Source: Gammaproteobacteria bacterium (GTDB lineage: Bacteria > Pseudomonadota > Gammaproteobacteria > Pseudomonadales > Pseudohongiellaceae). From it: a stretch of 64,000 bases of DNA. Under the pieces are notes generated by a model. That model saw nothing but the letters and a program-made list of their open reading frames with translations, made no database searches and was not told the DNA's origin. Positions 1 to 64,000 of the stretch are shown here, piece after piece; positions within the stretch are counted from its first letter, which is position 1, and each line of letters opens with the position of its first letter. The position numbers were made by a program, and so were the translations under genes. The stretch spans positions 124,001 through 188,000 of the forward strand of contig PASF01000008.1 of the NCBI GenBank assembly GCA_002711845.1, given 5' to 3'.

Positions 1-1
1 C

Positions 2-694
2 TATTATCTGGAAAATGACAATGATGGCCGCGGTGTGGTGCTGGTCGGTCATTCGCAGGGGGCCGGCGTGCTGACCCGCCTGATCATCAATGAAATCGAA
101 GGCAAGGACATTCAGCAACAGATCATCTCCGCCATGCTGCTAGGTACCACCATTCAGGTGCCCGAAGGCGACGTCGTCGGTGGCACATTCGAGCATATGC
201 CTTTGTGCGAAAGCGGTGACCAGACCGGTTGTATCGTCACTTATGCCTCCTATCGTGCCAGCAATCCGCCGCCGGCCAATGCCCTGTTTGGCCGCAACGG
301 CAATGGTACGGTGAGTGCCTGCACCAACCCGGCACAGCTGGCCAACGACACTGATGAGCTGGATGCCTACCTGAGCAATGTGGCGCCCGAAGGCTTTTCG
401 GCAGCTGAACCGGCACGCTGGACATCGACGGGCGCCAATATCACCACACCTTTTGTCAGCGTCCCGGGACTGCTCAGCGCAGAGTGTGTCAGCAATGACC
501 AGTTCTCCTACCTGGAGATTACCGTCAATGCTGACCCCGATGATCCCCGCACCGACACCCTCAGCGGTGATGTCATGAACCCGGACGGCAGCATCAATGA
601 AGACTGGGGACTGCATCTGATTGATGTCAATGCGGCCATGGGCGATCTGGTGGAGCTGGTATCAAAGCAGGCCCAGGCCTACCGGTGGCGTTGA
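2..694 (+). CDS. DUF3089 family protein, C-terminal part (5' end outside window)
   Basis: The reading frame is open to the left edge of the window, so only the C-terminal part (about 230 residues) is present. The visible start of the fragment carries VVLVGHSQGAG, a nucleophile elbow (G-H-S-Q-G) of the alpha/beta-hydrolase fold. The rest, with the long cysteine-containing loops and a C-terminal LHLIDVNAAMGDLV stretch, matches my memory of DUF3089 proteins, putative secreted or periplasmic lipase-like hydrolases of unproven substrate. It converges on prc, and the two genes share a bidirectional terminator. The family call rests on the elbow and overall pattern. The hydrolase activity is inferred. 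Confidence 0.7.
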   Translation, partial: YYLENDNDGRGVVLVGHSQGAGVLTRLIINEIEGKDIQQQIISAMLLGTTIQVPEGDVVGGTFEHMPLCESGDQTGCIVTYASYRASNPPPANALFGRNGNGTVSACTNPAQLANDTDELDAYLSNVAPEGFSAAEPARWTSTGANITTPFVSVPGLLSAECVSNDQFSYLEITVNADPDDPRTDTLSGDVMNPDGSINEDWGLHLIDVNAAMGDLVELVSKQAQAYRWR

Positions 695-710
695 TGCCCT
701 GATCAGGCAT

Positions 711-742
711 AAAAAAACGGGAGCACTGGCTCCCGTTTTTTT
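711..742. terminator. Bidirectional rho-independent terminator
   Basis: A perfect stem, AAACGGGAGC / GCTCCCGTTT with a 4-base loop, is flanked by A-run and T-run on either side, so it can end transcription in both directions. It sits between the converging DUF3089 gene and prc. Confidence 0.9.
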
Positions 743-768
743 ATGTTGCCTGGCAGCACATTGGCTGC

Positions 769-3066
769 TTACTGGTCGGACAACTCCAGCGTATTCAGTG
801 CGGCACGGATGTTGCCGGAATCATGTGAAGCCGCCATGGGGTTGCCCAGCAACTCGGCCATATCGACCAGCACACGTCCACTTTCCTGCAACAACGGGTC
901 CTCTTCTTCCAGCTCTTCCTCGTTGCTGCCTTCATCGTCCGTCGCTGCCAGCTGGTCATTCTCGGCGTCTTCGTCATAGGTTTCGTCGCGCCACTCTTCC
1001 ACCGGCAACCCTTTGGCCTGCAGGCGGGTATTGTTGGCGTCAAACGCCGCGCGCCGGTCGGCATCACGCTGGGCTTTGAGTTTGTCACGGTTCAGGGGAA
1101 TGGTTTCACGCTCGCGCGCCTCTATCATTCGTTCCACCGTGCCCTCCAGGTAGACAAAATCGGGATCGTCCTCGGCGCGGGCCTGGTGACGGGCCTGCAA
1201 TTCCGGAATGATCTCACGCAGAGGATTATAGGTGCGGTATTCAACCGGACGCACGGTATCCCAGGGCAGCGCACCGTCCAGATTGCTTTCACCCATGGTT
1301 TCAATGGCCTGGTAACGATCAGGGAAGGTAATATCCGGCAGTACCCCACGGTGCTGGGTGCTGGCACCGGAGATCCGATAGAACTTGGAACGGGTCAACT
1401 TCACCTGGCCATAGTCCATGGGAATGATTTCCTGCACCGTACCTTTACCGAAAGTCTGGCCGCCCAGCACCACACCTCGCTGGTAGTCCTGTATGGCCCC
1501 GGCAAAAATTTCCGAGGCGGAGGCACTGGCACGATTGACCAGCACGGCCAGCGGGCCGTCGTACACCACCTCCGGATCGGCATCGCCGTATGAACGGACA
1601 AAACCATTGCGCTGACCGGAGTAACGGATTTGCACGGTAGGGCCGGACTCGATGAACAGGCCGACCAGTTCATTGGCTTCGTTGAGCGAGCCGCCACCGT
1701 TGTAGCGCAGGTCCACCACCACGGCTTCAACATCATCCTGCTTCAGCTCTTCCAGCAGCGCCCGCACATCGCGCGCGGAACTGCGGTAGTCGGTCAGCCC
1801 GGCCGAGGCCGCCTCGAAATCAAAATAGAAAGAGGGCAGGGTGATTACGCCAATCCGGTACATGTCGTCGTTAATATCGACTTCCAGCACTTCGCTGCGC
1901 GCAAACTGTTCGGACAGTTCAACCGTGTCCCGGATGATGGCGATTTCCCGGGCGCCCACTTCACTGGTGGCTTCTGCCGGGAGGATATTGAGGCGCACCA
2001 GGGTGCCTTTTTCGCCACGGATCTGATCAACCACATCATCCAGGCGCAGCCCGATGACATCCTGCATTTCGCCGTCGTCGCCCTGGGCGATACCGATGAT
2101 GCGGTCGCCAGCCTTGAGCTGTCCGGCCTGTTCGGCAGGGCCGCCCTTGATCAGTTCGGCTACCTTGGTATATTCATCCTCGGAGGTCAGCTGCGCACCG
2201 ATACCCTGCAGCGACCCGCGCAGCCCCATGTTGAAGTTCTCTGAGTCACGCGGCGAGAAATAACTGGTATGCGGGTCCACAGTGCGCGCCACGGTTGCCA
2301 TGTAGGCCTGAAAAACATCGCGCTCATTGGTCTTGGCGACCTGTGTCAGCTGGTTGCGAAACCGCTTGCTCAGCCGCTCCTCTACCTTGTCCATCTCCAT
2401 GCCGGTGAGCGACAGGCTCAGCGCGCTGTTTTTGATGCGTTTACGCCACAGTTCGTCCAGCTCGGCCACGGACGCTGCCCAAGGCACATCCTCGCGGTCG
2501 ATGATCAGCTCTTCATCAGCCGTGAAATCGAGAGAGTCCAGCTGGCTCTCGACAAATTCGACGGTCCACACCAGACGCTCCAGTACCCGACGGTGATAAA
2601 GGTTGTAGATTTCAAAGGCGGGTTGCAGGTCACCGTTCTTGAGGCTGTCGTCCAGCGAGCCGCGCACATCATTTATCGCATCGATATCGGACTGGGTCAG
2701 GTACAGCCGAGCACCATCCAGCATATCAAGATAGTTATCAAAGACTTCCGTGGAAAAGTCATTGTCAAATGTCACAGGCGAATAGTGCTTGGTCTCCAGC
2801 TCTCTCAGCAATTCGATGGCGGTTCGCCCATACACAGGCTGCGGCGCCATCGACGCGTACAGGCTGTCCACATCGAGCGTTGCCGGTAATTCATCCTCGG
2901 CACTCACCGCATCCTGCGCAACGGCCTGGTTGCCGGCCATCCAGGCCACCGCCAGACACAGCGTGAAAACGGTGCCCAGACGGCTTAACGGGGCTGGCAA
3001 TATGCTTGCCAGCAGGGGATGGGCAGTGGCCGGTTTGCTTTCATGAGTCGCAGTATTCAACGTCAT
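769..3066 (-). CDS. prc: Tail-specific (C-terminal processing) periplasmic protease Prc
   Basis: Serine protease of family S41A that degrades or trims periplasmic proteins from their C-terminus; in relatives it processes FtsI and controls MepS-type peptidoglycan hydrolases. Numbering from an upstream GTG (3075): signal peptide to about residue 54 (AVAQ-DA), N-terminal helical domain, PDZ domain about 285-370, catalytic core about 390-570. The catalytic dyad is visible as S519 (in ASASASEIF) and K544 (in FGKGTVQ), 25 residues apart as in the family, with substrate-contact RYNGGGS at 457-463. A DUF3340-type C-terminal domain follows, with an unusually acidic insert. ATG at 3066 was chosen over GTG 3075; neither has a well-spaced ribosome site. 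Confidence 0.95.
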   Translation of the reverse strand: MTLNTATHESKPATAHPLLASILPAPLSRLGTVFTLCLAVAWMAGNQAVAQDAVSAEDELPATLDVDSLYASMAPQPVYGRTAIELLRELETKHYSPVTFDNDFSTEVFDNYLDMLDGARLYLTQSDIDAINDVRGSLDDSLKNGDLQPAFEIYNLYHRRVLERLVWTVEFVESQLDSLDFTADEELIIDREDVPWAASVAELDELWRKRIKNSALSLSLTGMEMDKVEERLSKRFRNQLTQVAKTNERDVFQAYMATVARTVDPHTSYFSPRDSENFNMGLRGSLQGIGAQLTSEDEYTKVAELIKGGPAEQAGQLKAGDRIIGIAQGDDGEMQDVIGLRLDDVVDQIRGEKGTLVRLNILPAEATSEVGAREIAIIRDTVELSEQFARSEVLEVDINDDMYRIGVITLPSFYFDFEAASAGLTDYRSSARDVRALLEELKQDDVEAVVVDLRYNGGGSLNEANELVGLFIESGPTVQIRYSGQRNGFVRSYGDADPEVVYDGPLAVLVNRASASASEIFAGAIQDYQRGVVLGGQTFGKGTVQEIIPMDYGQVKLTRSKFYRISGASTQHRGVLPDITFPDRYQAIETMGESNLDGALPWDTVRPVEYRTYNPLREIIPELQARHQARAEDDPDFVYLEGTVERMIEARERETIPLNRDKLKAQRDADRRAAFDANNTRLQAKGLPVEEWRDETYDEDAENDQLAATDDEGSNEEELEEEDPLLQESGRVLVDMAELLGNPMAASHDSGNIRAALNTLELSDQ

Positions 3067-3172
3067 ACCTCGCACGATTTAATGCCTGAATTTCAGATCC
3101 TTGATATTACGATTTGACGCGGTATGTCAAGGTCATGGGAGAATTTATCAGTTTAAAGCCCCTGAGATTGTG

Positions 3173-4384
3173 TTATTTAGTGACAGGCTTGTTGCGGGCA
3201 CTGGCGTGGCGCTCTGCACGCTCCACATCGATGTAACGATCAGTAATGGCACTGGAGCCATGACCGGCGTCATCACGCACATGTTCCCGGGGCCGATGTT
3301 TGACATCTTCGGAGATGCCGGTGTGCCGCAACCAGTGTACGGTGGCCGTTGCCAGCCGGTCAGCCTCTTCTATAGACCCTTCCGAGCGCAGCTTTGCTTC
3401 AGCCTGGTTAAAACATTTTTGCACAATGCTGCGAATCTGCCGGGTACTGGTGATACCGCCTTTGCCACGGGTCTTGTGAATCAGTGGCGTGGCTTCGCCG
3501 GGCAAGGGCAGGGCAGACAGCCCGCGCGCCTCGCGATAGCGGCGTAACGCCTGCAGCATGGCGTCGCTGACCGAGACCTCACGCTCCTTGTTACCCTTGC
3601 CGACCGTCAGAAACCACCAGTTACCTTCCAGATCGCGCTGAAAATGTCCCATTTGCGGAATCCAGCGTTCGGTTTCCACCAGTTCCGAAATCCGCAGATA
3701 CATCGCGAACAGGGCCGTCATGATAAACAGGGTGCGCTCATGGGTATCGGGATCCCGATCTGCCATCTCCTCCGCCGTCTCAATGACCACATCCCACTGG
3801 ATCTGGGACAGTCGGCGGATCTTGTCCTGCCCCTGACGTTTACGCAGAAATTTGCCTTTCTGGCGGATGCGGGCCACCGGATTGGCCTGTAGCTGATTTT
3901 CCTGCACCAGGTAATTGAAGAAGCTGCTCAGTACCGCAAACATGGCCTGCAATGCCGACTGTGACAGCGCAAAGGGTTGCCCGTGTTGCGTCTGGTAGGG
4001 TCGCCAGTCGGGATTGGCGACACGTTCGCCCTGACGCTCGATAAAGCGCGGCACCTGCTTCTGGCCGATCCAGGTCTCGGGCGGTTGCCGGGCGAACTCG
4101 ACATAGGACTCCAGGTGCTCACGCTGAATTTCCCGCAGTGACAGGCCGGCAATCAGCCAGGCCCACTGCAGAAAATGTTCAAGTTCCCGGCGATAGGCGG
4201 TGAAGGTGTCCGGGCTGCCACGGTAGCTGTATAAAAACTCGCTGGCGTGCCGGTAATCATCAGCAGCCTTGTCCGGCAGCGGCCGCTTGCTGGCGGCGTG
4301 GATCGCGGCGCCGATCACCGGCGGTTCACGCCAGGGGTTGGGCATGCTGTCCAGGGTGTCGAAAAGCGGGTGTGGTGATTTCAT
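3173..4384 (-). CDS. Solitary tyrosine recombinase / site-specific integrase
   Basis: 403-residue phage-integrase family protein. The N-terminal SAM-like core-binding domain spans about 45-165 and the catalytic domain about 185-395. All catalytic positions can be seen: R231 (YLRISEL), K263 (VGKGNK), H350 and R353 (VHWLRHTG), H375 (DDAGHGSS) and nucleophile Y384 (TDRYID), so the enzyme looks active. It stands alone between prc and an MscS gene. I see no second recombinase, excisionase, phage gene, tRNA or flanking att-like direct repeat. It could be a domesticated recombinase, an integron-like or chromosome-maintenance enzyme, or the remnant of an excised element. Its target is unknown. It is too divergent in its N-terminus to be called XerC or XerD. 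Confidence 0.88.
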   Translation of the reverse strand: MKSPHPLFDTLDSMPNPWREPPVIGAAIHAASKRPLPDKAADDYRHASEFLYSYRGSPDTFTAYRRELEHFLQWAWLIAGLSLREIQREHLESYVEFARQPPETWIGQKQVPRFIERQGERVANPDWRPYQTQHGQPFALSQSALQAMFAVLSSFFNYLVQENQLQANPVARIRQKGKFLRKRQGQDKIRRLSQIQWDVVIETAEEMADRDPDTHERTLFIMTALFAMYLRISELVETERWIPQMGHFQRDLEGNWWFLTVGKGNKEREVSVSDAMLQALRRYREARGLSALPLPGEATPLIHKTRGKGGITSTRQIRSIVQKCFNQAEAKLRSEGSIEEADRLATATVHWLRHTGISEDVKHRPREHVRDDAGHGSSAITDRYIDVERAERHASARNKPVTK

Positions 4385-4415
4385 GGGCTGATATTTTCGC
4401 TGTTATTGGCAGACG

Positions 4416-5792
4416 ATGATAGTTATGCTTACTGATCTTCCGAAAAAACTTTACCGGCACAAGATACTGACTATGCAAGCGCTGTTACAGGAACAACTCC
4501 AGCAACTTCTCATGACCCTGCAGACCCCGACCTACTGGTGGCAGATGCTGGTACTGGTGCTGGCGGTGACGCTGTCAGCGCTGATCAACGCGCGCCTGCA
4601 AACGCTGCTGGAGCAGAACAATACCCAAAGCACCGGCTTCCGACACTTGGCTGTTCGCGGTGCACAGCGCATCATCTGGCCGTTGACCGCGCTGGTATTC
4701 ATCCTGATCGGTGTCGGGATTCTGGAAAACTATGCGTTGCCGACCACCATCCTGGAAGTCGCCTCACCGATTCTGGCGGCACTGGCGCTGATCCGCCTGT
4801 GCGTTTACATACTGCGCAAGTCGTTCGCCTCAAACCCGATTCTGCGGTCATCGGAAAATATTCTGGTGCTGGTGGTCTGGTCCATTGTCATCATGCATTT
4901 GCTGGGCTGGCTGCCCACGGTACTGGCCATGCTGGACAACATGGCGTTGACCGTGGGTGAAACCCGCATCAGCGTCCTGTCGACGTTTCAGTTGCTGTTC
5001 ATGGTGGCGTTTGCCTTTATCCTGGCGGTGTGGATTGCCGACCTGATCAATCGCCAGGTTGCCCGCGTCCCCGGCATTTCCCCCAGCATGCAGGTGGGAG
5101 TCAGCAAGCTCAGCCGTTTCATGCTTTTGACGCTGGCGTTTCTGCTGGCGTTGAATGCCGTCGGCATCAACCTGAGTTCACTGGCCATTTTCGGTGGCGC
5201 TTTGGGCGTCGGGCTGGGTTTTGGCCTGCAAAGTATCGCGTCAAATTTCATCAGTGGCTTCATCCTGGTACTCGATCGCTCCATCAAACCTGGCGATATC
5301 ATCACCGTTGGCACCAAGTTTGGCTGGGTGCAGGAGCTGAATGCGCGGTATATTGTGGTCCGCAACCGGGAAGGGGTGGATACCCTGATCCCCAATGAGA
5401 ATCTGATTACCTCGGAAGTCATCAACTGGAGCTACGCCGACCCCAACGTTCGGGTCACCGTGCCGGTGCAGATCAGCTACGACAATGATCCGGAAGTGGC
5501 CATGCAACTGATGATGGACTGTGCGTTTGCTTCGCCCAGGGTTCTTCAGGATCCGCCGCCGACTGTGCGGCTGACCGAGTTTGCCGACAGTGGCATTGCA
5601 CTGGAGCTCCGGGTGTGGATCGCCGATCCGACCAACGGCTTTATGCCGGTGCGCTCGGACATCAATGTGGCCATCTGGCGGGCCTTCAAGAACGGCGGCA
5701 TTACCATTCCCTATCCGCAACAGGATGTTTATATCAAGTCCATGCCGGATCGACCCGGCGCCGGAGACGCGTCCCTAAACCCCGAAAGCTGA
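4416..5792 (+). CDS. MscS-family mechanosensitive ion channel
   Basis: Inner-membrane channel opened by membrane tension during hypo-osmotic shock. Hydrophobic segments lie near residues 42-57, 86-104, 112-133, 147-165, 186-210 and 232-250, followed by the glycine/alanine-rich pore helix and signature GALGVGLGFGLQSIASNF (261-278) and KPGDIITVG (291-299). The soluble beta and C-terminal domains follow (FGWVQELNARY, NENLITSEVINWS). At 458 residues it is longer than E. coli MscS because of extra N-terminal helices. The start is uncertain: ATGs at 4416, 4425 and 4473 are in frame and none has a clear ribosome site; 4473 would remove a short basic leader. It is divergent from the integrase gene. 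Confidence 0.9.
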   Translation: MIVMLTDLPKKLYRHKILTMQALLQEQLQQLLMTLQTPTYWWQMLVLVLAVTLSALINARLQTLLEQNNTQSTGFRHLAVRGAQRIIWPLTALVFILIGVGILENYALPTTILEVASPILAALALIRLCVYILRKSFASNPILRSSENILVLVVWSIVIMHLLGWLPTVLAMLDNMALTVGETRISVLSTFQLLFMVAFAFILAVWIADLINRQVARVPGISPSMQVGVSKLSRFMLLTLAFLLALNAVGINLSSLAIFGGALGVGLGFGLQSIASNFISGFILVLDRSIKPGDIITVGTKFGWVQELNARYIVVRNREGVDTLIPNENLITSEVINWSYADPNVRVTVPVQISYDNDPEVAMQLMMDCAFASPRVLQDPPPTVRLTEFADSGIALELRVWIADPTNGFMPVRSDINVAIWRAFKNGGITIPYPQQDVYIKSMPDRPGAGDASLNPES

Positions 5793-5826
5793 TGTGTTGC
5801 ATTAGGTAACACATTTTTGGTAGACT
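5793..5826 (+). promoter_or_regulatory. Candidate promoter with overlapping operator for the TetR-efflux operon
   Basis: A sigma70-like promoter TTGCAT (5797-5802), 18-base spacer, TAGACT (5821-5826) precedes the tetR gene. An inverted repeat TGTGTT-N9-AACACA (5793-5813) covers the -35 box and half of the spacer. That is where an autorepressing TetR protein would bind. The boxes and repeat are seen; the link to this regulator is inferred. Confidence 0.5.
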
Positions 5827-5861
5827 GGCGCCATTCACTATACCATCCGGACGGTAAAGTT

Positions 5862-6410
5862 ATGGCGCAACTGAAATCCACTTCCCGTGACAATATTCTT
5901 GATGCTGCCCAGCGCGTGGCATCACGCGAAGGCGCGGGCAAACTGACGCTGGACAAGGTCGCGTGCGAGTGCGGCCTGAGCAAGGGCGGTCTGCTTTACA
6001 ACTACCCCAACAAAGAAGCCTTGCTGAAAAGCATGCTGGACCGCCTGCTGGAACAGTTTCTCAGCATCGCCAGCACTGAAGAAAGAGCCATGGCCGGCGA
6101 ACCCAATGCCCACCTGCGCGCCATGCTGCGGGCCGTTGCCGGACATCAGATGGTCGATCCCGGCATCTACATGTGCATTCTGACCGCCTCGGCAGAAAAT
6201 CCTGAATTGCTGGAGCCCATGCGGGCAGTGTTCCGCGACAGCTATCAGCGCATCAGCGCCGAGTGTACGGATCCCGATCTGGGACTGCTGCTATGGTCTG
6301 CGGCAGATGGCATTCTGTTCCATCACATACTGGGCATAGCGCCCTATCCACAAGCTGAAAAAAGCAAGCTTTTTCAAAAACTTCTGCAATTATCTGAGGA
6401 AATGTCATGA
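5862..6410 (+). CDS. TetR/AcrR family transcriptional regulator of the efflux operon
   Basis: 182-residue regulator with the N-terminal TetR helix-turn-helix (DNILDAAQRVASREGAGK, then LTLDKVACECGLSKGGLLY, NKEALL). The C-terminal half is the variable ligand-binding domain. ATG 5862 is preferred because the next in-frame start upstream (5817) lies before the predicted -10 box. It is the first gene of an operon: its stop overlaps the adaptor ATG in an ATGA, so regulator and pump are translationally coupled. This differs from the more common divergent layout of such regulators. It probably represses its own operon until a pump substrate binds; the substrate is unknown. Confidence 0.9.
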   Translation: MAQLKSTSRDNILDAAQRVASREGAGKLTLDKVACECGLSKGGLLYNYPNKEALLKSMLDRLLEQFLSIASTEERAMAGEPNAHLRAMLRAVAGHQMVDPGIYMCILTASAENPELLEPMRAVFRDSYQRISAECTDPDLGLLLWSAADGILFHHILGIAPYPQAEKSKLFQKLLQLSEEMS

Positions 6411-7486
6411 ACCGCTCGTTATGGTCGCCGCTGTTTCGCGCGACGTTGCTGCTGGGTCTGTTTGCCATGCTCAATGCCTGCCAGGAAAGTACCGCAGAGC
6501 AGGATAGCGGCCGTGAATTACGTACGGTGCGCCTGGAAACCGTGGGCCAGGAGCGCGCCGAAGGGGTGCGCCGCTTTGTAGGTGTGGTCGACGCGCTGAG
6601 CACCGTGGACCTGGCATTCCAGGTGGGCGGTCGCATCACTGCCATGCCGGTTCAGCAGGGCGCCATCGTGCCGCGCGGCGAGCTGATCGCCGAGCTGGAC
6701 AATGCAGATTACGCCCTGGCTGTCCGTGAAGCCCGGGTCGCACTCGACCTGAGCACACTCGATTATGAACGCAGCCGCAAGATGCTGGACAGCGGGGCCA
6801 TCCCGCGCGCGACCTATGACCGCAGCGCGTCCGACCTCGAGTTGCGCCGCCTGGCACTCAATGCTGCCGAGCGCAACCTGGCTTACACGCGGATTGAAGC
6901 CCCGTTTGATGCACTGGTGACACGCCGTATCGTGGACGCCTTCACCCAGGTACAGCCGGGCACCGCAGTGGTCCGTGTGCAGGATGTGACCGAACTGCGC
7001 GTGCACATATCCGTGCCGGAAAGCCTGATGGCAGTGCTGCAAACCCCGGAGCGTTTTGCCGTCACGGCGGAAATCTCTGCGTACCCGGGCCGGCAGTTCC
7101 CATTGAGTTATCGCGAACACGCCACTGAGGCGGATCCGGTCACCCAGACCTATCAGGTCAGCTTCGGCCTGGCGCGACAGCCCGGCATCAACATTCTGCC
7201 GGGTATGACAGCGACGGTGTCCGTGCAGTCAGGTGACGCCTTTCTGGCGCCGCGGATCGACGTGCCGGCAGCGGCACTGGATACCGCCGACGATGGCAGC
7301 TTCAGAGTCTGGGTGTTTGATCCGCAACAGGGCACCGTCAGCCCACGCGCGGTTAGCGTGGGCGCACTGGGCAGCAGTCGGGTGGTCATCAGCGCCGGCC
7401 TGCAGCCCGGCGAACAGGTGGTTACTGCGGGCGCGCACATGCTGCATGACGGCATGGCCGTCGTCCCGTTCAGACACGCGCGTTAA
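6407..7486 (+). CDS. RND efflux periplasmic adaptor lipoprotein
   Basis: Membrane-fusion subunit of a tripartite efflux pump. The N-terminus is a lipoprotein signal with lipobox LNAC (C25). The following pattern is that of the HlyD/AcrA family: a half-barrel with FQVGGRI (about 68), lipoyl-like halves (VQQGAIVPRGELIAELDN and IEAPFDALVTRR), a central helical hairpin (ARVALDLSTLDYERSRKML) and a beta-barrel/membrane-proximal domain (PGMTATVSV, PAAAL, LQPGEQVVTAGAHMLHDG). It overlaps tetR by 4 bases and is followed after 12 bases by the permease gene. No outer-membrane factor is encoded in the same operon. A TolC-family gene lies 4.4 kb downstream next to copper genes. Confidence 0.94.
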   Translation: MNRSLWSPLFRATLLLGLFAMLNACQESTAEQDSGRELRTVRLETVGQERAEGVRRFVGVVDALSTVDLAFQVGGRITAMPVQQGAIVPRGELIAELDNADYALAVREARVALDLSTLDYERSRKMLDSGAIPRATYDRSASDLELRRLALNAAERNLAYTRIEAPFDALVTRRIVDAFTQVQPGTAVVRVQDVTELRVHISVPESLMAVLQTPERFAVTAEISAYPGRQFPLSYREHATEADPVTQTYQVSFGLARQPGINILPGMTATVSVQSGDAFLAPRIDVPAAALDTADDGSFRVWVFDPQQGTVSPRAVSVGALGSSRVVISAGLQPGEQVVTAGAHMLHDGMAVVPFRHAR

Positions 7487-7498
7487 GGAAGCATCAAG

Positions 7499-10400
7499 AT
7501 GGATTTTGCCCGCTATGCCATCGACCGCCCGGTCAACACCTGGCTGTTCATACTGATTCTAGTGCTGGGCGGCATCTGGGGCACTCTGACCCTGGGCCGC
7601 CTGGAAGACCCGGCTTTTACCCTGAAACAGGCGGTCGTGGTGACGCCGTACCCCGGCGCTACCGCGCAGGAGGTCGAGCTGGAAGTCACTGAACACCTGG
7701 AATCGGCCATCCAGCAGTTACCCCAGCTCAAGCGCATTACGTCTAAATCGGTCCCCGGACGGTCGGAAATTACCGTCGAGATTCAGGATACCTACGACGG
7801 CAGCGAAATCCCCCAGGTCTGGGACGAATTGCGGCGCAAGGTGGGTGATTTCCAGCGCAATCTGCCCGAGGGCGCCGGTCCATCCAGTGTCAATGATGAT
7901 TTTGCCGACGTTTTTGGCATTTTCTATGCGGTCACGGCACCGGCCTTTGATGACAGCGAAATACGGGATATTGCCTCTTTTCTGCGCCGCGAACTGCTGA
8001 CCGTCGACGGCGTCGCCAAGGTTGAAACCCGCGGTTTGCCGGAAGAGGCGATCTATGTCGAACTGCCCAATGATCGGCTGATTGCCACTGGCCTGCCGCT
8101 GGCGCAGATTATCAACAGCATCCAGGCGGAGAATACCGTGCAGAGCGCCGGTGCCGCGCGCGTTGACGACCTCAATGTGCGTATCAGCTCCCAGCCCGGC
8201 CTGGACAGCGTCGGCAACATTGAATCCCTGCGCATCGGCAGGCCCGGCAGCACCGACCAGATTGCCCTGATCGATGTCGCCACAGTGTCCCGGCAGAGCG
8301 AAGAGATTCCTGACCATCTGATTCGTCACAACGGCCAGGAGGCGTTTACACTGGCCATCGCCGGGGTGGCCACCGAAAACATTGTTGAGGTCGGCCAGGC
8401 CGTTGACGCCGCGCTCGACGCGCTGGCGCCGCGCATTCCGCTGGGGGTCGAGCTCGATCCGATCTACGCACAGCATGTGGTGGTCGACCAGGCCATCGGT
8501 GATTTCATCATCAATCTGGCGATGTCGGTCGCTATTGTGGTCGGTGTGCTGTGCATCTTCATGGGCTGGCGTGTTGGCCTGGTCGTCGGCCTGACGCTGT
8601 TGCTGACGGTGATGGGCACGGTGTTCATGATGCGTGTGTTCACCATCGAGATGGAACGCATCTCGCTGGGCGCGCTGATCATCGCCATGGGCATGCTGGT
8701 GGATAATGCCATTGTCATCGCCGAAGGCATGCTGATCAACATGCAGCGCGGCATGCCCGCGCATCGGGCTGCCAGCGATGCAGCGGCGCGCACACAGTGG
8801 CCCTTGCTCGGTGCCACACTGATCGGCATCATGGCGTTCTCCGGCATCGGCCTGTCGCCGGACACCTCGGGGGAGTTCCTGTTCTCGCTGTTCGCTGTGA
8901 TTGGCATATCGCTGCTGCTCAGCTGGATACTGGCCATCACGGTGACGCCGCTATTCGGTGAATACCTGCTCAAGGTCAAACAGGCCTCAGCCAGCGCCGA
9001 TCCGTATCGGGGCATGTTTTATGCGCTTTATCGCAGAGCCTTGCAGGCCAGCCTGGCCTGGCGGCGCCTGACCATCGGGCTGCTGATCCTGGTGACCGCG
9101 AGCAGTTTCTGGGCTTTCGGTTTCGTCAAGCAGGCATTTTTCCCTGATTCCAACACGCCCATCTTTTTTGTCGACTACCGGCTGCCGCAAGGCAGCGACA
9201 TCCGCGCCACCGCCCGTGATCTGGCCGAGATTGATGAACGGGTCATGGCGAAACCCGGCGTTGAAGCTGTCTCGACCTTTGTGGGGCAGGGCGCCAGCCG
9301 CTTCATGCTCACCTACGAACCGCAACAGCCGAATCCGGCCTTTGGTCAGCTGATCGTGCGCACCACCGATCGTTTCATGATTAATGCGCTGGCGCAGCAA
9401 TTACGTGAAGAACTGGGCGCGGCTTATCCGGCGGCAGAAATCCAGACCCGGCGCCTGGTGTTCGGCCCCGGCGCCGGCGCCAAGATTGAAGCCCGCTTCA
9501 GCGGCGCCGATCCGGATGTACTGCGAGCACTGGCCAGCGAGGCCATGGTCATCTTCAATGCCGAGTCGGGGCTGACCGATATCCGGCAAAACTGGCGTCA
9601 GCGCGAACTGGTGATCACCCCGCAGTTTAATGAGGAGCGGGCGCGTGTGGCCGGCATTGCGCGCTCGGATGTGGCGCAGACGCTGGAGTTTGCCACCACC
9701 GGGGTCCGCGCCGGCACCTATCGTGAAGCCGATGAACGTATCCCCATCATCATCCGCCCGCCGGCGGCAGAACGCCTGCGCGTGGAACGGCTGCAGGAAC
9801 GGCTGGTGTGGAGCTCGGGCGAACAGCGCTATGTGCCCATCACTCAGGTGCTTGATGGCTTCGATACGCGCGCCGAGGAAACCCTGATCCTGCGCCGTGA
9901 CCGCACCCGGACGTTATCGGTGCAGGCCGAACCGGCTGCCGGTCTCACCGCAGATGAAGCCTTGCGCCGAGTGCGCAATGACATCGAAGCCATGCGCCTG
10001 CCGCCCGGTTACCAGTTAAGCTGGGGAGGGGAGCTGGAGGCCTCCGGCGAAGCACAGGCGTCACTGGGCGCACAATTGCCGCTCAGCTTTCTGGTCATGC
10101 TGGTGATTTCCGTGCTGATTTTTGGCAAGGTCCGACAACCGCTGATTATCTGGCTGGTGGTACCGATGTCGCTGTGCGGCGTGGTGATCGGCCTGCTGGC
10201 CAGCGGCCTGCCATTCAGTTTCACCGCCTTGCTCGGTTTCCTGAGCCTGTCCGGCATGCTGATGAAAAATGCCATCGTGCTGGTGGATGAAATCGATCTG
10301 CAGATCGACGAAGGTAAAGTGGCGCATACAGCGATTCTGGATGCCAGCGTCAGTCGCCTGCGGCCGGTCTTCCTGGCCGCAGCCACCACCATACTGGGCA

Positions 10401-10579
10401 TGATTCCGCTGCTGGCCGATGCCTTTTTTGCCAGCATGTCAGTCACCATCATGGCCGGTCTGGCATTCGCGTCAGTGTTGACGCTGATTGCAGTGCCGGT
10501 GTTTTATGCGGTATTTTTCCGCATCCGGTCGGATGATTCAGGCGTACCAACACCTGACACACGCCCTGCAAGTGCCTGA
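7499..10579 (+). CDS. RND efflux permease (HAE-type)
   Basis: 1026-residue inner-membrane proton/substrate antiporter of the AcrB superfamily. It has one N-terminal helix, a large periplasmic loop (about 35-330), a six-helix bundle, a second periplasmic loop, and a final bundle ending near residue 1010. Family motifs seen include GRLEDPAF, TPYPGATAQEVE, PGRSEITVEI and the TM4 stretch GALIIAMGMLVDNAIVIAEG. In TM4 the proton-relay pair is D402-N403, where AcrB has two aspartates (D407-D408). This D-N form is familiar from a subgroup that I recall as including TriC-like pumps. Together with the preceding adaptor it should form a multidrug-type pump that borrows an outer-membrane channel from elsewhere. 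The substrate cannot be read from sequence. Confidence 0.95.
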   Translation: MDFARYAIDRPVNTWLFILILVLGGIWGTLTLGRLEDPAFTLKQAVVVTPYPGATAQEVELEVTEHLESAIQQLPQLKRITSKSVPGRSEITVEIQDTYDGSEIPQVWDELRRKVGDFQRNLPEGAGPSSVNDDFADVFGIFYAVTAPAFDDSEIRDIASFLRRELLTVDGVAKVETRGLPEEAIYVELPNDRLIATGLPLAQIINSIQAENTVQSAGAARVDDLNVRISSQPGLDSVGNIESLRIGRPGSTDQIALIDVATVSRQSEEIPDHLIRHNGQEAFTLAIAGVATENIVEVGQAVDAALDALAPRIPLGVELDPIYAQHVVVDQAIGDFIINLAMSVAIVVGVLCIFMGWRVGLVVGLTLLLTVMGTVFMMRVFTIEMERISLGALIIAMGMLVDNAIVIAEGMLINMQRGMPAHRAASDAAARTQWPLLGATLIGIMAFSGIGLSPDTSGEFLFSLFAVIGISLLLSWILAITVTPLFGEYLLKVKQASASADPYRGMFYALYRRALQASLAWRRLTIGLLILVTASSFWAFGFVKQAFFPDSNTPIFFVDYRLPQGSDIRATARDLAEIDERVMAKPGVEAVSTFVGQGASRFMLTYEPQQPNPAFGQLIVRTTDRFMINALAQQLREELGAAYPAAEIQTRRLVFGPGAGAKIEARFSGADPDVLRALASEAMVIFNAESGLTDIRQNWRQRELVITPQFNEERARVAGIARSDVAQTLEFATTGVRAGTYREADERIPIIIRPPAAERLRVERLQERLVWSSGEQRYVPITQVLDGFDTRAEETLILRRDRTRTLSVQAEPAAGLTADEALRRVRNDIEAMRLPPGYQLSWGGELEASGEAQASLGAQLPLSFLVMLVISVLIFGKVRQPLIIWLVVPMSLCGVVIGLLASGLPFSFTALLGFLSLSGMLMKNAIVLVDEIDLQIDEGKVAHTAILDASVSRLRPVFLAAATTILGMIPLLADAFFASMSVTIMAGLAFASVLTLIAVPVFYAVFFRIRSDDSGVPTPDTRPASA

Positions 10580-10618
10580 AAAAAACCTGAAAGAACATTA
10601 ACAAATGAGAGCAACAAA

Positions 10619-11200
10619 ATGATTAAAAAGAGTTTATTGCTTGCAGCCTCCATGTTAGTAAGCACTTCAGCAATGGCTGCTGACCTGACGCCAGCCAATG
10701 CCACATTGGCTGAAATAACCAATTTCCGCGAATACAGCGATACCTTTGCCAGCGCGGGTCAACCCACCGCAGAACAGTTTTCGGCGGTCAGGGATGCTGG
10801 CTTTGAGCGTGTCGTCTACATCGCGTTTACCAACAACCAGAATGCCATCGCCAATGCGGATCAGCTGGTCAAGGGCCTGGGCATGGACTATATCCATATC
10901 CCGGTAGACTGGAACAATCCCACCAAACGCGATTTTTACGCGTTTGCCGACGCCATGCAGCGCGCACCCGACATGAAAACGCTGTTGCATTGCCAGGTCA
11001 ACGCGCGTGCCACGGCCTTCAGTTTTCTTTATCGGGTCATTTACCAGGACGTGCCGGTCGCTGACGCCAAGGCTGACATGAATACGGTCTGGCAGCCGAA
11101 TGAAACATGGCGTGATCTGATTTTTGCGTTGCTGGAAGAAAACGGCAAATCGGCCGAATGTGAAGGCTGCGACTGGACGCCGTCAACGGCCGGGAGCTGA
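10619..11200 (+). CDS. Exported protein-tyrosine-phosphatase-like protein with atypical P-loop
   Basis: 193-residue protein with a classical signal peptide (cleavage after AMA, about residue 21), hence probably periplasmic. The fold pattern (SAGQPTAEQF, FERVVYIAF, YIHIPVDW, LLHCQVNARATAF) matches dual-specificity phosphatase-like or DUF442-type proteins. The P-loop is H124-C125-QVNA-R130, that is C-X4-R with Asn where the usual HCX2GX2R loop has Gly. The arginine is one place early. I recall a group of proteobacterial relatives with an HCxxNxR loop, so this may be a subfamily feature and not a loss. It begins 39 bases after the permease gene and may be the last gene of that operon. Catalytic activity is uncertain. 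Confidence 0.75.
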   Translation: MIKKSLLLAASMLVSTSAMAADLTPANATLAEITNFREYSDTFASAGQPTAEQFSAVRDAGFERVVYIAFTNNQNAIANADQLVKGLGMDYIHIPVDWNNPTKRDFYAFADAMQRAPDMKTLLHCQVNARATAFSFLYRVIYQDVPVADAKADMNTVWQPNETWRDLIFALLEENGKSAECEGCDWTPSTAGS

Positions 11201-11274
11201 AGCGCCACAGCAACAACGGCTGCAGAAGGAGATATCCTGATAGAGACAGCTTCATACTCATCCACCCACACTAA

Positions 11275-11298
11275 TTCCGGTAATCTTTATTACCGGAA
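11275..11298. terminator. Perfect 10-bp hairpin with tetraloop, possible terminator or operator
   Basis: TTCCGGTAAT-CTTT-ATTACCGGAA is a perfect inverted repeat, 74 bases after the phosphatase-like gene and 97 bases before the CopL-like gene. There is no following T-run, so it may act in rho-dependent termination, in RNA stability or as a protein-binding site. The rest of the spacer 11201-11395 shows nothing else I can name. Confidence 0.45.
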
Positions 11299-11395
11299 AT
11301 AGCATAATAGCCGATATCCTCAGCTATACAGGCCTGTCATCGTGTTGTTTGCCACGTTTACTGCAAGGCCGCTTTAATGCGACACTACGGACATC

Positions 11396-11818
11396 ATGAC
11401 GAGACGCTCAACATTTCTGACCGCTGCTTTTCTGGCACTCTGGCTTCCTGCACAGGCACTGGCGACAGTGCTCGCGCATTGTGTATCGCTGGATGCGCAG
11501 CCGGTGCAGGCAATGTCTGAGCTGGCATCCAACCATGCGCTACACATGTCAGCGCCCAGCGTTACCGGTGAAGATTGCCACGGTCAGACAATGGCTGTGT
11601 CCGGTTCCACGCACCACCCATCAGACCCCCACAGTGACAGCGCTGAGTGTGTTCATTGCACCGGCGGCTGCCACAAACTCCAGTCCATGCTGGTGTTTGA
11701 GCGTGACTGTCAGCGCTTCCCACCAGACACCGGTGATCAGGCGACCAGTGCTACAGAACTGGCGACGGGTTATCCGGACATGCTCATACGCCCGCCAATA
11801 GACATCCTTTCCACTTGA
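11396..11818 (+). CDS. Small exported Cys/His-rich protein, CopL-like
   Basis: 140-residue protein with a signal peptide (MTRRSTFLTAAFLALWLPAQ to ALA). The mature part carries clustered metal-ligand residues: C61-H62, H73-H74, H79, C85, C88, C92-H93, with Met between. The layout (CHG, HH, SAECVHCTGGCH) resembles small CopL or DUF2946-type proteins found beside copper-resistance genes. It immediately precedes the TolC-family and multicopper oxidase genes, which supports a role in periplasmic copper handling or regulation. The family assignment is tentative; the metal-binding potential is directly visible. Confidence 0.6.
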   Translation: MTRRSTFLTAAFLALWLPAQALATVLAHCVSLDAQPVQAMSELASNHALHMSAPSVTGEDCHGQTMAVSGSTHHPSDPHSDSAECVHCTGGCHKLQSMLVFERDCQRFPPDTGDQATSATELATGYPDMLIRPPIDILST

Positions 11819-11882
11819 ATTGACACATCAAACAGTCCCGGCCACGGGGCTGTCGAGTTCATCAGTGAAAGGATATATTACT

Positions 11883-13367
11883 ATGCCATTCAAGGCGTTA
11901 GCCCTGTTTTTGGTGCTGCCCGCGTTAGTCTCCTGCGGCACCACAGGTACGAATTTACTCAGCCAGGACAGTCAGTTTGACGACATGCGGCAGACACTGC
12001 AGCAATGGTCCCCGGCATTGAATAGCAACAACCTGGAACCCGCCGCTCAACCGCCGGACGACGCTTCGTTGAGGCTGCACAATCCGGCGCAGGCGCAGGC
12101 ACTGGCCCTGCGTCAGAGTCCCGCGATACGCTCAATACTGGCATCGCAGGGTATTGCCGATGCCGATTATCGCCAGGCGACACTCATCCAGAATCCCGGC
12201 TTCAGTGCCTCGGCACTGCGCGCCGAGGGCAGTGACAGCTGGAAAACCGAGTTCAGTCTCACGCTGGGTATCCTGGACTGGCTTACGCTGCCCATGCGCC
12301 GGCAGCTGGCCGGCGCCGAGCATGCGCAGGCGCGCAGCCGGGCTTTCCAGCTGCTGACTGACGAACTGGGTGAGGTCAGAAGCGTCTACTTTGCGGCTGT
12401 GGCCGCCCGCCATATCAGTCAACAGCATCAGCAAACCGCCGAGGCGGCACGCCTCAATGCCGAACTGGCGGCGCGCTTGAGCGAGGCTGGCAATCTCAGT
12501 GAACTTGAGCGTCTGCACTATGAAGATGTCAGCGCCAGACAACGGCAGGCATGGCAGCAGGCGCAGGCTGAAGCCGATGCCAGTATGGCTGCGCTCAAGC
12601 GAGGCCTGGGCCTGGATATTGCCGCGCCACTGGAGATACCGGATCAACTGCCTGATATCGCAGACAGCGCCTTGTCAGCAGGCGCGCTGCGAACCTTGCT
12701 GCAGGACAGTGAACAGTTCGCAATGTTGTTAACACGGACGACGTCGCAACGACCGGATGTCCGGTTTCTACGCGATAACCGAAGCGCACTTGAACGACAA
12801 CTGCAGCTGCAGCGTAAACAGCTGGGCATGTCAGACATTGGCGTCGGTCTGATTACCGAACGCGAGCCCGATGGCAGTCGGGCGTCGGGGTTTGAACTGG
12901 ATCTGAGCCTGCTGGTGTTTGATCGCGGTCAGCATCAACGCGCATCGACGCGGGCTCACCAGGCGCAATTGTCAGCCGATGAAGCGGCGCTCGAGCTTGC
13001 CATCACCTATCAGCTGCAAACCAGCCTGAACAACCTGCTCAGCCTCACCGAACAGGCGACGCAGTTACGCGATGAGGACATACCGCGACAACAACGTATG
13101 CTGGCACTGACCCTGCAGGAATACAACTTCATGCTGACCGGTCCATTCGAGCTGATTGAGGCCAAGCAACAAGAGCTGGACACTGTGCTCCGCTATATCA
13201 ATACCCTGGAAAGCTACTGGCTGGAACACGCCTGGTTGATGCAGTACACCGCCAACACCGCAGACATTTTTATTGCCAGCCTGGATTCATCTGCGCCGCC
13301 ACCCGGCCCTGCGATGAACCCGACACCTCGAGCCGCCGACACTCATCAGGAGCATCATCATGATTAA
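11883..13367 (+). CDS. TolC-family outer-membrane factor lipoprotein of copper unit
   Basis: 494-residue protein with a lipoprotein signal (MPFKALALFLVLPALVSC), so the start is ATG 11883, preceded by GAAAGGATAT; the frame is open further upstream to 11820 but that part does not make sense as a signal. Two long alpha-helical repeats rich in Ala, Gln, Leu and Glu (about 70-260 and 290-470) are the coiled-coil barrel of outer-membrane efflux proteins; LIQNPGFSASAL and LNNLLSLTEQATQLRDEDIP are typical. It forms a trimeric outer-membrane channel in relatives such as CusC. No RND or adaptor gene is attached. It overlaps the multicopper oxidase gene by 8 bases. Confidence 0.88.
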   Translation: MPFKALALFLVLPALVSCGTTGTNLLSQDSQFDDMRQTLQQWSPALNSNNLEPAAQPPDDASLRLHNPAQAQALALRQSPAIRSILASQGIADADYRQATLIQNPGFSASALRAEGSDSWKTEFSLTLGILDWLTLPMRRQLAGAEHAQARSRAFQLLTDELGEVRSVYFAAVAARHISQQHQQTAEAARLNAELAARLSEAGNLSELERLHYEDVSARQRQAWQQAQAEADASMAALKRGLGLDIAAPLEIPDQLPDIADSALSAGALRTLLQDSEQFAMLLTRTTSQRPDVRFLRDNRSALERQLQLQRKQLGMSDIGVGLITEREPDGSRASGFELDLSLLVFDRGQHQRASTRAHQAQLSADEAALELAITYQLQTSLNNLLSLTEQATQLRDEDIPRQQRMLALTLQEYNFMLTGPFELIEAKQQELDTVLRYINTLESYWLEHAWLMQYTANTADIFIASLDSSAPPPGPAMNPTPRAADTHQEHHHD

Positions 13368-14658
13368 TCGACGTCAATTACTGTTGGGCAGCGCTGCCGG
13401 TCTGGTCAGCGCTCGCCTGGGCAGCCAGTCCGCATCCGCGCAGGCCTCAACATCGCAGGCCACACAAGCGCCCGCCGCTGCTGCCACAAACGATCTGCCG
13501 TACACACCGGTTGTCACACCAAACGGCCGCACCCTGCCCTACAGGATGCGCGACGGCGTCAAGGAGTTTCACCTGATCGCCGAGGAAGTTGACCACGAAT
13601 TCGCCGAAGGCACACGCATCAAAGCCTGGGGCTATAACGGCACGACGCCTGGACCCACCCTTGAAGCCGTCGAGGGAGACCGGGTCAGAATATATGTGAC
13701 CAACCGCCTGCAAGAACCCACCACCGTGCACTGGCACGGCCTGATACTGCCCTTTGGCATGGACGGTGTCGCTGGACTGACGCAGCGGGCGATTCCGCCC
13801 GGGGAGTCGTGGGTTTACGAGTTCACACTGAATCAGCATGGCACGCATATGTACCATCCCCACTCGGACGAGATGTTGCAAATGGCAATGGGCATGATGG
13901 GCATGTTTATCATTCATCCGCGGCAGCAGGACAGCAGCCATCGCATCGACCGGGACTTTGCACTGCTGCTGCACAACTGGGCAATTCACCCTGGCACCTA
14001 CCGGCCCGACCCCAGTGTCATGACTGATTTCGATCTGTGGACCATCAACAGCAAGGTGTTCCCGGCTATCGCGCCACTGCTGGCACAAACAGGCGAACGG
14101 GTGCGGGTCAGAATCGGCAATCTGTCGATGATGAACCACCCCATGCATATGCATGGGGTGCAGTTTGATGTCACCGGCTCGGATGGTGGCCGCTGGCCGC
14201 AAGCACAGTGGCGCAAGGAGGTCACCGAGATCATTGGCGTCGGCCAGACCCGGGACCTGGAATTCACCGCCATTGCCGGCGACTGGCCGTTGCACTGCCA
14301 CATGTCTCATCACACCATGAATGCCATGGGGCACGAATTACCCGTCACCACCGGTGTCAACCAGGGCGAGCTGGAACGCCAGATAAGGCAAATGATACCC
14401 GGCTACATGGCCATGGGTGAGCACGGCATGTCCGAGCATCAGGCGCATATCGATGCCGGACACATGCGTGGGCCTGAAAACACCCTGCCGATGATGGGGG
14501 GTCAGGGCGCATTCGGCCCCATGGAAATGGGTGGTATGTTCACCCTGATCAAAGTGCGCGACCAGCTCGATGGCAACAATGACCCTGGCTGGTTTGAGCC
14601 ACCTCAGGGCACCCAGGCCTACCGGGTGAATTCAGTGCCCGAGGATGTTCCGGTCTGA
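13360..14658 (+). CDS. Tat-exported multicopper oxidase (copper resistance)
   Basis: 432-residue oxidase likely to turn Cu(I) into less toxic Cu(II) in the periplasm with oxygen as acceptor. The N-terminus has a twin-arginine signal (NRRQLLLG). All copper-ligand blocks are present: VHWHG (H124, H126), GTHMYHPHS (H166, H168), HPMHMHG (H260, H263, H265) and HCHMSHHTMNAM (H312, C313, H314, H318, axial M323), giving the T1 site and trinuclear cluster. A Met/His-rich tail follows (about 345-415: MAMGEHGM, AHIDAGHM, MEMGGMF), as in CopA or CueO-like enzymes, where such stretches bind Cu(I). It is coupled to the TolC-family gene by an 8-base overlap, arguing for a joint role. Confidence 0.93.
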   Translation: MINRRQLLLGSAAGLVSARLGSQSASAQASTSQATQAPAAAATNDLPYTPVVTPNGRTLPYRMRDGVKEFHLIAEEVDHEFAEGTRIKAWGYNGTTPGPTLEAVEGDRVRIYVTNRLQEPTTVHWHGLILPFGMDGVAGLTQRAIPPGESWVYEFTLNQHGTHMYHPHSDEMLQMAMGMMGMFIIHPRQQDSSHRIDRDFALLLHNWAIHPGTYRPDPSVMTDFDLWTINSKVFPAIAPLLAQTGERVRVRIGNLSMMNHPMHMHGVQFDVTGSDGGRWPQAQWRKEVTEIIGVGQTRDLEFTAIAGDWPLHCHMSHHTMNAMGHELPVTTGVNQGELERQIRQMIPGYMAMGEHGMSEHQAHIDAGHMRGPENTLPMMGGQGAFGPMEMGGMFTLIKVRDQLDGNNDPGWFEPPQGTQAYRVNSVPEDVPV

Positions 14659-14664
14659 CTGGCG

Positions 14665-15771
14665 TCAGCCAGCAGCCTGCCGGCTCGAAAGGCCAGCAGG
14701 CTGCTCAGCACTGTCGCGTTCAAGCTCGCCGTCAAAACACACCCAGTTGCGCCCCATGGACTTGGCTTTGTAAAGCGCCTTGTCAGCCCGGTCGACCATG
14801 CTGTTGGTACTTTCATCGTCGCGCAATTGCGCGACGCCGATAGACACCGTCAGGTCGGCTTCAGCCTGCTGCTGATCGCCTTTGTGGTTGGCAATCAGCT
14901 GGCGAATGCCTTCTGCGAGAAAAGACGCCTGGCTCAGTGAGGTGTTCTCAGCCACCACGATGAATTCCTCACCGCCATACCGAAACAGTGTGTCTGTCGG
15001 CCGCAGTCGGGCCTGCACCTGATCCGCTACCCGGCACAAAACCTTGTCACCTTCAGAGTGACCCAGCGTGTCATTGATGGCCTTGAAGTGGTCAAGGTCG
15101 ATCATGATAACCGTGGCCGGCGTGCCATAGCGGTCAAACAGGTTTCTGACCCGTGTCAGGGCCTCATCCATGGCGGTGCGGTTACCGACCCGGGTTAACG
15201 GATCAATCGTCAGCATTCTGTCCAGTTCGTCATTTTTCTTTTCCAGTTGCACGGCAAAGGTATACAGAAAAATATTGATCATCGCGAATGCCGCGCAGTA
15301 GCGCACCACATAGGTCGGATCGTCAAAGGCAAAAACAACGGCCATCAGGCATGCCAGCACGTTGACCAGCAAGGCAGGACGCCGGTCGAGAATGTAATAG
15401 TTGGCCACCCCGCTGGCGTACAGCCAGTAGCTGGCCATCATGCCAACTTCCATGATGAAGAATATATTCGCACCGGTCTGAATAATGGCGATTGACCAGG
15501 CGGCAAATCCGTTAAAACCGCGCCGGAACAATGAGATAAGGGCCGCCAACTGCAGCGCCACAACGGGTATCAGAATCGCCGATATCACCAGACTGCCCCA
15601 GAACAGATGATACAGGGCAAACGGCAGGCCAAAGCTGATACCGCAGGCTGACACTGCAATCATGACCCGGGTATAGAATTCCAGATCCCGGGCCTGCGCG
15701 TTGAACAAGGAGGTTTTCCTGACAGTCGCTGACGATTTTGCTGACGGTTCTGCTGACGGTTCTGCTGACAT
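14665..15771 (-). CDS. Membrane diguanylate cyclase (GGDEF)
   Basis: 368-residue inner-membrane enzyme that makes cyclic di-GMP from two GTP. About five or six hydrophobic segments occupy residues 34-175, followed by a GGDEF domain (about 186-345) with LTRVGNRTAMDEAL, DLDHFKAINDTLGH and active site GGEEF at 266-270. An I-site RPTD lies five residues before it, so product inhibition is expected. The membrane part carries no sensor motif that I recognise. The first 14 residues (SAEPSAEPSAKSSA) are encoded by a 12-base tandem repeat. It converges with the multicopper oxidase gene at a gap of 6 bases. Confidence 0.93.
   Translation of the reverse strand: MSAEPSAEPSAKSSATVRKTSLFNAQARDLEFYTRVMIAVSACGISFGLPFALYHLFWGSLVISAILIPVVALQLAALISLFRRGFNGFAAWSIAIIQTGANIFFIMEVGMMASYWLYASGVANYYILDRRPALLVNVLACLMAVVFAFDDPTYVVRYCAAFAMINIFLYTFAVQLEKKNDELDRMLTIDPLTRVGNRTAMDEALTRVRNLFDRYGTPATVIMIDLDHFKAINDTLGHSEGDKVLCRVADQVQARLRPTDTLFRYGGEEFIVVAENTSLSQASFLAEGIRQLIANHKGDQQQAEADLTVSIGVAQLRDDESTNSMVDRADKALYKAKSMGRNWVCFDGELERDSAEQPAGLSSRQAAG
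14671..14705. terminator. Hairpin between converging multicopper oxidase and diguanylate cyclase genes
   Basis: AGCAGCCTGC and GCAGGCTGCT form a perfect 10-bp stem around a 15-base loop. It lies inside the last codons of the diguanylate cyclase gene and just after the oxidase stop. No T-run follows, so it is a possible rho-assisted end or mRNA-stabilising structure. Confidence 0.35.
15736..15768 (-). repeat. 12-bp tandem repeat in the 5' end of the diguanylate cyclase gene
   Basis: The unit GCTGACGGTTCT occurs twice in full, followed by a third GCTGAC, with a degenerate copy (GCTGACGATTTT) before it. It encodes repeated Ser-Ala-Glu-Pro. Because the unit is a multiple of three, changes in copy number would only lengthen or shorten the cytoplasmic tail. 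Confidence 0.7.
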
Positions 15772-15828
15772 AGATGCGAGTCTTTTCTAATTATAGGTCT
15801 GGATTTCAAGCAGTACGAACGTATTCCT

Positions 15829-17193
15829 TTATACATCAACCGGCGTGCGCATGGTGACAAATTCTTCCGCCGCCGTCGGATGTATGCCGATGGTCTGGTC
15901 GAACTGGGTTTTGGTGGCCCCCACCTGCAGCGCCACGGCCATGCCCTGCATTATTTCCGCCGCATCCGCGCCAGCCATGTGAATGCCCACGACGCGGTCG
16001 CTGTCCCTGTCCACCACCATTTTCATCAGGCTGAACGAATCGCGCCCGGTCAGCGTGTGTTTCAGCGGTCGGAACCGGCTGCGGTACACATCTACCTGTC
16101 GGTGGCAGCTGCGTGCCTCTGCCTCCGTCATGCCCACAGTAGCGATTTGCGGGTCACTGAACACTGCCGCGGGTATCAGGTCGTAGCTTACTTTGTGTTC
16201 GGGCTGCTCACGCCCGCCAAACAGGCGCCGGGCAAGCGCCTGCCCTTCGGCCAGTGCCACCGGCGTCAGGGTCACCCGGTCAATGACGTCGCCAACGGCA
16301 TAGACGCCTGGCGAGGCGGTTTCAAAATGTTTGTCAACGATGATGGCGCCAACATCGGATAACGTTACCCCATTATCCACCAACCCCAGATTGGCGGTGG
16401 CCGGCACCCTGCCCGTTGCATAAAGCACCGCATCAAAAACCTGGGTGCTGCCATCGGCAAACCGGACCTGCTTCTGATTACCGGACTCGTCTATACGCTC
16501 TATGTCGGTATTCAGTTTAAGCTGTGTATAGGTTTTTATCGCGTCGGTGAAAAAAGCCCGGATATCCTGATCAAAGCCGTTCAGCAACTGTGGCCCCCGG
16601 TAGGCCAGCGTCACCTCCGAGCCAAGTCCCGCAAACACCCCGGCCAGTTCGGTGGCAATGTAGCCACCCCCGACAATCAGTACCGTCTGCGGCTGACGGG
16701 TCAGCTCAAAAAAGTCATCCGAATCCATGGCCAGTTCAATGCCCGGTATCGGCGGCATAAACGACTGTCCGCCGACCGCCACCAGAATATGCTGCGCAGT
16801 GACCACCCGATCACCGATGGTGACCCGGTTGGGTCCGCTGATCCGTGCCCGGCCTTCGTGAATGGTCACGCCGGCGGAGCTCAGCAGGTTTTTATAAATA
16901 CCATTCAACCGACTGATTTCCTTGTCCTTGTTCTGCTTGAGCCGGGACCAGTCGAAGACCGGCGGGGTGGCAATCTGCCAACCATAGGCTGCACTGTCGG
17001 CAAGGTCATGACTGACATGCGCCGCGTAGGTGTAGAGTTTTTTCGGAATACAGCCAACATTGACACAGGTGCCACCAAAAAAACGGGCCTCGGCAATGCC
17101 CGTACGCGCGCCCAGCGCTGCGGCGGTGCGTGCTGCCCGGACCCCGCCGGAGCCCGCGCCGATCACAAAAAAATCATAGTCAAATTGAGTCAT
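15829..17193 (-). CDS. gor: Glutathione-disulfide reductase
   Basis: 454-residue NADPH-dependent flavoenzyme that regenerates reduced glutathione. The FAD-binding VIGAGSGGVRAARTAAALG is near the N-terminus, the redox pair C43/C48 lies in GGTCVNVGCIPKK, the NAD(P) Rossmann motif is GGGYIATELAGVFAGLG, and the C-terminal HPTAAEEFVTM supplies the catalytic His/Glu of the partner subunit. The IPKK form of the redox motif and the overall length favour glutathione reductase over dihydrolipoyl dehydrogenase (compare lpd in this window). It is divergent from ggt, giving a small glutathione-related group. Confidence 0.95.
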   Translation of the reverse strand: MTQFDYDFFVIGAGSGGVRAARTAAALGARTGIAEARFFGGTCVNVGCIPKKLYTYAAHVSHDLADSAAYGWQIATPPVFDWSRLKQNKDKEISRLNGIYKNLLSSAGVTIHEGRARISGPNRVTIGDRVVTAQHILVAVGGQSFMPPIPGIELAMDSDDFFELTRQPQTVLIVGGGYIATELAGVFAGLGSEVTLAYRGPQLLNGFDQDIRAFFTDAIKTYTQLKLNTDIERIDESGNQKQVRFADGSTQVFDAVLYATGRVPATANLGLVDNGVTLSDVGAIIVDKHFETASPGVYAVGDVIDRVTLTPVALAEGQALARRLFGGREQPEHKVSYDLIPAAVFSDPQIATVGMTEAEARSCHRQVDVYRSRFRPLKHTLTGRDSFSLMKMVVDRDSDRVVGIHMAGADAAEIMQGMAVALQVGATKTQFDQTIGIHPTAAEEFVTMRTPVDV

Positions 17194-17335
17194 AGTTACC
17201 TTGTGTTCTCTACTTGCTGTGCGAAAAAAAAGCCACCGATCATGGAGTTGGCGATGACCGCTGCCAAATGCTTTATGTTAGGATAGATGTCGACGTCAAT
17301 GAACTGAAACCTGACATGAACCAGAGGCATCATAC

Positions 17336-19021
17336 ATGCTGAATCGCTCGTATATTACCTGTTTGCTCGCACTGACTCTCGTCTTTTCCCCGCTCGGTTT
17401 TGCCAATACCGTCTCCGGCACCAACGGTGTGGTCACATCGCGCTCGCAAATTGCCTCGGATGTCGGCGTGGAAATCCTGCGCCAGGGTGGCAATGCCATT
17501 GATGCGGCGGTTGCGGTCGGTTTCGCGCTGGCGGTCACCCACCCGTCGGCAGGCAATATCGGTGGCGGCGGCTTTATGGTCATCAAACTTGACGACGGCA
17601 CCGTGGTCACCCAGGATCACCGGGAAAAAGCACCGGCAGCGGCGTTTGCCGACATGTTTCTTGATACGGCCGGCAACGTTGACCGCCGCAAGTCACTTTA
17701 CAGTGCCCAGGCTGCCGGGGTCCCCGGCAGTGTTGCAGGCATGCTCGACGCTCTGGAGCGTTATGGCAGCATGACGCGCCAACAGGTCATGGCACCCGCC
17801 ATCACACTGGCGGAACAGGGATTCCCGTTGACGTTCGATATGGCCAGTGACTTTGCCCGCGTCTCCGACAGCATGAGCGGCTATCCAGCCTCAACGGCCA
17901 TTTTCACCAATGACGGCGAACCCTGGCAGGCCGGCGATCTCTGGGTACAAAGTGACCTGGCAGAATCATTGCGACGTATTTCCGACCAGGGGCGTGATGG
18001 CTTTTACCGCGGCAGAACGGCCGATCTGCTGGTCGCCGAAATGCGTCGACTGGGCGGCCTGATTACCCATGAGGATCTGCAGGACTACGACGTGCAATGG
18101 CGCGAACCCATCAGCGGCAGTTATCGTGGCTACGACATCTGGTCCATGCCACCCCCCTCCTCCGGCGGCGCCCTCGTCGTGCAGATGCTGAATATGCTGG
18201 AGCCCTATGATCTGGGCGACCTGGGCTGGGGCTCGGCCGACACCATCCACCTGATGGTCGAAGCACAGCGTCGCGCCTATGCCGATCGCGCCGAGCACAT
18301 GGGCGACCCGGATTTCTACCCGGTGCCGCTGGCCATGCTGACCAGCAAAGACTATGCACAGTACCGTTTCAGCGACTTCGATCCACAACAGGCCTCGGAC
18401 AGCGAAGATATCGGCGCCGGTACCTGGCCCGCCGAAAGCACCGAAACCACGCACTATTCGGTCATGGACAAGGACGGTATCGCGGTGTCGGTCACCACCA
18501 CGCTCAACCTGGGATATGGCAACCGGATTGTCGTGCCCGGGGCAGGCTTCCTGCTCAACAACGAAATGGATGACTTTTCCGCCAAACCCGGTGCGCCCAA
18601 TGCCTACGGCCTGCTGGGCGACGAAGCCAACAAGATCGAACCCGGCAAGCGCATGCTCAGCTCAATGACCCCCACCATTGTCACGCGTGACGGCGAAACC
18701 GTACTGGTCACCGGCTCGCCGGGCGGCTCAACCATCATCAACACGGTGTTCCAGGTTATCCTGAACACCCTTGATCACAACATGAGCATCGAGCAGGCCG
18801 TCGCCAGCCCCCGCATCCATCATCAATGGCAGCCCGATATTGTGCGTTATGAACCGAATGCCTTTGTGGATGGCGCGCTGGAAGAGCTGGAGCGCATGGG
18901 ACATACCGAGATGCGCCCGGGTGGCTACGGCATCGGTGATGCCAACTCCATTCTGGTCCGCGACGGCGTCATGCACGGAACCTCCGATCCACGTAATGAC
19001 GGGGGTGCGAGCGCCTATTAA
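17336..19021 (+). CDS. ggt: Gamma-glutamyltransferase (glutathione hydrolase)
   Basis: 561-residue periplasmic Ntn-hydrolase that cleaves the gamma-glutamyl bond of glutathione or transfers the group. A signal peptide (to about GFA-NT) is present. The precursor cuts itself before T371 in TTHYSVMDKDG, creating the catalytic threonine of the small subunit. PPPSSGGAL (272-280) and VTGSPGGSTIINTVFQV form the usual substrate and oxyanion regions. The gene is divergent from gor, and its end overlaps the start of the following flavoprotein gene by 26 bases. Confidence 0.96.
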   Translation: MLNRSYITCLLALTLVFSPLGFANTVSGTNGVVTSRSQIASDVGVEILRQGGNAIDAAVAVGFALAVTHPSAGNIGGGGFMVIKLDDGTVVTQDHREKAPAAAFADMFLDTAGNVDRRKSLYSAQAAGVPGSVAGMLDALERYGSMTRQQVMAPAITLAEQGFPLTFDMASDFARVSDSMSGYPASTAIFTNDGEPWQAGDLWVQSDLAESLRRISDQGRDGFYRGRTADLLVAEMRRLGGLITHEDLQDYDVQWREPISGSYRGYDIWSMPPPSSGGALVVQMLNMLEPYDLGDLGWGSADTIHLMVEAQRRAYADRAEHMGDPDFYPVPLAMLTSKDYAQYRFSDFDPQQASDSEDIGAGTWPAESTETTHYSVMDKDGIAVSVTTTLNLGYGNRIVVPGAGFLLNNEMDDFSAKPGAPNAYGLLGDEANKIEPGKRMLSSMTPTIVTRDGETVLVTGSPGGSTIINTVFQVILNTLDHNMSIEQAVASPRIHHQWQPDIVRYEPNAFVDGALEELERMGHTEMRPGGYGIGDANSILVRDGVMHGTSDPRNDGGASAY

Positions 19022-20171
19022 CGCTGTATCCAGACAACCCTTTGACGTCTGTATCGTCGGTGCCGGGATTATCGGCCTGTCGCTGGCGCGGGCCGTGTCT
19101 GAGCGCTGGCCCAAGGCATCCATCGTGGTGCTGGAACAGAACGCCGGCATCGGCCAGGAAACCAGCAGCCGCAACAGCGAAGTAATTCATGCCGGGCTGT
19201 ATTATCCGCCGGGCAGTCTGAAATCACGGCTGTGTGTTCGTGGCAATGCCCTGCTGTATGAGTATTGTGCACAACACTACATTCCCCATCAGCGCCTGGG
19301 CAAACTGATCGTCGCCCAGGCCGGCGAGGAAGCAGCGCTGGAAAACGTGTTAGCCAGCGCGCAGGCCTGCGGCGTAGCATCGCTGCGGTCACTCACAAAG
19401 GCAGAGATCAGCGCACTGGAACCCCGCCTGCAGTCCGCTGCGGCATTGTGGTCGCCCGATACCGGCATTGTCGACAGTCACGCACTGATGCAGCGTCTGC
19501 AGCAGGAGGCTGAGCAGAACGGCGCGCTGATCGCGCCGCACAGCCGTTTCCTGGCGGCGCATTGTCAGGGTCCGGGGGTCTTTGATGTCGACGTCGATGC
19601 CGGCGACACAGCAGGCGGCGACAGCGAACCCTTCCGGCTGCGATGCCGTATGCTGATCAACTGCGCCGGCCTCGCCGCGCACCAGGTCGCTGGCGCGATC
19701 AGCGGCATAGACAAGAGCCTGATCCCGGAACGGCACCTGGTCAAAGGACACTACTTTGCGCTCTCCGGCCGCTCCCCGTTCAGGCATTTGATTTACCCGG
19801 TACCCGATGCCAGTCACCGCGGGCTGGGCATCCACGCCACACTGGACCTGGCCGGTCAATGCCGCTTCGGTCCGGATATCGAACCCATTACCGACGTTGA
19901 CTACACTGTCGATGAATCCCGCAAAAGCGCTTTCGCCGACGCCATCAGACGATATTATCCTGCACTCGACGAAACACGCCTGCATGCAGACTATGCCGGC
20001 ATCAGACCACGGCTGGGTTCGGCGTACGCGGACTTCATGATTCAGGATGAGTATGTGCATGGCTGCCCCGGTCTGATTCAACTGTTTGGCATTGAATCAC
20101 CGGGGCTGACTGCCAGCCTGGCGCTGGCAGAGCTGGTCACACTGAAACTGCAGGACCAGGCACCGCTGTAA
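18996..20171 (+). CDS. FAD-dependent oxidoreductase, L-2-hydroxyglutarate dehydrogenase-like
   Basis: 391-residue flavoprotein of the DAO superfamily. It opens with a dinucleotide-binding motif (DVCIVGAGIIGLSLARAVSE), then LEQ, ETSSRNSEVIHAGLYYPPGS, which is very close to the signature of L-2-hydroxyglutarate dehydrogenase/oxidase. The C-terminal half has HLVKGHYFALSG, HRGLGIHATLDLAG and FGIESPGLTASLALAE. Probable reaction: oxidation of L-2-hydroxyglutarate (or a similar 2-hydroxy acid) to 2-oxoglutarate. The first sensible starts are ATG 18996 and GTG 19005, both inside the 3' end of ggt, so the two are likely coupled. Substrate specificity is inferred from the signature only. Confidence 0.85.
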   Translation: MTGVRAPINAVSRQPFDVCIVGAGIIGLSLARAVSERWPKASIVVLEQNAGIGQETSSRNSEVIHAGLYYPPGSLKSRLCVRGNALLYEYCAQHYIPHQRLGKLIVAQAGEEAALENVLASAQACGVASLRSLTKAEISALEPRLQSAAALWSPDTGIVDSHALMQRLQQEAEQNGALIAPHSRFLAAHCQGPGVFDVDVDAGDTAGGDSEPFRLRCRMLINCAGLAAHQVAGAISGIDKSLIPERHLVKGHYFALSGRSPFRHLIYPVPDASHRGLGIHATLDLAGQCRFGPDIEPITDVDYTVDESRKSAFADAIRRYYPALDETRLHADYAGIRPRLGSAYADFMIQDEYVHGCPGLIQLFGIESPGLTASLALAELVTLKLQDQAPL

Positions 20172-20222
20172 TCGATTTCTGGCAGACCTTACCCGCAGTG
20201 AGTATTGATCAGGGTTTGATCA

Positions 20223-20789
20223 CTATTGATACTGTGACTGCTGGTCACTGACATGCGCGTATACTTCGGTACTGCCATCGGCCTTCAGCAACAGCACATC
20301 ATAGGGGTCCATCCGGTCACCCACTTCCATGCCGGGACTGCCGATGGGCATGCCAGGCACGGTCAGGCCGATGCTGTCGGCCGGCTTGTCTGCGAGGTAC
20401 TGGTGAATGAGGTGAGCCGGGATATGCCCCTCAAACACACTGCCATCTTCCGCGACCGAGGTATGACAGGATTGCAGGCGCAGGGTGATGCCGCGCTGGA
20501 GTTTTTCCCGGGTCAGCGCATCATTGTCCAGATCATGGACAATTGCCTGAAAGCCGCGCGCCTCGGCATGTTCAATCCACGCGCCGCAGCAGCCACAGGT
20601 CGGGCTTTTGTAGACATCCAGCACCGTTGTATCGGCCAACGCGGCAGCCGACGCCGTCTGCTCCGTTTGTGGACCACATGCCACCAGCGTCAGACACAAT
20701 GCCACCAGTGCGCAGGCACGCAGCCACAGCGTTGAAATGACATTATTTTTGCTATCAAACCGTTGCAGCGGGTTTACCAAGTACCGCAT
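20223..20789 (-). CDS. DUF411 metal-binding lipoprotein
   Basis: 188-residue protein of the DUF411 family, often associated with copper or other metal resistance. It shows SPTCGCCGAWIEHAEARGF, a CQSCHT motif and the conserved PGMPIGSPGMEVGDRMDPYDV block with YLADKP before it. An AGGAGG ribosome site about 8 bases ahead supports ATG 20789. The hydrophobic segment and lipobox LVAC come only after about 25 polar residues, an unusually long n-region. It follows the pilZ end of the fatty-acid/replication block at a gap of about 30 bases but has its own strong ribosome site. It converges with the flavoprotein gene. Confidence 0.85.
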   Translation of the reverse strand: MRYLVNPLQRFDSKNNVISTLWLRACALVALCLTLVACGPQTEQTASAAALADTTVLDVYKSPTCGCCGAWIEHAEARGFQAIVHDLDNDALTREKLQRGITLRLQSCHTSVAEDGSVFEGHIPAHLIHQYLADKPADSIGLTVPGMPIGSPGMEVGDRMDPYDVLLLKADGSTEVYAHVSDQQSQYQ

Positions 20790-20820
20790 GATTATCGCCT
20801 CCTGATATAAGCTGCGTTGA

Positions 20821-21342
20821 TCATAGCAGAGCAGCCAACAGTGATTCTATAGACGTTTTCACATCAGGCGTTGCCCGGTCACCGCCCGCCTCATGCCAGC
20901 CCTGCTCCCGGATCGTGTCCCCCTCGATTGCACCCGTTCTGGTCGTATCCGGACAGGTCTTATCCCTCAGGGTGTTTTCAAAGTGCAGACCCACCCCCAC
21001 ACCCCTGCCACCTTGCGCCTCTGGCGTGGCCAGCCAGGCAACACGCACCATCAGCACATACGTGACGCGGGCAGGATCAGGAGCGGTGGCGGCCGGTGGC
21101 GGCAGTTTCAGAATCAGGCACAAGCGCTGACGCAGCGGGTAACGATGCATACCGGGCACAAACAGGCCGCCGTTGCGCAAAAATGGCAGATAGCAGCGTT
21201 GCAGGACCTGCGCATCATCAATACTGACCGACAGCAGCAGTGGGCCAACCTGTGGCTGTCCCGCATCCGGTGTCAGGGCGCCGTTGCGGTCAGCCGTCAG
21301 GGCCGCGGCGGACCGGGCCGTTATCGTGTCCATGGGTGACAT
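20821..21342 (-). CDS. PilZ domain protein (type IV pilus PilZ-like)
   Basis: 173-residue PilZ-domain protein placed after tmk and holB, exactly where pilus-assembly PilZ sits in pseudomonads and relatives. The SVSIDD, LRNGGLFVP, LRQRLCLILKLP and GRGVGVGLHFEN segments are those of the pilus type. The protein starts with a longer, poorly conserved N-terminus and ends with a polar tail. ATG 21342 is chosen because AGGAG stands 6 bases ahead of it; this places the start 53 bases inside the end of holB. In relatives the protein helps type IV pilus biogenesis without necessarily binding cyclic di-GMP. Confidence 0.82.
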   Translation of the reverse strand: MSPMDTITARSAAALTADRNGALTPDAGQPQVGPLLLSVSIDDAQVLQRCYLPFLRNGGLFVPGMHRYPLRQRLCLILKLPPPAATAPDPARVTYVLMVRVAWLATPEAQGGRGVGVGLHFENTLRDKTCPDTTRTGAIEGDTIREQGWHEAGGDRATPDVKTSIESLLAALL

Positions 21343-22303
21343 CCCTGTCTCCTGAGGTGGCATGCCAGGCACTGAAAATATGTTCCAGCGCCATCAGTGG
21401 ATTCGGGTTGGCACCACTTTCCAGCTGCCTGTTGATCTGCAACAGCTCACGGCCCAGCTGCAGGAAAGCCTTGCCGGCCTCCGGCTGATGGGCCAGCAGG
21501 TGCCGGCGAGCGCGTTGCAGTGCCAAGCCCTGCATCAGTTGTATAGCATAATTGAGTGGCTGGGCCTGGCAATATTTTGCCACGTCCACGGGCGTCAGCC
21601 GGCCCGCTGCCATCTCGTCGAGCTGCTCCTGCACAATATTGCGCCAGGCCGGGATGCCCGCCTCCAGCAGTGCCAGGGCCTGCAATGGCGCGCCGGCAGC
21701 CAGCATCAGTGCCGCCTGCAGATCATCCTGCGACGCTGCAGAGTGTTCAGTCAACCAAGCCAACCCCTGCTCCGTGGTGGCCGGCGGCAACGGCAACGGC
21801 TGACAACGGCTGCGAATGGTTGCCAGCATCTGCGTGGCGGGTTCGCTGATCAGCAAAAACAGCGTTCTGCCCGGTGGTTCTTCCAGGTTCTTCAGCAGTG
21901 AATTGGCGGCCGCAACGCCCAGTGCCTCGGCCGGCCGGATAATGATGACCTTGATGGCGCCGGACTGATTGCTGGTCTGATTCACGGCACTGGAAATCAT
22001 GCGGATCTGCGCAATCTTGATACTGCTTTTGCCTTCTTCAGGCGTAATATCCAGCACATCAGGATGGTTGCCGGTATCAAACAGCAGGCATTGACGGCAC
22101 CGGCCGCACGTCGGTGCCTGTGCGGACGTGGCCGGCGGATCTGTACACAGCAGCCTGGCCGCCAGCGTGCGGGCAAACTGGTAACGCCCACTGCCCGGCA
22201 AACCATTGATCAGATAGGCATGCGCCAGACGGTCGTGCTGTTGCTGCGACATCACCTGCGACCAGGCGTCTGCATGCCAGGGCAGGACCGGATCAAGCGC
22301 CAT
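21290..22303 (-). CDS. holB: DNA polymerase III delta-prime subunit
   Basis: 337-residue clamp-loader subunit. The P-loop position reads GLPGSGRY, lacking the Lys-Thr of an active ATPase, as is normal for delta-prime. The four-cysteine zinc module (C...CGRCRQC) and the sensor region (NSLLKNLEEPPGRTLFLLIS) are present. ATG 22303 (MALDPVLPWH) is chosen because it gives the usual N-terminus and an 11-base overlap with tmk; the frame is open further upstream without sense. The C-terminus extends about 20 residues into pilZ territory. Confidence 0.94.
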   Translation of the reverse strand: MALDPVLPWHADAWSQVMSQQQHDRLAHAYLINGLPGSGRYQFARTLAARLLCTDPPATSAQAPTCGRCRQCLLFDTGNHPDVLDITPEEGKSSIKIAQIRMISSAVNQTSNQSGAIKVIIIRPAEALGVAAANSLLKNLEEPPGRTLFLLISEPATQMLATIRSRCQPLPLPPATTEQGLAWLTEHSAASQDDLQAALMLAAGAPLQALALLEAGIPAWRNIVQEQLDEMAAGRLTPVDVAKYCQAQPLNYAIQLMQGLALQRARRHLLAHQPEAGKAFLQLGRELLQINRQLESGANPNPLMALEHIFSAWHATSGDRDVTHGHDNGPVRRGPDG

Positions 22304-22961
22304 GCGGGTGCGCCTCGGATGTTTGTGCGCCGGCGGCACGGCGCTGACAGAATTGCTCCAGACCGCTACTGATCTGGGCCTGAACATCATTCAATGATCT
22401 TCCTGCATCCACAATCAGGTAGCGTTCAGGCGCGGCCTGCGCCCGGGCCAGATAGGTCTGTCTGACCCGGCTGAAAAAACTGACGGCTTCCTGTTCAAAG
22501 CGATCGGGGGCCCCGCGCTGATGCGCACGCGCCAGACCCAGCGCCGGCTCAATGTCCAGAATTAACGTCAGGTCCGGGCGCAGTGCCTGCTGTACCAGCG
22601 ATTCCAGTGTCGCGATCAGTGACATGTCCAGGCCACGGCCGCCGCCCTGGTAGGCAAAGGTGGCATCGGTAAACCGATCGCAGACCACCCATTCGCCCCG
22701 AGCCAGTGCCGGCCGGATCAATTGATGCAGGTGCTGGGCACGCGCGGCAAATACCAGCAACAATTCAGTCATGTCCGACATCTGTTCGTCACGCGGCGTC
22801 AACAGCAGCTGCCTGATTTCCTCGGCCAGCGGTGTGCCGCCGGGTTCCCGACTTTGGCAATAGGGAATACCCAACCTGGCAAGACATTCGCATATCCAGT
22901 TGATATTGGTGGTTTTCCCCACCCCTTCAATGCCTTCAACCGTTATCAAGCAACCTGACAC
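22293..22961 (-). CDS. tmk: Thymidylate kinase
   Basis: 222-residue dTMP kinase of the dTTP pathway. The P-loop GIEGVGKTT (10-18), DR(F)-type motif CDRFTDATFAYQGGGRG and the lid region (ARAHQRGAPDRFE) are present. The start codon is GTG (22961). It lies between mltG and holB, in the gene order mltG-tmk-holB-pilZ common in gammaproteobacteria. Confidence 0.95.
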   Translation of the reverse strand: MSGCLITVEGIEGVGKTTNINWICECLARLGIPYCQSREPGGTPLAEEIRQLLLTPRDEQMSDMTELLLVFAARAQHLHQLIRPALARGEWVVCDRFTDATFAYQGGGRGLDMSLIATLESLVQQALRPDLTLILDIEPALGLARAHQRGAPDRFEQEAVSFFSRVRQTYLARAQAAPERYLIVDAGRSLNDVQAQISSGLEQFCQRRAAGAQTSEAHPHGA

Positions 22962-23003
22962 GTTATTCCTCTTGTTCAGCAGTTACCCATGCATAGATGA
23001 GTG

Positions 23004-24041
23004 TTAATTGTCGCCATTGTCAGCACCGTTACGCAGATAGCGCCGCACCGCCGCGTTGTGTTCCTCCAGCGTGTCGGAGAACTGATGACTGCCGTCACCA
23101 CGTGACACAAAATACAGGGCAGTGCCCGCCTTGGGTTGCAGGCTGGCGTGAATGGAGTCACGCCCCGCCAGAGCAATTGGTGTCGGCGGCAGACCATTGA
23201 TGCGGTAGGTATTGTACGCGGTGGTGGTGTTCAGATCACTACGATAGATCACGCCATCGTACCGGCTGCCCATGCCGTAAATCACCGTGGGATCGGATTG
23301 CAGGCGCATGCCGGTCTGCAGGCGTCTGACAAACACCCCGGCGATATCCTGCTTTTCCGCCTGGAATCCGGATTCACGCTCAATGATGGAAGCCATGATC
23401 AGTGCCTGCCACGGCGACTCATAAGGCAGTCCAACAGCGCGTTGTTGCCATTCCTCGGCCAGAACCTGCTCCAGACGCTGGCTGGCACGGCGCAGGATAG
23501 CAAGATCGCTGGTGCCTTTGGTGTAAAAGTAGGTATCGGGAAACAGGCTGCCTTCCAGCGCCGGCCACGCGGTTCCCAGTGCCGCGTGGATGGCTTCATC
23601 AGACTGGTCCTGCAAGGTGGCCAGGATGTTGTCGTGCTGCCACACACTCTCCAGGGCCTGCCGCACTGTCCAGCCCTCGACCAGGGTGACGGGATACTGT
23701 ACGACTCGCCCGGACATCAACAGGTCCATCAATGCCCGGGGGGTCAGACCCGGCGTCAGCGCATATTCGCCGCTGCGCACCCGGCGATCAAAGCCGTGCC
23801 AGCGAGCCCATAACACCATGACACCCGGCCAGTTCAGGTACTCTTTAGTAGCAAGCTGGTTGGCCAGCTGCTGCAGCGAGCGGCCCGGTTCAATATCCAC
23901 CACGACCGGTTCACCAGGCAGCGTCAACGGCGTCTCAAGATATTGCCGCACGGCTACCAGCGTGCCGACAGTCAGCAGCACAGCCGTCAGGGCAATTGCC
24001 AGACCAGCGATCAGAAACGTGCGAGCGGAAATCAATGCCAT
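23004..24041 (-). CDS. mltG: Endolytic murein transglycosylase MltG
   Basis: 345-residue inner-membrane enzyme that cuts nascent peptidoglycan glycan strands and helps set chain length. One N-terminal transmembrane helix (about 9-31) is followed by a periplasmic LysM-like segment and a YceG catalytic domain. The catalytic glutamate is E221 in ASIIERESG, with LQSDPTVIYGMG and RSDLNTTTAYNTYRINGLPPTPIA downstream. The gene stands between pabC and tmk as in E. coli. Confidence 0.95.
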   Translation of the reverse strand: MALISARTFLIAGLAIALTAVLLTVGTLVAVRQYLETPLTLPGEPVVVDIEPGRSLQQLANQLATKEYLNWPGVMVLWARWHGFDRRVRSGEYALTPGLTPRALMDLLMSGRVVQYPVTLVEGWTVRQALESVWQHDNILATLQDQSDEAIHAALGTAWPALEGSLFPDTYFYTKGTSDLAILRRASQRLEQVLAEEWQQRAVGLPYESPWQALIMASIIERESGFQAEKQDIAGVFVRRLQTGMRLQSDPTVIYGMGSRYDGVIYRSDLNTTTAYNTYRINGLPPTPIALAGRDSIHASLQPKAGTALYFVSRGDGSHQFSDTLEEHNAAVRRYLRNGADNGDN

Positions 24042-24080
24042 GTCAGCTAACCAACCCTTGATGAACTGCCGGTGGCCTGC

Positions 24081-24959
24081 TCAATCGCTGAGCAGGCCAC
24101 GCTGGGCGCGCCTTGCCAGTGCCTGATCAGGCAGCGTCAGACAGGTCTCGGTGCTGAAATCGTGCACCCGGTTGACCGGCCAAATACCCATGACACTGTT
24201 ACAAATAAAAATTTCGCTGGCAAGCGCCAGCTCTGCGCCGGCAATGCGCCGCACAATGACCGTCACCCCCTGCCCTGCAAACCAGTCGAGCAGGGCCGCC
24301 CGCATGATGCCCGACACGCCCGCTTCGCTCAGATCGGGTGTACAAAGCTGGCCGGAGATGACGGCAAACACATTGCTGCGCGTGCCTTCCACAAGATTGC
24401 CCTGAACATCAAACATCAGGCCCTCCTGCAGCCACGCATCGTCATGACCCGCGCCGTTCTGCGCAGCGACCAGTTCGCGGCTGGCCATGACCTGATCCAG
24501 ACGATTCAGGTGTTTGAGCCCCGCCAGCGCAGGATTGGCCGACACCGGATGCCGGCACAGCATGCAGGAAATACCACGTTGGGAAAAACCGGCGTAATCT
24601 GCCGGCATGGGGTGAAACTGTATCAGGCAACGCGCGTCGGGAGACGCCAGTGGCGCATACCCGCGACCACCGTCTCCCCGGGTGACAATGATCTTGATAA
24701 CGCCCTCAGTGGGCGCATCCGCGCCTGAAGGCAGGCAGGACAGCAGCCTGGCTATCTGCCGTTCAATGTCGCGCCGGTCAATCGGAATGCCCAGCCGCTC
24801 GCAGCTGACCTGCAGCCGTTGCAAATGCGCAGTCAGCTGCAATATCTGCTGTTGACGATAAGCCAGGGTTTCAAACACGCCGTCGCCGTACAGCAGGCCA
24901 CGGTCTGTGACCGGCACCGTGTCAGCCCGCTCTCCGTCGACCAGCGTTAACGCGACCAT
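24081..24959 (-). CDS. pabC: Aminodeoxychorismate lyase (4-aminobenzoate synthesis)
   Basis: 292-residue PLP enzyme of fold type IV that releases 4-aminobenzoate and pyruvate from aminodeoxychorismate, for folate. The N-terminal DRGLLYGDGVFETL, PLP lysine K149 in GLKHLNRLDQV, EGTRSNVFAV and GVSGIMRAALLDW mark the family. Its ATG overlaps the fabF stop by one base (TGATG), indicating coupling. Confidence 0.93.
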   Translation of the reverse strand: MVALTLVDGERADTVPVTDRGLLYGDGVFETLAYRQQQILQLTAHLQRLQVSCERLGIPIDRRDIERQIARLLSCLPSGADAPTEGVIKIIVTRGDGGRGYAPLASPDARCLIQFHPMPADYAGFSQRGISCMLCRHPVSANPALAGLKHLNRLDQVMASRELVAAQNGAGHDDAWLQEGLMFDVQGNLVEGTRSNVFAVISGQLCTPDLSEAGVSGIMRAALLDWFAGQGVTVIVRRIAGAELALASEIFICNSVMGIWPVNRVHDFSTETCLTLPDQALARRAQRGLLSD

Positions 24960-26203
24960 CAGGGCAGTCGCGCAAATATCAGCGAGCCGTTGGTACCCCC
25001 GAAACCAAATGAATTGTTCAGCACAGCTGTCAGTTTCGCATCACGGCTGTGGCCCGGCACATAATCGAGGTCACAGGCAGGGTCGGCTTCGTGCAGATTA
25101 ATAGTGGGTGTGACGACCTGATCGTGCAATGACATGACGCAGATGATTGACTCGACGGCACCTGCTGCGCCCAGTAAGTGCCCGATCATGGACTTGCTGG
25201 AACTGACCGGCAACTGTCCGGCCTCGTCACCAAACACGGTTTTGATAGCCTGGGTTTCGGCAATGTCCCCGGCCTGTGTCGAGGTGCCGTGCGCATTGAT
25301 ATAGTCGATATCGCCAGGGTTCAATCCGGCACTGGTCAGGGCATTGTGCATGCAGGCAGCGGCGCCGCGACCATTTTCCGACGGCGACGTCATGTGGAAG
25401 GCATCGGCACTCATGCCAAACCCGGACAGCTCGGCATATATCTTCGCACCGCGTTTACGGGCGTGTTCGTACTCCTCAAGGATCATGATGCCGGCGCCGT
25501 CACTGAGCACAAATCCATCGCGATCCTTGTCCCAGGGCCGGCTGGCGCCCTGCGGATCATCATTCCGTGTGGACAGCGCCCGGGCCGCACAAAAGCCGCC
25601 CAGCCCCACCGGTGATGTGGCCATTTCCGCGCCGCCGGCTATCATCAGATCGGCCTGCCCGGCAGCAATCATCTGCGCCGCCAGACCAATATTGTGAGTG
25701 CCGGTGGTGCAGGCGGTGGTCACCGCGATATTGGGCCCCTGCAGGTTATAACGGATAGACAGGGTGCCACCCAGCATATTGATGATGGAACCGGGCACAA
25801 AAAACGGCGATACCTTGCGCGGACCGGAATTGCGGATCAATTCTGCATTGTTTTCGATCGCGGTGATGCCACCGATGCCGGAGCCTATGGCAGCACCAAA
25901 GCGAGCCGGATCAAACCCACCCTCTTCCAGGCCGGCATCCTGCATGGCCTGCACGCCGGCGGCCACGCCATAGAGAATGAACACATCCATGCGCTTGGCG
26001 TCTTTGGCCGGCATGTAAGGATCACTGTCGAAGTTCTTGATGGAGCCGCCGAAGCGGGTCGTGAACGCTGATGTATCAAAATGTTCGATGACATTGATAC
26101 CGCTCTTACCGTCTTTCAGGGCCTGCCAGGTCGATGCCACATCGTTGCCCATCGGGGTAACCATGCCCAGACCTGTCACCACTACTCGTCTGCCATTAAA
26201 CAC
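24959..26203 (-). CDS. fabF: 3-oxoacyl-ACP synthase II
   Basis: 414-residue condensing enzyme of fatty-acid elongation, important for unsaturated chains. The catalytic cysteine lies in [12 protein letters not shown], the two histidines in [12 protein letters not shown] and [10 protein letters not shown], and the end is [18 protein letters not shown] 26203 is preferred to GTG 26215 because GGAG stands exactly 6 bases before it and the protein then starts [13 protein letters not shown] as in relatives. It is separated from acpP by a terminator-like stem, so it gets reduced read-through from the strong acpP transcript. Confidence 0.95.
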
Positions 26204-26310
26204 GCTTTTCTCCACGTATCTGACCGTCTGTTAACCCCGGTCGCAGATTCTTTTTTTACGGCATTTGCCGGGCTAATCATCCGGTCGTCCAACCATCCAG
26301 GCATCCAGAT

Positions 26311-26354
26311 AAACAAAAGCTACTCCAAGTCGGAACCCAGAGTAGCTTTTGTTT
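26311..26354 (-). terminator. Intercistronic terminator after acpP
   Basis: A perfect 15-bp stem, AAACAAAAGCTACTC / GAGTAGCTTTTGTTT with a 14-base loop, ends in a T-rich run on the minus strand. It lies between acpP and fabF and would release most acpP transcripts as short mRNA. Confidence 0.85.
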
Positions 26355-26380
26355 GTACCTATCCGATAAGCGGAATGCTG

Positions 26381-26614
26381 TTACAGGTGCTGATTGATGT
26401 AATCAATGGCCAGCTGAACAGTGGTGATCTTTTCGGCTTCTTCGTCCGGAATCTCAGTTTCAAACTCTTCTTCGAGAGCCATAACCAATTCCACGGTATC
26501 CAAAGAATCAGCGCCGAGATCTTCTACGAATGAAGAGGAAGCTTTTACGTCTTCTTCCTTAACGCCAAGCTGCTCGCAGACAATTTTTTTTACGCGTTCT
26601 TCAATGCTGCTCAT
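26381..26614 (-). CDS. acpP: Acyl carrier protein
   Basis: 77-residue acidic protein that carries the growing acyl chain on a 4'-phosphopantetheine attached to S37 in GADSLDTVE. Length and sequence ([38 protein letters not shown]) are canonical. An AT-rich region upstream and a strong terminator downstream isolate it as a highly expressed unit inside the fab cluster. Confidence 0.98.
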
Positions 26615-26843
26615 AACTCTTATTAGCTCCTAGTACTAAGGTTTGTCATGCATTCCGATTAAATTGGTTAAAAATTGACCAACTGAAATAATCTAAAACG
26701 CAAGTTTACATGTATTTTGCAGTGCTTGTAATCTTAAACTGGAAAATAATTCACTTGACCAGATTAATTTAATTACTTATCAAGCAGTTATTCTTATAAA
26801 TTAAACCATCACTTAATCAATAATCACGCCCCCTTGATGCCGT
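26615..26843 (-). promoter_or_regulatory. AT-rich promoter region upstream of acpP
   Basis: This 229-base spacer between fabG and acpP is far richer in A+T than its surroundings. On the minus strand it holds a TAGGAG ribosome site 12 bases before the acpP ATG and an inverted repeat TTGGT-N9-ACCAA (around 26667-26685). Several weak sigma70-like boxes are possible, and I cannot choose one. The location matches the separate acpP promoter known in E. coli. Confidence 0.55.
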
Positions 26844-27590
26844 TTACGCCATGTACATGCCACCGTTAACCTGAATGGTTTCACCGGTAATATAGGCTCC
26901 GGCATCAGATGCCAGAAACCCGGCCACCGATGCGATTTCTTCCGGCTTGCCGAAACGCGCCAGTGGAATCTGTACCAGCAATGTTTCGATCTGTTTTTCC
27001 GTCAGTGCACGCGTCATGTCGGTATCAATAAAACCTGGCGCTATCGAATTGACGGTAATGCCGCGTGAGCCGATTTCACGGGCCAGCGAGCGGGAAAAAC
27101 CCTCAACCGCCGCCTTCGATGCCGCGTAGTTGGTCTGCCCCGGGTTACCACTGGAGGCCACCACCGAACTGATATTGATGATGCGCCCCCAACGTGCCTT
27201 GGTCATGGCTTTTAATGCCACCCGGCAAACCCGGTACAGGGAATTCAGGTTGGTGTTGATGACACTGCCCCATTCATCCTCTTTCATCCGCATCAACAGA
27301 TTGTCACGGGTGATTCCGGCATTGTTGACGAGGATCAGTGGCGCGCTGCCAAGCTCCTCAGCAATCTTTTCCAGTACCGCCTCTACCGCCTCGGTAGAGG
27401 AAACATCCAGACAGAACCCAGCGCCTTTGACACCCTGACTGGCGAAAAATTCCGTGATCGCCTGCGCACCTTCTTCCGTGGTCGCTGTGCCAGCGACAAT
27501 GGCGCCCTGGCTGCCCAGTTCGGCGGCAATCGCCCGTCCGATACCACGGCTGGCCCCGGTGACCAGCGCTACTTTTCCTGACATGCTCAT
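26844..27590 (-). CDS. fabG: 3-oxoacyl-ACP reductase
   Basis: 248-residue NADPH-dependent SDR enzyme of fatty-acid elongation. It has the cofactor motif TGASRGIGRAIA, NNAG, catalytic Ser-Tyr-Lys in NISSVVAS and NYAASKAA, and a C-terminal GETIQVNGGMYMA. ATG 27590 (MSMSGKVALVTG) fits the usual N-terminus and has GGAG upstream; a GTG at 27602 is in frame but has no spacing for a ribosome site. Confidence 0.96.
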   Translation of the reverse strand: MSMSGKVALVTGASRGIGRAIAAELGSQGAIVAGTATTEEGAQAITEFFASQGVKGAGFCLDVSSTEAVEAVLEKIAEELGSAPLILVNNAGITRDNLLMRMKEDEWGSVINTNLNSLYRVCRVALKAMTKARWGRIINISSVVASSGNPGQTNYAASKAAVEGFSRSLAREIGSRGITVNSIAPGFIDTDMTRALTEKQIETLLVQIPLARFGKPEEIASVAGFLASDAGAYITGETIQVNGGMYMA

Positions 27591-27641
27591 GTAATGCGTC
27601 ACTCCATTATTAAATCGGTTTAAGCAGCCAAACGATTTTAC

Positions 27642-28580
27642 TCAGTGAGCCTGACCGCTGACGGCCTCGGCCAGTGAGTCTGGCGTGTCGGTGCTGAAAC
27701 AGGTGATTTCTGGCTGGATACGTTTGATCAGACCACCCAGCACTTTACCTGGGCCGCATTCTACTACTTTGCCTATGCCAAAGTCGCGCATACAGTAAAT
27801 CGTATCAACCCATTGTACGGGCATGTACAACTGTTTAAGCAGATTGTCGCGGATTTCGCTTAATTCTTTGCTGGCACGGCCATTGATGTTCTGTACGACC
27901 GGCAGCTCGGGTTTTCTGAATTCTATGCCGGCCAGATCATCAGCCAGCTGCTCTGCCGCCGGTTTCATCAGCGCACAATGCGACGGCACGCTGACATTCA
28001 ATGGCAACGCCCGTTTGGCACCCGCCTCTTTGCAGGCCGCCATGGCCCGCTCCACCGCAGCCTTGTCACCAGCGATCACGGTTTGCCCGGGAGAATTAAA
28101 ATTGGCCGCGGAAACGATACCGCCAGCAGCAGCGCTGCGACAGATATCATCAATCCGGCTGTCGTCCATGCCAATGATGGCAGCCATGCCTCCCGTGCCC
28201 GCAGGCACCGCAGCCTGCATGTATTGTCCGCGCTTGTGCACCAGTGCAATGGCATCGGTAAAGCTCAGCACACCGGCACAGACCAGCGCCGAATACTCGC
28301 CCAGACTGTGGCCGGCCAGCATGTCTGGCAGTGGCGCCTTTTGTGCCATCCAGACCTGCCAGATGGCCACCGACGCCGCCAGCAGAGCCGGCTGGGTAAA
28401 ATGCGTCTGGTCCAGCATGCCGTCGGTATTGTCCTGGGCAATCTGCCACAGATCCGTACCCAGCACTTCAGAAGCCTGGGCAAAGGTATCAGTAATCGAA
28501 GGGTAAACGGCTGCCAGTTCACTGAGCATGCCGGCCTTTTGTGAGCCCTGGCCAGGGAAAACAAATCCAAATTTCTGCAT
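27642..28580 (-). CDS. fabD: Malonyl-CoA:ACP transacylase
   Basis: 312-residue enzyme that loads malonyl groups onto ACP. It has the N-terminal FVFPGQGSQKAGM, catalytic S92 in GHSLGEYSALV, and histidine in VSVPSHCALMKPA. The C-terminus VECGPGKVLGGLIKRI is typical. ATG 28580 (MQKFGFVFPG) is chosen over a start 8 codons upstream. It lies between plsX and fabG. Confidence 0.96.
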   Translation of the reverse strand: MQKFGFVFPGQGSQKAGMLSELAAVYPSITDTFAQASEVLGTDLWQIAQDNTDGMLDQTHFTQPALLAASVAIWQVWMAQKAPLPDMLAGHSLGEYSALVCAGVLSFTDAIALVHKRGQYMQAAVPAGTGGMAAIIGMDDSRIDDICRSAAAGGIVSAANFNSPGQTVIAGDKAAVERAMAACKEAGAKRALPLNVSVPSHCALMKPAAEQLADDLAGIEFRKPELPVVQNINGRASKELSEIRDNLLKQLYMPVQWVDTIYCMRDFGIGKVVECGPGKVLGGLIKRIQPEITCFSTDTPDSLAEAVSGQAH

Positions 28581-28624
28581 GTTCTGCACTCGTTCTCTCG
28601 TCAATAGCGTGTTTCAGTTTACCG

Positions 28625-29638
28625 TCAACGCTGCATTTTACCTGCAATCAGCGCCGGCACATCGTCTTCTATCTGTTTGATCGCGTGATTGATCGCACGT
28701 TCGAAGCCATCCTGCAGGGCATGTCCATGGCTTTTCACGATAATACCGCGCAAACCTACCAGCGTCGCACCATTGTAGCGTGAAGGATTCAGATTCTTGC
28801 GGATATCTCGCAGCAGTGGTCCCGCCAGCAATCCCAACAGCCGGTGATACCAGCTTGACCGGATACTCGCCGACAGCTGTCGCTGCAGCACCTTTACGGC
28901 CCCGGCACTGGTCTTGATGGTGATATTGCCAGTGAACCCGTCGCAGACAATAACATCAGCAACGCCATCAAACAGCTGGTTACCCTCAATGAAGCCTATA
29001 TAGTTTACATCCGGATTGTCTGCCAGCAGCGCCGCCGCTTCGCGAATTTCAGGTGTGCCCTTGTTGGCCTCGGCGCCGATGTTGAGCAAGGCCACACGCG
29101 CATGCGGGCGATCCGACAGGCTGGCCGCAAGCACCGCGCCCATCAGCGCAAACTGATACAGCTCGGCGGCAGTGTTGCTGACATTGGCCCCGACATCGAG
29201 CAGATAACTGTAGCCACCTGCCCGCGTCGCCGGCAATGTTGCCATGATGGCGGGTTTGTCGATACCGGGAATGGCTTCCAGCAAGTGCCGGCCTGCCATC
29301 AGCAGCGCACCGGTATTGCCCGCGCTGACGCAGGCATCGGCCAGGCCCTGACGCAGCCGGTCAACGGTAATAAACATTGAGGAATCACGATTGCCGCGCA
29401 GGACACTGTCCGGGCGGGCATGGGAACTGATGGCGACACTGGTGTGGACTATTTCGATGCGTTCAGCATGACTTGCAGATACCGAGGCCAACAATGGCGT
29501 GATCTGTTGTTCGTCACCAACCAGCGTCAAGTGCAGTGGCTGATGTGTAGCCAGGACCGCCAGCGCCGCCGGCACGGTCACCGGGGGGCCAACATCGCCC
29601 CCCATGACATCAATCGCGATGCGCCTGACTTCAGTCAA
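28625..29638 (-). CDS. plsX: Phosphate acyltransferase PlsX
   Basis: 337-residue peripheral membrane enzyme that converts acyl-ACP to acyl-phosphate, the acyl donor for phospholipid synthesis. Motifs IDVMGGDVGPPVTVPAAL, SAGNTGALLMAG, LLDVGAN and VCDGFTGNITIK are present. The start codon must be TTG (29638): it lies two bases after the rpmF stop and gives a normal N-terminus, while no ATG or GTG fits. Translation is probably coupled to rpmF, as the ribosome site is weak. Confidence 0.94.
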   Translation of the reverse strand: MTEVRRIAIDVMGGDVGPPVTVPAALAVLATHQPLHLTLVGDEQQITPLLASVSASHAERIEIVHTSVAISSHARPDSVLRGNRDSSMFITVDRLRQGLADACVSAGNTGALLMAGRHLLEAIPGIDKPAIMATLPATRAGGYSYLLDVGANVSNTAAELYQFALMGAVLAASLSDRPHARVALLNIGAEANKGTPEIREAAALLADNPDVNYIGFIEGNQLFDGVADVIVCDGFTGNITIKTSAGAVKVLQRQLSASIRSSWYHRLLGLLAGPLLRDIRKNLNPSRYNGATLVGLRGIIVKSHGHALQDGFERAINHAIKQIEDDVPALIAGKMQR

Positions 29639-29640
29639 AC

Positions 29641-29820
29641 TTATTCGTCGCCGAGATTCAGTACTTTCTTGCCTTTGTAAAAGCCATCAGCCGTCATGTG
29701 GTGACGACGATGTACTTCGCCGGTGGTCTTGTCCACTGACAGGGTCGGGCCTGTCAGGGCATCGTGACTGCGACGCTGATCGCGACGGGCGCGGGATTTT
29801 TTGTTTTGCTGAACGGCCAT
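29641..29820 (-). CDS. rpmF: 50S ribosomal protein L32
   Basis: 59-residue basic protein ([18 protein letters not shown] to the end KKVLNLGDE) of the large ribosomal subunit. The sequence [19 protein letters not shown] is the usual L32 middle part. It lacks the zinc-binding cysteines found in some bacteria. CAGGAG lies 8 bases upstream of the ATG. It sits between yceD and plsX, the standard order. Confidence 0.96.
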
Positions 29821-29889
29821 GCTGAATGCTCCTGATGTCTGAAACTGCTAACTACTTATTAACCTGATTGATCATAAAACCCTGATCCG

Positions 29890-30453
29890 CTAATGCGTAT
29901 CAGGCTTGTTCTTTAATGTCGCCAGGACGGAAAACGGGTTACTGGCCTGTTTTTCGTCAACCTGGTCGCTGTGTTCAATACCAACGCCCTTTTCCAGCAC
30001 ATCCTGGACAATGGCGGCGTTGCACTGGCTGTGCGTGCTGACAATAGGCATGCACAGAATCAATTGTTCTTCGACTATGTCGGCCGGGCTCAGCGTCTCT
30101 TCATCACTTAACCAGGGGTCCAGCGATGTCGGCAGATCCTTGGCCATGGCTTCGGTACTCACCACCGCCAGCTCAAACTGCTCGCCCAGGCTGATCTGCA
30201 CCGGCTCCAGGCAGCGCTGACACTGCACATTGACCTTCGCCCACAGCTCGCCATCAATGCGCCGGCGCCGATCCTGATCAAACCAGAACGACAACACAGC
30301 CTTAACCGCTCCCTCTGTATCTGTCAGCATTGCCGACAGATTTTTCAGCGTCGCCAGCGGCAGGTAACCTGCCACTTTCTGCTCATGCCGGAACGCCTTG
30401 CGGGCATCTACAAACGGCAGTAGCGGGGATGCAAAATCGAGGGTCTCAGCCAT
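29890..30453 (-). CDS. yceD: YceD, DUF177 family 23S rRNA accumulation protein
   Basis: 187-residue protein of the DUF177 family; the E. coli member is needed for normal 23S rRNA levels. It shows the conserved CQRCLEPV and the acidic DIVEEQLILCMPIVSTHS block, ending in NPFSVLATLK. ATG 30453 (MAETLDF) is chosen; a start 8 codons upstream would lie in the -10 box of the promoter found here. That promoter leaves a leader of only a few bases, so the mRNA may be almost leaderless. Confidence 0.9.
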   Translation of the reverse strand: MAETLDFASPLLPFVDARKAFRHEQKVAGYLPLATLKNLSAMLTDTEGAVKAVLSFWFDQDRRRRIDGELWAKVNVQCQRCLEPVQISLGEQFELAVVSTEAMAKDLPTSLDPWLSDEETLSPADIVEEQLILCMPIVSTHSQCNAAIVQDVLEKGVGIEHSDQVDEKQASNPFSVLATLKNKPDTH

Positions 30454-30462
30454 AGGCGCGCA

Positions 30463-30491
30463 ATGATAGGGGCACAAAAGGATTCTGTCAA
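30463..30491 (-). promoter_or_regulatory. Sigma70-type promoter for yceD-rpmF-plsX-fab block
   Basis: On the minus strand TTGACA (30491-30486), a 17-base spacer and TATCAT (30468-30463) form a near-consensus promoter. The expected transcription start is only 2 or 3 bases before the yceD ATG. Confidence 0.75.
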
Positions 30492-30526
30492 AAAATTCTG
30501 CTTATTTTCGCATATTTTACCGCCTG

Positions 30527-31489
30527 TTACCGGCGTTTTTCTTCATCCAGCCGGTCAATGAGCGATTTCATCTCATCACGCAGTGGCGCAGCCACCGTCA
30601 ACGACTGGCCTGACACCGGATGCCGGAAGCACAAACTGGCGGCATGCAGGTTCAGGTGCCTGACCGCACCAAAGTCATGGCGACGGTCAAACGTGTATTT
30701 ACTGTCCCCGATAATCGGGTGTCCGGCATACTGACAATGCACCCTGATCTGATGCGTGCGGCCGGTGACCGGCATCGCCTCCACCAGACTCGCCCCGGCA
30801 AAGCTCTGCAACAGGCGAAACCGGGTCAGCGATGCCTTGCCGTCTGCCTGCACGGTGACGATGCGCTCGCCGGCATGCGGCTGATGCTTGTGCAGGGATA
30901 CATCGACCTGGTGGAGGTCCTTCGGCCACACACCGTGCACCAGCGCCTGATAGGTTTTGGCCATCACTTTCTGTTTAAGATCGGCCTGTAACATTTTCAG
31001 AACCTTGCCGTTTTTGGCTATCAGTATGCAGCCGGAGGTATCCTTGTCCAGGCGATGAACCAGCTCGCGAAACTGCCCCTCCCCGGCCATCGAGCGAAGC
31101 GCCTCGATCAGACCGATCCGCAGCCCGGAGCCGGCGTGCACGGCCAGGCCGGCCGGCTTGTTGACCGCCAGCAGATGATCATCTTCGTACAACACGCTGC
31201 TGCCGAGCAATTGCACCAGGCTGGCCCCGGGGACCGCAGCCGGGGCCTGTGCGCTCAGCCGCAATGGCGCTACGCGCACAATATCACCCGCTGTCAGCCG
31301 GGAATCGGGTTTGCAACGCTTCTTGTTGAGCCGAACTTCACCTTTGCGAATCAGGCGATACAGATGGGATTTGGGCAAGCCTTTCAGGCGACTGAGCAGA
31401 AAATTATCCAGCCGCTGGCCATCAGCATGCTCTGACACATCGATCAGCTGCACGCCGGTCCTGATTCCTTCAGACTGAGCTTGGGTCAT
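30527..31489 (-). CDS. rluC: 23S rRNA pseudouridine synthase RluC
   Basis: 320-residue enzyme that makes pseudouridine in 23S rRNA (positions 955, 2504 and 2580 in E. coli). An S4-like RNA-binding domain (LDNFLLSRLKGLPKSHLYRLIRKGEVRLNKKR) is followed by the catalytic domain with Asp in HRLDKDTSG and PVTGRTHQIRVH. ATG 31489 (MTQAQSEG) fits the promoter found upstream; the frame is open to 31555 but that would lie before the -10 box. Confidence 0.93.
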   Translation of the reverse strand: MTQAQSEGIRTGVQLIDVSEHADGQRLDNFLLSRLKGLPKSHLYRLIRKGEVRLNKKRCKPDSRLTAGDIVRVAPLRLSAQAPAAVPGASLVQLLGSSVLYEDDHLLAVNKPAGLAVHAGSGLRIGLIEALRSMAGEGQFRELVHRLDKDTSGCILIAKNGKVLKMLQADLKQKVMAKTYQALVHGVWPKDLHQVDVSLHKHQPHAGERIVTVQADGKASLTRFRLLQSFAGASLVEAMPVTGRTHQIRVHCQYAGHPIIGDSKYTFDRRHDFGAVRHLNLHAASLCFRHPVSGQSLTVAAPLRDEMKSLIDRLDEEKRR

Positions 31490-31538
31490 AACGACGCCCC
31501 GATGGCCCTGCTGCGGTGCAATCCGCGCAAAGTCGGCA

Positions 31539-31547
31539 ATTATACCA
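31539..31547 (-). promoter_or_regulatory. Extended -10 promoter for rluC
   Basis: On the minus strand TGGTATAAT is a perfect extended -10 element (TG-N-TATAAT). A recognisable -35 box is missing, as is common with extended -10 promoters. It gives a leader of about 43 bases to ATG 31489. On the plus strand a separate TAAAAT followed by a GC-rich stretch (31590-31600) could be the -10 of argS. Confidence 0.65.
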
Positions 31548-31691
31548 TCAGGCAATGGTGTTTAGCCGGCACGCAAGCGGCGAATGGTGTAAAATCGCGC
31601 CTGTTTTTCACGGATCATGGTCAGTTCATCGATACCGGCGTCCCACCTCGCCTGATCGGCCCGGATCACCAGTACAGGACAGGAAATAGTC

Positions 31692-33428
31692 ATGCTTACC
31701 ATCAGAGAATCTCTGGAAGCCGTCATCACCGAAGCACTGATCAAAGTGACCGGCCAAAGTGATGCCAAAGCGCAGGTTATTTATGCCACCAGGGCCGAAT
31801 TCGGCGATTATCAGGCCAACGGCGTCATGTCTGTGGCCCGTCAGCTGCGCACCAATCCTCGCGAGCTCGCCGTCAAGGTGGTCGCAGAGATCAACGGCGG
31901 CGATCTGCTGGCCCGGGCCGAGGTCGCCGGCCCAGGCTTCATCAACCTGTTCCTGAGCACCGACGCCCTGGCCCAGCGTGCCAGCGAGTGTCTTAACGAC
32001 ACTGACAGACTGATTCTGCCGGTCAACAAACCGCAGACCATTGTTGTTGACTACTCCAGCCCCAACCTGGCCAAGGAAATGCACGTCGGCCACTTGCGCG
32101 GCACCATCATCGGCGACGCCCTTGTGCGCATCCTGGAAGCCCTGGGGCATTGCGTTATCCGGCAGAATCATGTGGGTGACTGGGGTACCCAGTTCGGTAT
32201 GCTGATCGCGCACCTGAAAACGCTCAGTGATGACGACAAGGCACTGGCCAGAAACCTGTCCGACCTGGAAGTGTTTTATCGTGAAGCCAAGCAACGCTTT
32301 GATGCAGACCCGGGCTTTGCTGAACTGGCGCGCAGCTATGTGGTGCGTTTGCAGCGCGGCGACCCGGAATGTCTGGAGGCCTGGCAGCGCTTCATCGACG
32401 AATCCCTGCGCCACTGCGAAGACGTTTACGCGTTACTGGGCGTTGGCCTGAAACGCAGCGACCTGTGCCCGGAAAGTTTTTACAACAACGAACTGGCCGA
32501 CATCGTCCAGCAACTGGAAAACAAGGAACTGCTGACCCGATCTGAAGGTGCCAATTGCGTCTTTCTGGAGGAGTTCACCGGCAAGGACGGCAGTCCGCTA
32601 CCCGTGATTGTACAGAAAAGTGATGGCGGTTATCTGTATGCCACCACCGACCTGGCCGCCGTCAGGCACCGATGTCACCAGCTGGGTGCCGACCGCGTGC
32701 TGTATGTGGTGGATGCCCGGCAAAGCCTCCACTTTCAACAGGTCTTTGCCGTCGCCCGGCGCGCCGGCTTTGCCCGCAGCGACAGCCATCTGGAACACAT
32801 AGCCTATGGCACCATGATGGGAGAAGACGGCAAACCCTTTAAAACCCGAAGTGGCGATACCGTCAAGCTGCGCGAGTTGCTGGATGAGTCCATTCGCCGT
32901 GCCTTTGCCCTGGTCAGCGAAAAGAACCCGGACCTGCCGGAAGCGGACCGTCAACAGATCGCTGATACCGTCGGCATCGCCGCTGTCAAATATTCGGATC
33001 TCTCCAAGAACCGCACCAGTGATTACATCTTTGACTGGTCCAGCATGCTGTCGTTTGAGGGCAATACCGCGCCCTATCTGCTGTATGCCTATGCGCGCAT
33101 TCAGAGCGTGCTGCGTCGACTTGCAGACGAAGGCGCCACACCGGGCAATCGCATTGTACTGGAGGCCGCCGAGGAGCGTGCGCTGGCCATGAAAGTGCTG
33201 CAGTTTGCCGAGATCGTTCGTCAACTGGGGCTGGACTGTTACCCGAATCAGCTGTGCCTGTACCTCTATGAGCTGTCCGGTACCTTCATGAAGTTCTATG
33301 AAAGCTGTCCGATCCTGAAGGCGGACGCCGAGCTCAGGCAGTCGCGTCTGGCGCTGGCGGCGCTGACCGCCCAAACCCTGAAGCGCGGCCTGAATCTGCT
33401 GGGCATAGAGCCACTGAACCGGATGTGA
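31692..33428 (+). CDS. argS: Arginyl-tRNA synthetase
   Basis: 578-residue class I synthetase. The N-terminal Add-1 domain (to about 115) precedes SSPNLAKEMHVGHLRGT, which holds the HIGH-type motif. Catalytic parts include NHVGDWGTQFGML, DGGYLYATTDLAA and YGTMMGEDGKPFKTRSGD, the last in place of a classical KMSKS, as is usual for ArgRS. The C-terminal DALR anticodon-binding domain (APYLLYAYARIQSVLRR onward) is complete. The gene ends against a repeat-bearing spacer. Confidence 0.97.
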   Translation: MLTIRESLEAVITEALIKVTGQSDAKAQVIYATRAEFGDYQANGVMSVARQLRTNPRELAVKVVAEINGGDLLARAEVAGPGFINLFLSTDALAQRASECLNDTDRLILPVNKPQTIVVDYSSPNLAKEMHVGHLRGTIIGDALVRILEALGHCVIRQNHVGDWGTQFGMLIAHLKTLSDDDKALARNLSDLEVFYREAKQRFDADPGFAELARSYVVRLQRGDPECLEAWQRFIDESLRHCEDVYALLGVGLKRSDLCPESFYNNELADIVQQLENKELLTRSEGANCVFLEEFTGKDGSPLPVIVQKSDGGYLYATTDLAAVRHRCHQLGADRVLYVVDARQSLHFQQVFAVARRAGFARSDSHLEHIAYGTMMGEDGKPFKTRSGDTVKLRELLDESIRRAFALVSEKNPDLPEADRQQIADTVGIAAVKYSDLSKNRTSDYIFDWSSMLSFEGNTAPYLLYAYARIQSVLRRLADEGATPGNRIVLEAAEERALAMKVLQFAEIVRQLGLDCYPNQLCLYLYELSGTFMKFYESCPILKADAELRQSRLALAALTAQTLKRGLNLLGIEPLNRM

Positions 33429-33436
33429 CCGCCATG

Positions 33437-33488
33437 GATGGCGGAAATGCCGTTTTTGCAGGAGCAAAAAACGGCGGACCGCCAAGGC
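33437..33488. repeat. 52-bp direct repeat, copy 1, folding into nested hairpin
   Basis: This sequence recurs without mismatch at 33536-33587. An inner stem GCCGTTTTTGC / GCAAAAAACGGC (one bulged A) is closed by an AGGA loop, and an outer stem TGGCGG / CCGCCA encloses it. Size, hairpin form and intergenic place suggest a REP-like dispersed element; it can also serve as a terminator for argS. Confidence 0.85.
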
Positions 33489-33513
33489 CGGTAATTGCTC
33501 CTGCATTACCGGC
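33487..33513. repeat. Hairpin between the two 52-bp repeats
   Basis: GCCGGTAAT and ATTACCGGC form a perfect 9-bp stem around the loop TGCTCCTGC (33496-33504). The loop is the exact reverse complement of GCAGGAGCA at the tip of both 52-bp repeats, so the three hairpins could pair loop to loop. Confidence 0.75.
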
Positions 33514-33535
33514 ATTCTTGCCGTCCTGGCAGTCA

Positions 33536-33587
33536 GATGGCGGAAATGCCGTTTTTGCAGGAGCAAAAAACGGCGGACCGCCAAGGC
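33536..33587. repeat. 52-bp direct repeat, copy 2
   Basis: Identical to the copy at 33437-33488, offset by 99 bases. It has the same nested hairpin with AGGA tip. Confidence 0.85.
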
Positions 33588-33611
33588 AGCTGACTTCGAT
33601 TGGGACGCCGC

Positions 33612-33717
33612 TCGGGACTGGGTGGAACACCTTCAGGGGACGCCGTGAATCCATCCGTGGAGGCTCTTGTGCGGCCTCCCTGCCGCACAAGCCCCTTCAG
33701 TTGCCACCCAGTCCCGA
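33612..33717. repeat. Long inverted repeat with nested hairpin (intergenic palindromic element)
   Basis: TCGGGACTGGGTGG (33612-33625) and CCACCCAGTCCCGA (33704-33717) are perfect 14-bp inverted arms. Within them CTTGTGCGGC-CTCCCT-GCCGCACAAG (33666-33691) forms a second perfect stem. The look is that of intergenic palindromic elements in gammaproteobacterial genomes. No transposase is attached. The remainder of the argS-htpG spacer, 33718-33895, shows nothing that I can name. Confidence 0.7.
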
Positions 33718-33895
33718 ACGGCTAGTGCCAAATGACAGTGTTACAGACCTCGTTTTATGCGACAAGCCACTGCCAGCGACGCTACTTCAGAGCGGGCGGG
33801 TATTCGGGCATCCGTCGAGGAACAATCAGGGCGCCGCAGGCGACCGTTCCGAGACCGATCCCGGATGGCCGTCTGCGGTGCCAATCGCTATTGCA

Positions 33896-35809
33896 TCAAT
33901 CGCAAAGTTCCAGCAGCAGCTTGTTCAGCTGCCGACTGAACCGCGCCGGATCCTCCAGCTCATTGCCATCAGCCAGGCTCGCCTGATCAAACAGCAACGA
34001 GATGAGGTCGGTGAAGCGTTCCTCATCCTGTTCCTGCTCCAGCTTGTTGATCAGCGGATGATCCGGGTTGAGCTCGAAGATGGGCTTGGTTTCCGGCACC
34101 GGTTGGCCGGACGCCTCCATGATCTTGCGCATCTGCGCACCCATATCATCATCATCCAGTGCCAGACACGCCGGGGAATCGGTCAATCGGTGACTGACCC
34201 GCGATTCCTTGATGCGATCACCGAGAGCTGTTTTCACGCGCTCCAGCAACGGCTTGAAGGTCTCTTCACGTTTCTCCTGCTCAGCCTTGTCGGATTCATC
34301 ATCCAGCTTGCCCAGATCCAGCTCGCCGCGGGTGACATCCTGCAGGCTCTTGCCATCAAATTCGTGCAGATGGCTCATCAGCCACTCGTCGATACGGTCC
34401 GAGAGCAACAGCACTTCAATGCCTTTTTTACGGAAAATTTCCAGATGCGGGCTGTTTTTTGCCGCCTTTTCCGAGTCGGCGATCAGGTAGTAGATCTTCT
34501 CCTGCTCCGGCTTCATGCGTGATACGTAGTCATCCAGGCTTTGATCCTGGCCTTTGGACTCTGGATGGGTGCTGTTGAACATCAGCAGTTTGGAGATATT
34601 TTCCCGATTGGAGAAGTCCTCACCCGGCCCTTCCTTGAGTACCTGGCCAAACTCTCGCCAGAAGGTGGCGTACTTGTCCTTGTCGTCCTTTTTCAATTTA
34701 CCCAGCATGTCCAGCGCACGCTTGGTCAGCGCACTGCGCATGGAATCGACGGCCGGATCTTTCTGCAGGATTTCCCGGGAAACGTTCAGGGAAATGTCAT
34801 TGGAGTCGACCACGCCTTTGATAAAGCGCAGATACAGTGGCAGGAACTGCTCTGCCTGATCCATGATAAAGACGCGTTGAACATACAGTTTCAGACCACG
34901 CACACCGTCGCGATTCCACAAATCAAAGGGTGCCCGTGTCGGTACGTATAACAGACTGGTGTACTCGAGCTTACCTTCTACCTTGTTGTGGCTCCAGCCC
35001 AGCGGCTTTTCGTAGTCATGGGAAATGTGTTTGTAGAATTCCTCATACTCTTCTGCCTTGATGTCGGTGCGCGGACGTGTCCACAATGCCTTGGCATCAT
35101 TGACGGCCTCGTATTCGGTCTTGTTGTCGCTTGCCTCACCGTCTTCAGTCTCGTTGTCGCTGGGCTTGGGCATCAGTACCGGTATGGCAATGTGATCGGC
35201 ATACTTTTTGACGATCTGTTTCAGGCGATAGCTGTCCGCGAATTCACGTGAATCCTCACGCAGGTGCAGAATGACCGTGGTGCCGCGTGATGCTTTTTCA
35301 GTCCCTTCAATTGTGTAATCCGATTCACCCGATGATGCCCAGTGCACGCCTTCGGACGTCGCAGCGCCGGCCTTGCGGGTCAGCACTTCAACCTTGTCGG
35401 CGACAATGAAGGCGGAATAGAAACCAACCCCGAACTGCCCAATCAGCTGAGAATCCTTTTTCTGATCGCCACTGAGTGACTCCAGAAATTGGGCCGTACC
35501 GGAACGCGCAATCGTCCCCAGGTTGCTGATCACATCCTCGCGTGACATACCGATGCCATTATCGGAAATGCTGACGGTACCGGCGTCCTGATCAAAGTCG
35601 ATAACAACTTTTGGATCAGGATCATCTTCGTATATATCCGGCCGCGACAACGCTTCAAAGCGCAGCTTGTCTGCGGCATCCGATGCGTTCGAAATCAGTT
35701 CGCGCAGAAACACCTCTTTATTACTGTAGAGGGAGTGAATCATCAGTTTCAGAAGCTGCTTTGCCTCTGTTTCGAATCCGCGCGTTTCCTTGTTAATTTC
35801 CGTAGCCAT
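33896..35809 (-). CDS. htpG: Chaperone HtpG (bacterial Hsp90)
   Basis: 637-residue ATP-dependent homodimeric chaperone. The N-terminal GHKL ATPase domain has [37 protein letters not shown] and [20 protein letters not shown]. The middle domain contains [21 protein letters not shown] and [10 protein letters not shown], and the C-terminal dimer domain is complete ([15 protein letters not shown]). Only 37 bases separate the start from the terminator of the operon upstream, so its promoter must overlap or precede that stem; a sigma32-like site lies there. Confidence 0.97.
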
Positions 35810-35846
35810 GTAAACCCCTGCTGCATCAAACCTGGTTAAATAAAAA

Positions 35847-35875
35847 AACCCGGTAGCCTTTTCGGATACCGGGTT
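35847..35875 (-). terminator. Rho-independent terminator of the TonB operon
   Basis: AACCCGGTA / TACCGGGTT with an 11-base middle forms a 9-bp stem, and on the minus strand it is followed by a run of seven T. It ends the six-gene TonB/TPR operon and lies directly before htpG. Confidence 0.88.
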
Positions 35876-35878
35876 CTT

Positions 35879-35907
35879 TTATTGGGTCGTCAAACCGATT
35901 TTTCAAG
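35879..35907 (-). promoter_or_regulatory. Sigma32-like heat-shock promoter for htpG
   Basis: On the minus strand CTTGAAA (35907-35901), a 14-base spacer and CCCAATAA (35886-35879) resemble the sigma32 consensus CTTGAAA-N11-16-CCCCATNT. The start point would fall in the first bases of the terminator stem. The match is good at -35 and imperfect at -10. Confidence 0.55.
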
Positions 35908-35915
35908 CCTTTCTA

Positions 35916-37274
35916 TCAAGCCTCTCGATAATACTCGATAGACTCCTGCTTGCGCTGCTGCAGTGTTTCATAACGGTTTTTCGAACTCTCGATGTACGTC
36001 AGGAACTGCTGCGCATTATCAACACCCAGGTTCTGGGCAGCACGAGCGGCTGTTTCTGCTTCATCAAAACGGTCCAGTTCCACCAGAGCACGTGCCAGAG
36101 ACAGCTGCACATCACCCTGATTTTCCAGACCACCACGCTCAAGCGCGGTCTGCATGGCTTCCACCGCACTGGCGTAGTCGCGGTTCATCAGGTGAATATA
36201 TCCCAGGTAATCCCAGGACTCGCCATCATTGGCCAGTTCCGTCAGCCTTTCTGCAGGTTCCACAGCGCCCTCAAACTCGGAGGCCATGATGTACATCTGG
36301 GTCAGACGGCGCAGATTGGATTCGTTTTCCTCCACGATGCCCTGTGCAATACCGTCTTCCATCACCTCGATACCACGGTAAGGTGCATCGATGCCGGCCA
36401 GTGACTGCGCCAGGTTCAGGAACTGCGCCTCGCTGTCCATGAAACCCCGAACGTAGGTCAGCTCCAGCGTCTGCAGGCGTTTGGCGTCCTCTTCCAGGTA
36501 ACCATAAATGGCGGCCAGGTTGCGATACTCGGGTGCCTCATCAAACAGGGCGATCATGGTGCGTGTCACGTCCAGTGCGCTGCGATAGTCTTCCAACTCG
36601 ATATACATCAGGTTGAGCAGACCATAGATATTCTTGCGCAGCTCGCCACCCTCGGCGATTACCATGTCCATGTGGTTGATCAACAGCGGAATCGCTTCCT
36701 GAAAGTTCTCCAGGTTGTAGTAAGAGGTTGCCAGAATCAGGAAAATGTTGGCATCTTCCGTGGCTGACAACTCTCGCCATCTGTTCAGTGTGTCGATCGC
36801 TTCCGCGAAACGTTCTTCACTGGCATACAACTGGCCCAGCGAACGCAATGCCCGCAGACGTGCCTCTTCGCGCAGTTCTTCAATGGTCAGAATGCGCTCA
36901 AAGGTCAGCAGGGCATTATCGATATCGTCGATGGCCAGGTAGTAGTTGGTATAGAAGTTGAGCAGCGTTGACTTCTCAAAGTTGTTCAGAGAGTCATAGC
37001 GCTCATTCAGGCCATCCAGCTCGCGTTTGGCACGCTCGAGATCGGGTTCCACACCCTCTTCCGGCGGGTTCATCAGCTCATTGATTTCGGAAATCACCCG
37101 GAATACGCGGTCACTCAACACTTCCGAAGAACGTGTGGGCGGCGGCTGACGCGGGCCATCATCTTCTTCCTGAGCCGACGCCGTGGCAATAAACGCCGCC
37201 TGGCCTACCAGCGTGGAGGCAGCAAACGTCATGGCCAACAGAAGCGATTTATATTTGAACTTCGACTTCAACAT
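35916..37274 (-). CDS. Periplasmic TPR protein of TonB operon
   Basis: 452-residue protein with a signal peptide (cleavage after about ATASA-Q) and then mostly helical tetratricopeptide-like repeats (for example LRSLGQLYASEERFAEAIDTL, ATSYYNLENFQEAIPLL, YIHLMNRDYASAVEAM, LSLARALVELDRFDEAETAAR). It is the last gene of the TonB cluster, 3 bases after tonB, followed by the terminator. A TPR gene at this place is common in TtpC-type TonB clusters. It probably acts as a protein-interaction scaffold in the periplasm; the partner is unknown. Confidence 0.85.
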   Translation of the reverse strand: MLKSKFKYKSLLLAMTFAASTLVGQAAFIATASAQEEDDGPRQPPPTRSSEVLSDRVFRVISEINELMNPPEEGVEPDLERAKRELDGLNERYDSLNNFEKSTLLNFYTNYYLAIDDIDNALLTFERILTIEELREEARLRALRSLGQLYASEERFAEAIDTLNRWRELSATEDANIFLILATSYYNLENFQEAIPLLINHMDMVIAEGGELRKNIYGLLNLMYIELEDYRSALDVTRTMIALFDEAPEYRNLAAIYGYLEEDAKRLQTLELTYVRGFMDSEAQFLNLAQSLAGIDAPYRGIEVMEDGIAQGIVEENESNLRRLTQMYIMASEFEGAVEPAERLTELANDGESWDYLGYIHLMNRDYASAVEAMQTALERGGLENQGDVQLSLARALVELDRFDEAETAARAAQNLGVDNAQQFLTYIESSKNRYETLQQRKQESIEYYREA

Positions 37275-37277
37275 AAA

Positions 37278-37886
37278 TTACTCCTCCAGCTGATAGCGGA
37301 ACACGTACTGAACGTTTGGCACATCAACGGCCTCGCCATTCACCACGCGGGGTTGGAAACGGAATCGCTCGGCAGCGCGGATCGACGCTGAGTCAAACAT
37401 GCCGCGTGGCTCCGCATCGACAACAACAACATCGCGCACACCGCCAGAGGCCGTTACCGTGAACGCCACCTGACACCAGCCCTCGATACCACGCTGCGCG
37501 GCACGGGTCGGGTACGTGGGCTGAATGTTAACCAGTGGCAACATTTCACCGTCAGAAACACCCAGGCCTGCCGCACCGATATCCAGTCCGATGTCAATAT
37601 CGGCCGCGCCGCGGTCGATGTTCAGGCCCGCCATATTGTCCATATCAACATTACGGTTTTCCGGTGGTGGCGGTGTTTCCTCGATCTGTTCAATTTCTTC
37701 GGGACGCTCGACTTCGCGAATGACTTCCATCGCGATTTCGGGCATCGTCGCATCAACGATACGCACCACATTCGCACGCTGTTCCAGCTGACTGCCGGTC
37801 GCGATGAGCGCCTGCATGAAGTAGAACAGGCCCAGCGTAATGCCAGCCGCCAACACCAGAGAGATCAACCATCGAATTGCAATCAT
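37278..37886 (-). CDS. tonB: Energy transducer TonB
   Basis: 202-residue protein with one N-terminal membrane anchor (IRWLISLVLAAGITLGLFYFM), a short periplasmic linker with EETPPPPEN, and the C-terminal TonB domain (YPTRAAQRGIEGWCQVAFTV, ASIRAAERFRFQPRVVNG, VQYVFRYQLE). It passes energy from the proton-motive force to outer-membrane receptors. The linker is short and acidic, without the long Pro-Lys/Pro-Glu region of E. coli TonB, typical of TonB2-type proteins that depend on TtpC. Gap to exbD is 3 bases. Confidence 0.9.
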   Translation of the reverse strand: MIAIRWLISLVLAAGITLGLFYFMQALIATGSQLEQRANVVRIVDATMPEIAMEVIREVERPEEIEQIEETPPPPENRNVDMDNMAGLNIDRGAADIDIGLDIGAAGLGVSDGEMLPLVNIQPTYPTRAAQRGIEGWCQVAFTVTASGGVRDVVVVDAEPRGMFDSASIRAAERFRFQPRVVNGEAVDVPNVQYVFRYQLEE

Positions 37887-37889
37887 TGT

Positions 37890-38300
37890 TTAATTCTCCG
37901 TTGAAATGGACACTGATGCGATATTAGCGTCGCGTGCCGCTTCCAGGATTCTGAGCACGTGCTGGTTCTCAGCCGCCTCGTCGCCCTGGATGACCACAGA
38001 AGCATTCGGCGTTTCCGCCAATCGGCGTTCAAACCTGCTTCGTATAAACCGAGCGTCTATCTGCTCGCCATCTATCCAGATCTGGCCATCACCGCTGACC
38101 GCGATCAGGATCAGATCCTGAGAGCGCGATTCAGCCGTTGATGCGTCCGGTTTGTTGACATCAATACCGGCTTCGGTGACAAACACCGAGGTCACGATAA
38201 AGAAGATCAGCAGGATGAAAACGACATCAAGCATCGGGGTCAGATCAATCTCCCCGGTGTTTTCGTCATCATCGCGTTTCTTCATTAAACCTGATTTCAT
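37890..38300 (-). CDS. exbD: ExbD/TolR family biopolymer transport protein
   Basis: 136-residue inner-membrane protein with one transmembrane helix. The signature DLTPMLDVVFILLIFFIVTSVF (about 20-41) carries the essential aspartate of the proton path. The periplasmic part is ordinary. It works with ExbB to energise TonB. Confidence 0.92.
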   Translation of the reverse strand: MKSGLMKKRDDDENTGEIDLTPMLDVVFILLIFFIVTSVFVTEAGIDVNKPDASTAESRSQDLILIAVSGDGQIWIDGEQIDARFIRSRFERRLAETPNASVVIQGDEAAENQHVLRILEAARDANIASVSISTEN

Positions 38301-38330
38301 TATTATGCCTTTATCGTATCTTATAAATTA

Positions 38331-38852
38331 TTAGGACATATGATCTTCAAGAAGTTCCAGGTCACGGTCAACTCGGTGCTTTAACCAGTTGGTGGCAAAG
38401 ATACCGGAGAGTGCGCCTACCATGCCCGCCATTGTCGGGATCGTGGCCTTGGATACACCACCTGCCATGGATTGGGCATCACCGCCGCCGGTAAACGCCA
38501 TAACGTAGAACACTTCAATCATGCCTGTCACCGTGCCCATCAGGCCCAGCAGCGGACATACCACCACCAGCGATTCGATCATGGGCAACGAAGATTTCAG
38601 ATCCAGCGACACTTCAGAGATCATCAGGTTACGGATCTGCTGAGCGCGCCAGGAACGGGTGTCACTGCGTCCGGCCCATGTCGCGAGGGTCTGTTTGACC
38701 CTCTTGGCATGGGTGGAGTGCAGATACCAGACCCGCTCGAAAATCAGCGACCACTTCACCAGCAACAGAGCCCCGATGATCCACAATACCGGTCCACCTC
38801 TGTTCATGAAGTCCATGATCGCATCAGAAAAATCGAGCAGCGCGAAATACAT
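38331..38852 (-). CDS. exbB: ExbB-type proton channel (short form)
   Basis: 173-residue member of the MotA/TolQ/ExbB family with three transmembrane segments (about 17-33, 93-120, 130-155). VVCPLLGLMGTVTGMIEVFYVM and ISKATIPTM-like GVSKATIPTMAGMVGALSG mark the channel helices. It pairs with ExbD. The longer ExbB-like gene upstream is a second member of the same family. Confidence 0.92.
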   Translation of the reverse strand: MYFALLDFSDAIMDFMNRGGPVLWIIGALLLVKWSLIFERVWYLHSTHAKRVKQTLATWAGRSDTRSWRAQQIRNLMISEVSLDLKSSLPMIESLVVVCPLLGLMGTVTGMIEVFYVMAFTGGGDAQSMAGGVSKATIPTMAGMVGALSGIFATNWLKHRVDRDLELLEDHMS

Positions 38853-38861
38853 GGAGCCCCC

Positions 38862-40256
38862 TTACGCCTTGTTACCGGCGGCTTCTGCTTTCCGGGCGAT
38901 AAGACCGGTGGCCTGCTCTTCCAGGATATGGATGATGCGGTCACTTTTGCTCTTAACCCAGGTGTGCATGAGGATACATGGGATCGCGGCAACGATACCG
39001 AGTACGGTTGTCATCAGCGCCATGGAAATACCACCGGCCATGATGGTCGGGTCACCCGCACCGTAAACAGTGATCTGCTGGAACACCTGAATCATACCGG
39101 TTACCGTACCCAGCAGACCCATCAGCGGGGCGATAGTGGCAATGATCTTGATCAGCGTCAGGAAGCGTTCCAGAGACGGTGTTTCCTGCAGAATCGCCTC
39201 GCCCAGTTTCAGTTCCAGGGTTTCGGTGTCCACATTCGGGTTGGACTCGGCCACCAGCAGAACACGACCCAGCGGGTTGTTGCCACTGGCCTTGTCAGAC
39301 TTGACCTGCGCATTCACCTTGGCGGCGACCAGCGTCAGCATGAACGAGCGGATGATACCAATCAGCACACCGATGATGCCCAGACCAATGATCATGAAAC
39401 CGATCGGACCGGCATTCTGCTCGACCTGCTCGCTGGCAGTCGGGAAGTTGATCAGGTTGGCCATCAGGCTGCCACCCACGGCACCGGTCGGGTCAATGCC
39501 CACTTTGGTGAAGCCGCTTTGCGCATTTTCAAGCTCAGCAGCGCGTGCCAGGATGTCCGCGTTCGGCTGACGTGGCAGCACCTGCAGGTGACCGATGTCG
39601 CCTGTGTAAGACAGGTACTCACCGTCACCGATGGCGTTGAATGAGCCGATACGGGTAATCATGCGGTTTTCCTGCTCGCCTGATGCCAGGCCCACAGTGT
39701 CCTGGTACTGTACAACACGACCGGCTTCGGTCATTTCCTGTTGCATGTAGAACCAGAAGCGCTCGATTTCGTCGACTCGAACCTGTTCGGTGTCGGATGC
39801 CACACGCTCGATAAACGAATCCAGGAACTCGGTACGACCCGGATACTGGGCGCTGATCAGGGAGTCATCAAACACGCTGCGGAAGTCACCGGCAACGCCC
39901 TGGATGGTACCCAGCAGCTCGTTCAGGTTGGCGCGCACTTCACGCAATTGGGCGCGGGCCGTGGCCAGCTCCTCGCGGTTTTCGTCAAAGACACCTTCCA
40001 GGCGCGCGTTCTCAGCTTCTTCTTCGGCGACGCGCTCACGCGTCTGCTGCAGAATCTGTTCCTGCTGGTCCACGTTCTGCTGGAAGCGCTGCTCGCGCTC
40101 TCGTGCGTCCTGTGACTCGGCAACCCGGTTCTCTTCAACATCACGCAGAAGTTCTTGCAGACTGGCAGCCGGCTGTTGCGCAAACGCTTGAGTGGATACG
40201 GCGAGCATAAGCCCGGTGACGGTAATACCTGCTAATTTGATTATATTATTCTTCAC
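38862..40256 (-). CDS. Long ExbB-like protein (TtpC type)
   Basis: 464-residue protein with a signal-like N-terminus (to about TQAFA-QQ), a predicted periplasmic coiled coil (about 30-130, rich in Glu, Arg and Gln), a middle domain, then the MotA/TolQ/ExbB channel domain at the C-terminus (IGFMIIGLGIIGVLIGII, IATIAPLMGLLGTVTGMIQVF, MALMTTVLGIVAAIPCIL). This is the layout of TtpC, the extra component of the Vibrio TonB2 system that is thought to bridge the periplasm. Its ATG overlaps the preceding DUF3450 stop by 4 bases. Confidence 0.88.
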   Translation of the reverse strand: MKNNIIKLAGITVTGLMLAVSTQAFAQQPAASLQELLRDVEENRVAESQDAREREQRFQQNVDQQEQILQQTRERVAEEEAENARLEGVFDENREELATARAQLREVRANLNELLGTIQGVAGDFRSVFDDSLISAQYPGRTEFLDSFIERVASDTEQVRVDEIERFWFYMQQEMTEAGRVVQYQDTVGLASGEQENRMITRIGSFNAIGDGEYLSYTGDIGHLQVLPRQPNADILARAAELENAQSGFTKVGIDPTGAVGGSLMANLINFPTASEQVEQNAGPIGFMIIGLGIIGVLIGIIRSFMLTLVAAKVNAQVKSDKASGNNPLGRVLLVAESNPNVDTETLELKLGEAILQETPSLERFLTLIKIIATIAPLMGLLGTVTGMIQVFQQITVYGAGDPTIMAGGISMALMTTVLGIVAAIPCILMHTWVKSKSDRIIHILEEQATGLIARKAEAAGNKA

Positions 40257-41044
40257 TGTGCTGACTCCGGCGCAACGATTGGTACGTTAATAATTTCTGG
40301 TGCAATGGTACCGGTGGCGACACTGATACCGGTACGAATGGCGTCACGGTACTCACCAGCATCAAGGGTGACCCATTGACGTGCCTCTGGATCCCAGGCG
40401 CCCGTCATCGAGCGGTCTTTGGTCTGGAATGTCAGTGCGATACGGCCCACACGCAACATGTCGACATCCCGTTGAACACCATCAATGGTCAGTGTCGCCG
40501 GGTAGGTCTCGCGGGTACGTCCGTAGGCATTCTCGGTCTGATACAGCACCAGAATCTGTCGGAAGCGTTCTGCAGTGGAAACATTGGGGTTATCGATCGC
40601 AGCTTTGGCAAATTCGATACGGGCGCGGCGTGCGTCCAGATGGAAAGGCATATCCAGTTCAACGAACTGCTCCATACTGGAAATCATGCGATTCATCAGC
40701 AGCGGCAATTCCTGCGTGACGTTGCGCACTTCCGCAATCGACTCCGCGATCGTTGCCAGATCCTGCTCCTGAATTGCGATCTGTCGACGCCAGTTGGCAT
40801 TGAGCACCATCAGCGCTTCCAGGTTATCACTTTCCAGTTTGAAATCTTCGAACAGAGCGCTTGAAGAGTTGGAGAGACGGTTGATGGTCTCCTGAGACCG
40901 GGCTGCTGCCGCGTTAGTCTCGTCTACAACATTCAAGGCTCTGTCAATCGTGCTTGTATCTACGTCTTGCGCCTTGGCTGTTCCGATCACTAGCAGGGAT
41001 GCGAGTGGTACCAGAACCTTGGAATATAATCGACGGTTATTCAT
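40253..41044 (-). CDS. DUF3450 periplasmic coiled-coil protein
   Basis: 263-residue DUF3450 protein, first gene of the TonB/TtpC operon. It has a signal peptide (MNNRRLYSKVLVPLASLLVI to AKA-QD), a long helical coiled-coil region (about 30-115) and a C-terminal domain with MLRVGRIALTFQTKD and WVTLDAGEYRDAIR. DUF3450 genes generally sit beside ttpC-like genes, but their biochemical role is not known to me. ATG 41044 gives the clean signal peptide; an in-frame start 9 codons upstream does not. Confidence 0.85.
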   Translation of the reverse strand: MNNRRLYSKVLVPLASLLVIGTAKAQDVDTSTIDRALNVVDETNAAAARSQETINRLSNSSSALFEDFKLESDNLEALMVLNANWRRQIAIQEQDLATIAESIAEVRNVTQELPLLMNRMISSMEQFVELDMPFHLDARRARIEFAKAAIDNPNVSTAERFRQILVLYQTENAYGRTRETYPATLTIDGVQRDVDMLRVGRIALTFQTKDRSMTGAWDPEARQWVTLDAGEYRDAIRTGISVATGTIAPEIINVPIVAPESAQ

Positions 41045-41486
41045 GTGCCATCCTGTTATTGTATTAAACACTCTGATGCGAACACCAGACGTGACATCTT
41101 TTCTTCGTTACCGGCCTGCAGCGGTTAAACCCCATTCCGGTAAAGCTACCCCCGGAAACGATACCGGGCTGCAAATACCAAACTACTACGATCCTTCGGT
41201 TTGCAATTTCTGCCGTAACGCTGCATAAATCAGGCCACGAGTTACCTTTTTACACGACCCGGTCAGATCATGAGAAATTTGGTAACAAATGCCGCCAACA
41301 TCATGCTATTTGGCGTAAATTCAGTGCTCCCTGCCGAATTATGTCGTAAAGACTAACACAACCCGTTTGTTTTTTTGAACCTCCGCAAGCAGAAATTTTC
41401 CGCTGCCCGAACAAACACGCAGGCCCGCCGCACCGTTCCGGGTCAAAGGCCTTCGCCCTGCCCGGAAGCGGTGCGGATCAGCGCTG
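41045..41486. other. 442-base spacer between the TonB operon and sucD
   Basis: It must contain the promoter of the six-gene TonB operon (minus strand, right-to-left) and the end of the TCA transcript. I found no convincing Fur-type box, no small gene and no RNA gene. The only clear structure is a GC-rich hairpin at 41428-41476. Confidence 0.6.
41428..41476 (-). terminator. GC-rich hairpin after sucD
   Basis: CCGCACCGTTCCGGG and CCCGGAAGCGGTGCGG pair over 15 bases with one bulged G, around an 18-base loop, starting 11 bases after the sucD stop on the minus strand. There is no T-run, so it may be rho-assisted or protect the 3' end of the long sdh-suc mRNA. Confidence 0.5.
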
Positions 41487-42359
41487 TTACCAGCCCGTGA
41501 CTTCCTTCAGCGCATCACCGATATCGGCGAGACTGCGCACAGTCTTGACCCCGGCATCCTGCAGCGCAGCAAACTTCTCATCGGCCGTGCCCTTGCCACC
41601 GGAAATGATCGCACCGGCGTGGCCCATACGCTTGCCTGCCGGCGCGGTCACACCGGCGATGTAAGATACCACAGGCTTTGTGACATTGGCTTTAATATAG
41701 GCGGCGGCTTCTTCTTCCGCGCTGCCACCGATCTCACCGATCATGACAATCGCTTCCGTGGCCGGGTCCTTCTCGAACATGGCCAGGATGTCGATGAAGT
41801 TCGAGCCGGGAATCGGATCACCACCGATGCCTACACAAGAGGACTGACCAAAACCGTGGTCCGTGGTCTGCTTCACCGCTTCATAGGTGAGTGTGCCGGA
41901 GCGCGACACAATACCCACTTTACCCGGCTTGTGTATGTGACCGGGCATGATACCGATCTTGCACTCGCCCGGTGTGATCACACCGGGGCAGTTAGGACCA
42001 ATCAGGCGCACGCCCAGTTCGTCACACTTGACCTTGGCGTCCAGCATGTCCAGCGTCGGAATACCTTCGGTGATGCACACAATCAGTTTGATGCCGCCAT
42101 TGGCTGCTTCCAGAATCGAGTCCTTGCAGAACGGTGCCGGCACGTAGATGACGCTGGCGTCAGCGCCTGTGGCCTCAACGGCTTCGCGCACAGTATTAAA
42201 GACCGGCAGGCCCAGATGCGTGGTGCCACCTTTGCCCGGTGTTACGCCACCAACCATCTGGGTACCGTAGGCAATTGCCTGCTCGGAATGGAAAGTGCCT
42301 TGTGAACCAGTAAAACCCTGGCAGATGACTTTGGTATCTTTATTGATCAGAATGCTCAT
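41487..42359 (-). CDS. sucD: Succinyl-CoA synthetase alpha subunit
   Basis: 290-residue subunit that is phosphorylated on a histidine (in [17 protein letters not shown]) during conversion of succinyl-CoA to succinate with ATP or GTP formation. N-terminal CoA-binding segment ([17 protein letters not shown]), [13 protein letters not shown] and [20 protein letters not shown] are canonical. It overlaps sucC by one base (TAATG) and is the last gene of the TCA operon. Confidence 0.97.
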
Positions 42360-43525
42360 TATTTACCCTCCGCGGCCTTGACGACTTGCTGGGCAGCGTC
42401 GGTCAGACTGGTTGCAGCGATGATGTTCAGCCCACTGTCGGCCAGGGCCTTGGCACCCAGGTCGGCATTGTTACCTTCCAGGCGCACCACAACAGGCACC
42501 TTGACGCCGACTTCTTTAACCGCACCGATAATACCTTCCGCGATCATGTCGCAGCGCACGATACCACCGAAGATATTGACCAGGACCGCCTTGACGTTGT
42601 CATCGGACAGAATGATCTTGAACGCTTCGGTCACACGCTCTTTGGTCGCACCGCCGCCCACGTCCAGGAAGTTGGCAGGCTGACCGCCGTGCAGATTGAC
42701 GATATCCATGGTTCCCATGGCCAGGCCTGCGCCATTGACCATGCAGCCGATGTTGCCATCCAGTGCCACATAGTTCAGTTCGAAACTGGCCGCATGTGCC
42801 TCACGCGGGTCATCCTGTGACGGGTCGTGCATCTCGCGCAATTTGGGCTGACGGTACATGGCATTGCCGTCGATGCCGAGTTTGGCATCCAGGCAGTGCA
42901 GATTGCCGTCTTCCTTGATCACCAGTGGATTGATTTCCAGCAGCGCCAGGTCGTAATCGACAAACAGTTTGGCCAGCCCCATGAAGATCTTGGTGAACTG
43001 TTTGATCTGGTCACCTGTCAGGCCCAGCTGGAACGCCAGGTCGCGACCCTGATAGGGCTGCGCACCAACCAGCGGATCCACCGTCGCCTTGAGAATTTTC
43101 TCGGGCGTATCATGGGCGACTTTTTCGATTTCCACACCGCCTTCAGTGGAGGCCATGAACACGATACGACGTGATGAACGATCCACGACGGCGCCCAGGT
43201 ACAATTCCTGGGCGATGTCGGTGCAGGACTCAACCAGAATCTTGCTGACCGGCTGACCATTGGCATCGGTCTGGTAGGTTACCAGGCGCTTGCCCAGCCA
43301 CTGCGCCGCAAATGCCTTGGCATCTTCACGGCTCTTGATCAACTTGACGCCACCGGCCTTGCCGCGGCCACCTGCGTGAACCTGGGCCTTGACCACCCAC
43401 ATGTCACCGCCAATTTTGTCACAGGCTTCTGCTGCGGCCTCTGGCGTATCAACAGCAAAACCTTTGGAAACGGGCAATCCGTATTCAGCGAAAAGCTGCT
43501 TGCCCTGATATTCATGTAGATTCAT
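42359..43525 (-). CDS. sucC: Succinyl-CoA synthetase beta subunit
   Basis: 388-residue ATP-grasp subunit of the TCA enzyme. It has [19 protein letters not shown] at the start, [17 protein letters not shown] (nucleotide grasp), [18 protein letters not shown] and [18 protein letters not shown]. The length equals that of E. coli SucC. It lies 32 bases after lpd. Confidence 0.97.
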
Positions 43526-43557
43526 TCTGTAATTCCTCTGTTATAAAAGCGCATGAA

Positions 43558-45033
<1,476 letters not shown>

Positions 45034-45056
45034 TCAGTTACTGACCCGTGAAACAC

Positions 45057-45089
45057 ATGAGCCACAGCGCCGTTCCGGCTGTGGCTCAT
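45057..45089 (-). terminator. Intercistronic hairpin between sucB and lpd
   Basis: ATGAGCCACAGC and GCTGTGGCTCAT make a perfect 12-bp stem with a 9-base loop. It has no T-run. It may set the ratio of E1/E2 to E3 by partial termination or by protecting the upstream mRNA. Confidence 0.5.
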
Positions 45090-45138
45090 GCGAAACGAGA
45101 AGCATGCAGGATCCGCCTCATTGCCCAGGCAACAACGC

Positions 45139-46395
45139 TCAGATCTCCAGCAGGATTCTCGCAGGATCTTCCAACAGATCTTTGATGGTCACCAGGAACT
45201 GTACAGCCTCCTTACCATCAATCATGCGATGATCATATGACAGTGCAAGGTACATCATGGGCAATATTTCCACCTTGCCGTTTACCGCCATCGGGCGCTC
45301 CTGAATCTTGTGCATACCCAGAATCGCGGTTTGCGGCGGGTTGAGGATGGGTGTCGACAGCAGTGAACCGAAGACGCCGCCATTGGAGATGGTGAAAGTG
45401 CCGCCGGTCATCTCGTCCATGGACAGTTTGCCATCCTGCGCTTTCAGACCATACTCGCGGATCTTGGCCTCGACCTGTGCCAGGCTCATGTGGTCAGCGT
45501 TGCGCAGCACCGGCACCACCAGACCCCGGGGCGACGACACGGCGACGCCGATATCCTGGTAGCCGTGGTAAACAATGTCACTGCCGTCGATGGACGCGTT
45601 CACCGCGGGGTAACGTTTCAGCGCTTCCACACAGGCACGGACGAAGAACGACATGAAGCCCAGACGCACACCATCATGCGTCTTTTCGAACTGGTCCTTG
45701 TAGCGCGAGCGCAGCGACATCACCGGCTCCATGTTGACTTCATTAAAGGTCGTCAGCATGGCCGTGCTCTGCGAAGCCTGCAGCAGGCGTTCAGCCACTT
45801 TGGCACGCAGGCGGCTCATCGGCACACGTTCTTCAACGCGACCGGAAGACATGTCGGCCACCGGGTGCTCGCGCTGGCCCGAGGCGCCAGAAGCGGATTT
45901 TGAACCGCTGTCGATGGCGTTCATCACATCTTCTTTGGTCACCCGGCCGTCTTTGCCGGTACCGGTGACCTGCTCAGCCTTGATGCCGTGTTCTTCAGCG
46001 AGCTTTTTCGCCGCCGGACTCAATAACGGGGCATCGTCGGACTGATCACCCGACTTGCCGTCCTGCTTGTCTGCCTGACTGTCGGCTTTGTCTGATTTGC
46101 TGTCATCCTTGTCTGCCTTGCCAGAAGACCCAGATTTGCTGTCGCCGGCACCCGCCGCGCCTTCCTTGACCAGTGCGATCAGCTCATTGCTGACAATGGT
46201 GTCACCGGAGTCCTTGACGATTTTCTCCAGAACACCGTCTGCAGGCGATACCACTTCAATGACAACCTTGTCGGTTTCGATATCAACAAGGAGTTCATCG
46301 CGCTTGACTGCATCGCCTGCCTTTTTGTGCCAGCTTGCGATAGTGCCATCGGGCACCGATTCCGGCAGTGTTGGTGCTTTGATCTCAATAGACAT
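45139..46395 (-). CDS. sucB: Dihydrolipoyl succinyltransferase (E2 of 2-oxoglutarate dehydrogenase)
   Basis: 418-residue core enzyme. A single lipoyl domain (1-78) carries the lipoyl lysine K43 in [11 protein letters not shown] linker rich in Lys, Asp, Ser and Gly (about 80-122) replaces the usual Ala/Pro-rich one. The E1/E3-binding domain is at about 123-162 ([30 protein letters not shown]), and the catalytic domain ends with [19 protein letters not shown] containing the active histidine. It is 104 bases downstream of sucA. Confidence 0.96.
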
Positions 46396-46499
46396 GTCTG
46401 TTCCTTACACTCATGTGTGTCTGATTGTTATTCATCAAACCCTAATTTTCAGAATTAAATTCGCATTCAAACCGACTTATTATTTAAAACAACTGACAT

Positions 46500-49343
46500 T
46501 CAAGCATTATCGCCCAGCGCCTGCTCAAGAAACGCCTTCAACTGTTTCAAATGCAATGCCGGGTAACCCGCCGCCGGTGATGCCGATGCTTCACGGCCGG
46601 CATAACGCAGATTGACCGCTAAATCCAGGCCTTGCAGCACGTTGCGCATGTGGTGCTGACTGGAATACCAGGCGCCCTGATTCATCGGCTCTTCCTGACA
46701 CCAGACGACGTCCGAGACGTTGGGGTACTGTTTCATTGCGGCACTCAGATCCGCTTCGGGGAACGGATACAGCTGTTCCAGGCGGACAATGGCAATGTTG
46801 TCAATGTCGCGGCTACGACGTTCGGCACGCAAATCGTAGTACACTTTGCCTGAACACAGAATGACCCGGGTAACGTTGTCTTTGGCAATATTGTCATCGG
46901 TCTCGTCAATAACCACCTGGAATGAACCTTCGGCCAGTTCCTCCAGTGTTGCTGTCGTTTCCTTGTGACGTAGCAGGCTTTTCGGAGACATGACAATCAG
47001 CGGTTTGCGCAACGGACAGAGGACCTGTTTGCGCAGCATATGGAACACCTGGGCCGATGTGGTCGGCAGACAAACCTGGATATTATGTTCCGCACACATC
47101 TGCAGGAAGCGCTCCAGACGCGCGGACGAATGCTCCGGGCCCTGTCCTTCGTAGCCGTGTGGCAGCAACATTGTCAAACCACACAGCCGCTGCCACTTGT
47201 GCTCGCCACTGGTGATAAACTGGTCTATCACCACTTGCGCCGAGTTGGCAAAATCGCCGAACTGGGCTTCCCAGATCACCAGTGCATTGGGCGCTGTGGT
47301 TGCGTAGCCGTACTCAAACGCCAGCACTGCTTCTTCCGATAACAGCGAGTCGTAGATACAGAACATTTTCGGATCGGCAACCAGCGTTCGCAAGGGGATA
47401 TACTCCTCCTCGGTGCTCTGATCGCGCAGCACCGCATGTCGATGCGAGAAGGTACCACGCCCGACATCCTGACCTGTGATGCGGATTCGGTTGCCACTGG
47501 TCAGTACGCTGGCATACGCCAGGGTTTCGGCAAACCCCCAGTCCACCGGCAGCTCACCTTCCGCCATTTTTTGACGGTCATCGGCAATTTTCTGTACCTG
47601 ACGGTGCAGGGTCAGGCTTTTGGGCAGCGACGTCACTTTTTTTGCCAGCGCCTGCAACGACTCCAGTTTGATAGAGGTGTTGTAATGCGGGCTCCACGTA
47701 TGACCCAGGTACGGATTCCAATCAACAAACATTTCAACGTTGGGTTCTTTGATCAGACTTTTCACGACATGCGAGCCGGTATCCAGTGCGCTGCGGTAGG
47801 ACGAGTTCATTTCATCCACTTCTTCGCTACTGACAACACCTTCATTTATCATGCGCTCAGCATACAGTGCACGCGTGGTGGGATGCTGGCGAATGGTCTG
47901 GTACATGGTTGGCTGAGTCGAGGCAGGCTCATCTGTTTCGTTGTGACCGCGGCGCCGGTAACAAACCAGGTCAATCACCACGTCTTTCTTGAATTCGTAA
48001 CGGAAATCCAGCGCCAATTGCGTGACAAACAATACCGCTTCCGGATCATCGGCATTGACATGGAAAATAGGAGCCTGCACCATTTTTGCCACATCAGTAC
48101 AATATTCCGTCGAACGGGCATCATCCTGACGGCTGGTGGTGAAGCCAACCTGGTTATTGATAATGATGTGAACGGTGCCACCGGTTGCATAGGCACGGGT
48201 CTTGGACATCTGGAACGTTTCCATGACCACACCCTGCCCTGCAAACGCGGCATCGCCGTGAATGCTGATTGGCACCACCGCATGCCCCAGATTGTCTTTA
48301 CGACGATCCTGACGCGCACGGACCGAGCCCTCAACCACGGGCGATACAATTTCCAGATGCGACGGATTGAACGCCATGGCCAGGTGCACTTCGCCGCCCG
48401 GGGTCATGATATTGGAGGAGAAACCCTGGTGATATTTTACGTCGCCAGAGCTTTTGTATTCAGTACGGCCTTCAAATTCGCTGAACAGATCTGCCGGATT
48501 CTTGCCCAGAATATTGACCAGCATGTTTAATCGACCGCGATGCGCCATGCCCATCACGACCTCTTTTACGCCATAACTACCGGCGCGCTGAATCAGTTCA
48601 TCCACCAGCGGTATCAGACTCTCACCACCCTCAAGGCCAAACCGTTTGGTACCCGGATATTTGGAGTCCAGGTGCTTCTCAAGACCTTCAGCAGCAGCCA
48701 GCCGCTCCAGCAAATGGCGCTTCACTTCAGGTTCGAATCCGGGATTGCCATGCTTGGGCTCAATCCGCTTCTGTATCCACTGCTTCTCGGCCAGATCCAC
48801 AATGTGCATGAATTCGTAACCGATCGATCCGCAATAGATTTTTTCCAGCACGTCGACGATTTCGCGCAATGCCGCGGTATCGCGATTGATGTGCAGCGAG
48901 CCGGTCTGGAAAACCGTTGAGTTGTCAGCGGGCGACAGGTTGTGGAAACCCAGCTCCAGATCAGGCACCCGCTCACGATGCATCAGGGACAAGGGATCCA
49001 GTGTCGCTTTCTGATGACCACGAACACGGTACGAGCTGATCAGGTGGAGAACCTGAACCTGCTTGTTTTCATGCTCGGAATTGACGACAACGTCATTGCT
49101 GAGCACCGGCATGAACCGGCTGGTCTTGCCAATGCGACGGAAGTACTCCTGTATCTCCTTGTGAGAGACATCGCCCTGATTCTGCTCGGCAATCTTCGGC
49201 AGCTCGTCAAAGTAGCGGCGCCACTCGTCGGATACCTGCTCAGGGTCGTTCAGATACTGATCGTACAACTGTTCGACGTATTCCGCGTTGCCACCGGACA
49301 GGTGTCCGGTGCTCCACATTAACTCCATGATGCTGTTATGCAT
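46500..49343 (-). CDS. sucA: 2-oxoglutarate dehydrogenase E1
   Basis: 947-residue thiamine-diphosphate enzyme that decarboxylates 2-oxoglutarate and transfers the succinyl group to SucB. The N-terminal SucB-binding tail (STGHLSGGNAEYVEQLYDQY) is present, as are VVMGMAHRGRLNMLVNI, ISIHGDAAFAGQGVVMETF, IINNQVGFTTS and the transketolase-like C-terminal half (ITGQDVGRGTFSHRHAVL, PHGYEGQGPEHSSARLERFL). The start MHNSIMELMWS aligns with E. coli SucA. Confidence 0.97.
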   Translation of the reverse strand: MHNSIMELMWSTGHLSGGNAEYVEQLYDQYLNDPEQVSDEWRRYFDELPKIAEQNQGDVSHKEIQEYFRRIGKTSRFMPVLSNDVVVNSEHENKQVQVLHLISSYRVRGHQKATLDPLSLMHRERVPDLELGFHNLSPADNSTVFQTGSLHINRDTAALREIVDVLEKIYCGSIGYEFMHIVDLAEKQWIQKRIEPKHGNPGFEPEVKRHLLERLAAAEGLEKHLDSKYPGTKRFGLEGGESLIPLVDELIQRAGSYGVKEVVMGMAHRGRLNMLVNILGKNPADLFSEFEGRTEYKSSGDVKYHQGFSSNIMTPGGEVHLAMAFNPSHLEIVSPVVEGSVRARQDRRKDNLGHAVVPISIHGDAAFAGQGVVMETFQMSKTRAYATGGTVHIIINNQVGFTTSRQDDARSTEYCTDVAKMVQAPIFHVNADDPEAVLFVTQLALDFRYEFKKDVVIDLVCYRRRGHNETDEPASTQPTMYQTIRQHPTTRALYAERMINEGVVSSEEVDEMNSSYRSALDTGSHVVKSLIKEPNVEMFVDWNPYLGHTWSPHYNTSIKLESLQALAKKVTSLPKSLTLHRQVQKIADDRQKMAEGELPVDWGFAETLAYASVLTSGNRIRITGQDVGRGTFSHRHAVLRDQSTEEEYIPLRTLVADPKMFCIYDSLLSEEAVLAFEYGYATTAPNALVIWEAQFGDFANSAQVVIDQFITSGEHKWQRLCGLTMLLPHGYEGQGPEHSSARLERFLQMCAEHNIQVCLPTTSAQVFHMLRKQVLCPLRKPLIVMSPKSLLRHKETTATLEELAEGSFQVVIDETDDNIAKDNVTRVILCSGKVYYDLRAERRSRDIDNIAIVRLEQLYPFPEADLSAAMKQYPNVSDVVWCQEEPMNQGAWYSSQHHMRNVLQGLDLAVNLRYAGREASASPAAGYPALHLKQLKAFLEQALGDNA

Positions 49344-49431
49344 TATTATAATTCCCGGTCAACAGAGCCGGATTCGCGATTGCTGCCTTGTGAGCGGCAT
49401 CGGAAACGTCTCTATAAAAAATACTCGTTCC

Positions 49432-50139
49432 TCAGGCGCCACGCTCAAGCAGCATGTGGCGTATATGGCCAATGGCTTTGGTCGGATTCAGGCCTTTGGG
49501 GCACACGGCAACACAGTTCATGATGACCCGGCAACGGAACACACTGAACGGATCCTGCAGGTCTTCAAGTCGCTCTTCGGTGGCCTCATCCCGGCTGTCC
49601 GCCAGGAAACGATAAGCCTGCAACAAGCCGGCGGGGCCGATGAACTTATCCGGGTTCCACCAGAACGACGGACAATTGGTGGTGCAGCATGCGCACAGGA
49701 TGCACTCGTACAGCCCATCAAGCTTGGCCCGGTCTTCGGGCGACTGCAGGCGCTCGATAGCCGGCGCCGGCGTGTCGTTTAGCAGGAACGGCTTCACCTT
49801 CTCAAACTGCTTGTAGAAGATGCTCATGTCCACCACCAGGTCGCGCACCACCGGCAGGCCCGGCAGGGGGCGCAGCACCAGCTTGTTGCCACCCTTGGTG
49901 GCAACCGATACCGGCGTGATGCACGCCAGACCATTGGTACCATTCATGTTCATGCCATCGGAACCACAAACGCCCTCGCGGCAGGATCGGCGATAGGCAA
50001 CGCTCGGATCCTCTTTCTTGATCAGGCTCAGCACATCCAGCACCATCAGGTCACGACCTTCTGGCAACTCGATCTCGTAGTCCTGCATGGACGGTTTGCT
50101 GTCTGTTTCCGGGTTGTAACGATAAACACTGACTAACAC
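49432..50139 (-). CDS. sdhB: Succinate dehydrogenase iron-sulfur subunit
   Basis: 235-residue subunit of complex II carrying three Fe-S clusters. [2Fe-2S] ligands lie in SCREGVCGSDGMNMNG and GLAC; [4Fe-4S] and [3Fe-4S] ligands in CILCACCTTNCP and CRVIMNCVAVCPKGLNP. It passes electrons from SdhA to quinone. The start is GTG 50139; no ATG fits. Gap to sdhA is 19 bases. Confidence 0.97.
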   Translation of the reverse strand: MLVSVYRYNPETDSKPSMQDYEIELPEGRDLMVLDVLSLIKKEDPSVAYRRSCREGVCGSDGMNMNGTNGLACITPVSVATKGGNKLVLRPLPGLPVVRDLVVDMSIFYKQFEKVKPFLLNDTPAPAIERLQSPEDRAKLDGLYECILCACCTTNCPSFWWNPDKFIGPAGLLQAYRFLADSRDEATEERLEDLQDPFSVFRCRVIMNCVAVCPKGLNPTKAIGHIRHMLLERGA

Positions 50140-50158
50140 GTTAGTTCACCTTTATACA

Positions 50159-51931
50159 TTAATAGGTACGAATCATGGGCTCGAATGTATCAACCGTTTT
50201 CGGCGCAAAGTTCACTGAACGCTTGGTCAGCTTGCGCGACGTCGGGTGATAGATTGAATGGCACAACCAATTCTCGTCATCACGTTCCTGGAAGTCTTCG
50301 CGCGCATGGGCGCCACGACTTTCCGTGCGACCTTCCGCTGACAACGCCGTTGCCTCGGCAACCTCAAACAGGTTTTCCAGCTCCAGCGCTTCAATACGCG
50401 CCGTGTTGAAGGCGTTGCTCTTGTCGCCCAGTTTGACGTTGGCGATACGGGGCCGCAGGGCTTCCAGCTTCTTGATGCCGTCGCGCATGAACTCACCGCT
50501 ACGGAATACGCCGAAGTAGTTCTGCATAATTTCCTGCAGCTCTTCGCGCAGGTCGGCAACATTTTCGCCTTCGTTTGAATTATTGAGTCGATTCAGGCGC
50601 GTCATGGCCTTTTCAATATCGGAGTCTGATGCAGCGCGATATTCAACGCCCTGGCTCAGCATGTTCTCAATATGTTTGCCAGCAGCCCGGCCAAAGACCA
50701 CCAGATCAAGCAACGAATTGCCGCCCAGGCGGTTGGCGCCATGAACCGACACACAGGCGGCTTCACCCACCGCGAACAACCCCTGGATCAGCTCATCTTC
50801 GCCGTTTGCATTCTGGGTGATGGCCTGGCCATTTACGTTGGTCGGGATACCGCCCATCATATAGTGACAGGTCGGAATCACCGGGATCGGCTCTTTCACC
50901 GGATCCACGTGGGCAAATGTGCGTGACAGTTCAAGAATGCCAGGCAACTTCTCATTCAGCACCTTCTCGCCCAAATGATCCAGCTTTAACATCACATGGT
51001 CACCTTTGGGACCGCAACCCTTGCCGGCAAGGATTTCCTGAACCATGGCACGGGCCACAACATCACGGCCAGCCAGGTCTTTGGCATTGGGCGCATAACG
51101 CTCCATGAAGCGTTCGCCATCCTTGTTGATCAGATAGCCGCCTTCACCACGGCAACCTTCGGTGACCAGCGATCCCGCGCCGTGTATACCGGTCGGATGG
51201 AACTGCCACATTTCCATGTCCTGCATTGGGTAACCGGCGCGCAGCGCCATGCCGATGCCATCGCCGGTATTGATCAGCGCATTGGTGGTGGACGCATAGA
51301 TGCGACCCGCACCGCCGGTCGCTAACACAGTCGCCTTGGACTCGATGAATACTGTCTCACCGGTCTCGATGCAGATAGCGACAACTCCAACGACCACGTT
51401 GTCCGCATTGCGCACCAGATCAACGGCGAACCACTCATTAAAGAACACCGTCTCGTTCTTTACATTGCCCTGATAAAGGGTATGCAGCAACGCGTGGCCG
51501 GTGCGGTCGGCAGCCGCGCAGGTACGTGCTGCCTGCCCGCCCTTGCCATAATCCTTGGACTGACCACCGAAGGGACGCTGATAAATTCGGCCATTTTCGG
51601 TTCGTGAAAACGGCAGGCCCATGTGCTCAAGCTCAAAGACCGCTTTCGGGCCCTCACTGCACATATATTCGATGGCATCCTGATCACCGATGTAATCAGA
51701 GCCTTTGACGGTGTCGTACATGTGCCAGCGCCAGTCATCGTTAGGGTCAGCACTGGCAATGGCACAGGTAATGCCGCCTTGCGCTGACACAGTATGGGAG
51801 CGGGTCGGAAAAACTTTACTGATAACGGCTGTTTTATAACCGGACTGCGACAGTTGCAGTGAAGCGCGCATGCCCGAGCCGCCGCCACCTACAATCACCG
51901 CATCAAAAGAGATCGTACGAATACCACTCAT
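50159..51931 (-). CDS. sdhA: Succinate dehydrogenase flavoprotein subunit
   Basis: 590-residue subunit that oxidises succinate to fumarate. The FAD-binding [19 protein letters not shown], the FAD-linking histidine in [10 protein letters not shown], the substrate-site [21 protein letters not shown] and the arginine/histidine region ([18 protein letters not shown]) are present. It starts directly after the sdhD stop with no gap. Confidence 0.97.
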
Positions 51932-52300
51932 TTACAGTCCCCACAGAATCTGAACACCCCAGACGAGGTAGATGAATATCAACAACACACACGCTGCCTG
52001 AAACACAAACCGGATGACGGTGCCTTTGCTGCCAATCATGTAGTTGTTCAGGTAATCGGTCGCGACGGTCCACATGCCGATCCAGGCGTGCGCGCACAGC
52101 GCCAGCAGTGCCGCCAGGCTGGCAATGCGCATCCAGGTGCTACTGAACAGCGCCTGCCACTCGGCGTAACCCAGATCCGGGGTCAGCACCATGAAGCCGA
52201 GCAGGCCGACGAAATAAACACCCAGGATGACAGCGCTGACGCGCTGAACAACCCAGTCCGACAGGCCGTTACGGCCAAAACTCATGACATTCCTCACCAT
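51932..52300 (-). CDS. sdhD: Succinate dehydrogenase membrane anchor subunit D
   Basis: 122-residue membrane protein with three helices (about 20-40, 58-78, 96-118). LCAHAWIGMWTVATDYL holds the quinone/haem-side histidine and aspartate-tyrosine of the family. ATG 52300 gives a 12-residue leader before GRNG just as in E. coli SdhD; ATG 52285 has a better ribosome site (GAGGA) and cannot be excluded. It overlaps sdhC by 7 bases. Confidence 0.92.
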   Translation of the reverse strand: MVRNVMSFGRNGLSDWVVQRVSAVILGVYFVGLLGFMVLTPDLGYAEWQALFSSTWMRIASLAALLALCAHAWIGMWTVATDYLNNYMIGSKGTVIRFVFQAACVLLIFIYLVWGVQILWGL

Positions 52301-52668
52301 ATCCAGACTCCTGCGGCGATGATTGTGATAACGGACACGACAACAACAATCCGGGCAGCGTTGATGCCGCCCTGCAGGGTCTCGCCAATGCCGGTATCCA
52401 TGATCAGGTGTTTAACGCCGGCGATCAGGTGATACAGCAGGCCTGCCAGCACACCCCACACCACGAATTTGACCAGCGGTGACGTCAGCCACTGCTGAAC
52501 GTTGGCGAAGCCCTGTTCGGAGCGCAGCGACTCTGCCAGCAGATAGAGGAGAATGGCGATTCCCACGAAGATGATTACGCCGGAAATTCGATGCAGGATC
52601 GACGTGATTGCCGGTAGCGGAAAATGAATGGTCTGAAGTTCGAGATTTTTGGGTCTGTTATCTTTCAC
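52294..52668 (-). CDS. sdhC: Succinate dehydrogenase cytochrome b556 subunit C
   Basis: 124-residue membrane subunit with three helices. The signature SILHRISGVI and the haem-ligand histidine in GLLYHLIAGVKHLIMD are present. The start is GTG 52668 with a weak ribosome site. It is the first gene of the sdhCDAB-sucAB-lpd-sucCD operon. Confidence 0.94.
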   Translation of the reverse strand: MKDNRPKNLELQTIHFPLPAITSILHRISGVIIFVGIAILLYLLAESLRSEQGFANVQQWLTSPLVKFVVWGVLAGLLYHLIAGVKHLIMDTGIGETLQGGINAARIVVVVSVITIIAAGVWIW

Positions 52669-53137
52669 TGGTAGCCACTTAGTGAGGCGTCGATGAAGAC
52701 GCGGTTAGCGATAAGACCAGCCACAACGCGCTGATCAACCTCCGGAGAGTCTGAACCGAACCAGTGTCCTGATCAGTGCAATCAGCCAGGACAATTTCCT
52801 GTGTTCATTCAGGCGCTTCGTCAACTGCACCGGTGTGTAACGGGACCGGGAGTTCGGCCGCTGAGTATAGACTCATAGGGATGGGAATACAATAAAACAC
52901 AGGGCAAAGGCACGGGTTTGCAGCATAAACTGACAATGTTTTGTCAACCCACATAATTTATGTGCATTCGGGAGTGACCCGGGGCCGGATTATGGTAAAG
53001 TACCGGTTTTACCGCTGGCCCTGCCTCCCCCAGCACGACATAAATTGAGGGATAACATACCGAGAGCAGACTGCTTGTCGTTTCTCACCGGGAACGCAAT
53101 TGCTGGCAGCTGGAAGTTTATCAGTCAGGAGTACACT
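52669..53137. promoter_or_regulatory. Divergent promoter region between sdhC and gltA
   Basis: No gene is seen in these 469 bases. Two adjacent palindromes stand near the middle: TGACAA-N4-TTGTCA (52931-52946) and CACATAA-T-TTATGTG (52950-52964). On the plus strand CTGACA, 16 bases and CATAAT (52930-52957) could be a promoter for gltA; on the minus strand TTGACA (52947-52942) could be the -35 for sdh, although no good -10 follows. A regulator bound to the palindromes could therefore act on both directions. Confidence 0.5.
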
Positions 53138-54418
53138 ATGAGTGAACAAAAAAAAGCCCGCTTGAGCCTGGCCGGCAGCCAGGAAGTGATTGAACTTCCC
53201 GTCCTGGAAGGCTCTATCGGACCAGACGTCATTGACGTCCGCAGCCTGGTCTCCAAAGGTGTCTTCACCTACGACCCCGGCTTCATGTCAACCGCCTCCA
53301 CCGAATCCGCCATCACCTATATCGATGGTGACGCCGGTGTGCTGCTGCACCGCGGCTATCCGATTGATCAGCTTGCCGATCACTCCGATTATCTGGAAAC
53401 CTGTTATCTGCTGCTCAACGGTGAACTGCCTGACGACGACGCCAAGGCCGCCTTTGTACAGGAGGTGACTCACCACACCATGGTGGACTCGCAGACCTCG
53501 CAACTGCTCAACGGCTTCCAGCGTGACGCCCATCCGATGGCGGTGATGATCGCCCTGTGCGGGTCTCTGGCCGCCAAGTATCATGAGGGGCTGGACATTG
53601 ATGATGCCGAGCAGCGCAATCTGGCAGCCATCCGCCTGATTGCCAAGATGCCCACACTGGCCGCGATGACCTACAAACACGCTATCGGCCAGCCTGCCAT
53701 GTCCCCGCTCAACTCTCTCAGCTATTCGGAAAACTTCCTTCACATGATGTTCGGCGTACCGGCCGACACGCCCAACGTCAGCCCGGTGCTGGCCAAGGCC
53801 ATGGATGTTATTTTCCTGCTGCACGCTGACCACGAACAGAACGCCTCAACCTCGACGGTGCGCCTGGCAGGCTCGACCGGGGCCAACCCCTATGCCTGCA
53901 TCGCGTCAGGCATTGCGGCACTGTGGGGGCCGGCACACGGCGGCGCCAACGAGGCAGTTCTCAATATGCTCAATGAGATTGGTGACGAGTCCCGCATCGA
54001 GGAATTTATTGCCAGAGCCAAAGACAAAGACGACCCGTTCCGCCTGATGGGCTTTGGTCACCGCGTGTACAAAAATTTCGACCCGCGCTCCAAGGTCATG
54101 CGCAAGATCTGTGATGAAGTGCTGGCGGACCTGGGTGTTGAAAACGATCCCCTGTTCAAGATCGCCCGTCGTCTGGAAAAAATCGCGCTGGAAGACAAAT
54201 ACTTCATCGACCGCAAACTGTATCCCAATGTCGACTTCTATTCCGGCATCATCCTCAAGGCGATTGGCATTCCGACCAGCATGTTCACCGTCATCTTTGC
54301 CCTGGGCCGGACGCCAGGCTGGATCGCACACTGGAACGAGATGCTCAGTGGTCCTTACAAGATCGGTCGACCGCGCCAGTTGTACAAGGGTGCTGCCAAA
54401 CGCGACTATCCGGCTTAA
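53138..54418 (+). CDS. gltA: Citrate synthase (type II)
   Basis: 426-residue enzyme that condenses oxaloacetate and acetyl-CoA. The catalytic histidines and aspartate lie in [19 protein letters not shown] and [12 protein letters not shown], with the N-terminal beta domain ([18 protein letters not shown]) typical of NADH-sensitive hexameric enzymes. AGGAG stands 6 bases before ATG 53138, which fixes the start; the frame is open to 53045 without sense. Confidence 0.97.
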
Positions 54419-54427
54419 CAACCTCGA

Positions 54428-54453
54428 GGGGACGGAGCCAGGTCTCCGTCCCC
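54428..54453 (+). terminator. First hairpin after gltA
   Basis: GGGGACGGAG-CCAGGT-CTCCGTCCCC is a perfect 10-bp stem starting 10 bases after the gltA stop. It has no T-run and may stabilise the 3' end before the true terminator. Confidence 0.5.
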
Positions 54454-54490
54454 GATCCTTCGCTCGACACCAAACCAGATCGAAGCCAAC

Positions 54491-54526
54491 AAAAAAGGGG
54501 TCAAGCTTTTGCTTGACCCCTTTTTT
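54491..54526. terminator. Rho-independent terminator, bidirectional
   Basis: AAAAAAGGGGTCAAGC-TTTT-GCTTGACCCCTTTTTT is a perfect 16-bp stem with T-runs on both strands. It can end gltA from the left and tRNA-Ala from the right. Confidence 0.92.
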
Positions 54527-54552
54527 GTTGTGCCTGGATTTGCACAAATGTT

Positions 54553-54628
54553 TGGTGGAGCTAATCGGGATCGAACCGATGACCTCAACGCTGCCAGCGT
54601 TGCGCTCTCCCAGCTGAGCTATAGCCCC
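54553..54628 (-). tRNA. tRNA-Ala (anticodon GGC)
   Basis: The minus strand folds into a 76-base cloverleaf: acceptor GGGGCTA / TAGCTCC, D arm with AGCTCAGCTGGGAGAGC, anticodon stem CAACG / CGTTG with loop CTGGCAG (anticodon GGC), T arm with GGTTCGATCC and an encoded CCA end. It reads GCC and GCU codons. Confidence 0.97.
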
Positions 54629-54657
54629 CAAAACCCTGCTTACTGCAGAGATCGCGC

Positions 54658-54686
54658 ATTTTAGGCATCGACCTTCTTGCTGTCAA
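54658..54686 (-). promoter_or_regulatory. Consensus sigma70 promoter for tRNA-Ala
   Basis: On the minus strand TTGACA (54686-54681), a 17-base spacer and TAAAAT (54663-54658) are followed by GCGCG, a GC-rich discriminator as seen in stringently controlled stable RNA genes. It begins directly after the gltX stop. Confidence 0.85.
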
Positions 54687-54690
54687 TGCC

Positions 54691-56211
54691 TTAAACCGCT
54701 TTTTCCTCTGCTGATTGCAAGTCACGGAAAGTTTTCTCCAGTCCCTTCGCTTCCTTCTTGGAAACACCGCCAAGAACATCGATGGCCTGACGTATACGCG
54801 CCCGGCTGACATCCAGCCCCAGGATGGTGATGGCGTCGATCACAGAGACCGACACGGCCCGGCCGGTAATCGCCACGAATAACGGGAACAGAGTCTCGCG
54901 AATCTTGATCTCCATGAAAGCAGCCAGTTGCTGCGCGCTGCGCTCAACGTCGTCACGCGTCCAGTCTGCCAGCTGCTCCAGCTGCCACACATAAAGCTGC
55001 AGAATGTGCTTGCACTGCTCTGCGCTCAACTGTTTGTGCGCAAAGTCCTGTTCCTGTATCGGCAGCAGACCGCTGAGAAAAAAACCGGCCAGCGGGACGA
55101 CGTCACTGAAGCGTTCCACCCGGTCTTTTACCAGGGGAATGATCTGCGCCATTTTGCCATCGGCCAACGCCCACTGACTGAACGCCTCAGCAAATGTTTC
55201 CGTATCCAGATTCTCACGAATGTATTTGCCGTTCAGCCAGTTCAGTTTCTCCACGTCAAATACCGGTCCGCCCAGCGACACACGATCAATATCAAAGGCC
55301 GATTCCATCTCCGCCAGGGTGAATTTCTCGCGTCCATCGGGCATGGTCCAGCCCATCATGCCCAGGTAATTGACCAGCGCTTCCGGCAGGTAACCCATGT
55401 CCTGGTAATAGGAAATGCTGGTGGGATTCTTGCGCTTGCTCAGCTTGCTCTTGTCCGGGTTACGCAACAGCGGCATATGACAGAACTGCGGCACCTGCCA
55501 GCCAAAATGCTGATACAGCAGAATGTGTTTGGGTGTGGAGTTGATCCACTCTTCACCACGAATGACGTGAGTGATTTCCATCAGATGATCATCAACCACA
55601 TTGGCAAAATGGTAGGTGGGCAGATGATCAGATTTCATCAGCACCTGCATATCAATCTGTTGCCAGTTGATGCGGATTTCGCCGCGTAGCCGGTCATGAA
55701 ACACACACTCACCCTCGCGCGGCACTTTCATGCGGATAACATGTGCATCCCTGGCCGCCAGCTTGCCGGCGATGTCAGCGTTGCTGAGCGACAGACAGTG
55801 TCCGTCATAGCCCGCGGTCTGTTTGTTGGCAATCTGTTCGGCACGCACGGCTTCCAGACGCTCGGCCGTGCAGAAACAACGAAACGCATGCCCCTTGTCT
55901 AACAATAGCTCGATATGTTGCCGATAGATGTCACTGCGCTGGCTCTGCCGATAGGGTCCGTGCGGGCCGCCATTGTCAGGGCCCTCGGCCCAGTCCAGTC
56001 CCAGCCAGCGCAAAGCCTGCAGAATGTCCTGCTCGGAGCGGGCCGTGCTGCGGGTCTGGTCGGTGTCCTCTATGCGCAGGATGAATTCGCCGCCGTGCTG
56101 CCGGGCAAAGCAGCGATTGAACAAGGCAATGTATGCGGTACCGACATGCGGGTCGCCAGTGGGCGACGGGGCGATCCGGGTTCGTACCATAGGTGTAGAT
56201 GTAGTAGACAT
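54691..56211 (-). CDS. gltX: Glutamyl-tRNA synthetase
   Basis: 506-residue class I synthetase. The HIGH-type motif is in [18 protein letters not shown] and the KMSKS-type in [37 protein letters not shown] and the C-terminal helical anticodon domain are normal. The gene is divergent from dusA and followed by tRNA-Ala. Confidence 0.96.
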
Positions 56212-56343
56212 GAGACTCCTGCAGTCATCGCAATAAAATTCGGCGGGCTCGGGCTATTGCACCGAACCACGCCCGATTATACGTGATGGCGTCTGCATCC
56301 ACCACGCATGCGATGAGACAGCACGCCCCACGGCACGGTCTTT

Positions 56344-56351
56344 GTTATACT
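56344..56351 (+). promoter_or_regulatory. Extended -10 promoter for dusA
   Basis: TGTTATACT (56344-56352) contains a TG-N-TATACT extended -10 element. No -35 box is evident. It would start transcription near 56359, which argues for a dusA start downstream of it. Confidence 0.5.
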
Positions 56352-56393
56352 TGCCGCATCACCCGCAAGCCCATTCACCAGCGAGTCATTGTT

Positions 56394-57458
56394 TTGAACC
56401 AGAGACCTGCCAATCCCAGTCCCCATCGCTTCTGTGTCGCGCCCATGCTGGACTGGACAGATCGCCACGAGCGCTACTTTCTGCGTCTGCTCAGCCGTCA
56501 TGCGCGGCTGTACACCGAAATGGTCACCACGGGCGCATTGTTGCACGGCGACATCAAGCGGCATCTGCAATTTGACGCAGCGGAACACCCGCTGGCACTG
56601 CAACTGGGCGGCAGCGACCCGGCAGCGCTGGCGCAGTGCGCGGCGCTGGCAGAAGACTGGGGTTACGACGAGGTCAATCTCAATGTCGGCTGTCCCAGCG
56701 ACCGCGTACAGTCCGGCAAATTCGGTGCCTGCCTGATGGCCGAACCGGCCCTGGTCGCTGACTGCGTTCGCGCCATGCAAACCGCAACATCGTTGCCGGT
56801 CACGGTGAAATCACGTATCGGTATCGATGATCAGGACTCCGATGCTTTTCTGCAGCAATTTGTCGACACCGTCGCCGCGGCCGGCTGCCGCACCTTCATC
56901 ATCCATGCCCGTATCGCCGTGCTCCAGGGCCTCAGCCCGAAACAGAACCGGGATATTCCGCCGCTCAACTATCCCCGCGTTCTGGGCATCAAACAGCAAC
57001 ACCCGACGCTGGACATCATCATCAACGGCGGCATCACCACCCTGCCCCAGGCGCGGGCCCTGCTGGACGGCAGCAGCGATGCGGACGGTATTGCGCTGGA
57101 CGGTGTCATGATGGGCCGGGAAGCGTATCACAACCCCTATGTGCTCGCGCACGTGGACCAGCAGCTGTTCGGCGATGTCAGCGGGATTGCCACCCGGGCA
57201 GACATCATGGCGGCCTACCTGCCCTATGTCGAGGCACAGCTCGCCCAGGGAACGCCCCTGCAGCACATGACCCGCCACATCCTCGGGCTGTTCAAGGGGC
57301 AGAACGGCGGGCGCCTGTTCCGCCGCCATCTCAGTGAAAACGCTTTCCGCAAACATGCCGGCATCACCGTGCTTGAAGATGCACTGGCACTGGCGGAAGC
57401 CGGGACACAATTGACTGACGACGCACGGCAACATGACACCGAAAAGGAGACAGTATGA
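56394..57458 (+). CDS. dusA: tRNA-dihydrouridine(20/20a) synthase DusA
   Basis: FMN-dependent enzyme that reduces uridines 20 and 20a of tRNA. RFCVAPMLDWTDRHERYFLRLLS, YTEMVTTGALLHGD, PLALQLGGSDP, NLNVGCPSDRVQ with the catalytic cysteine, and INGGITT are DusA signatures. The start is uncertain: TTG 56394 (MNQRPANP) is placed just after the predicted promoter and gives a normal N-terminus; the frame is open to ATG 56283, which would lie before the promoter. It overlaps the next gene by an ATGA. Confidence 0.92.
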   Translation: MNQRPANPSPHRFCVAPMLDWTDRHERYFLRLLSRHARLYTEMVTTGALLHGDIKRHLQFDAAEHPLALQLGGSDPAALAQCAALAEDWGYDEVNLNVGCPSDRVQSGKFGACLMAEPALVADCVRAMQTATSLPVTVKSRIGIDDQDSDAFLQQFVDTVAAAGCRTFIIHARIAVLQGLSPKQNRDIPPLNYPRVLGIKQQHPTLDIIINGGITTLPQARALLDGSSDADGIALDGVMMGREAYHNPYVLAHVDQQLFGDVSGIATRADIMAAYLPYVEAQLAQGTPLQHMTRHILGLFKGQNGGRLFRRHLSENAFRKHAGITVLEDALALAEAGTQLTDDARQHDTEKETV

Positions 57459-57913
57459 TCGTCGCAATCAAGCGCTTTTTTGACAATCAGCTCGCCAGTC
57501 CCGCCGAGGAAAGCGCCGCGCACCGGGAGCACCGCCTGCAACTGGCCAGTGCCGCGCTGATGTTCGAGTTACTGAAAACCGACCGGCATATCGATGCGCG
57601 TGAGACCGACATGCTGCGCCACGTGCTGGAAACAACCTTCAAACTGGGGAAGCATGAGCTTGACGACATCATTACCCTGGCGGAAGAAGAAGCATCACAG
57701 GCTGTGTCGCTGTATGAATTTACCAGTCTGGTGAACGAGGCTTACGAGTACGCAGACAAGGTACTGCTGGTGGAAAATCTGTGGCGCCTGGCGCTGGCCG
57801 ATGACCATCTGGACAAGTATGAAGAGCAGATGATTCGCAAGACGGCAGACCTGCTGTATGTGTCACACAGTGACTTCATTCGCAGCAAGTTGCGCGTCAG
57901 AGACGGCGCCTGA
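57455..57913 (+). CDS. TerB-like protein
   Basis: 152-residue all-helical protein of the TerB/DjlA-like family. Paired acidic helices (LMFELLKTDRHIDARETDMLRHVLETTF and LWRLALADDHLDKYEEQMIRKTADLL, each shown only in part here as TDRHIDARE and ADDHLDKYE) suggest metal-linked binding as in TerB. It is a stand-alone member, coupled to dusA by a 4-base overlap. No other tellurite-resistance gene is near, so a tellurite role is not supported; the function is unknown. Confidence 0.8.
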   Translation: MIVAIKRFFDNQLASPAEESAAHREHRLQLASAALMFELLKTDRHIDARETDMLRHVLETTFKLGKHELDDIITLAEEEASQAVSLYEFTSLVNEAYEYADKVLLVENLWRLALADDHLDKYEEQMIRKTADLLYVSHSDFIRSKLRVRDGA

Positions 57914-57925
57914 CCCGCGCAGCGA

Positions 57926-58639
57926 TCAGTCCCAGTCGCCCCAGTCGCTTTGCTGATCGGCGACCTCACCGTCGTTGACCAGATACTCGCGCTGCTGCAG
58001 GTAGGCTTCCCGGGTGAAAATGTAGGGGTCACCCGACATCAGTGATTCAACCGTCATGGCCTCGACCCGACGATCAATCTGCTGCAACACAAAGGCCGCA
58101 TTGCGCAGCATCGCATCATCGCGGTGATTGAGAGGGTTGGTGTAGGTGTCTGTGGCGAACCCGAAACCGTCGCGCACCGTGCTCGGCCCGAACAGCGGAA
58201 TCACCACATAAGGACCTGGCGGGATCCCCCAGTAGCCCAGCGTCTGGCCGAAGTCTTCCTCATTCTTGTCAAACCCTGCCCAGGTGGCCACATCGACAAT
58301 ACCACCCAGACCAAACGAGGTATTGAGCATCAGACGCCCGGTATCGTTTGCCGCCGCTTCCAGCTTGAATTGCAGCAGATTGTTGGCCAGTACGGAAATA
58401 TTGTTGATGTTGGCGAAGAAATTACTGACGCCAGCACGCGCCAGACGGGGCACATAACGCGTATAGCCATTGGCCACCGGACGCAAAACGTTGCGGTCAA
58501 CATACTCGTTGAATGCATAGATCCTGACGTTGACAGGCTCCCACGGGTCATAGTCGGCCGGCTGCTGCGCGGAGACGCTACCTGCTGCCATGGCCAGCAA
58601 TAAAGCCAGCGCCATTGTTCTGCCAGACCGAAACTGCAT
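57926..58639 (-). CDS. mlaA: MlaA (VacJ) outer-membrane lipid asymmetry protein
   Basis: 237-residue protein that removes misplaced phospholipids from the outer leaflet and hands them to the Mla pathway. YDPWEPVNVRIYAFNEYVD, NNLLQFK, GRLMLNTSFGLGGIVDVAT and FGQTLGYWGIPPGPYVVIP are family marks. The N-terminus is a type I signal (GSVSA-QQ) and no lipobox cysteine is seen, although many MlaA proteins are lipoproteins. It converges with the TerB-like gene; the mlaBCDEF genes are not in the window. Confidence 0.93.
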   Translation of the reverse strand: MQFRSGRTMALALLLAMAAGSVSAQQPADYDPWEPVNVRIYAFNEYVDRNVLRPVANGYTRYVPRLARAGVSNFFANINNISVLANNLLQFKLEAAANDTGRLMLNTSFGLGGIVDVATWAGFDKNEEDFGQTLGYWGIPPGPYVVIPLFGPSTVRDGFGFATDTYTNPLNHRDDAMLRNAAFVLQQIDRRVEAMTVESLMSGDPYIFTREAYLQQREYLVNDGEVADQQSDWGDWD

Positions 58640-58707
58640 TCGACTTGCTACTCCCGCTCGATGAAGGGCGCATATTATCCCAGATTCGCCGGTTGCTTGA
58701 TATAGCC

Positions 58708-61700
58708 CTATCGGGGGAGTTCAAGCAGCTTGCGCAAACGTTTCTCCGACACCGGCCCCCGGGTGCCAAGCGTCTGGGCAAACAACGACACCCGCAACTC
58801 CTGCAGCCACCAGGGAAATTCTGCCAGCCGGGAGTTGTCCCCGGCCTGCGCTTGCACCCGTTCCTGGCCATAGATACTCGCCAGGTCGGCAAGCACTGCC
58901 TGCAACTGCTGATCGCGTGACCATTGGCCCGGCAATTTTTCCAGTCTCTGCTGTATCGCCTTCAGATACCGGGGATACTCCCATAACCATGCATCCGGCA
59001 CCGACAAGGGAAAATCATCGGGAAACAGCAGCGACAGCTGGGCGTCAATGTCCGTTGCTGCGGCACCGTAACGTGCCGGCAATGCTGACAGGCGACGCCG
59101 GACATCGAACAGCAGGTCATAGGTGTCGGTCAACAGCCGGCACAGACGTCCAGCCTGCTCAACCAGATCGCCTTTGCCGGACGCCAGCAACGACTCAAAA
59201 TCGGCCCGGGTGCGAATCTGCTGCTCATTCAGCCGGAAGCTGAGCCTGTAGGCAGCCAGCACCGCGTGATCCAGCCAGGCTTTGTGCTGCGTGATCAGTT
59301 TCAACCCGAGTGCACTTTGTACGCGGCCCAGTTGTTTGAGGATCATGTTCTTTTGCTGGGCGGTGCGCAGCATCAGCAATCGCGCCAGGCCATGCTGGGT
59401 GATTTGCTGCGACTTGTGTTCTGAATCGCACAGCACCACGGCTACGCTGTCGCCCTCATCGCGCAGGGCCGGATAGCGTATCAGTCGAATACCATCGTGG
59501 GTCTCCACGGTCGCCGGCAGCTCGCCAAAGTCCCAATCCGTCAGCCCCGTGCGCTCCAGCGCGTGCACCTTGACCCGGGTAGCCGCTGCCGGGCTGTCAC
59601 TGAACTGCTGTTTAAGCTGCGCCAGACCCTGGCCTTCAGCCAGCGTCTTGCCCTGTTTGCCCAGCACCCGGATGCGAGGTTGCAGATGCAAGGGGATCGT
59701 CGCCGGATCCCACTGATCCGGCGTAATCCGGATCCGTTTCAGTGCCCAGGCCTGGTCTGCCAGCAGATCGGTCAGCGCCTGCTCAGCGCGCTCGCGGCGG
59801 CCCTCGCCGGTCGCACCCAACGCTTGCGCGACAAAATCCGGCACTGGCACAAACTGTTTACGCAACGCTTTGGGCAGGCTTTTCATCAGCGCCGTCGCCC
59901 GTTCCTGAACCAGCCCGGGTACGGCCCAGTCGAGATCACGCTGCGTCATACTGGCAAGCAAAGGCGCCGGCACATCGATGCTGATGCCATCGTCGTCGCT
60001 ACCAGGTTCAAAACGATAGTTGATTGACAGCTCGTTGTGCTGCACCGCCGTGCGATCGGGAAACGCATAGTCACTGTCCTGATCGATATCACGGGTAATC
60101 ACGTCCTGTCGCTGCATATGCAACGGGTCTGTACCTTGCTGCGTCGCGTCAGCGTACCAGTGTTCCAGCGCCGCCACGGTGTTGACTGAGGCAGGCAGAC
60201 GCTGCTCGTAAAACCCTGCCAGCTGGTCATCACCGACTAGAATGTCCGGGCGGCGCTCTTTCTCTTCCTGGCGCCTGATGCTTGCCAGCAATGCCGCGTT
60301 AGCCTGATAAAAGTCCAGACGGGTGTCCAGTTGCTCCGCCACCAGTCCCTCGCGAATGAATATGTCGCGGCTCAACTGCGGATCAATACGGCCATACGAA
60401 ACAGCCCGCTTTTCGATCAGCGTCAGGCCAAACAGACTGATTTTTTCATAGGCAATCACCTCACCGCGCTTTTTCTCCCAGTGTGCCTCAAAATAATCCC
60501 GCCGCAGCAGGTGTGGTGCCGCATCAACCGCCCACTCCGGCTCGATTTTAGCGGCCATGGTGGCAAACAGCCGGCTGGTTTCGATCAGTTCGGCACTGAC
60601 GATCCAGCGCGGCATTTTCCTGTACAAAACCGAGCTGGGGAACAGTGAGAACTTCCGTCCCCGACTGCCCAGATAGAAACCATCCTGGGTTTTCTGCCCC
60701 AGCTGATTCAGTGAACCGGGCAACATGGCACGGTGCACTGCTTCGTAGTCCGGTTCCTGCTCCTGCCCGTCAGTGCGCAGTGGCACCTTATAGCCAAGCG
60801 ACTGACACGACAGACTAAGCTGGCGATGTGTTTCCCGCCATTCGCGCAACCGCATCCAGGACAGAAAGTTGTCTTTGCAGAATTTCCGGAACTGCCCCTG
60901 TGTCAATGCCTGGCGCTGGGATTCCACTGCTTCCCACAATATCACCCAGGACAGAAAATCCGACTCTTTGCTGGCAAATTGCTGGTGCCGCTCGCGCGCC
61001 GCCTGGCGTTTGTCGGCCGGGGTTTCGCGCGGATCCTGCACACTCAGGGCACTGACGATAATCAGCAGTTCATACAAGGTGTGTCGGCTGACCGCTTCCA
61101 GCAACATACGCCCCAGGCGGGGGTCTACCGGCAAACGCGCCATGGCCCGACCGGTTTCGGTCAGTTTGCGCTCGCGATTGATGGCACCGAGTTCATCAAG
61201 CAGTTTAAAACCGTCGTTGATGGCGCGCCGGTCAGGTGCCTCGACAAACGGAAACTGGCTGATGTCGCCCAGTTTGAGCAGCAACATCTGCAAAATCACC
61301 GCACTGAGATTGGTACGCTGAATCTCCGGATCGGTGTACTCGGGCCGGCTGAGAAAATCGCTTTCACTGTACAGGCGGATACAGATGCCGCTGGCCACCC
61401 GGCCGCACCGGCCCGCACGCTGATTGGCGCTGGCCTGGGACACGGGCTCAATCGGCAGGCGTTGTACTTTGCTTTGTACGCTGTAGCGACTGATGCGCAC
61501 CAGGCCACTGTCGATGACGTAACGGATGCCCGGGACTGTCAGTGACGTTTCCGCGACATTGGTGGAGAGGATGATACGTCGGCCCTGATGCGGTGCAAAA
61601 ATACGCTGCTGTTCGTTCTGGGTCAGCCGCGCATACAACGGCAGTATTTCCGTCTGTCGCAGCGCCTGTTTGCGCAGGGCCACGGCCAGGTCACGGATTT

Positions 61701-62637
61701 CCCGTTCGCCGCTCAAAAATACCAGCACATCGCCTGGTGGCTGCCGCCGCTCCCGCTCGACACGCTCGAGCCGGCGCAGTGCCTGCATGACGCCCGCGAA
61801 CAACGTGTCTTCGTCTTTGTCACCGGCCTCGCCGTGATCATCACTCGTCAGTTCGGCCGGGTCCTGATAAAGAATGTCAACCGGATAGGTCCGGCCGGAT
61901 ACACTGATGATGGGCGCACCGGCAAAATGGCTGGAGAATTTCTCCACATCAATGGTGGCGGAGGTAATGATGATTTTCAGGTCGGGACGTTGACGGCTCA
62001 GGCGCTTGAGATAACCCAGCAGAAAATCGATGTTGAGACTGCGTTCATGGGCCTCATCAATGATCAGGACTTCGTATTTGTTGAGGAAGCGGTCCTGCTG
62101 TATCTCGGCCAGCAGAATGCCGTCCGTCATCAGTTTGATAAAGGTATGTTCATTGCTATTGTCACTGAAGCGGACCTGGTAACCCACGCCCTGCCCCAGG
62201 GTTTCACCCAGCTCGTCAGCAATACGCGAGGCCACAGCACGTGCCGCCAGCCGGCGCGGCTGGGTGTGACCAATCAGCCCTTTCACACCGTATCCCAGCT
62301 CCAGGCAGATTTTGGGAATCTGCGTGGTCTTGCCGGAACCGGTTTCGCCGGCGACCACCACGATCTGATGCTGCCTGAGCGCGTCCGCAATCGCCTGGCG
62401 CTTCTCCGATACCGGCAGTTCGGCCGGGTAGGTAACCACCGGCATTCTGGCCTGACGTGCCTGCACCCGGGCCATGGATTTTTCAATCCGAGCCTGCAGC
62501 GCCGACACCGCCTGTTGATGATTGGCGGCCGCCGGACTCTCGGCTATCTGCCGGTTCAGGCGAGACAGTGCCTGTTGCAACGCGAATTGATCTGCACTCA
62601 GGCACTGCTTGATCCGGTTACGCAAATCGTTACTCAT
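58708..62637 (-). CDS. hrpA: ATP-dependent RNA helicase HrpA
   Basis: 1309-residue DEAH-box helicase, close to the E. coli length. Motif I GETGSGKTTQ, motif Ia GHTQPRRLAARAVASRIA, motif II DEAHERS, motif III SATID, and motif VI QRAGRCGRVASG are present, followed by HA2, OB and the long HrpA-specific C-terminal domain (DUF3418). It acts on stalled ribosomes or structured mRNA in E. coli. It follows the fadD-like gene by 9 bases. Confidence 0.96.
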   Translation of the reverse strand: MSNDLRNRIKQCLSADQFALQQALSRLNRQIAESPAAANHQQAVSALQARIEKSMARVQARQARMPVVTYPAELPVSEKRQAIADALRQHQIVVVAGETGSGKTTQIPKICLELGYGVKGLIGHTQPRRLAARAVASRIADELGETLGQGVGYQVRFSDNSNEHTFIKLMTDGILLAEIQQDRFLNKYEVLIIDEAHERSLNIDFLLGYLKRLSRQRPDLKIIITSATIDVEKFSSHFAGAPIISVSGRTYPVDILYQDPAELTSDDHGEAGDKDEDTLFAGVMQALRRLERVERERRQPPGDVLVFLSGEREIRDLAVALRKQALRQTEILPLYARLTQNEQQRIFAPHQGRRIILSTNVAETSLTVPGIRYVIDSGLVRISRYSVQSKVQRLPIEPVSQASANQRAGRCGRVASGICIRLYSESDFLSRPEYTDPEIQRTNLSAVILQMLLLKLGDISQFPFVEAPDRRAINDGFKLLDELGAINRERKLTETGRAMARLPVDPRLGRMLLEAVSRHTLYELLIIVSALSVQDPRETPADKRQAARERHQQFASKESDFLSWVILWEAVESQRQALTQGQFRKFCKDNFLSWMRLREWRETHRQLSLSCQSLGYKVPLRTDGQEQEPDYEAVHRAMLPGSLNQLGQKTQDGFYLGSRGRKFSLFPSSVLYRKMPRWIVSAELIETSRLFATMAAKIEPEWAVDAAPHLLRRDYFEAHWEKKRGEVIAYEKISLFGLTLIEKRAVSYGRIDPQLSRDIFIREGLVAEQLDTRLDFYQANAALLASIRRQEEKERRPDILVGDDQLAGFYEQRLPASVNTVAALEHWYADATQQGTDPLHMQRQDVITRDIDQDSDYAFPDRTAVQHNELSINYRFEPGSDDDGISIDVPAPLLASMTQRDLDWAVPGLVQERATALMKSLPKALRKQFVPVPDFVAQALGATGEGRRERAEQALTDLLADQAWALKRIRITPDQWDPATIPLHLQPRIRVLGKQGKTLAEGQGLAQLKQQFSDSPAAATRVKVHALERTGLTDWDFGELPATVETHDGIRLIRYPALRDEGDSVAVVLCDSEHKSQQITQHGLARLLMLRTAQQKNMILKQLGRVQSALGLKLITQHKAWLDHAVLAAYRLSFRLNEQQIRTRADFESLLASGKGDLVEQAGRLCRLLTDTYDLLFDVRRRLSALPARYGAAATDIDAQLSLLFPDDFPLSVPDAWLWEYPRYLKAIQQRLEKLPGQWSRDQQLQAVLADLASIYGQERVQAQAGDNSRLAEFPWWLQELRVSLFAQTLGTRGPVSEKRLRKLLELPR

Positions 62638-62646
62638 GACGGCTGT

Positions 62647-64000
62647 TTACTGATGCTTTTTCAGCTCCTGCTCACGAATCTCGCGGCGCAGAATCTTGCC
62701 GACATTGGATTTGGGCAGATCATCAACAAACACGATCTCCTTGGGCACCTTGTAGGCGGTCAGGTTCTCGCGGCAATGCGCGGTAATGTCGTCAATGGTC
62801 AGCACATTGTCGCGACGCACAACAAACAGCTTGATGCCCTCACCGCTTTTTTCACTGGGCACTCCAATGGCCGCACTTTCCGCCACCCCCGGATGTGAAT
62901 TGACCACCTCTTCAACTTCGCTGGGGAAAACGTTAAAACCGGACACGATGATCAGGTCCTTTTTGCGATCCACAATCTTGATGAAACCATCCTCATCAAT
63001 CTTGGCAAAATCACCGGTCTTGAACCAGCCATCCGCCGTGATCGAATCCTGGGTGGCGGCCTCATTGCGCCAGTAGCCCTTCATGACCTGCGGACCGCGC
63101 ACCCACAATTCACCTTTTTCGCCGGTACCCAGATCCTTGCCGTCATCATCAACGGTCTTGATCTCGGTGCCCGGAACAGGTGGTCCAACCGTGCCAATCT
63201 TGACCCGGTCGTGGGGATTGACACTGACCACCGGCGAACACTCGGTCAGCCCGTAGCCTTCGTACACCTGACACCCGGTCACCCGTTGCCACTCTTCAGC
63301 GACGCTGATGGTCAAGGCCATGCCTCCGGCCCCGGTAAAGCGCATCTGGCTGAAATCCACCTGGCCGATGTCCTTGTGCCGGCTCATTGCCAGAAACAAC
63401 GTATTGATGCCGACAAAACCGTTTATCTGCGGCAAAGATGCCAGGGTCTTGATCAAACCATCAAGATCACGGGGGTTGGGGATCAACACACTGTGGTTGC
63501 CGGCATACACGCCCGCCAGGCAATGGAACATGAAAGCATAGGTGTGATACAGCGGCAGCGGCGCCACAATGACATCCTGACCGTCGTTGATCAGCGGCTT
63601 GCTGACCGAGCGCAGCTGCATCATGTTGTGCACCAGATTGCTGTGCGTCAGCATCGCACCCTTCGCCAGCCCGGTGGTGCCACCGGTATACAGCACGATG
63701 GCAACATCCGTGCCGCTGTCAGGCACTGCGCGGGTCTGCGCTGCACCACTCAAGGCATCAGACCAGTTGACCGCACCGGCGATCGACCAGGACGGCACCA
63801 TGCGTTTGAGGTATTTGACCGCCAGATTCATCAGCAAACGCTTGGGCTGCGGCAGCATGTCGGCCAGTTGTGTCACCACCACGCACTCAATATCAGTATC
63901 CTTGATAATCGATTCGAGTTTGTCGCAGAAATTCTCCAGTATCACGATACCCTTGACGCCGGAGTCGCTGAACTGATGTTTCATTTCGCGGGCGGTATAC
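62647..64000 (-). CDS. fadD: Long-chain fatty-acid-CoA ligase, C-terminal part (5' end outside window)
   Basis: The frame is open past the right edge (YTAREMKHQFSDSG), so the N-terminal part (about 100 residues) is missing. The visible part carries the AMP-binding motif YTGGTTGLAKGAM, MVPL-type TGAGGMALTISVAEEW, YGLTECSPVVSVNP, WFKTGDFAKIDEDGFIKIVDRKKDLIIVSG-type signature (TGDFAKIDEDGF and DRKKDLIIVSGFNVFP) and the C-terminal lysine in PKSNVGKILRREIR. It activates fatty acids to acyl-CoA. The exact paralogue cannot be fixed from a partial gene. Confidence 0.9.
   Translation of the reverse strand, partial: YTAREMKHQFSDSGVKGIVILENFCDKLESIIKDTDIECVVVTQLADMLPQPKRLLMNLAVKYLKRMVPSWSIAGAVNWSDALSGAAQTRAVPDSGTDVAIVLYTGGTTGLAKGAMLTHSNLVHNMMQLRSVSKPLINDGQDVIVAPLPLYHTYAFMFHCLAGVYAGNHSVLIPNPRDLDGLIKTLASLPQINGFVGINTLFLAMSRHKDIGQVDFSQMRFTGAGGMALTISVAEEWQRVTGCQVYEGYGLTECSPVVSVNPHDRVKIGTVGPPVPGTEIKTVDDDGKDLGTGEKGELWVRGPQVMKGYWRNEAATQDSITADGWFKTGDFAKIDEDGFIKIVDRKKDLIIVSGFNVFPSEVEEVVNSHPGVAESAAIGVPSEKSGEGIKLFVVRRDNVLTIDDITAHCRENLTAYKVPKEIVFVDDLPKSNVGKILRREIREQELKKHQ

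Follow-up and report, generated by a model that had tools for sequence, protein, structure and literature searches.

Three dispersed families of small palindromic elements in the gap between the convergent genes argS and htpG of a Pseudohongiellaceae genome

REP, REPIN and BIME sequences (RAYT, GTAG super-family) are the closest described counterparts of the elements reported here, which are likewise small dispersed palindromes, lie mostly behind genes and often occur as inverted dimers. Integron attC sites are alike in presenting a folded strand whose unpaired bases are conserved and whose stem letters vary; neither a core-site motif of the attC type nor a cassette array was noticed by eye. 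For REPs, copy numbers are given as usually above 100 (PMC2817692), and many families with 20–100 copies or fewer are described, along with REP ends that often supply a stop codon and with CGTC REPs, in which a stem of 8–9 bp and a loop of 4–5 bases are accompanied by a tag lying unpaired at the end (PMC3733652). For the inverted repeats of the TIRYT type the consensus GGGG[AT][CG]A[CG] is stated in PMC6006769, and excisions and insertions of REPINs have been followed by deep population sequencing (PMC3116915).

We analyzed a window of 64,000 nucleotides from a 3.59-Mb draft genome of 15 contigs. According to the listing of open reading frames the gap at 33429–33895 lies between the convergent genes argS (31692–33428, plus strand, stop codon TGA at 33426–33428) and htpG (33896–35809, minus strand), both names being taken from the initial annotation. 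That annotation had described in this gap two 52-bp direct repeats, a hairpin between them and a separate inverted-repeat element, and all three were recovered. The repeats (33437–33488 and 33536–33587) are 100% identical and lie 99 bp apart from start to start, the hairpin has the arms 33484–33495 and 33505–33516, and the inverted-repeat element of about 116 bases (33607–33722) has 19-nt arms (33607–33625 and 33704–33722) that are 95% complementary. A fourth element, e4 (33796–33873 and arms), had gone unlisted, as had the position of the first hairpin immediately next to the stop codon of argS.

Using the models R1 for e4, R2 for e1 and R3 for e3, we could assign the content of the gap to three dispersed families: e1 is present three times (+,−,+), e3 and e4 once each. 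The first e1 copy (33426–33481, plus strand, 76.7 bits) holds most of the first 52-bp repeat and is composed of the hairpin CCGCCA-tgga-TGGCGG, an AAATG linker and a second hairpin with a GC-AGGA-GC apex; the copy starts with a TGA, and this triplet is also the one that terminates argS. The second copy (33481–33535, minus strand, 63.2 bits) is inverted and is the hairpin seen between the repeats, with different stem letters and the same AGGA apex. Most of the second 52-bp repeat is held by the third copy (33527–33580, plus strand, 50.1 bits), in which the left arm of the first hairpin is replaced at the junction. The inverted-repeat element is e3 (33609–33730, plus strand in the orientation of the model, 125.8 bits); in the family, both the GGCAC-like tag (at the 5′ side) and the excess of G-U pairs belong to the opposite strand, which is the minus strand here. 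Finally, e4 (33796–33873, plus strand, 88.3 bits) has the core GTCGAGGAAC-AATCA-...-CGTTCCGAGAC within a locus-specific outer stem, and the 3′ end of the model match is 22 bp from the stop codon of htpG. Across the 64-kb window the three models gave matches nowhere outside this gap; among the gap pieces it was e4 which gave the strongest matches elsewhere in the genome. With Rfam 15 nothing in the gap reached the gathering score (nine sub-threshold matches, the best with E 0.0066 to a microRNA hairpin), and five e4 loci gave no match. We consider it likely that the gap was built up by accretion from three families of small palindromic elements without coding capacity, which moved from one intergenic site to another and came to rest in the slot between the two convergent 3′ ends; dispersed copies, folds conserved with paired changes (e1 and e4), element-free relatives and nesting are all observed.

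The e1 element is made up of two hairpins, one with the fixed stem CCGCCA/TGGCGG and one with a variable stem and the invariant GC-AGGA-GC apex. The alignment A2 took in 22 of the 29 e1 copies. In e1 94.1% of the cells pair and two-sided changes are found in 9 of 17 pairs; none of 500 shuffles reached four of the five measures, and the number of pair types was reached by 10 of 500. The initial annotation had preferred a chance local duplication should the 52-bp unit occur at this place alone. Instead e1 was found with R2 in 27 of 56 relatives belonging to 13 of 29 genera (E≤0.001), and ten times in the genome itself, or eight times when the duplicated contig ends of C6 and C14 are counted once. 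Since the pieces of the gap belong to families present at many other places, chance is excluded for them. An assembly artefact might be suspected because the identical 52-mers come from a single draft genome with duplicated contig ends elsewhere: over at least 2,500 bases the start of C14 is identical to the end of C6, a duplicated stretch in the assembly. However, the relative G013 has the first e1 copy in the corresponding position after argS, the relative G008 has a 54-nt match at 98% elsewhere, and the sister species G006 has the same composite of e1 copies at another gene. For the e1 family the explanation by chance or artefact is thereby refuted, and for the gap as a whole we give it next to no credence. 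An inverted e1 pair is located just behind the 5S rRNA gene at the ends of both C14 and C6 (L011:1–300 and L012:2231–2526).

The composite of G006 is again arranged +,−,+, its third copy being truncated at the start of a GGGGACGG palindrome. In both composites the first and third copies share their stem letters, and these letters differ from one composite to the other. The identity of copies 1 and 3 agrees with the recent duplication proposed in the initial annotation; the arrangement itself is not a one-off, as G006 carries it in a sequence variant of its own. We infer that in the window an inverted e1 dimer of about 99 bp would have been repeated in tandem one and a half times; such a partial doubling explains the 52-bp identity, of which gene conversion may be an alternative source. 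The composite of G006 (L039, G006:C1) and its flanking gene have a near-identical counterpart in a different genus, on a 6,459-base contig of G018 (L050, G018:C84), and this likeness reflects either a misbinned contig or a recent transfer.

The TGA at the start of e1 is present in 17 of the 22 aligned copies. It serves as the stop codon of the preceding gene in 6 of 52 contexts (four distinct genes), the contexts having been obtained from 76 matches by joining rows with the same flank and leaving out those of the window, which are the copies of L001. In this the head of e1 resembles the REP ends described in PMC3733652. Since argS ends with TGA in G006 and G011 as well and e1 is absent there, e1 inserted directly behind the argS stop codon.

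We also considered whether the gap could be a bidirectional intrinsic terminator for argS and htpG that has grown by local duplication. Convergent genes and stable hairpins fit a terminator region, and the minus strand of either 52-bp repeat carries a pair of terminator-like sites that overlap, making 4 in all against an expectation of 0.9 (sd 1.1); no such sites were found on the plus strand of the gap, at e3 or at e4. The sequences of the gap, however, recur at many unrelated loci, and relatives manage with 30–106 bp between the two genes, so that we regard the terminator explanation as very improbable. The gap, taken between the BLAST ends, has this short length in 11 of the 15 genus genomes; at E≤1 neither e1 nor e4 is matched in any of these 11 gaps, and ten of them are without all three families. 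The short gap of G009 contains a partial 19-bit match to the apex of e3 (E 0.0042), and a similar small hairpin was seen by eye in that of G007. Longer gaps are found in G013 (308 bp), where the e1 that follows argS as in the window is accompanied by an e3 in the other direction, in G006 (539 bp, two e3) and in G011 (6,533 bp, two e3 plus genes). The simplest account of the argS–htpG site is that various REP-like families have inserted there, nesting in and displacing one another. As judged by eye from the translations, the region of G011 (L087, G011:C48:4600–12600) encodes an ABC-transporter ATPase as well as sulfotransferase-like and glycosyltransferase-like genes, the two e3 being at the argS side.

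Eight e4 loci of the genome were compared with G006, G011 and G013 wherever both flanks were available, using rough alignments judged by eye. At L002 the e4 element lies in the loop of a pair of GGGGACGG palindromes, and all three relatives have the palindromes without e4. At L008 an e1 is nested in an arm of e4; the nest is also present, decayed, in G011, and G006 has a weak e1 at this site (37.7 bits). The e4 of L006 is absent in G006 and represented by a deletion scar (decayed) in G013. That of L007 is missing from the corresponding position in G011, although an e3 lies nearby in this genome; the same site carries e3 and a possible e4 arm in G006 and G013. At L004 there is a chimera of e3 and e4 where G011 and G013 have a whole e3 and G006 has neither. 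The e4 of L003 is common to G013 and unrecognizable in G006 and G011, that of L015 is common to the genome and G013, and for L005 no relative with both flanks was among the loci compared. From the element-free relatives, the e1 nested in e4 and the e4 inside a palindrome pair we conclude that the elements were inserted. Many of the e4 copies must be old, since those of L003 and L015 are shared with G013, that of L006 is decayed there and an arm-like remnant of L007 is found in G006 and G013. No clear or consistent target-site duplication, a feature of MITEs along with terminal inverted repeats and a parent transposon, was seen by eye at the element-free sites. The idea that the e4 core inserts into ready-made palindromes was rejected where the sites could be read by eye, because the element-free relatives lack both arms at L002, L006 (G006) and L007 (G011). 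A generation of the arms from the host flank was hinted at by the one arm remaining in G013 at L006, which is better explained by a deletion between AACAG repeats.

The e4 model was built from the alignment A1 with 25 of 26 copies, the nested copy of L008 being left out. It finds 11 copies in the genome itself and 29, 27, 18, 16, 14, 1, 26, 5 and 21 copies in G001–G006, G010, G013 and G014, respectively. No match was obtained in G007, G008, G009, G011 and G012, so that 10 of the 15 genus genomes are positive under a strict filter which misses decayed copies such as the broken e4 that G011 keeps at the L008 site. Outside the genus, but within the family, two further genera are represented by three genomes with weak matches (two in G020, one each in G046 and G055), and among 369 genomes sampled from the class our genome alone was positive at E≤1e-4 with 12 candidates scored per genome. 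Three of the weak relatives, L159 (G046) as well as L160 and L171 (G020), have kept GAACARTCAG and CGTTCTGCA with other flanking letters and are perhaps an outgroup of e4. A search of named genomes with the core letters gave nine stretches, three of them from Pseudohongiella sp. HyVt-330; the other six were taken as chance, and in the four of them that were looked at the core is missing its 3′ half. A phage origin of e4, suggested by one viral contig which matched the core letters, was likewise rejected as a chance match, since in this contig, too, only the 5′ part of the core is present and the sequence does not adopt the e4 fold.

An alignment of 84 distinct e4 copies fitted to the model has 89.7% of the cells paired and two-sided changes in 27 of 29 pairs; none of 500 shuffles reached any of the five measures, and sliding by one column reduced the pairing to about 40%. 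The 25-copy MAFFT alignment gave 86.5% pairing and 19 of 29 pairs with two-sided changes, with the number of pair types being reached by 11 of 500 shuffles and the other four measures by none. Between copies the outer arms (columns 3–10) are identical to 0.353, compared with 0.324 by chance, and the chosen core columns to 0.875. Within a copy 865 of 919 arm cells pair, and a small number of copies, among them L005 and L101, have arms that are related to each other. The wobbles in the arms are unevenly distributed, with 88 G-T and 15 A-C (80 of 84 copies, arms with fewer than 10 matches being dropped); copy by copy, G-T predominates in 40 of the 84 and A-C in 9. The same excess, 44 G-T and 4 A-C, is seen in 24 copies that were found by their letters alone, without the model. 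Therefore either the fold of one strand is under selection or mutation is strand-biased. Upstream of e4 the motif TGGCAC, a pattern chosen after looking, is present in 14 of 87 cases (shuffled mean 1.4). Twenty regions with closely spaced e4 matches (L179–L198) were picked for this spacing, and 18 of them contain a −/+ pair of neighbours; L182 has a +/− pair and L195 has all copies on the plus strand.

All ten e4 copies examined in the genome (the eleventh, weaker match was not among them) face a converging stop codon with their 3′ end at a distance of 15–63 bp. Among the distinct copies with a known neighbor a gene converges on the 3′ end in 69 of 82 cases (median 36 bp), and among 38 flank clusters 32 are converging, 5 opposite and 1 unknown; genes were called for these counts with a codon-usage script and no annotation. 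In most cases, then, the model strand of e4 runs antisense to the gene closest to it. In the window e3 and e4 point away from each other as a mixed pair, and each is directed at the end of the gene next to it. The orientation of e4, the G-U wobbles enriched on one strand and the invariant core letters with covarying stems could also mean that the elements, e3 and e4 in particular, are kept chiefly as RNA or DNA signals at gene ends, the folded strand stopping or cutting antisense or read-through transcription into the 3′ end of the neighbor. However, the orthologous genes in relatives are without the element, 5 of the 15 genus genomes have no e4 match, there is no T-tract terminator at e3 or e4, and a transposase acting on a single strand would select a strand-specific fold too, so that we judge a primary signal function to be rather unlikely. 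Simple hopping, on the other hand, leaves the fixed orientation of e4 towards stop codons without explanation, and the orientation together with the strand bias leaves room for some role at gene ends.

Returning to the spread of mobile elements as the preferred reading, we suppose that one folded DNA strand would be moved in trans; the enzyme would most probably be a transposase of the Y1/HUH type, in line with what has been proposed for REPs. The initial annotation had suggested looking for a RAYT gene elsewhere in the genome. Two Y1 proteins of 239 and 322 aa are indeed encoded, scoring 61.4 and 39 bits against the model of the REP-associated tyrosine transposase (cut-off 80), and neither gene has e1, e3 or e4 nearby. 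The gene of the 239-aa protein (L016:744–1463) is flanked by a GGGGACGGAGG...CCTCCGTCCCC palindrome unrelated to the three families. The short Y1 genes of five relatives (L107, L109, L110, L111 and L113) have GGGGACGG palindromes around them, in one case GGGGTCGG, which are repeated and nearly perfect over 40–80 bp. These palindromes, a family other than e4, resemble the TIRYT repeats described in PMC6006769. The 322-aa protein (L017:1709–2677) has an end resembling the C-terminus of DnaA; a long Y1 open frame of 326–345 aa is present in 14 of the 15 genus genomes, that of G003 having 119 aa. In total 26 loci with 24 Y1 genes of the genome and its genus relatives were surveyed, usually up to 1.5 kb on each side. 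They gave no BLAST match at E≤0.1, none with R1 at E≤10 and none with R3 at E≤0.001; R2 found a single 12-base chance place (E 0.87) that lies in two overlapping loci. A RAYT link of e1, e3 and e4 was thus rejected for the 26 loci, with none of the elements adjacent.

The three families differ in this respect from REPs and REPINs, as e1, e3 and e4 do not adjoin a Y1 gene at these loci. The initial description of the gap as REP/BIME-like holds for the lifestyle of the elements (small, dispersed, intergenic palindromes behind stop codons, in inverted pairs and nested); that they are the REPs of the REP-type transposase of this genome is not supported by the loci surveyed. The stems of e3 and e4 are much longer than the short REP palindromes of 20–40 bp, and the outer arms of e4 differ between copies. 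Upstream of the elements the frequency of GTAG was 10 of 87 for e4 (shuffled 13.9), 6 of 46 for the reverse strand of e3 (7.7) and 5 of 48 for e1 (6.1), and GGAG was not enriched either. Copy numbers are modest in the genome itself, and the highest per genome, with a limited number of candidates scored, are at least 29 for e4, at least 14 for e1 and at least 47 for e3. With the CGTC REPs described in PMC3733652 e4 shares that it is REP-like without a linked transposase, and many e4 copies contain an internal CGTC; in e4, however, this motif is inside a longer stem and not terminal and unpaired. Among the REP papers that the literature searches brought up we found no description of these families, and the letters of e1, e3 and e4 led to papers that were unrelated, judging by title and opening of the abstract. 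As e4 combines a conserved core, copy-specific arms, a wobble bias on one strand and a preferred orientation at gene ends, it makes testable what moves REP-like elements without a linked transposase; a second testable question is whether it is targeting or function that gives rise to this orientation.

The e3 element spans 120 alignment positions, and its model is based on 11 copies and loosely constrained (effective number 0.95). R3 finds it ten times in the genome, in 27 of 56 relatives and, with 9 candidates scored per genome, in 64 of 369 genomes and 57 of 272 genera sampled from the class. As the copy of the window has no Rfam match at the gathering score, a widespread structured element may lack a catalogue entry. 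On the reverse strand of e3 the motif GGCAC, again chosen after looking, lies upstream in 21 of 46 cases (shuffled mean 2.4), and a gene converges on the 3′ end in 28 of 44 cases with a known neighbor (16 opposite), gene calls being less reliable outside the genus. In the orientation of the model 28 A-C and 8 G-T wobbles were counted, which amounts to a G-U excess on the reverse strand; this asymmetry is weaker than it appears, since a good number of the copies have probably inherited one and the same position. It is conceivable, and we advance it as a tentative idea, that e3 and e4 form a class of mobile hairpins undescribed in the papers found, which insert some 36 bp downstream of stop codons with one orientation preferred, combine an invariant core with self-complementary arms proper to each copy, guard convergent gene ends with a folded strand antisense to the neighbor, and are interchangeable at one locus. 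The two families have a common architecture of a long stem, a conserved core and a 5′ GGCAC-like tag, the tag being present in a minority of the copies, and we infer that they are related. At L004:1450–1575 the left half of an e3 is joined to the core of an e4.
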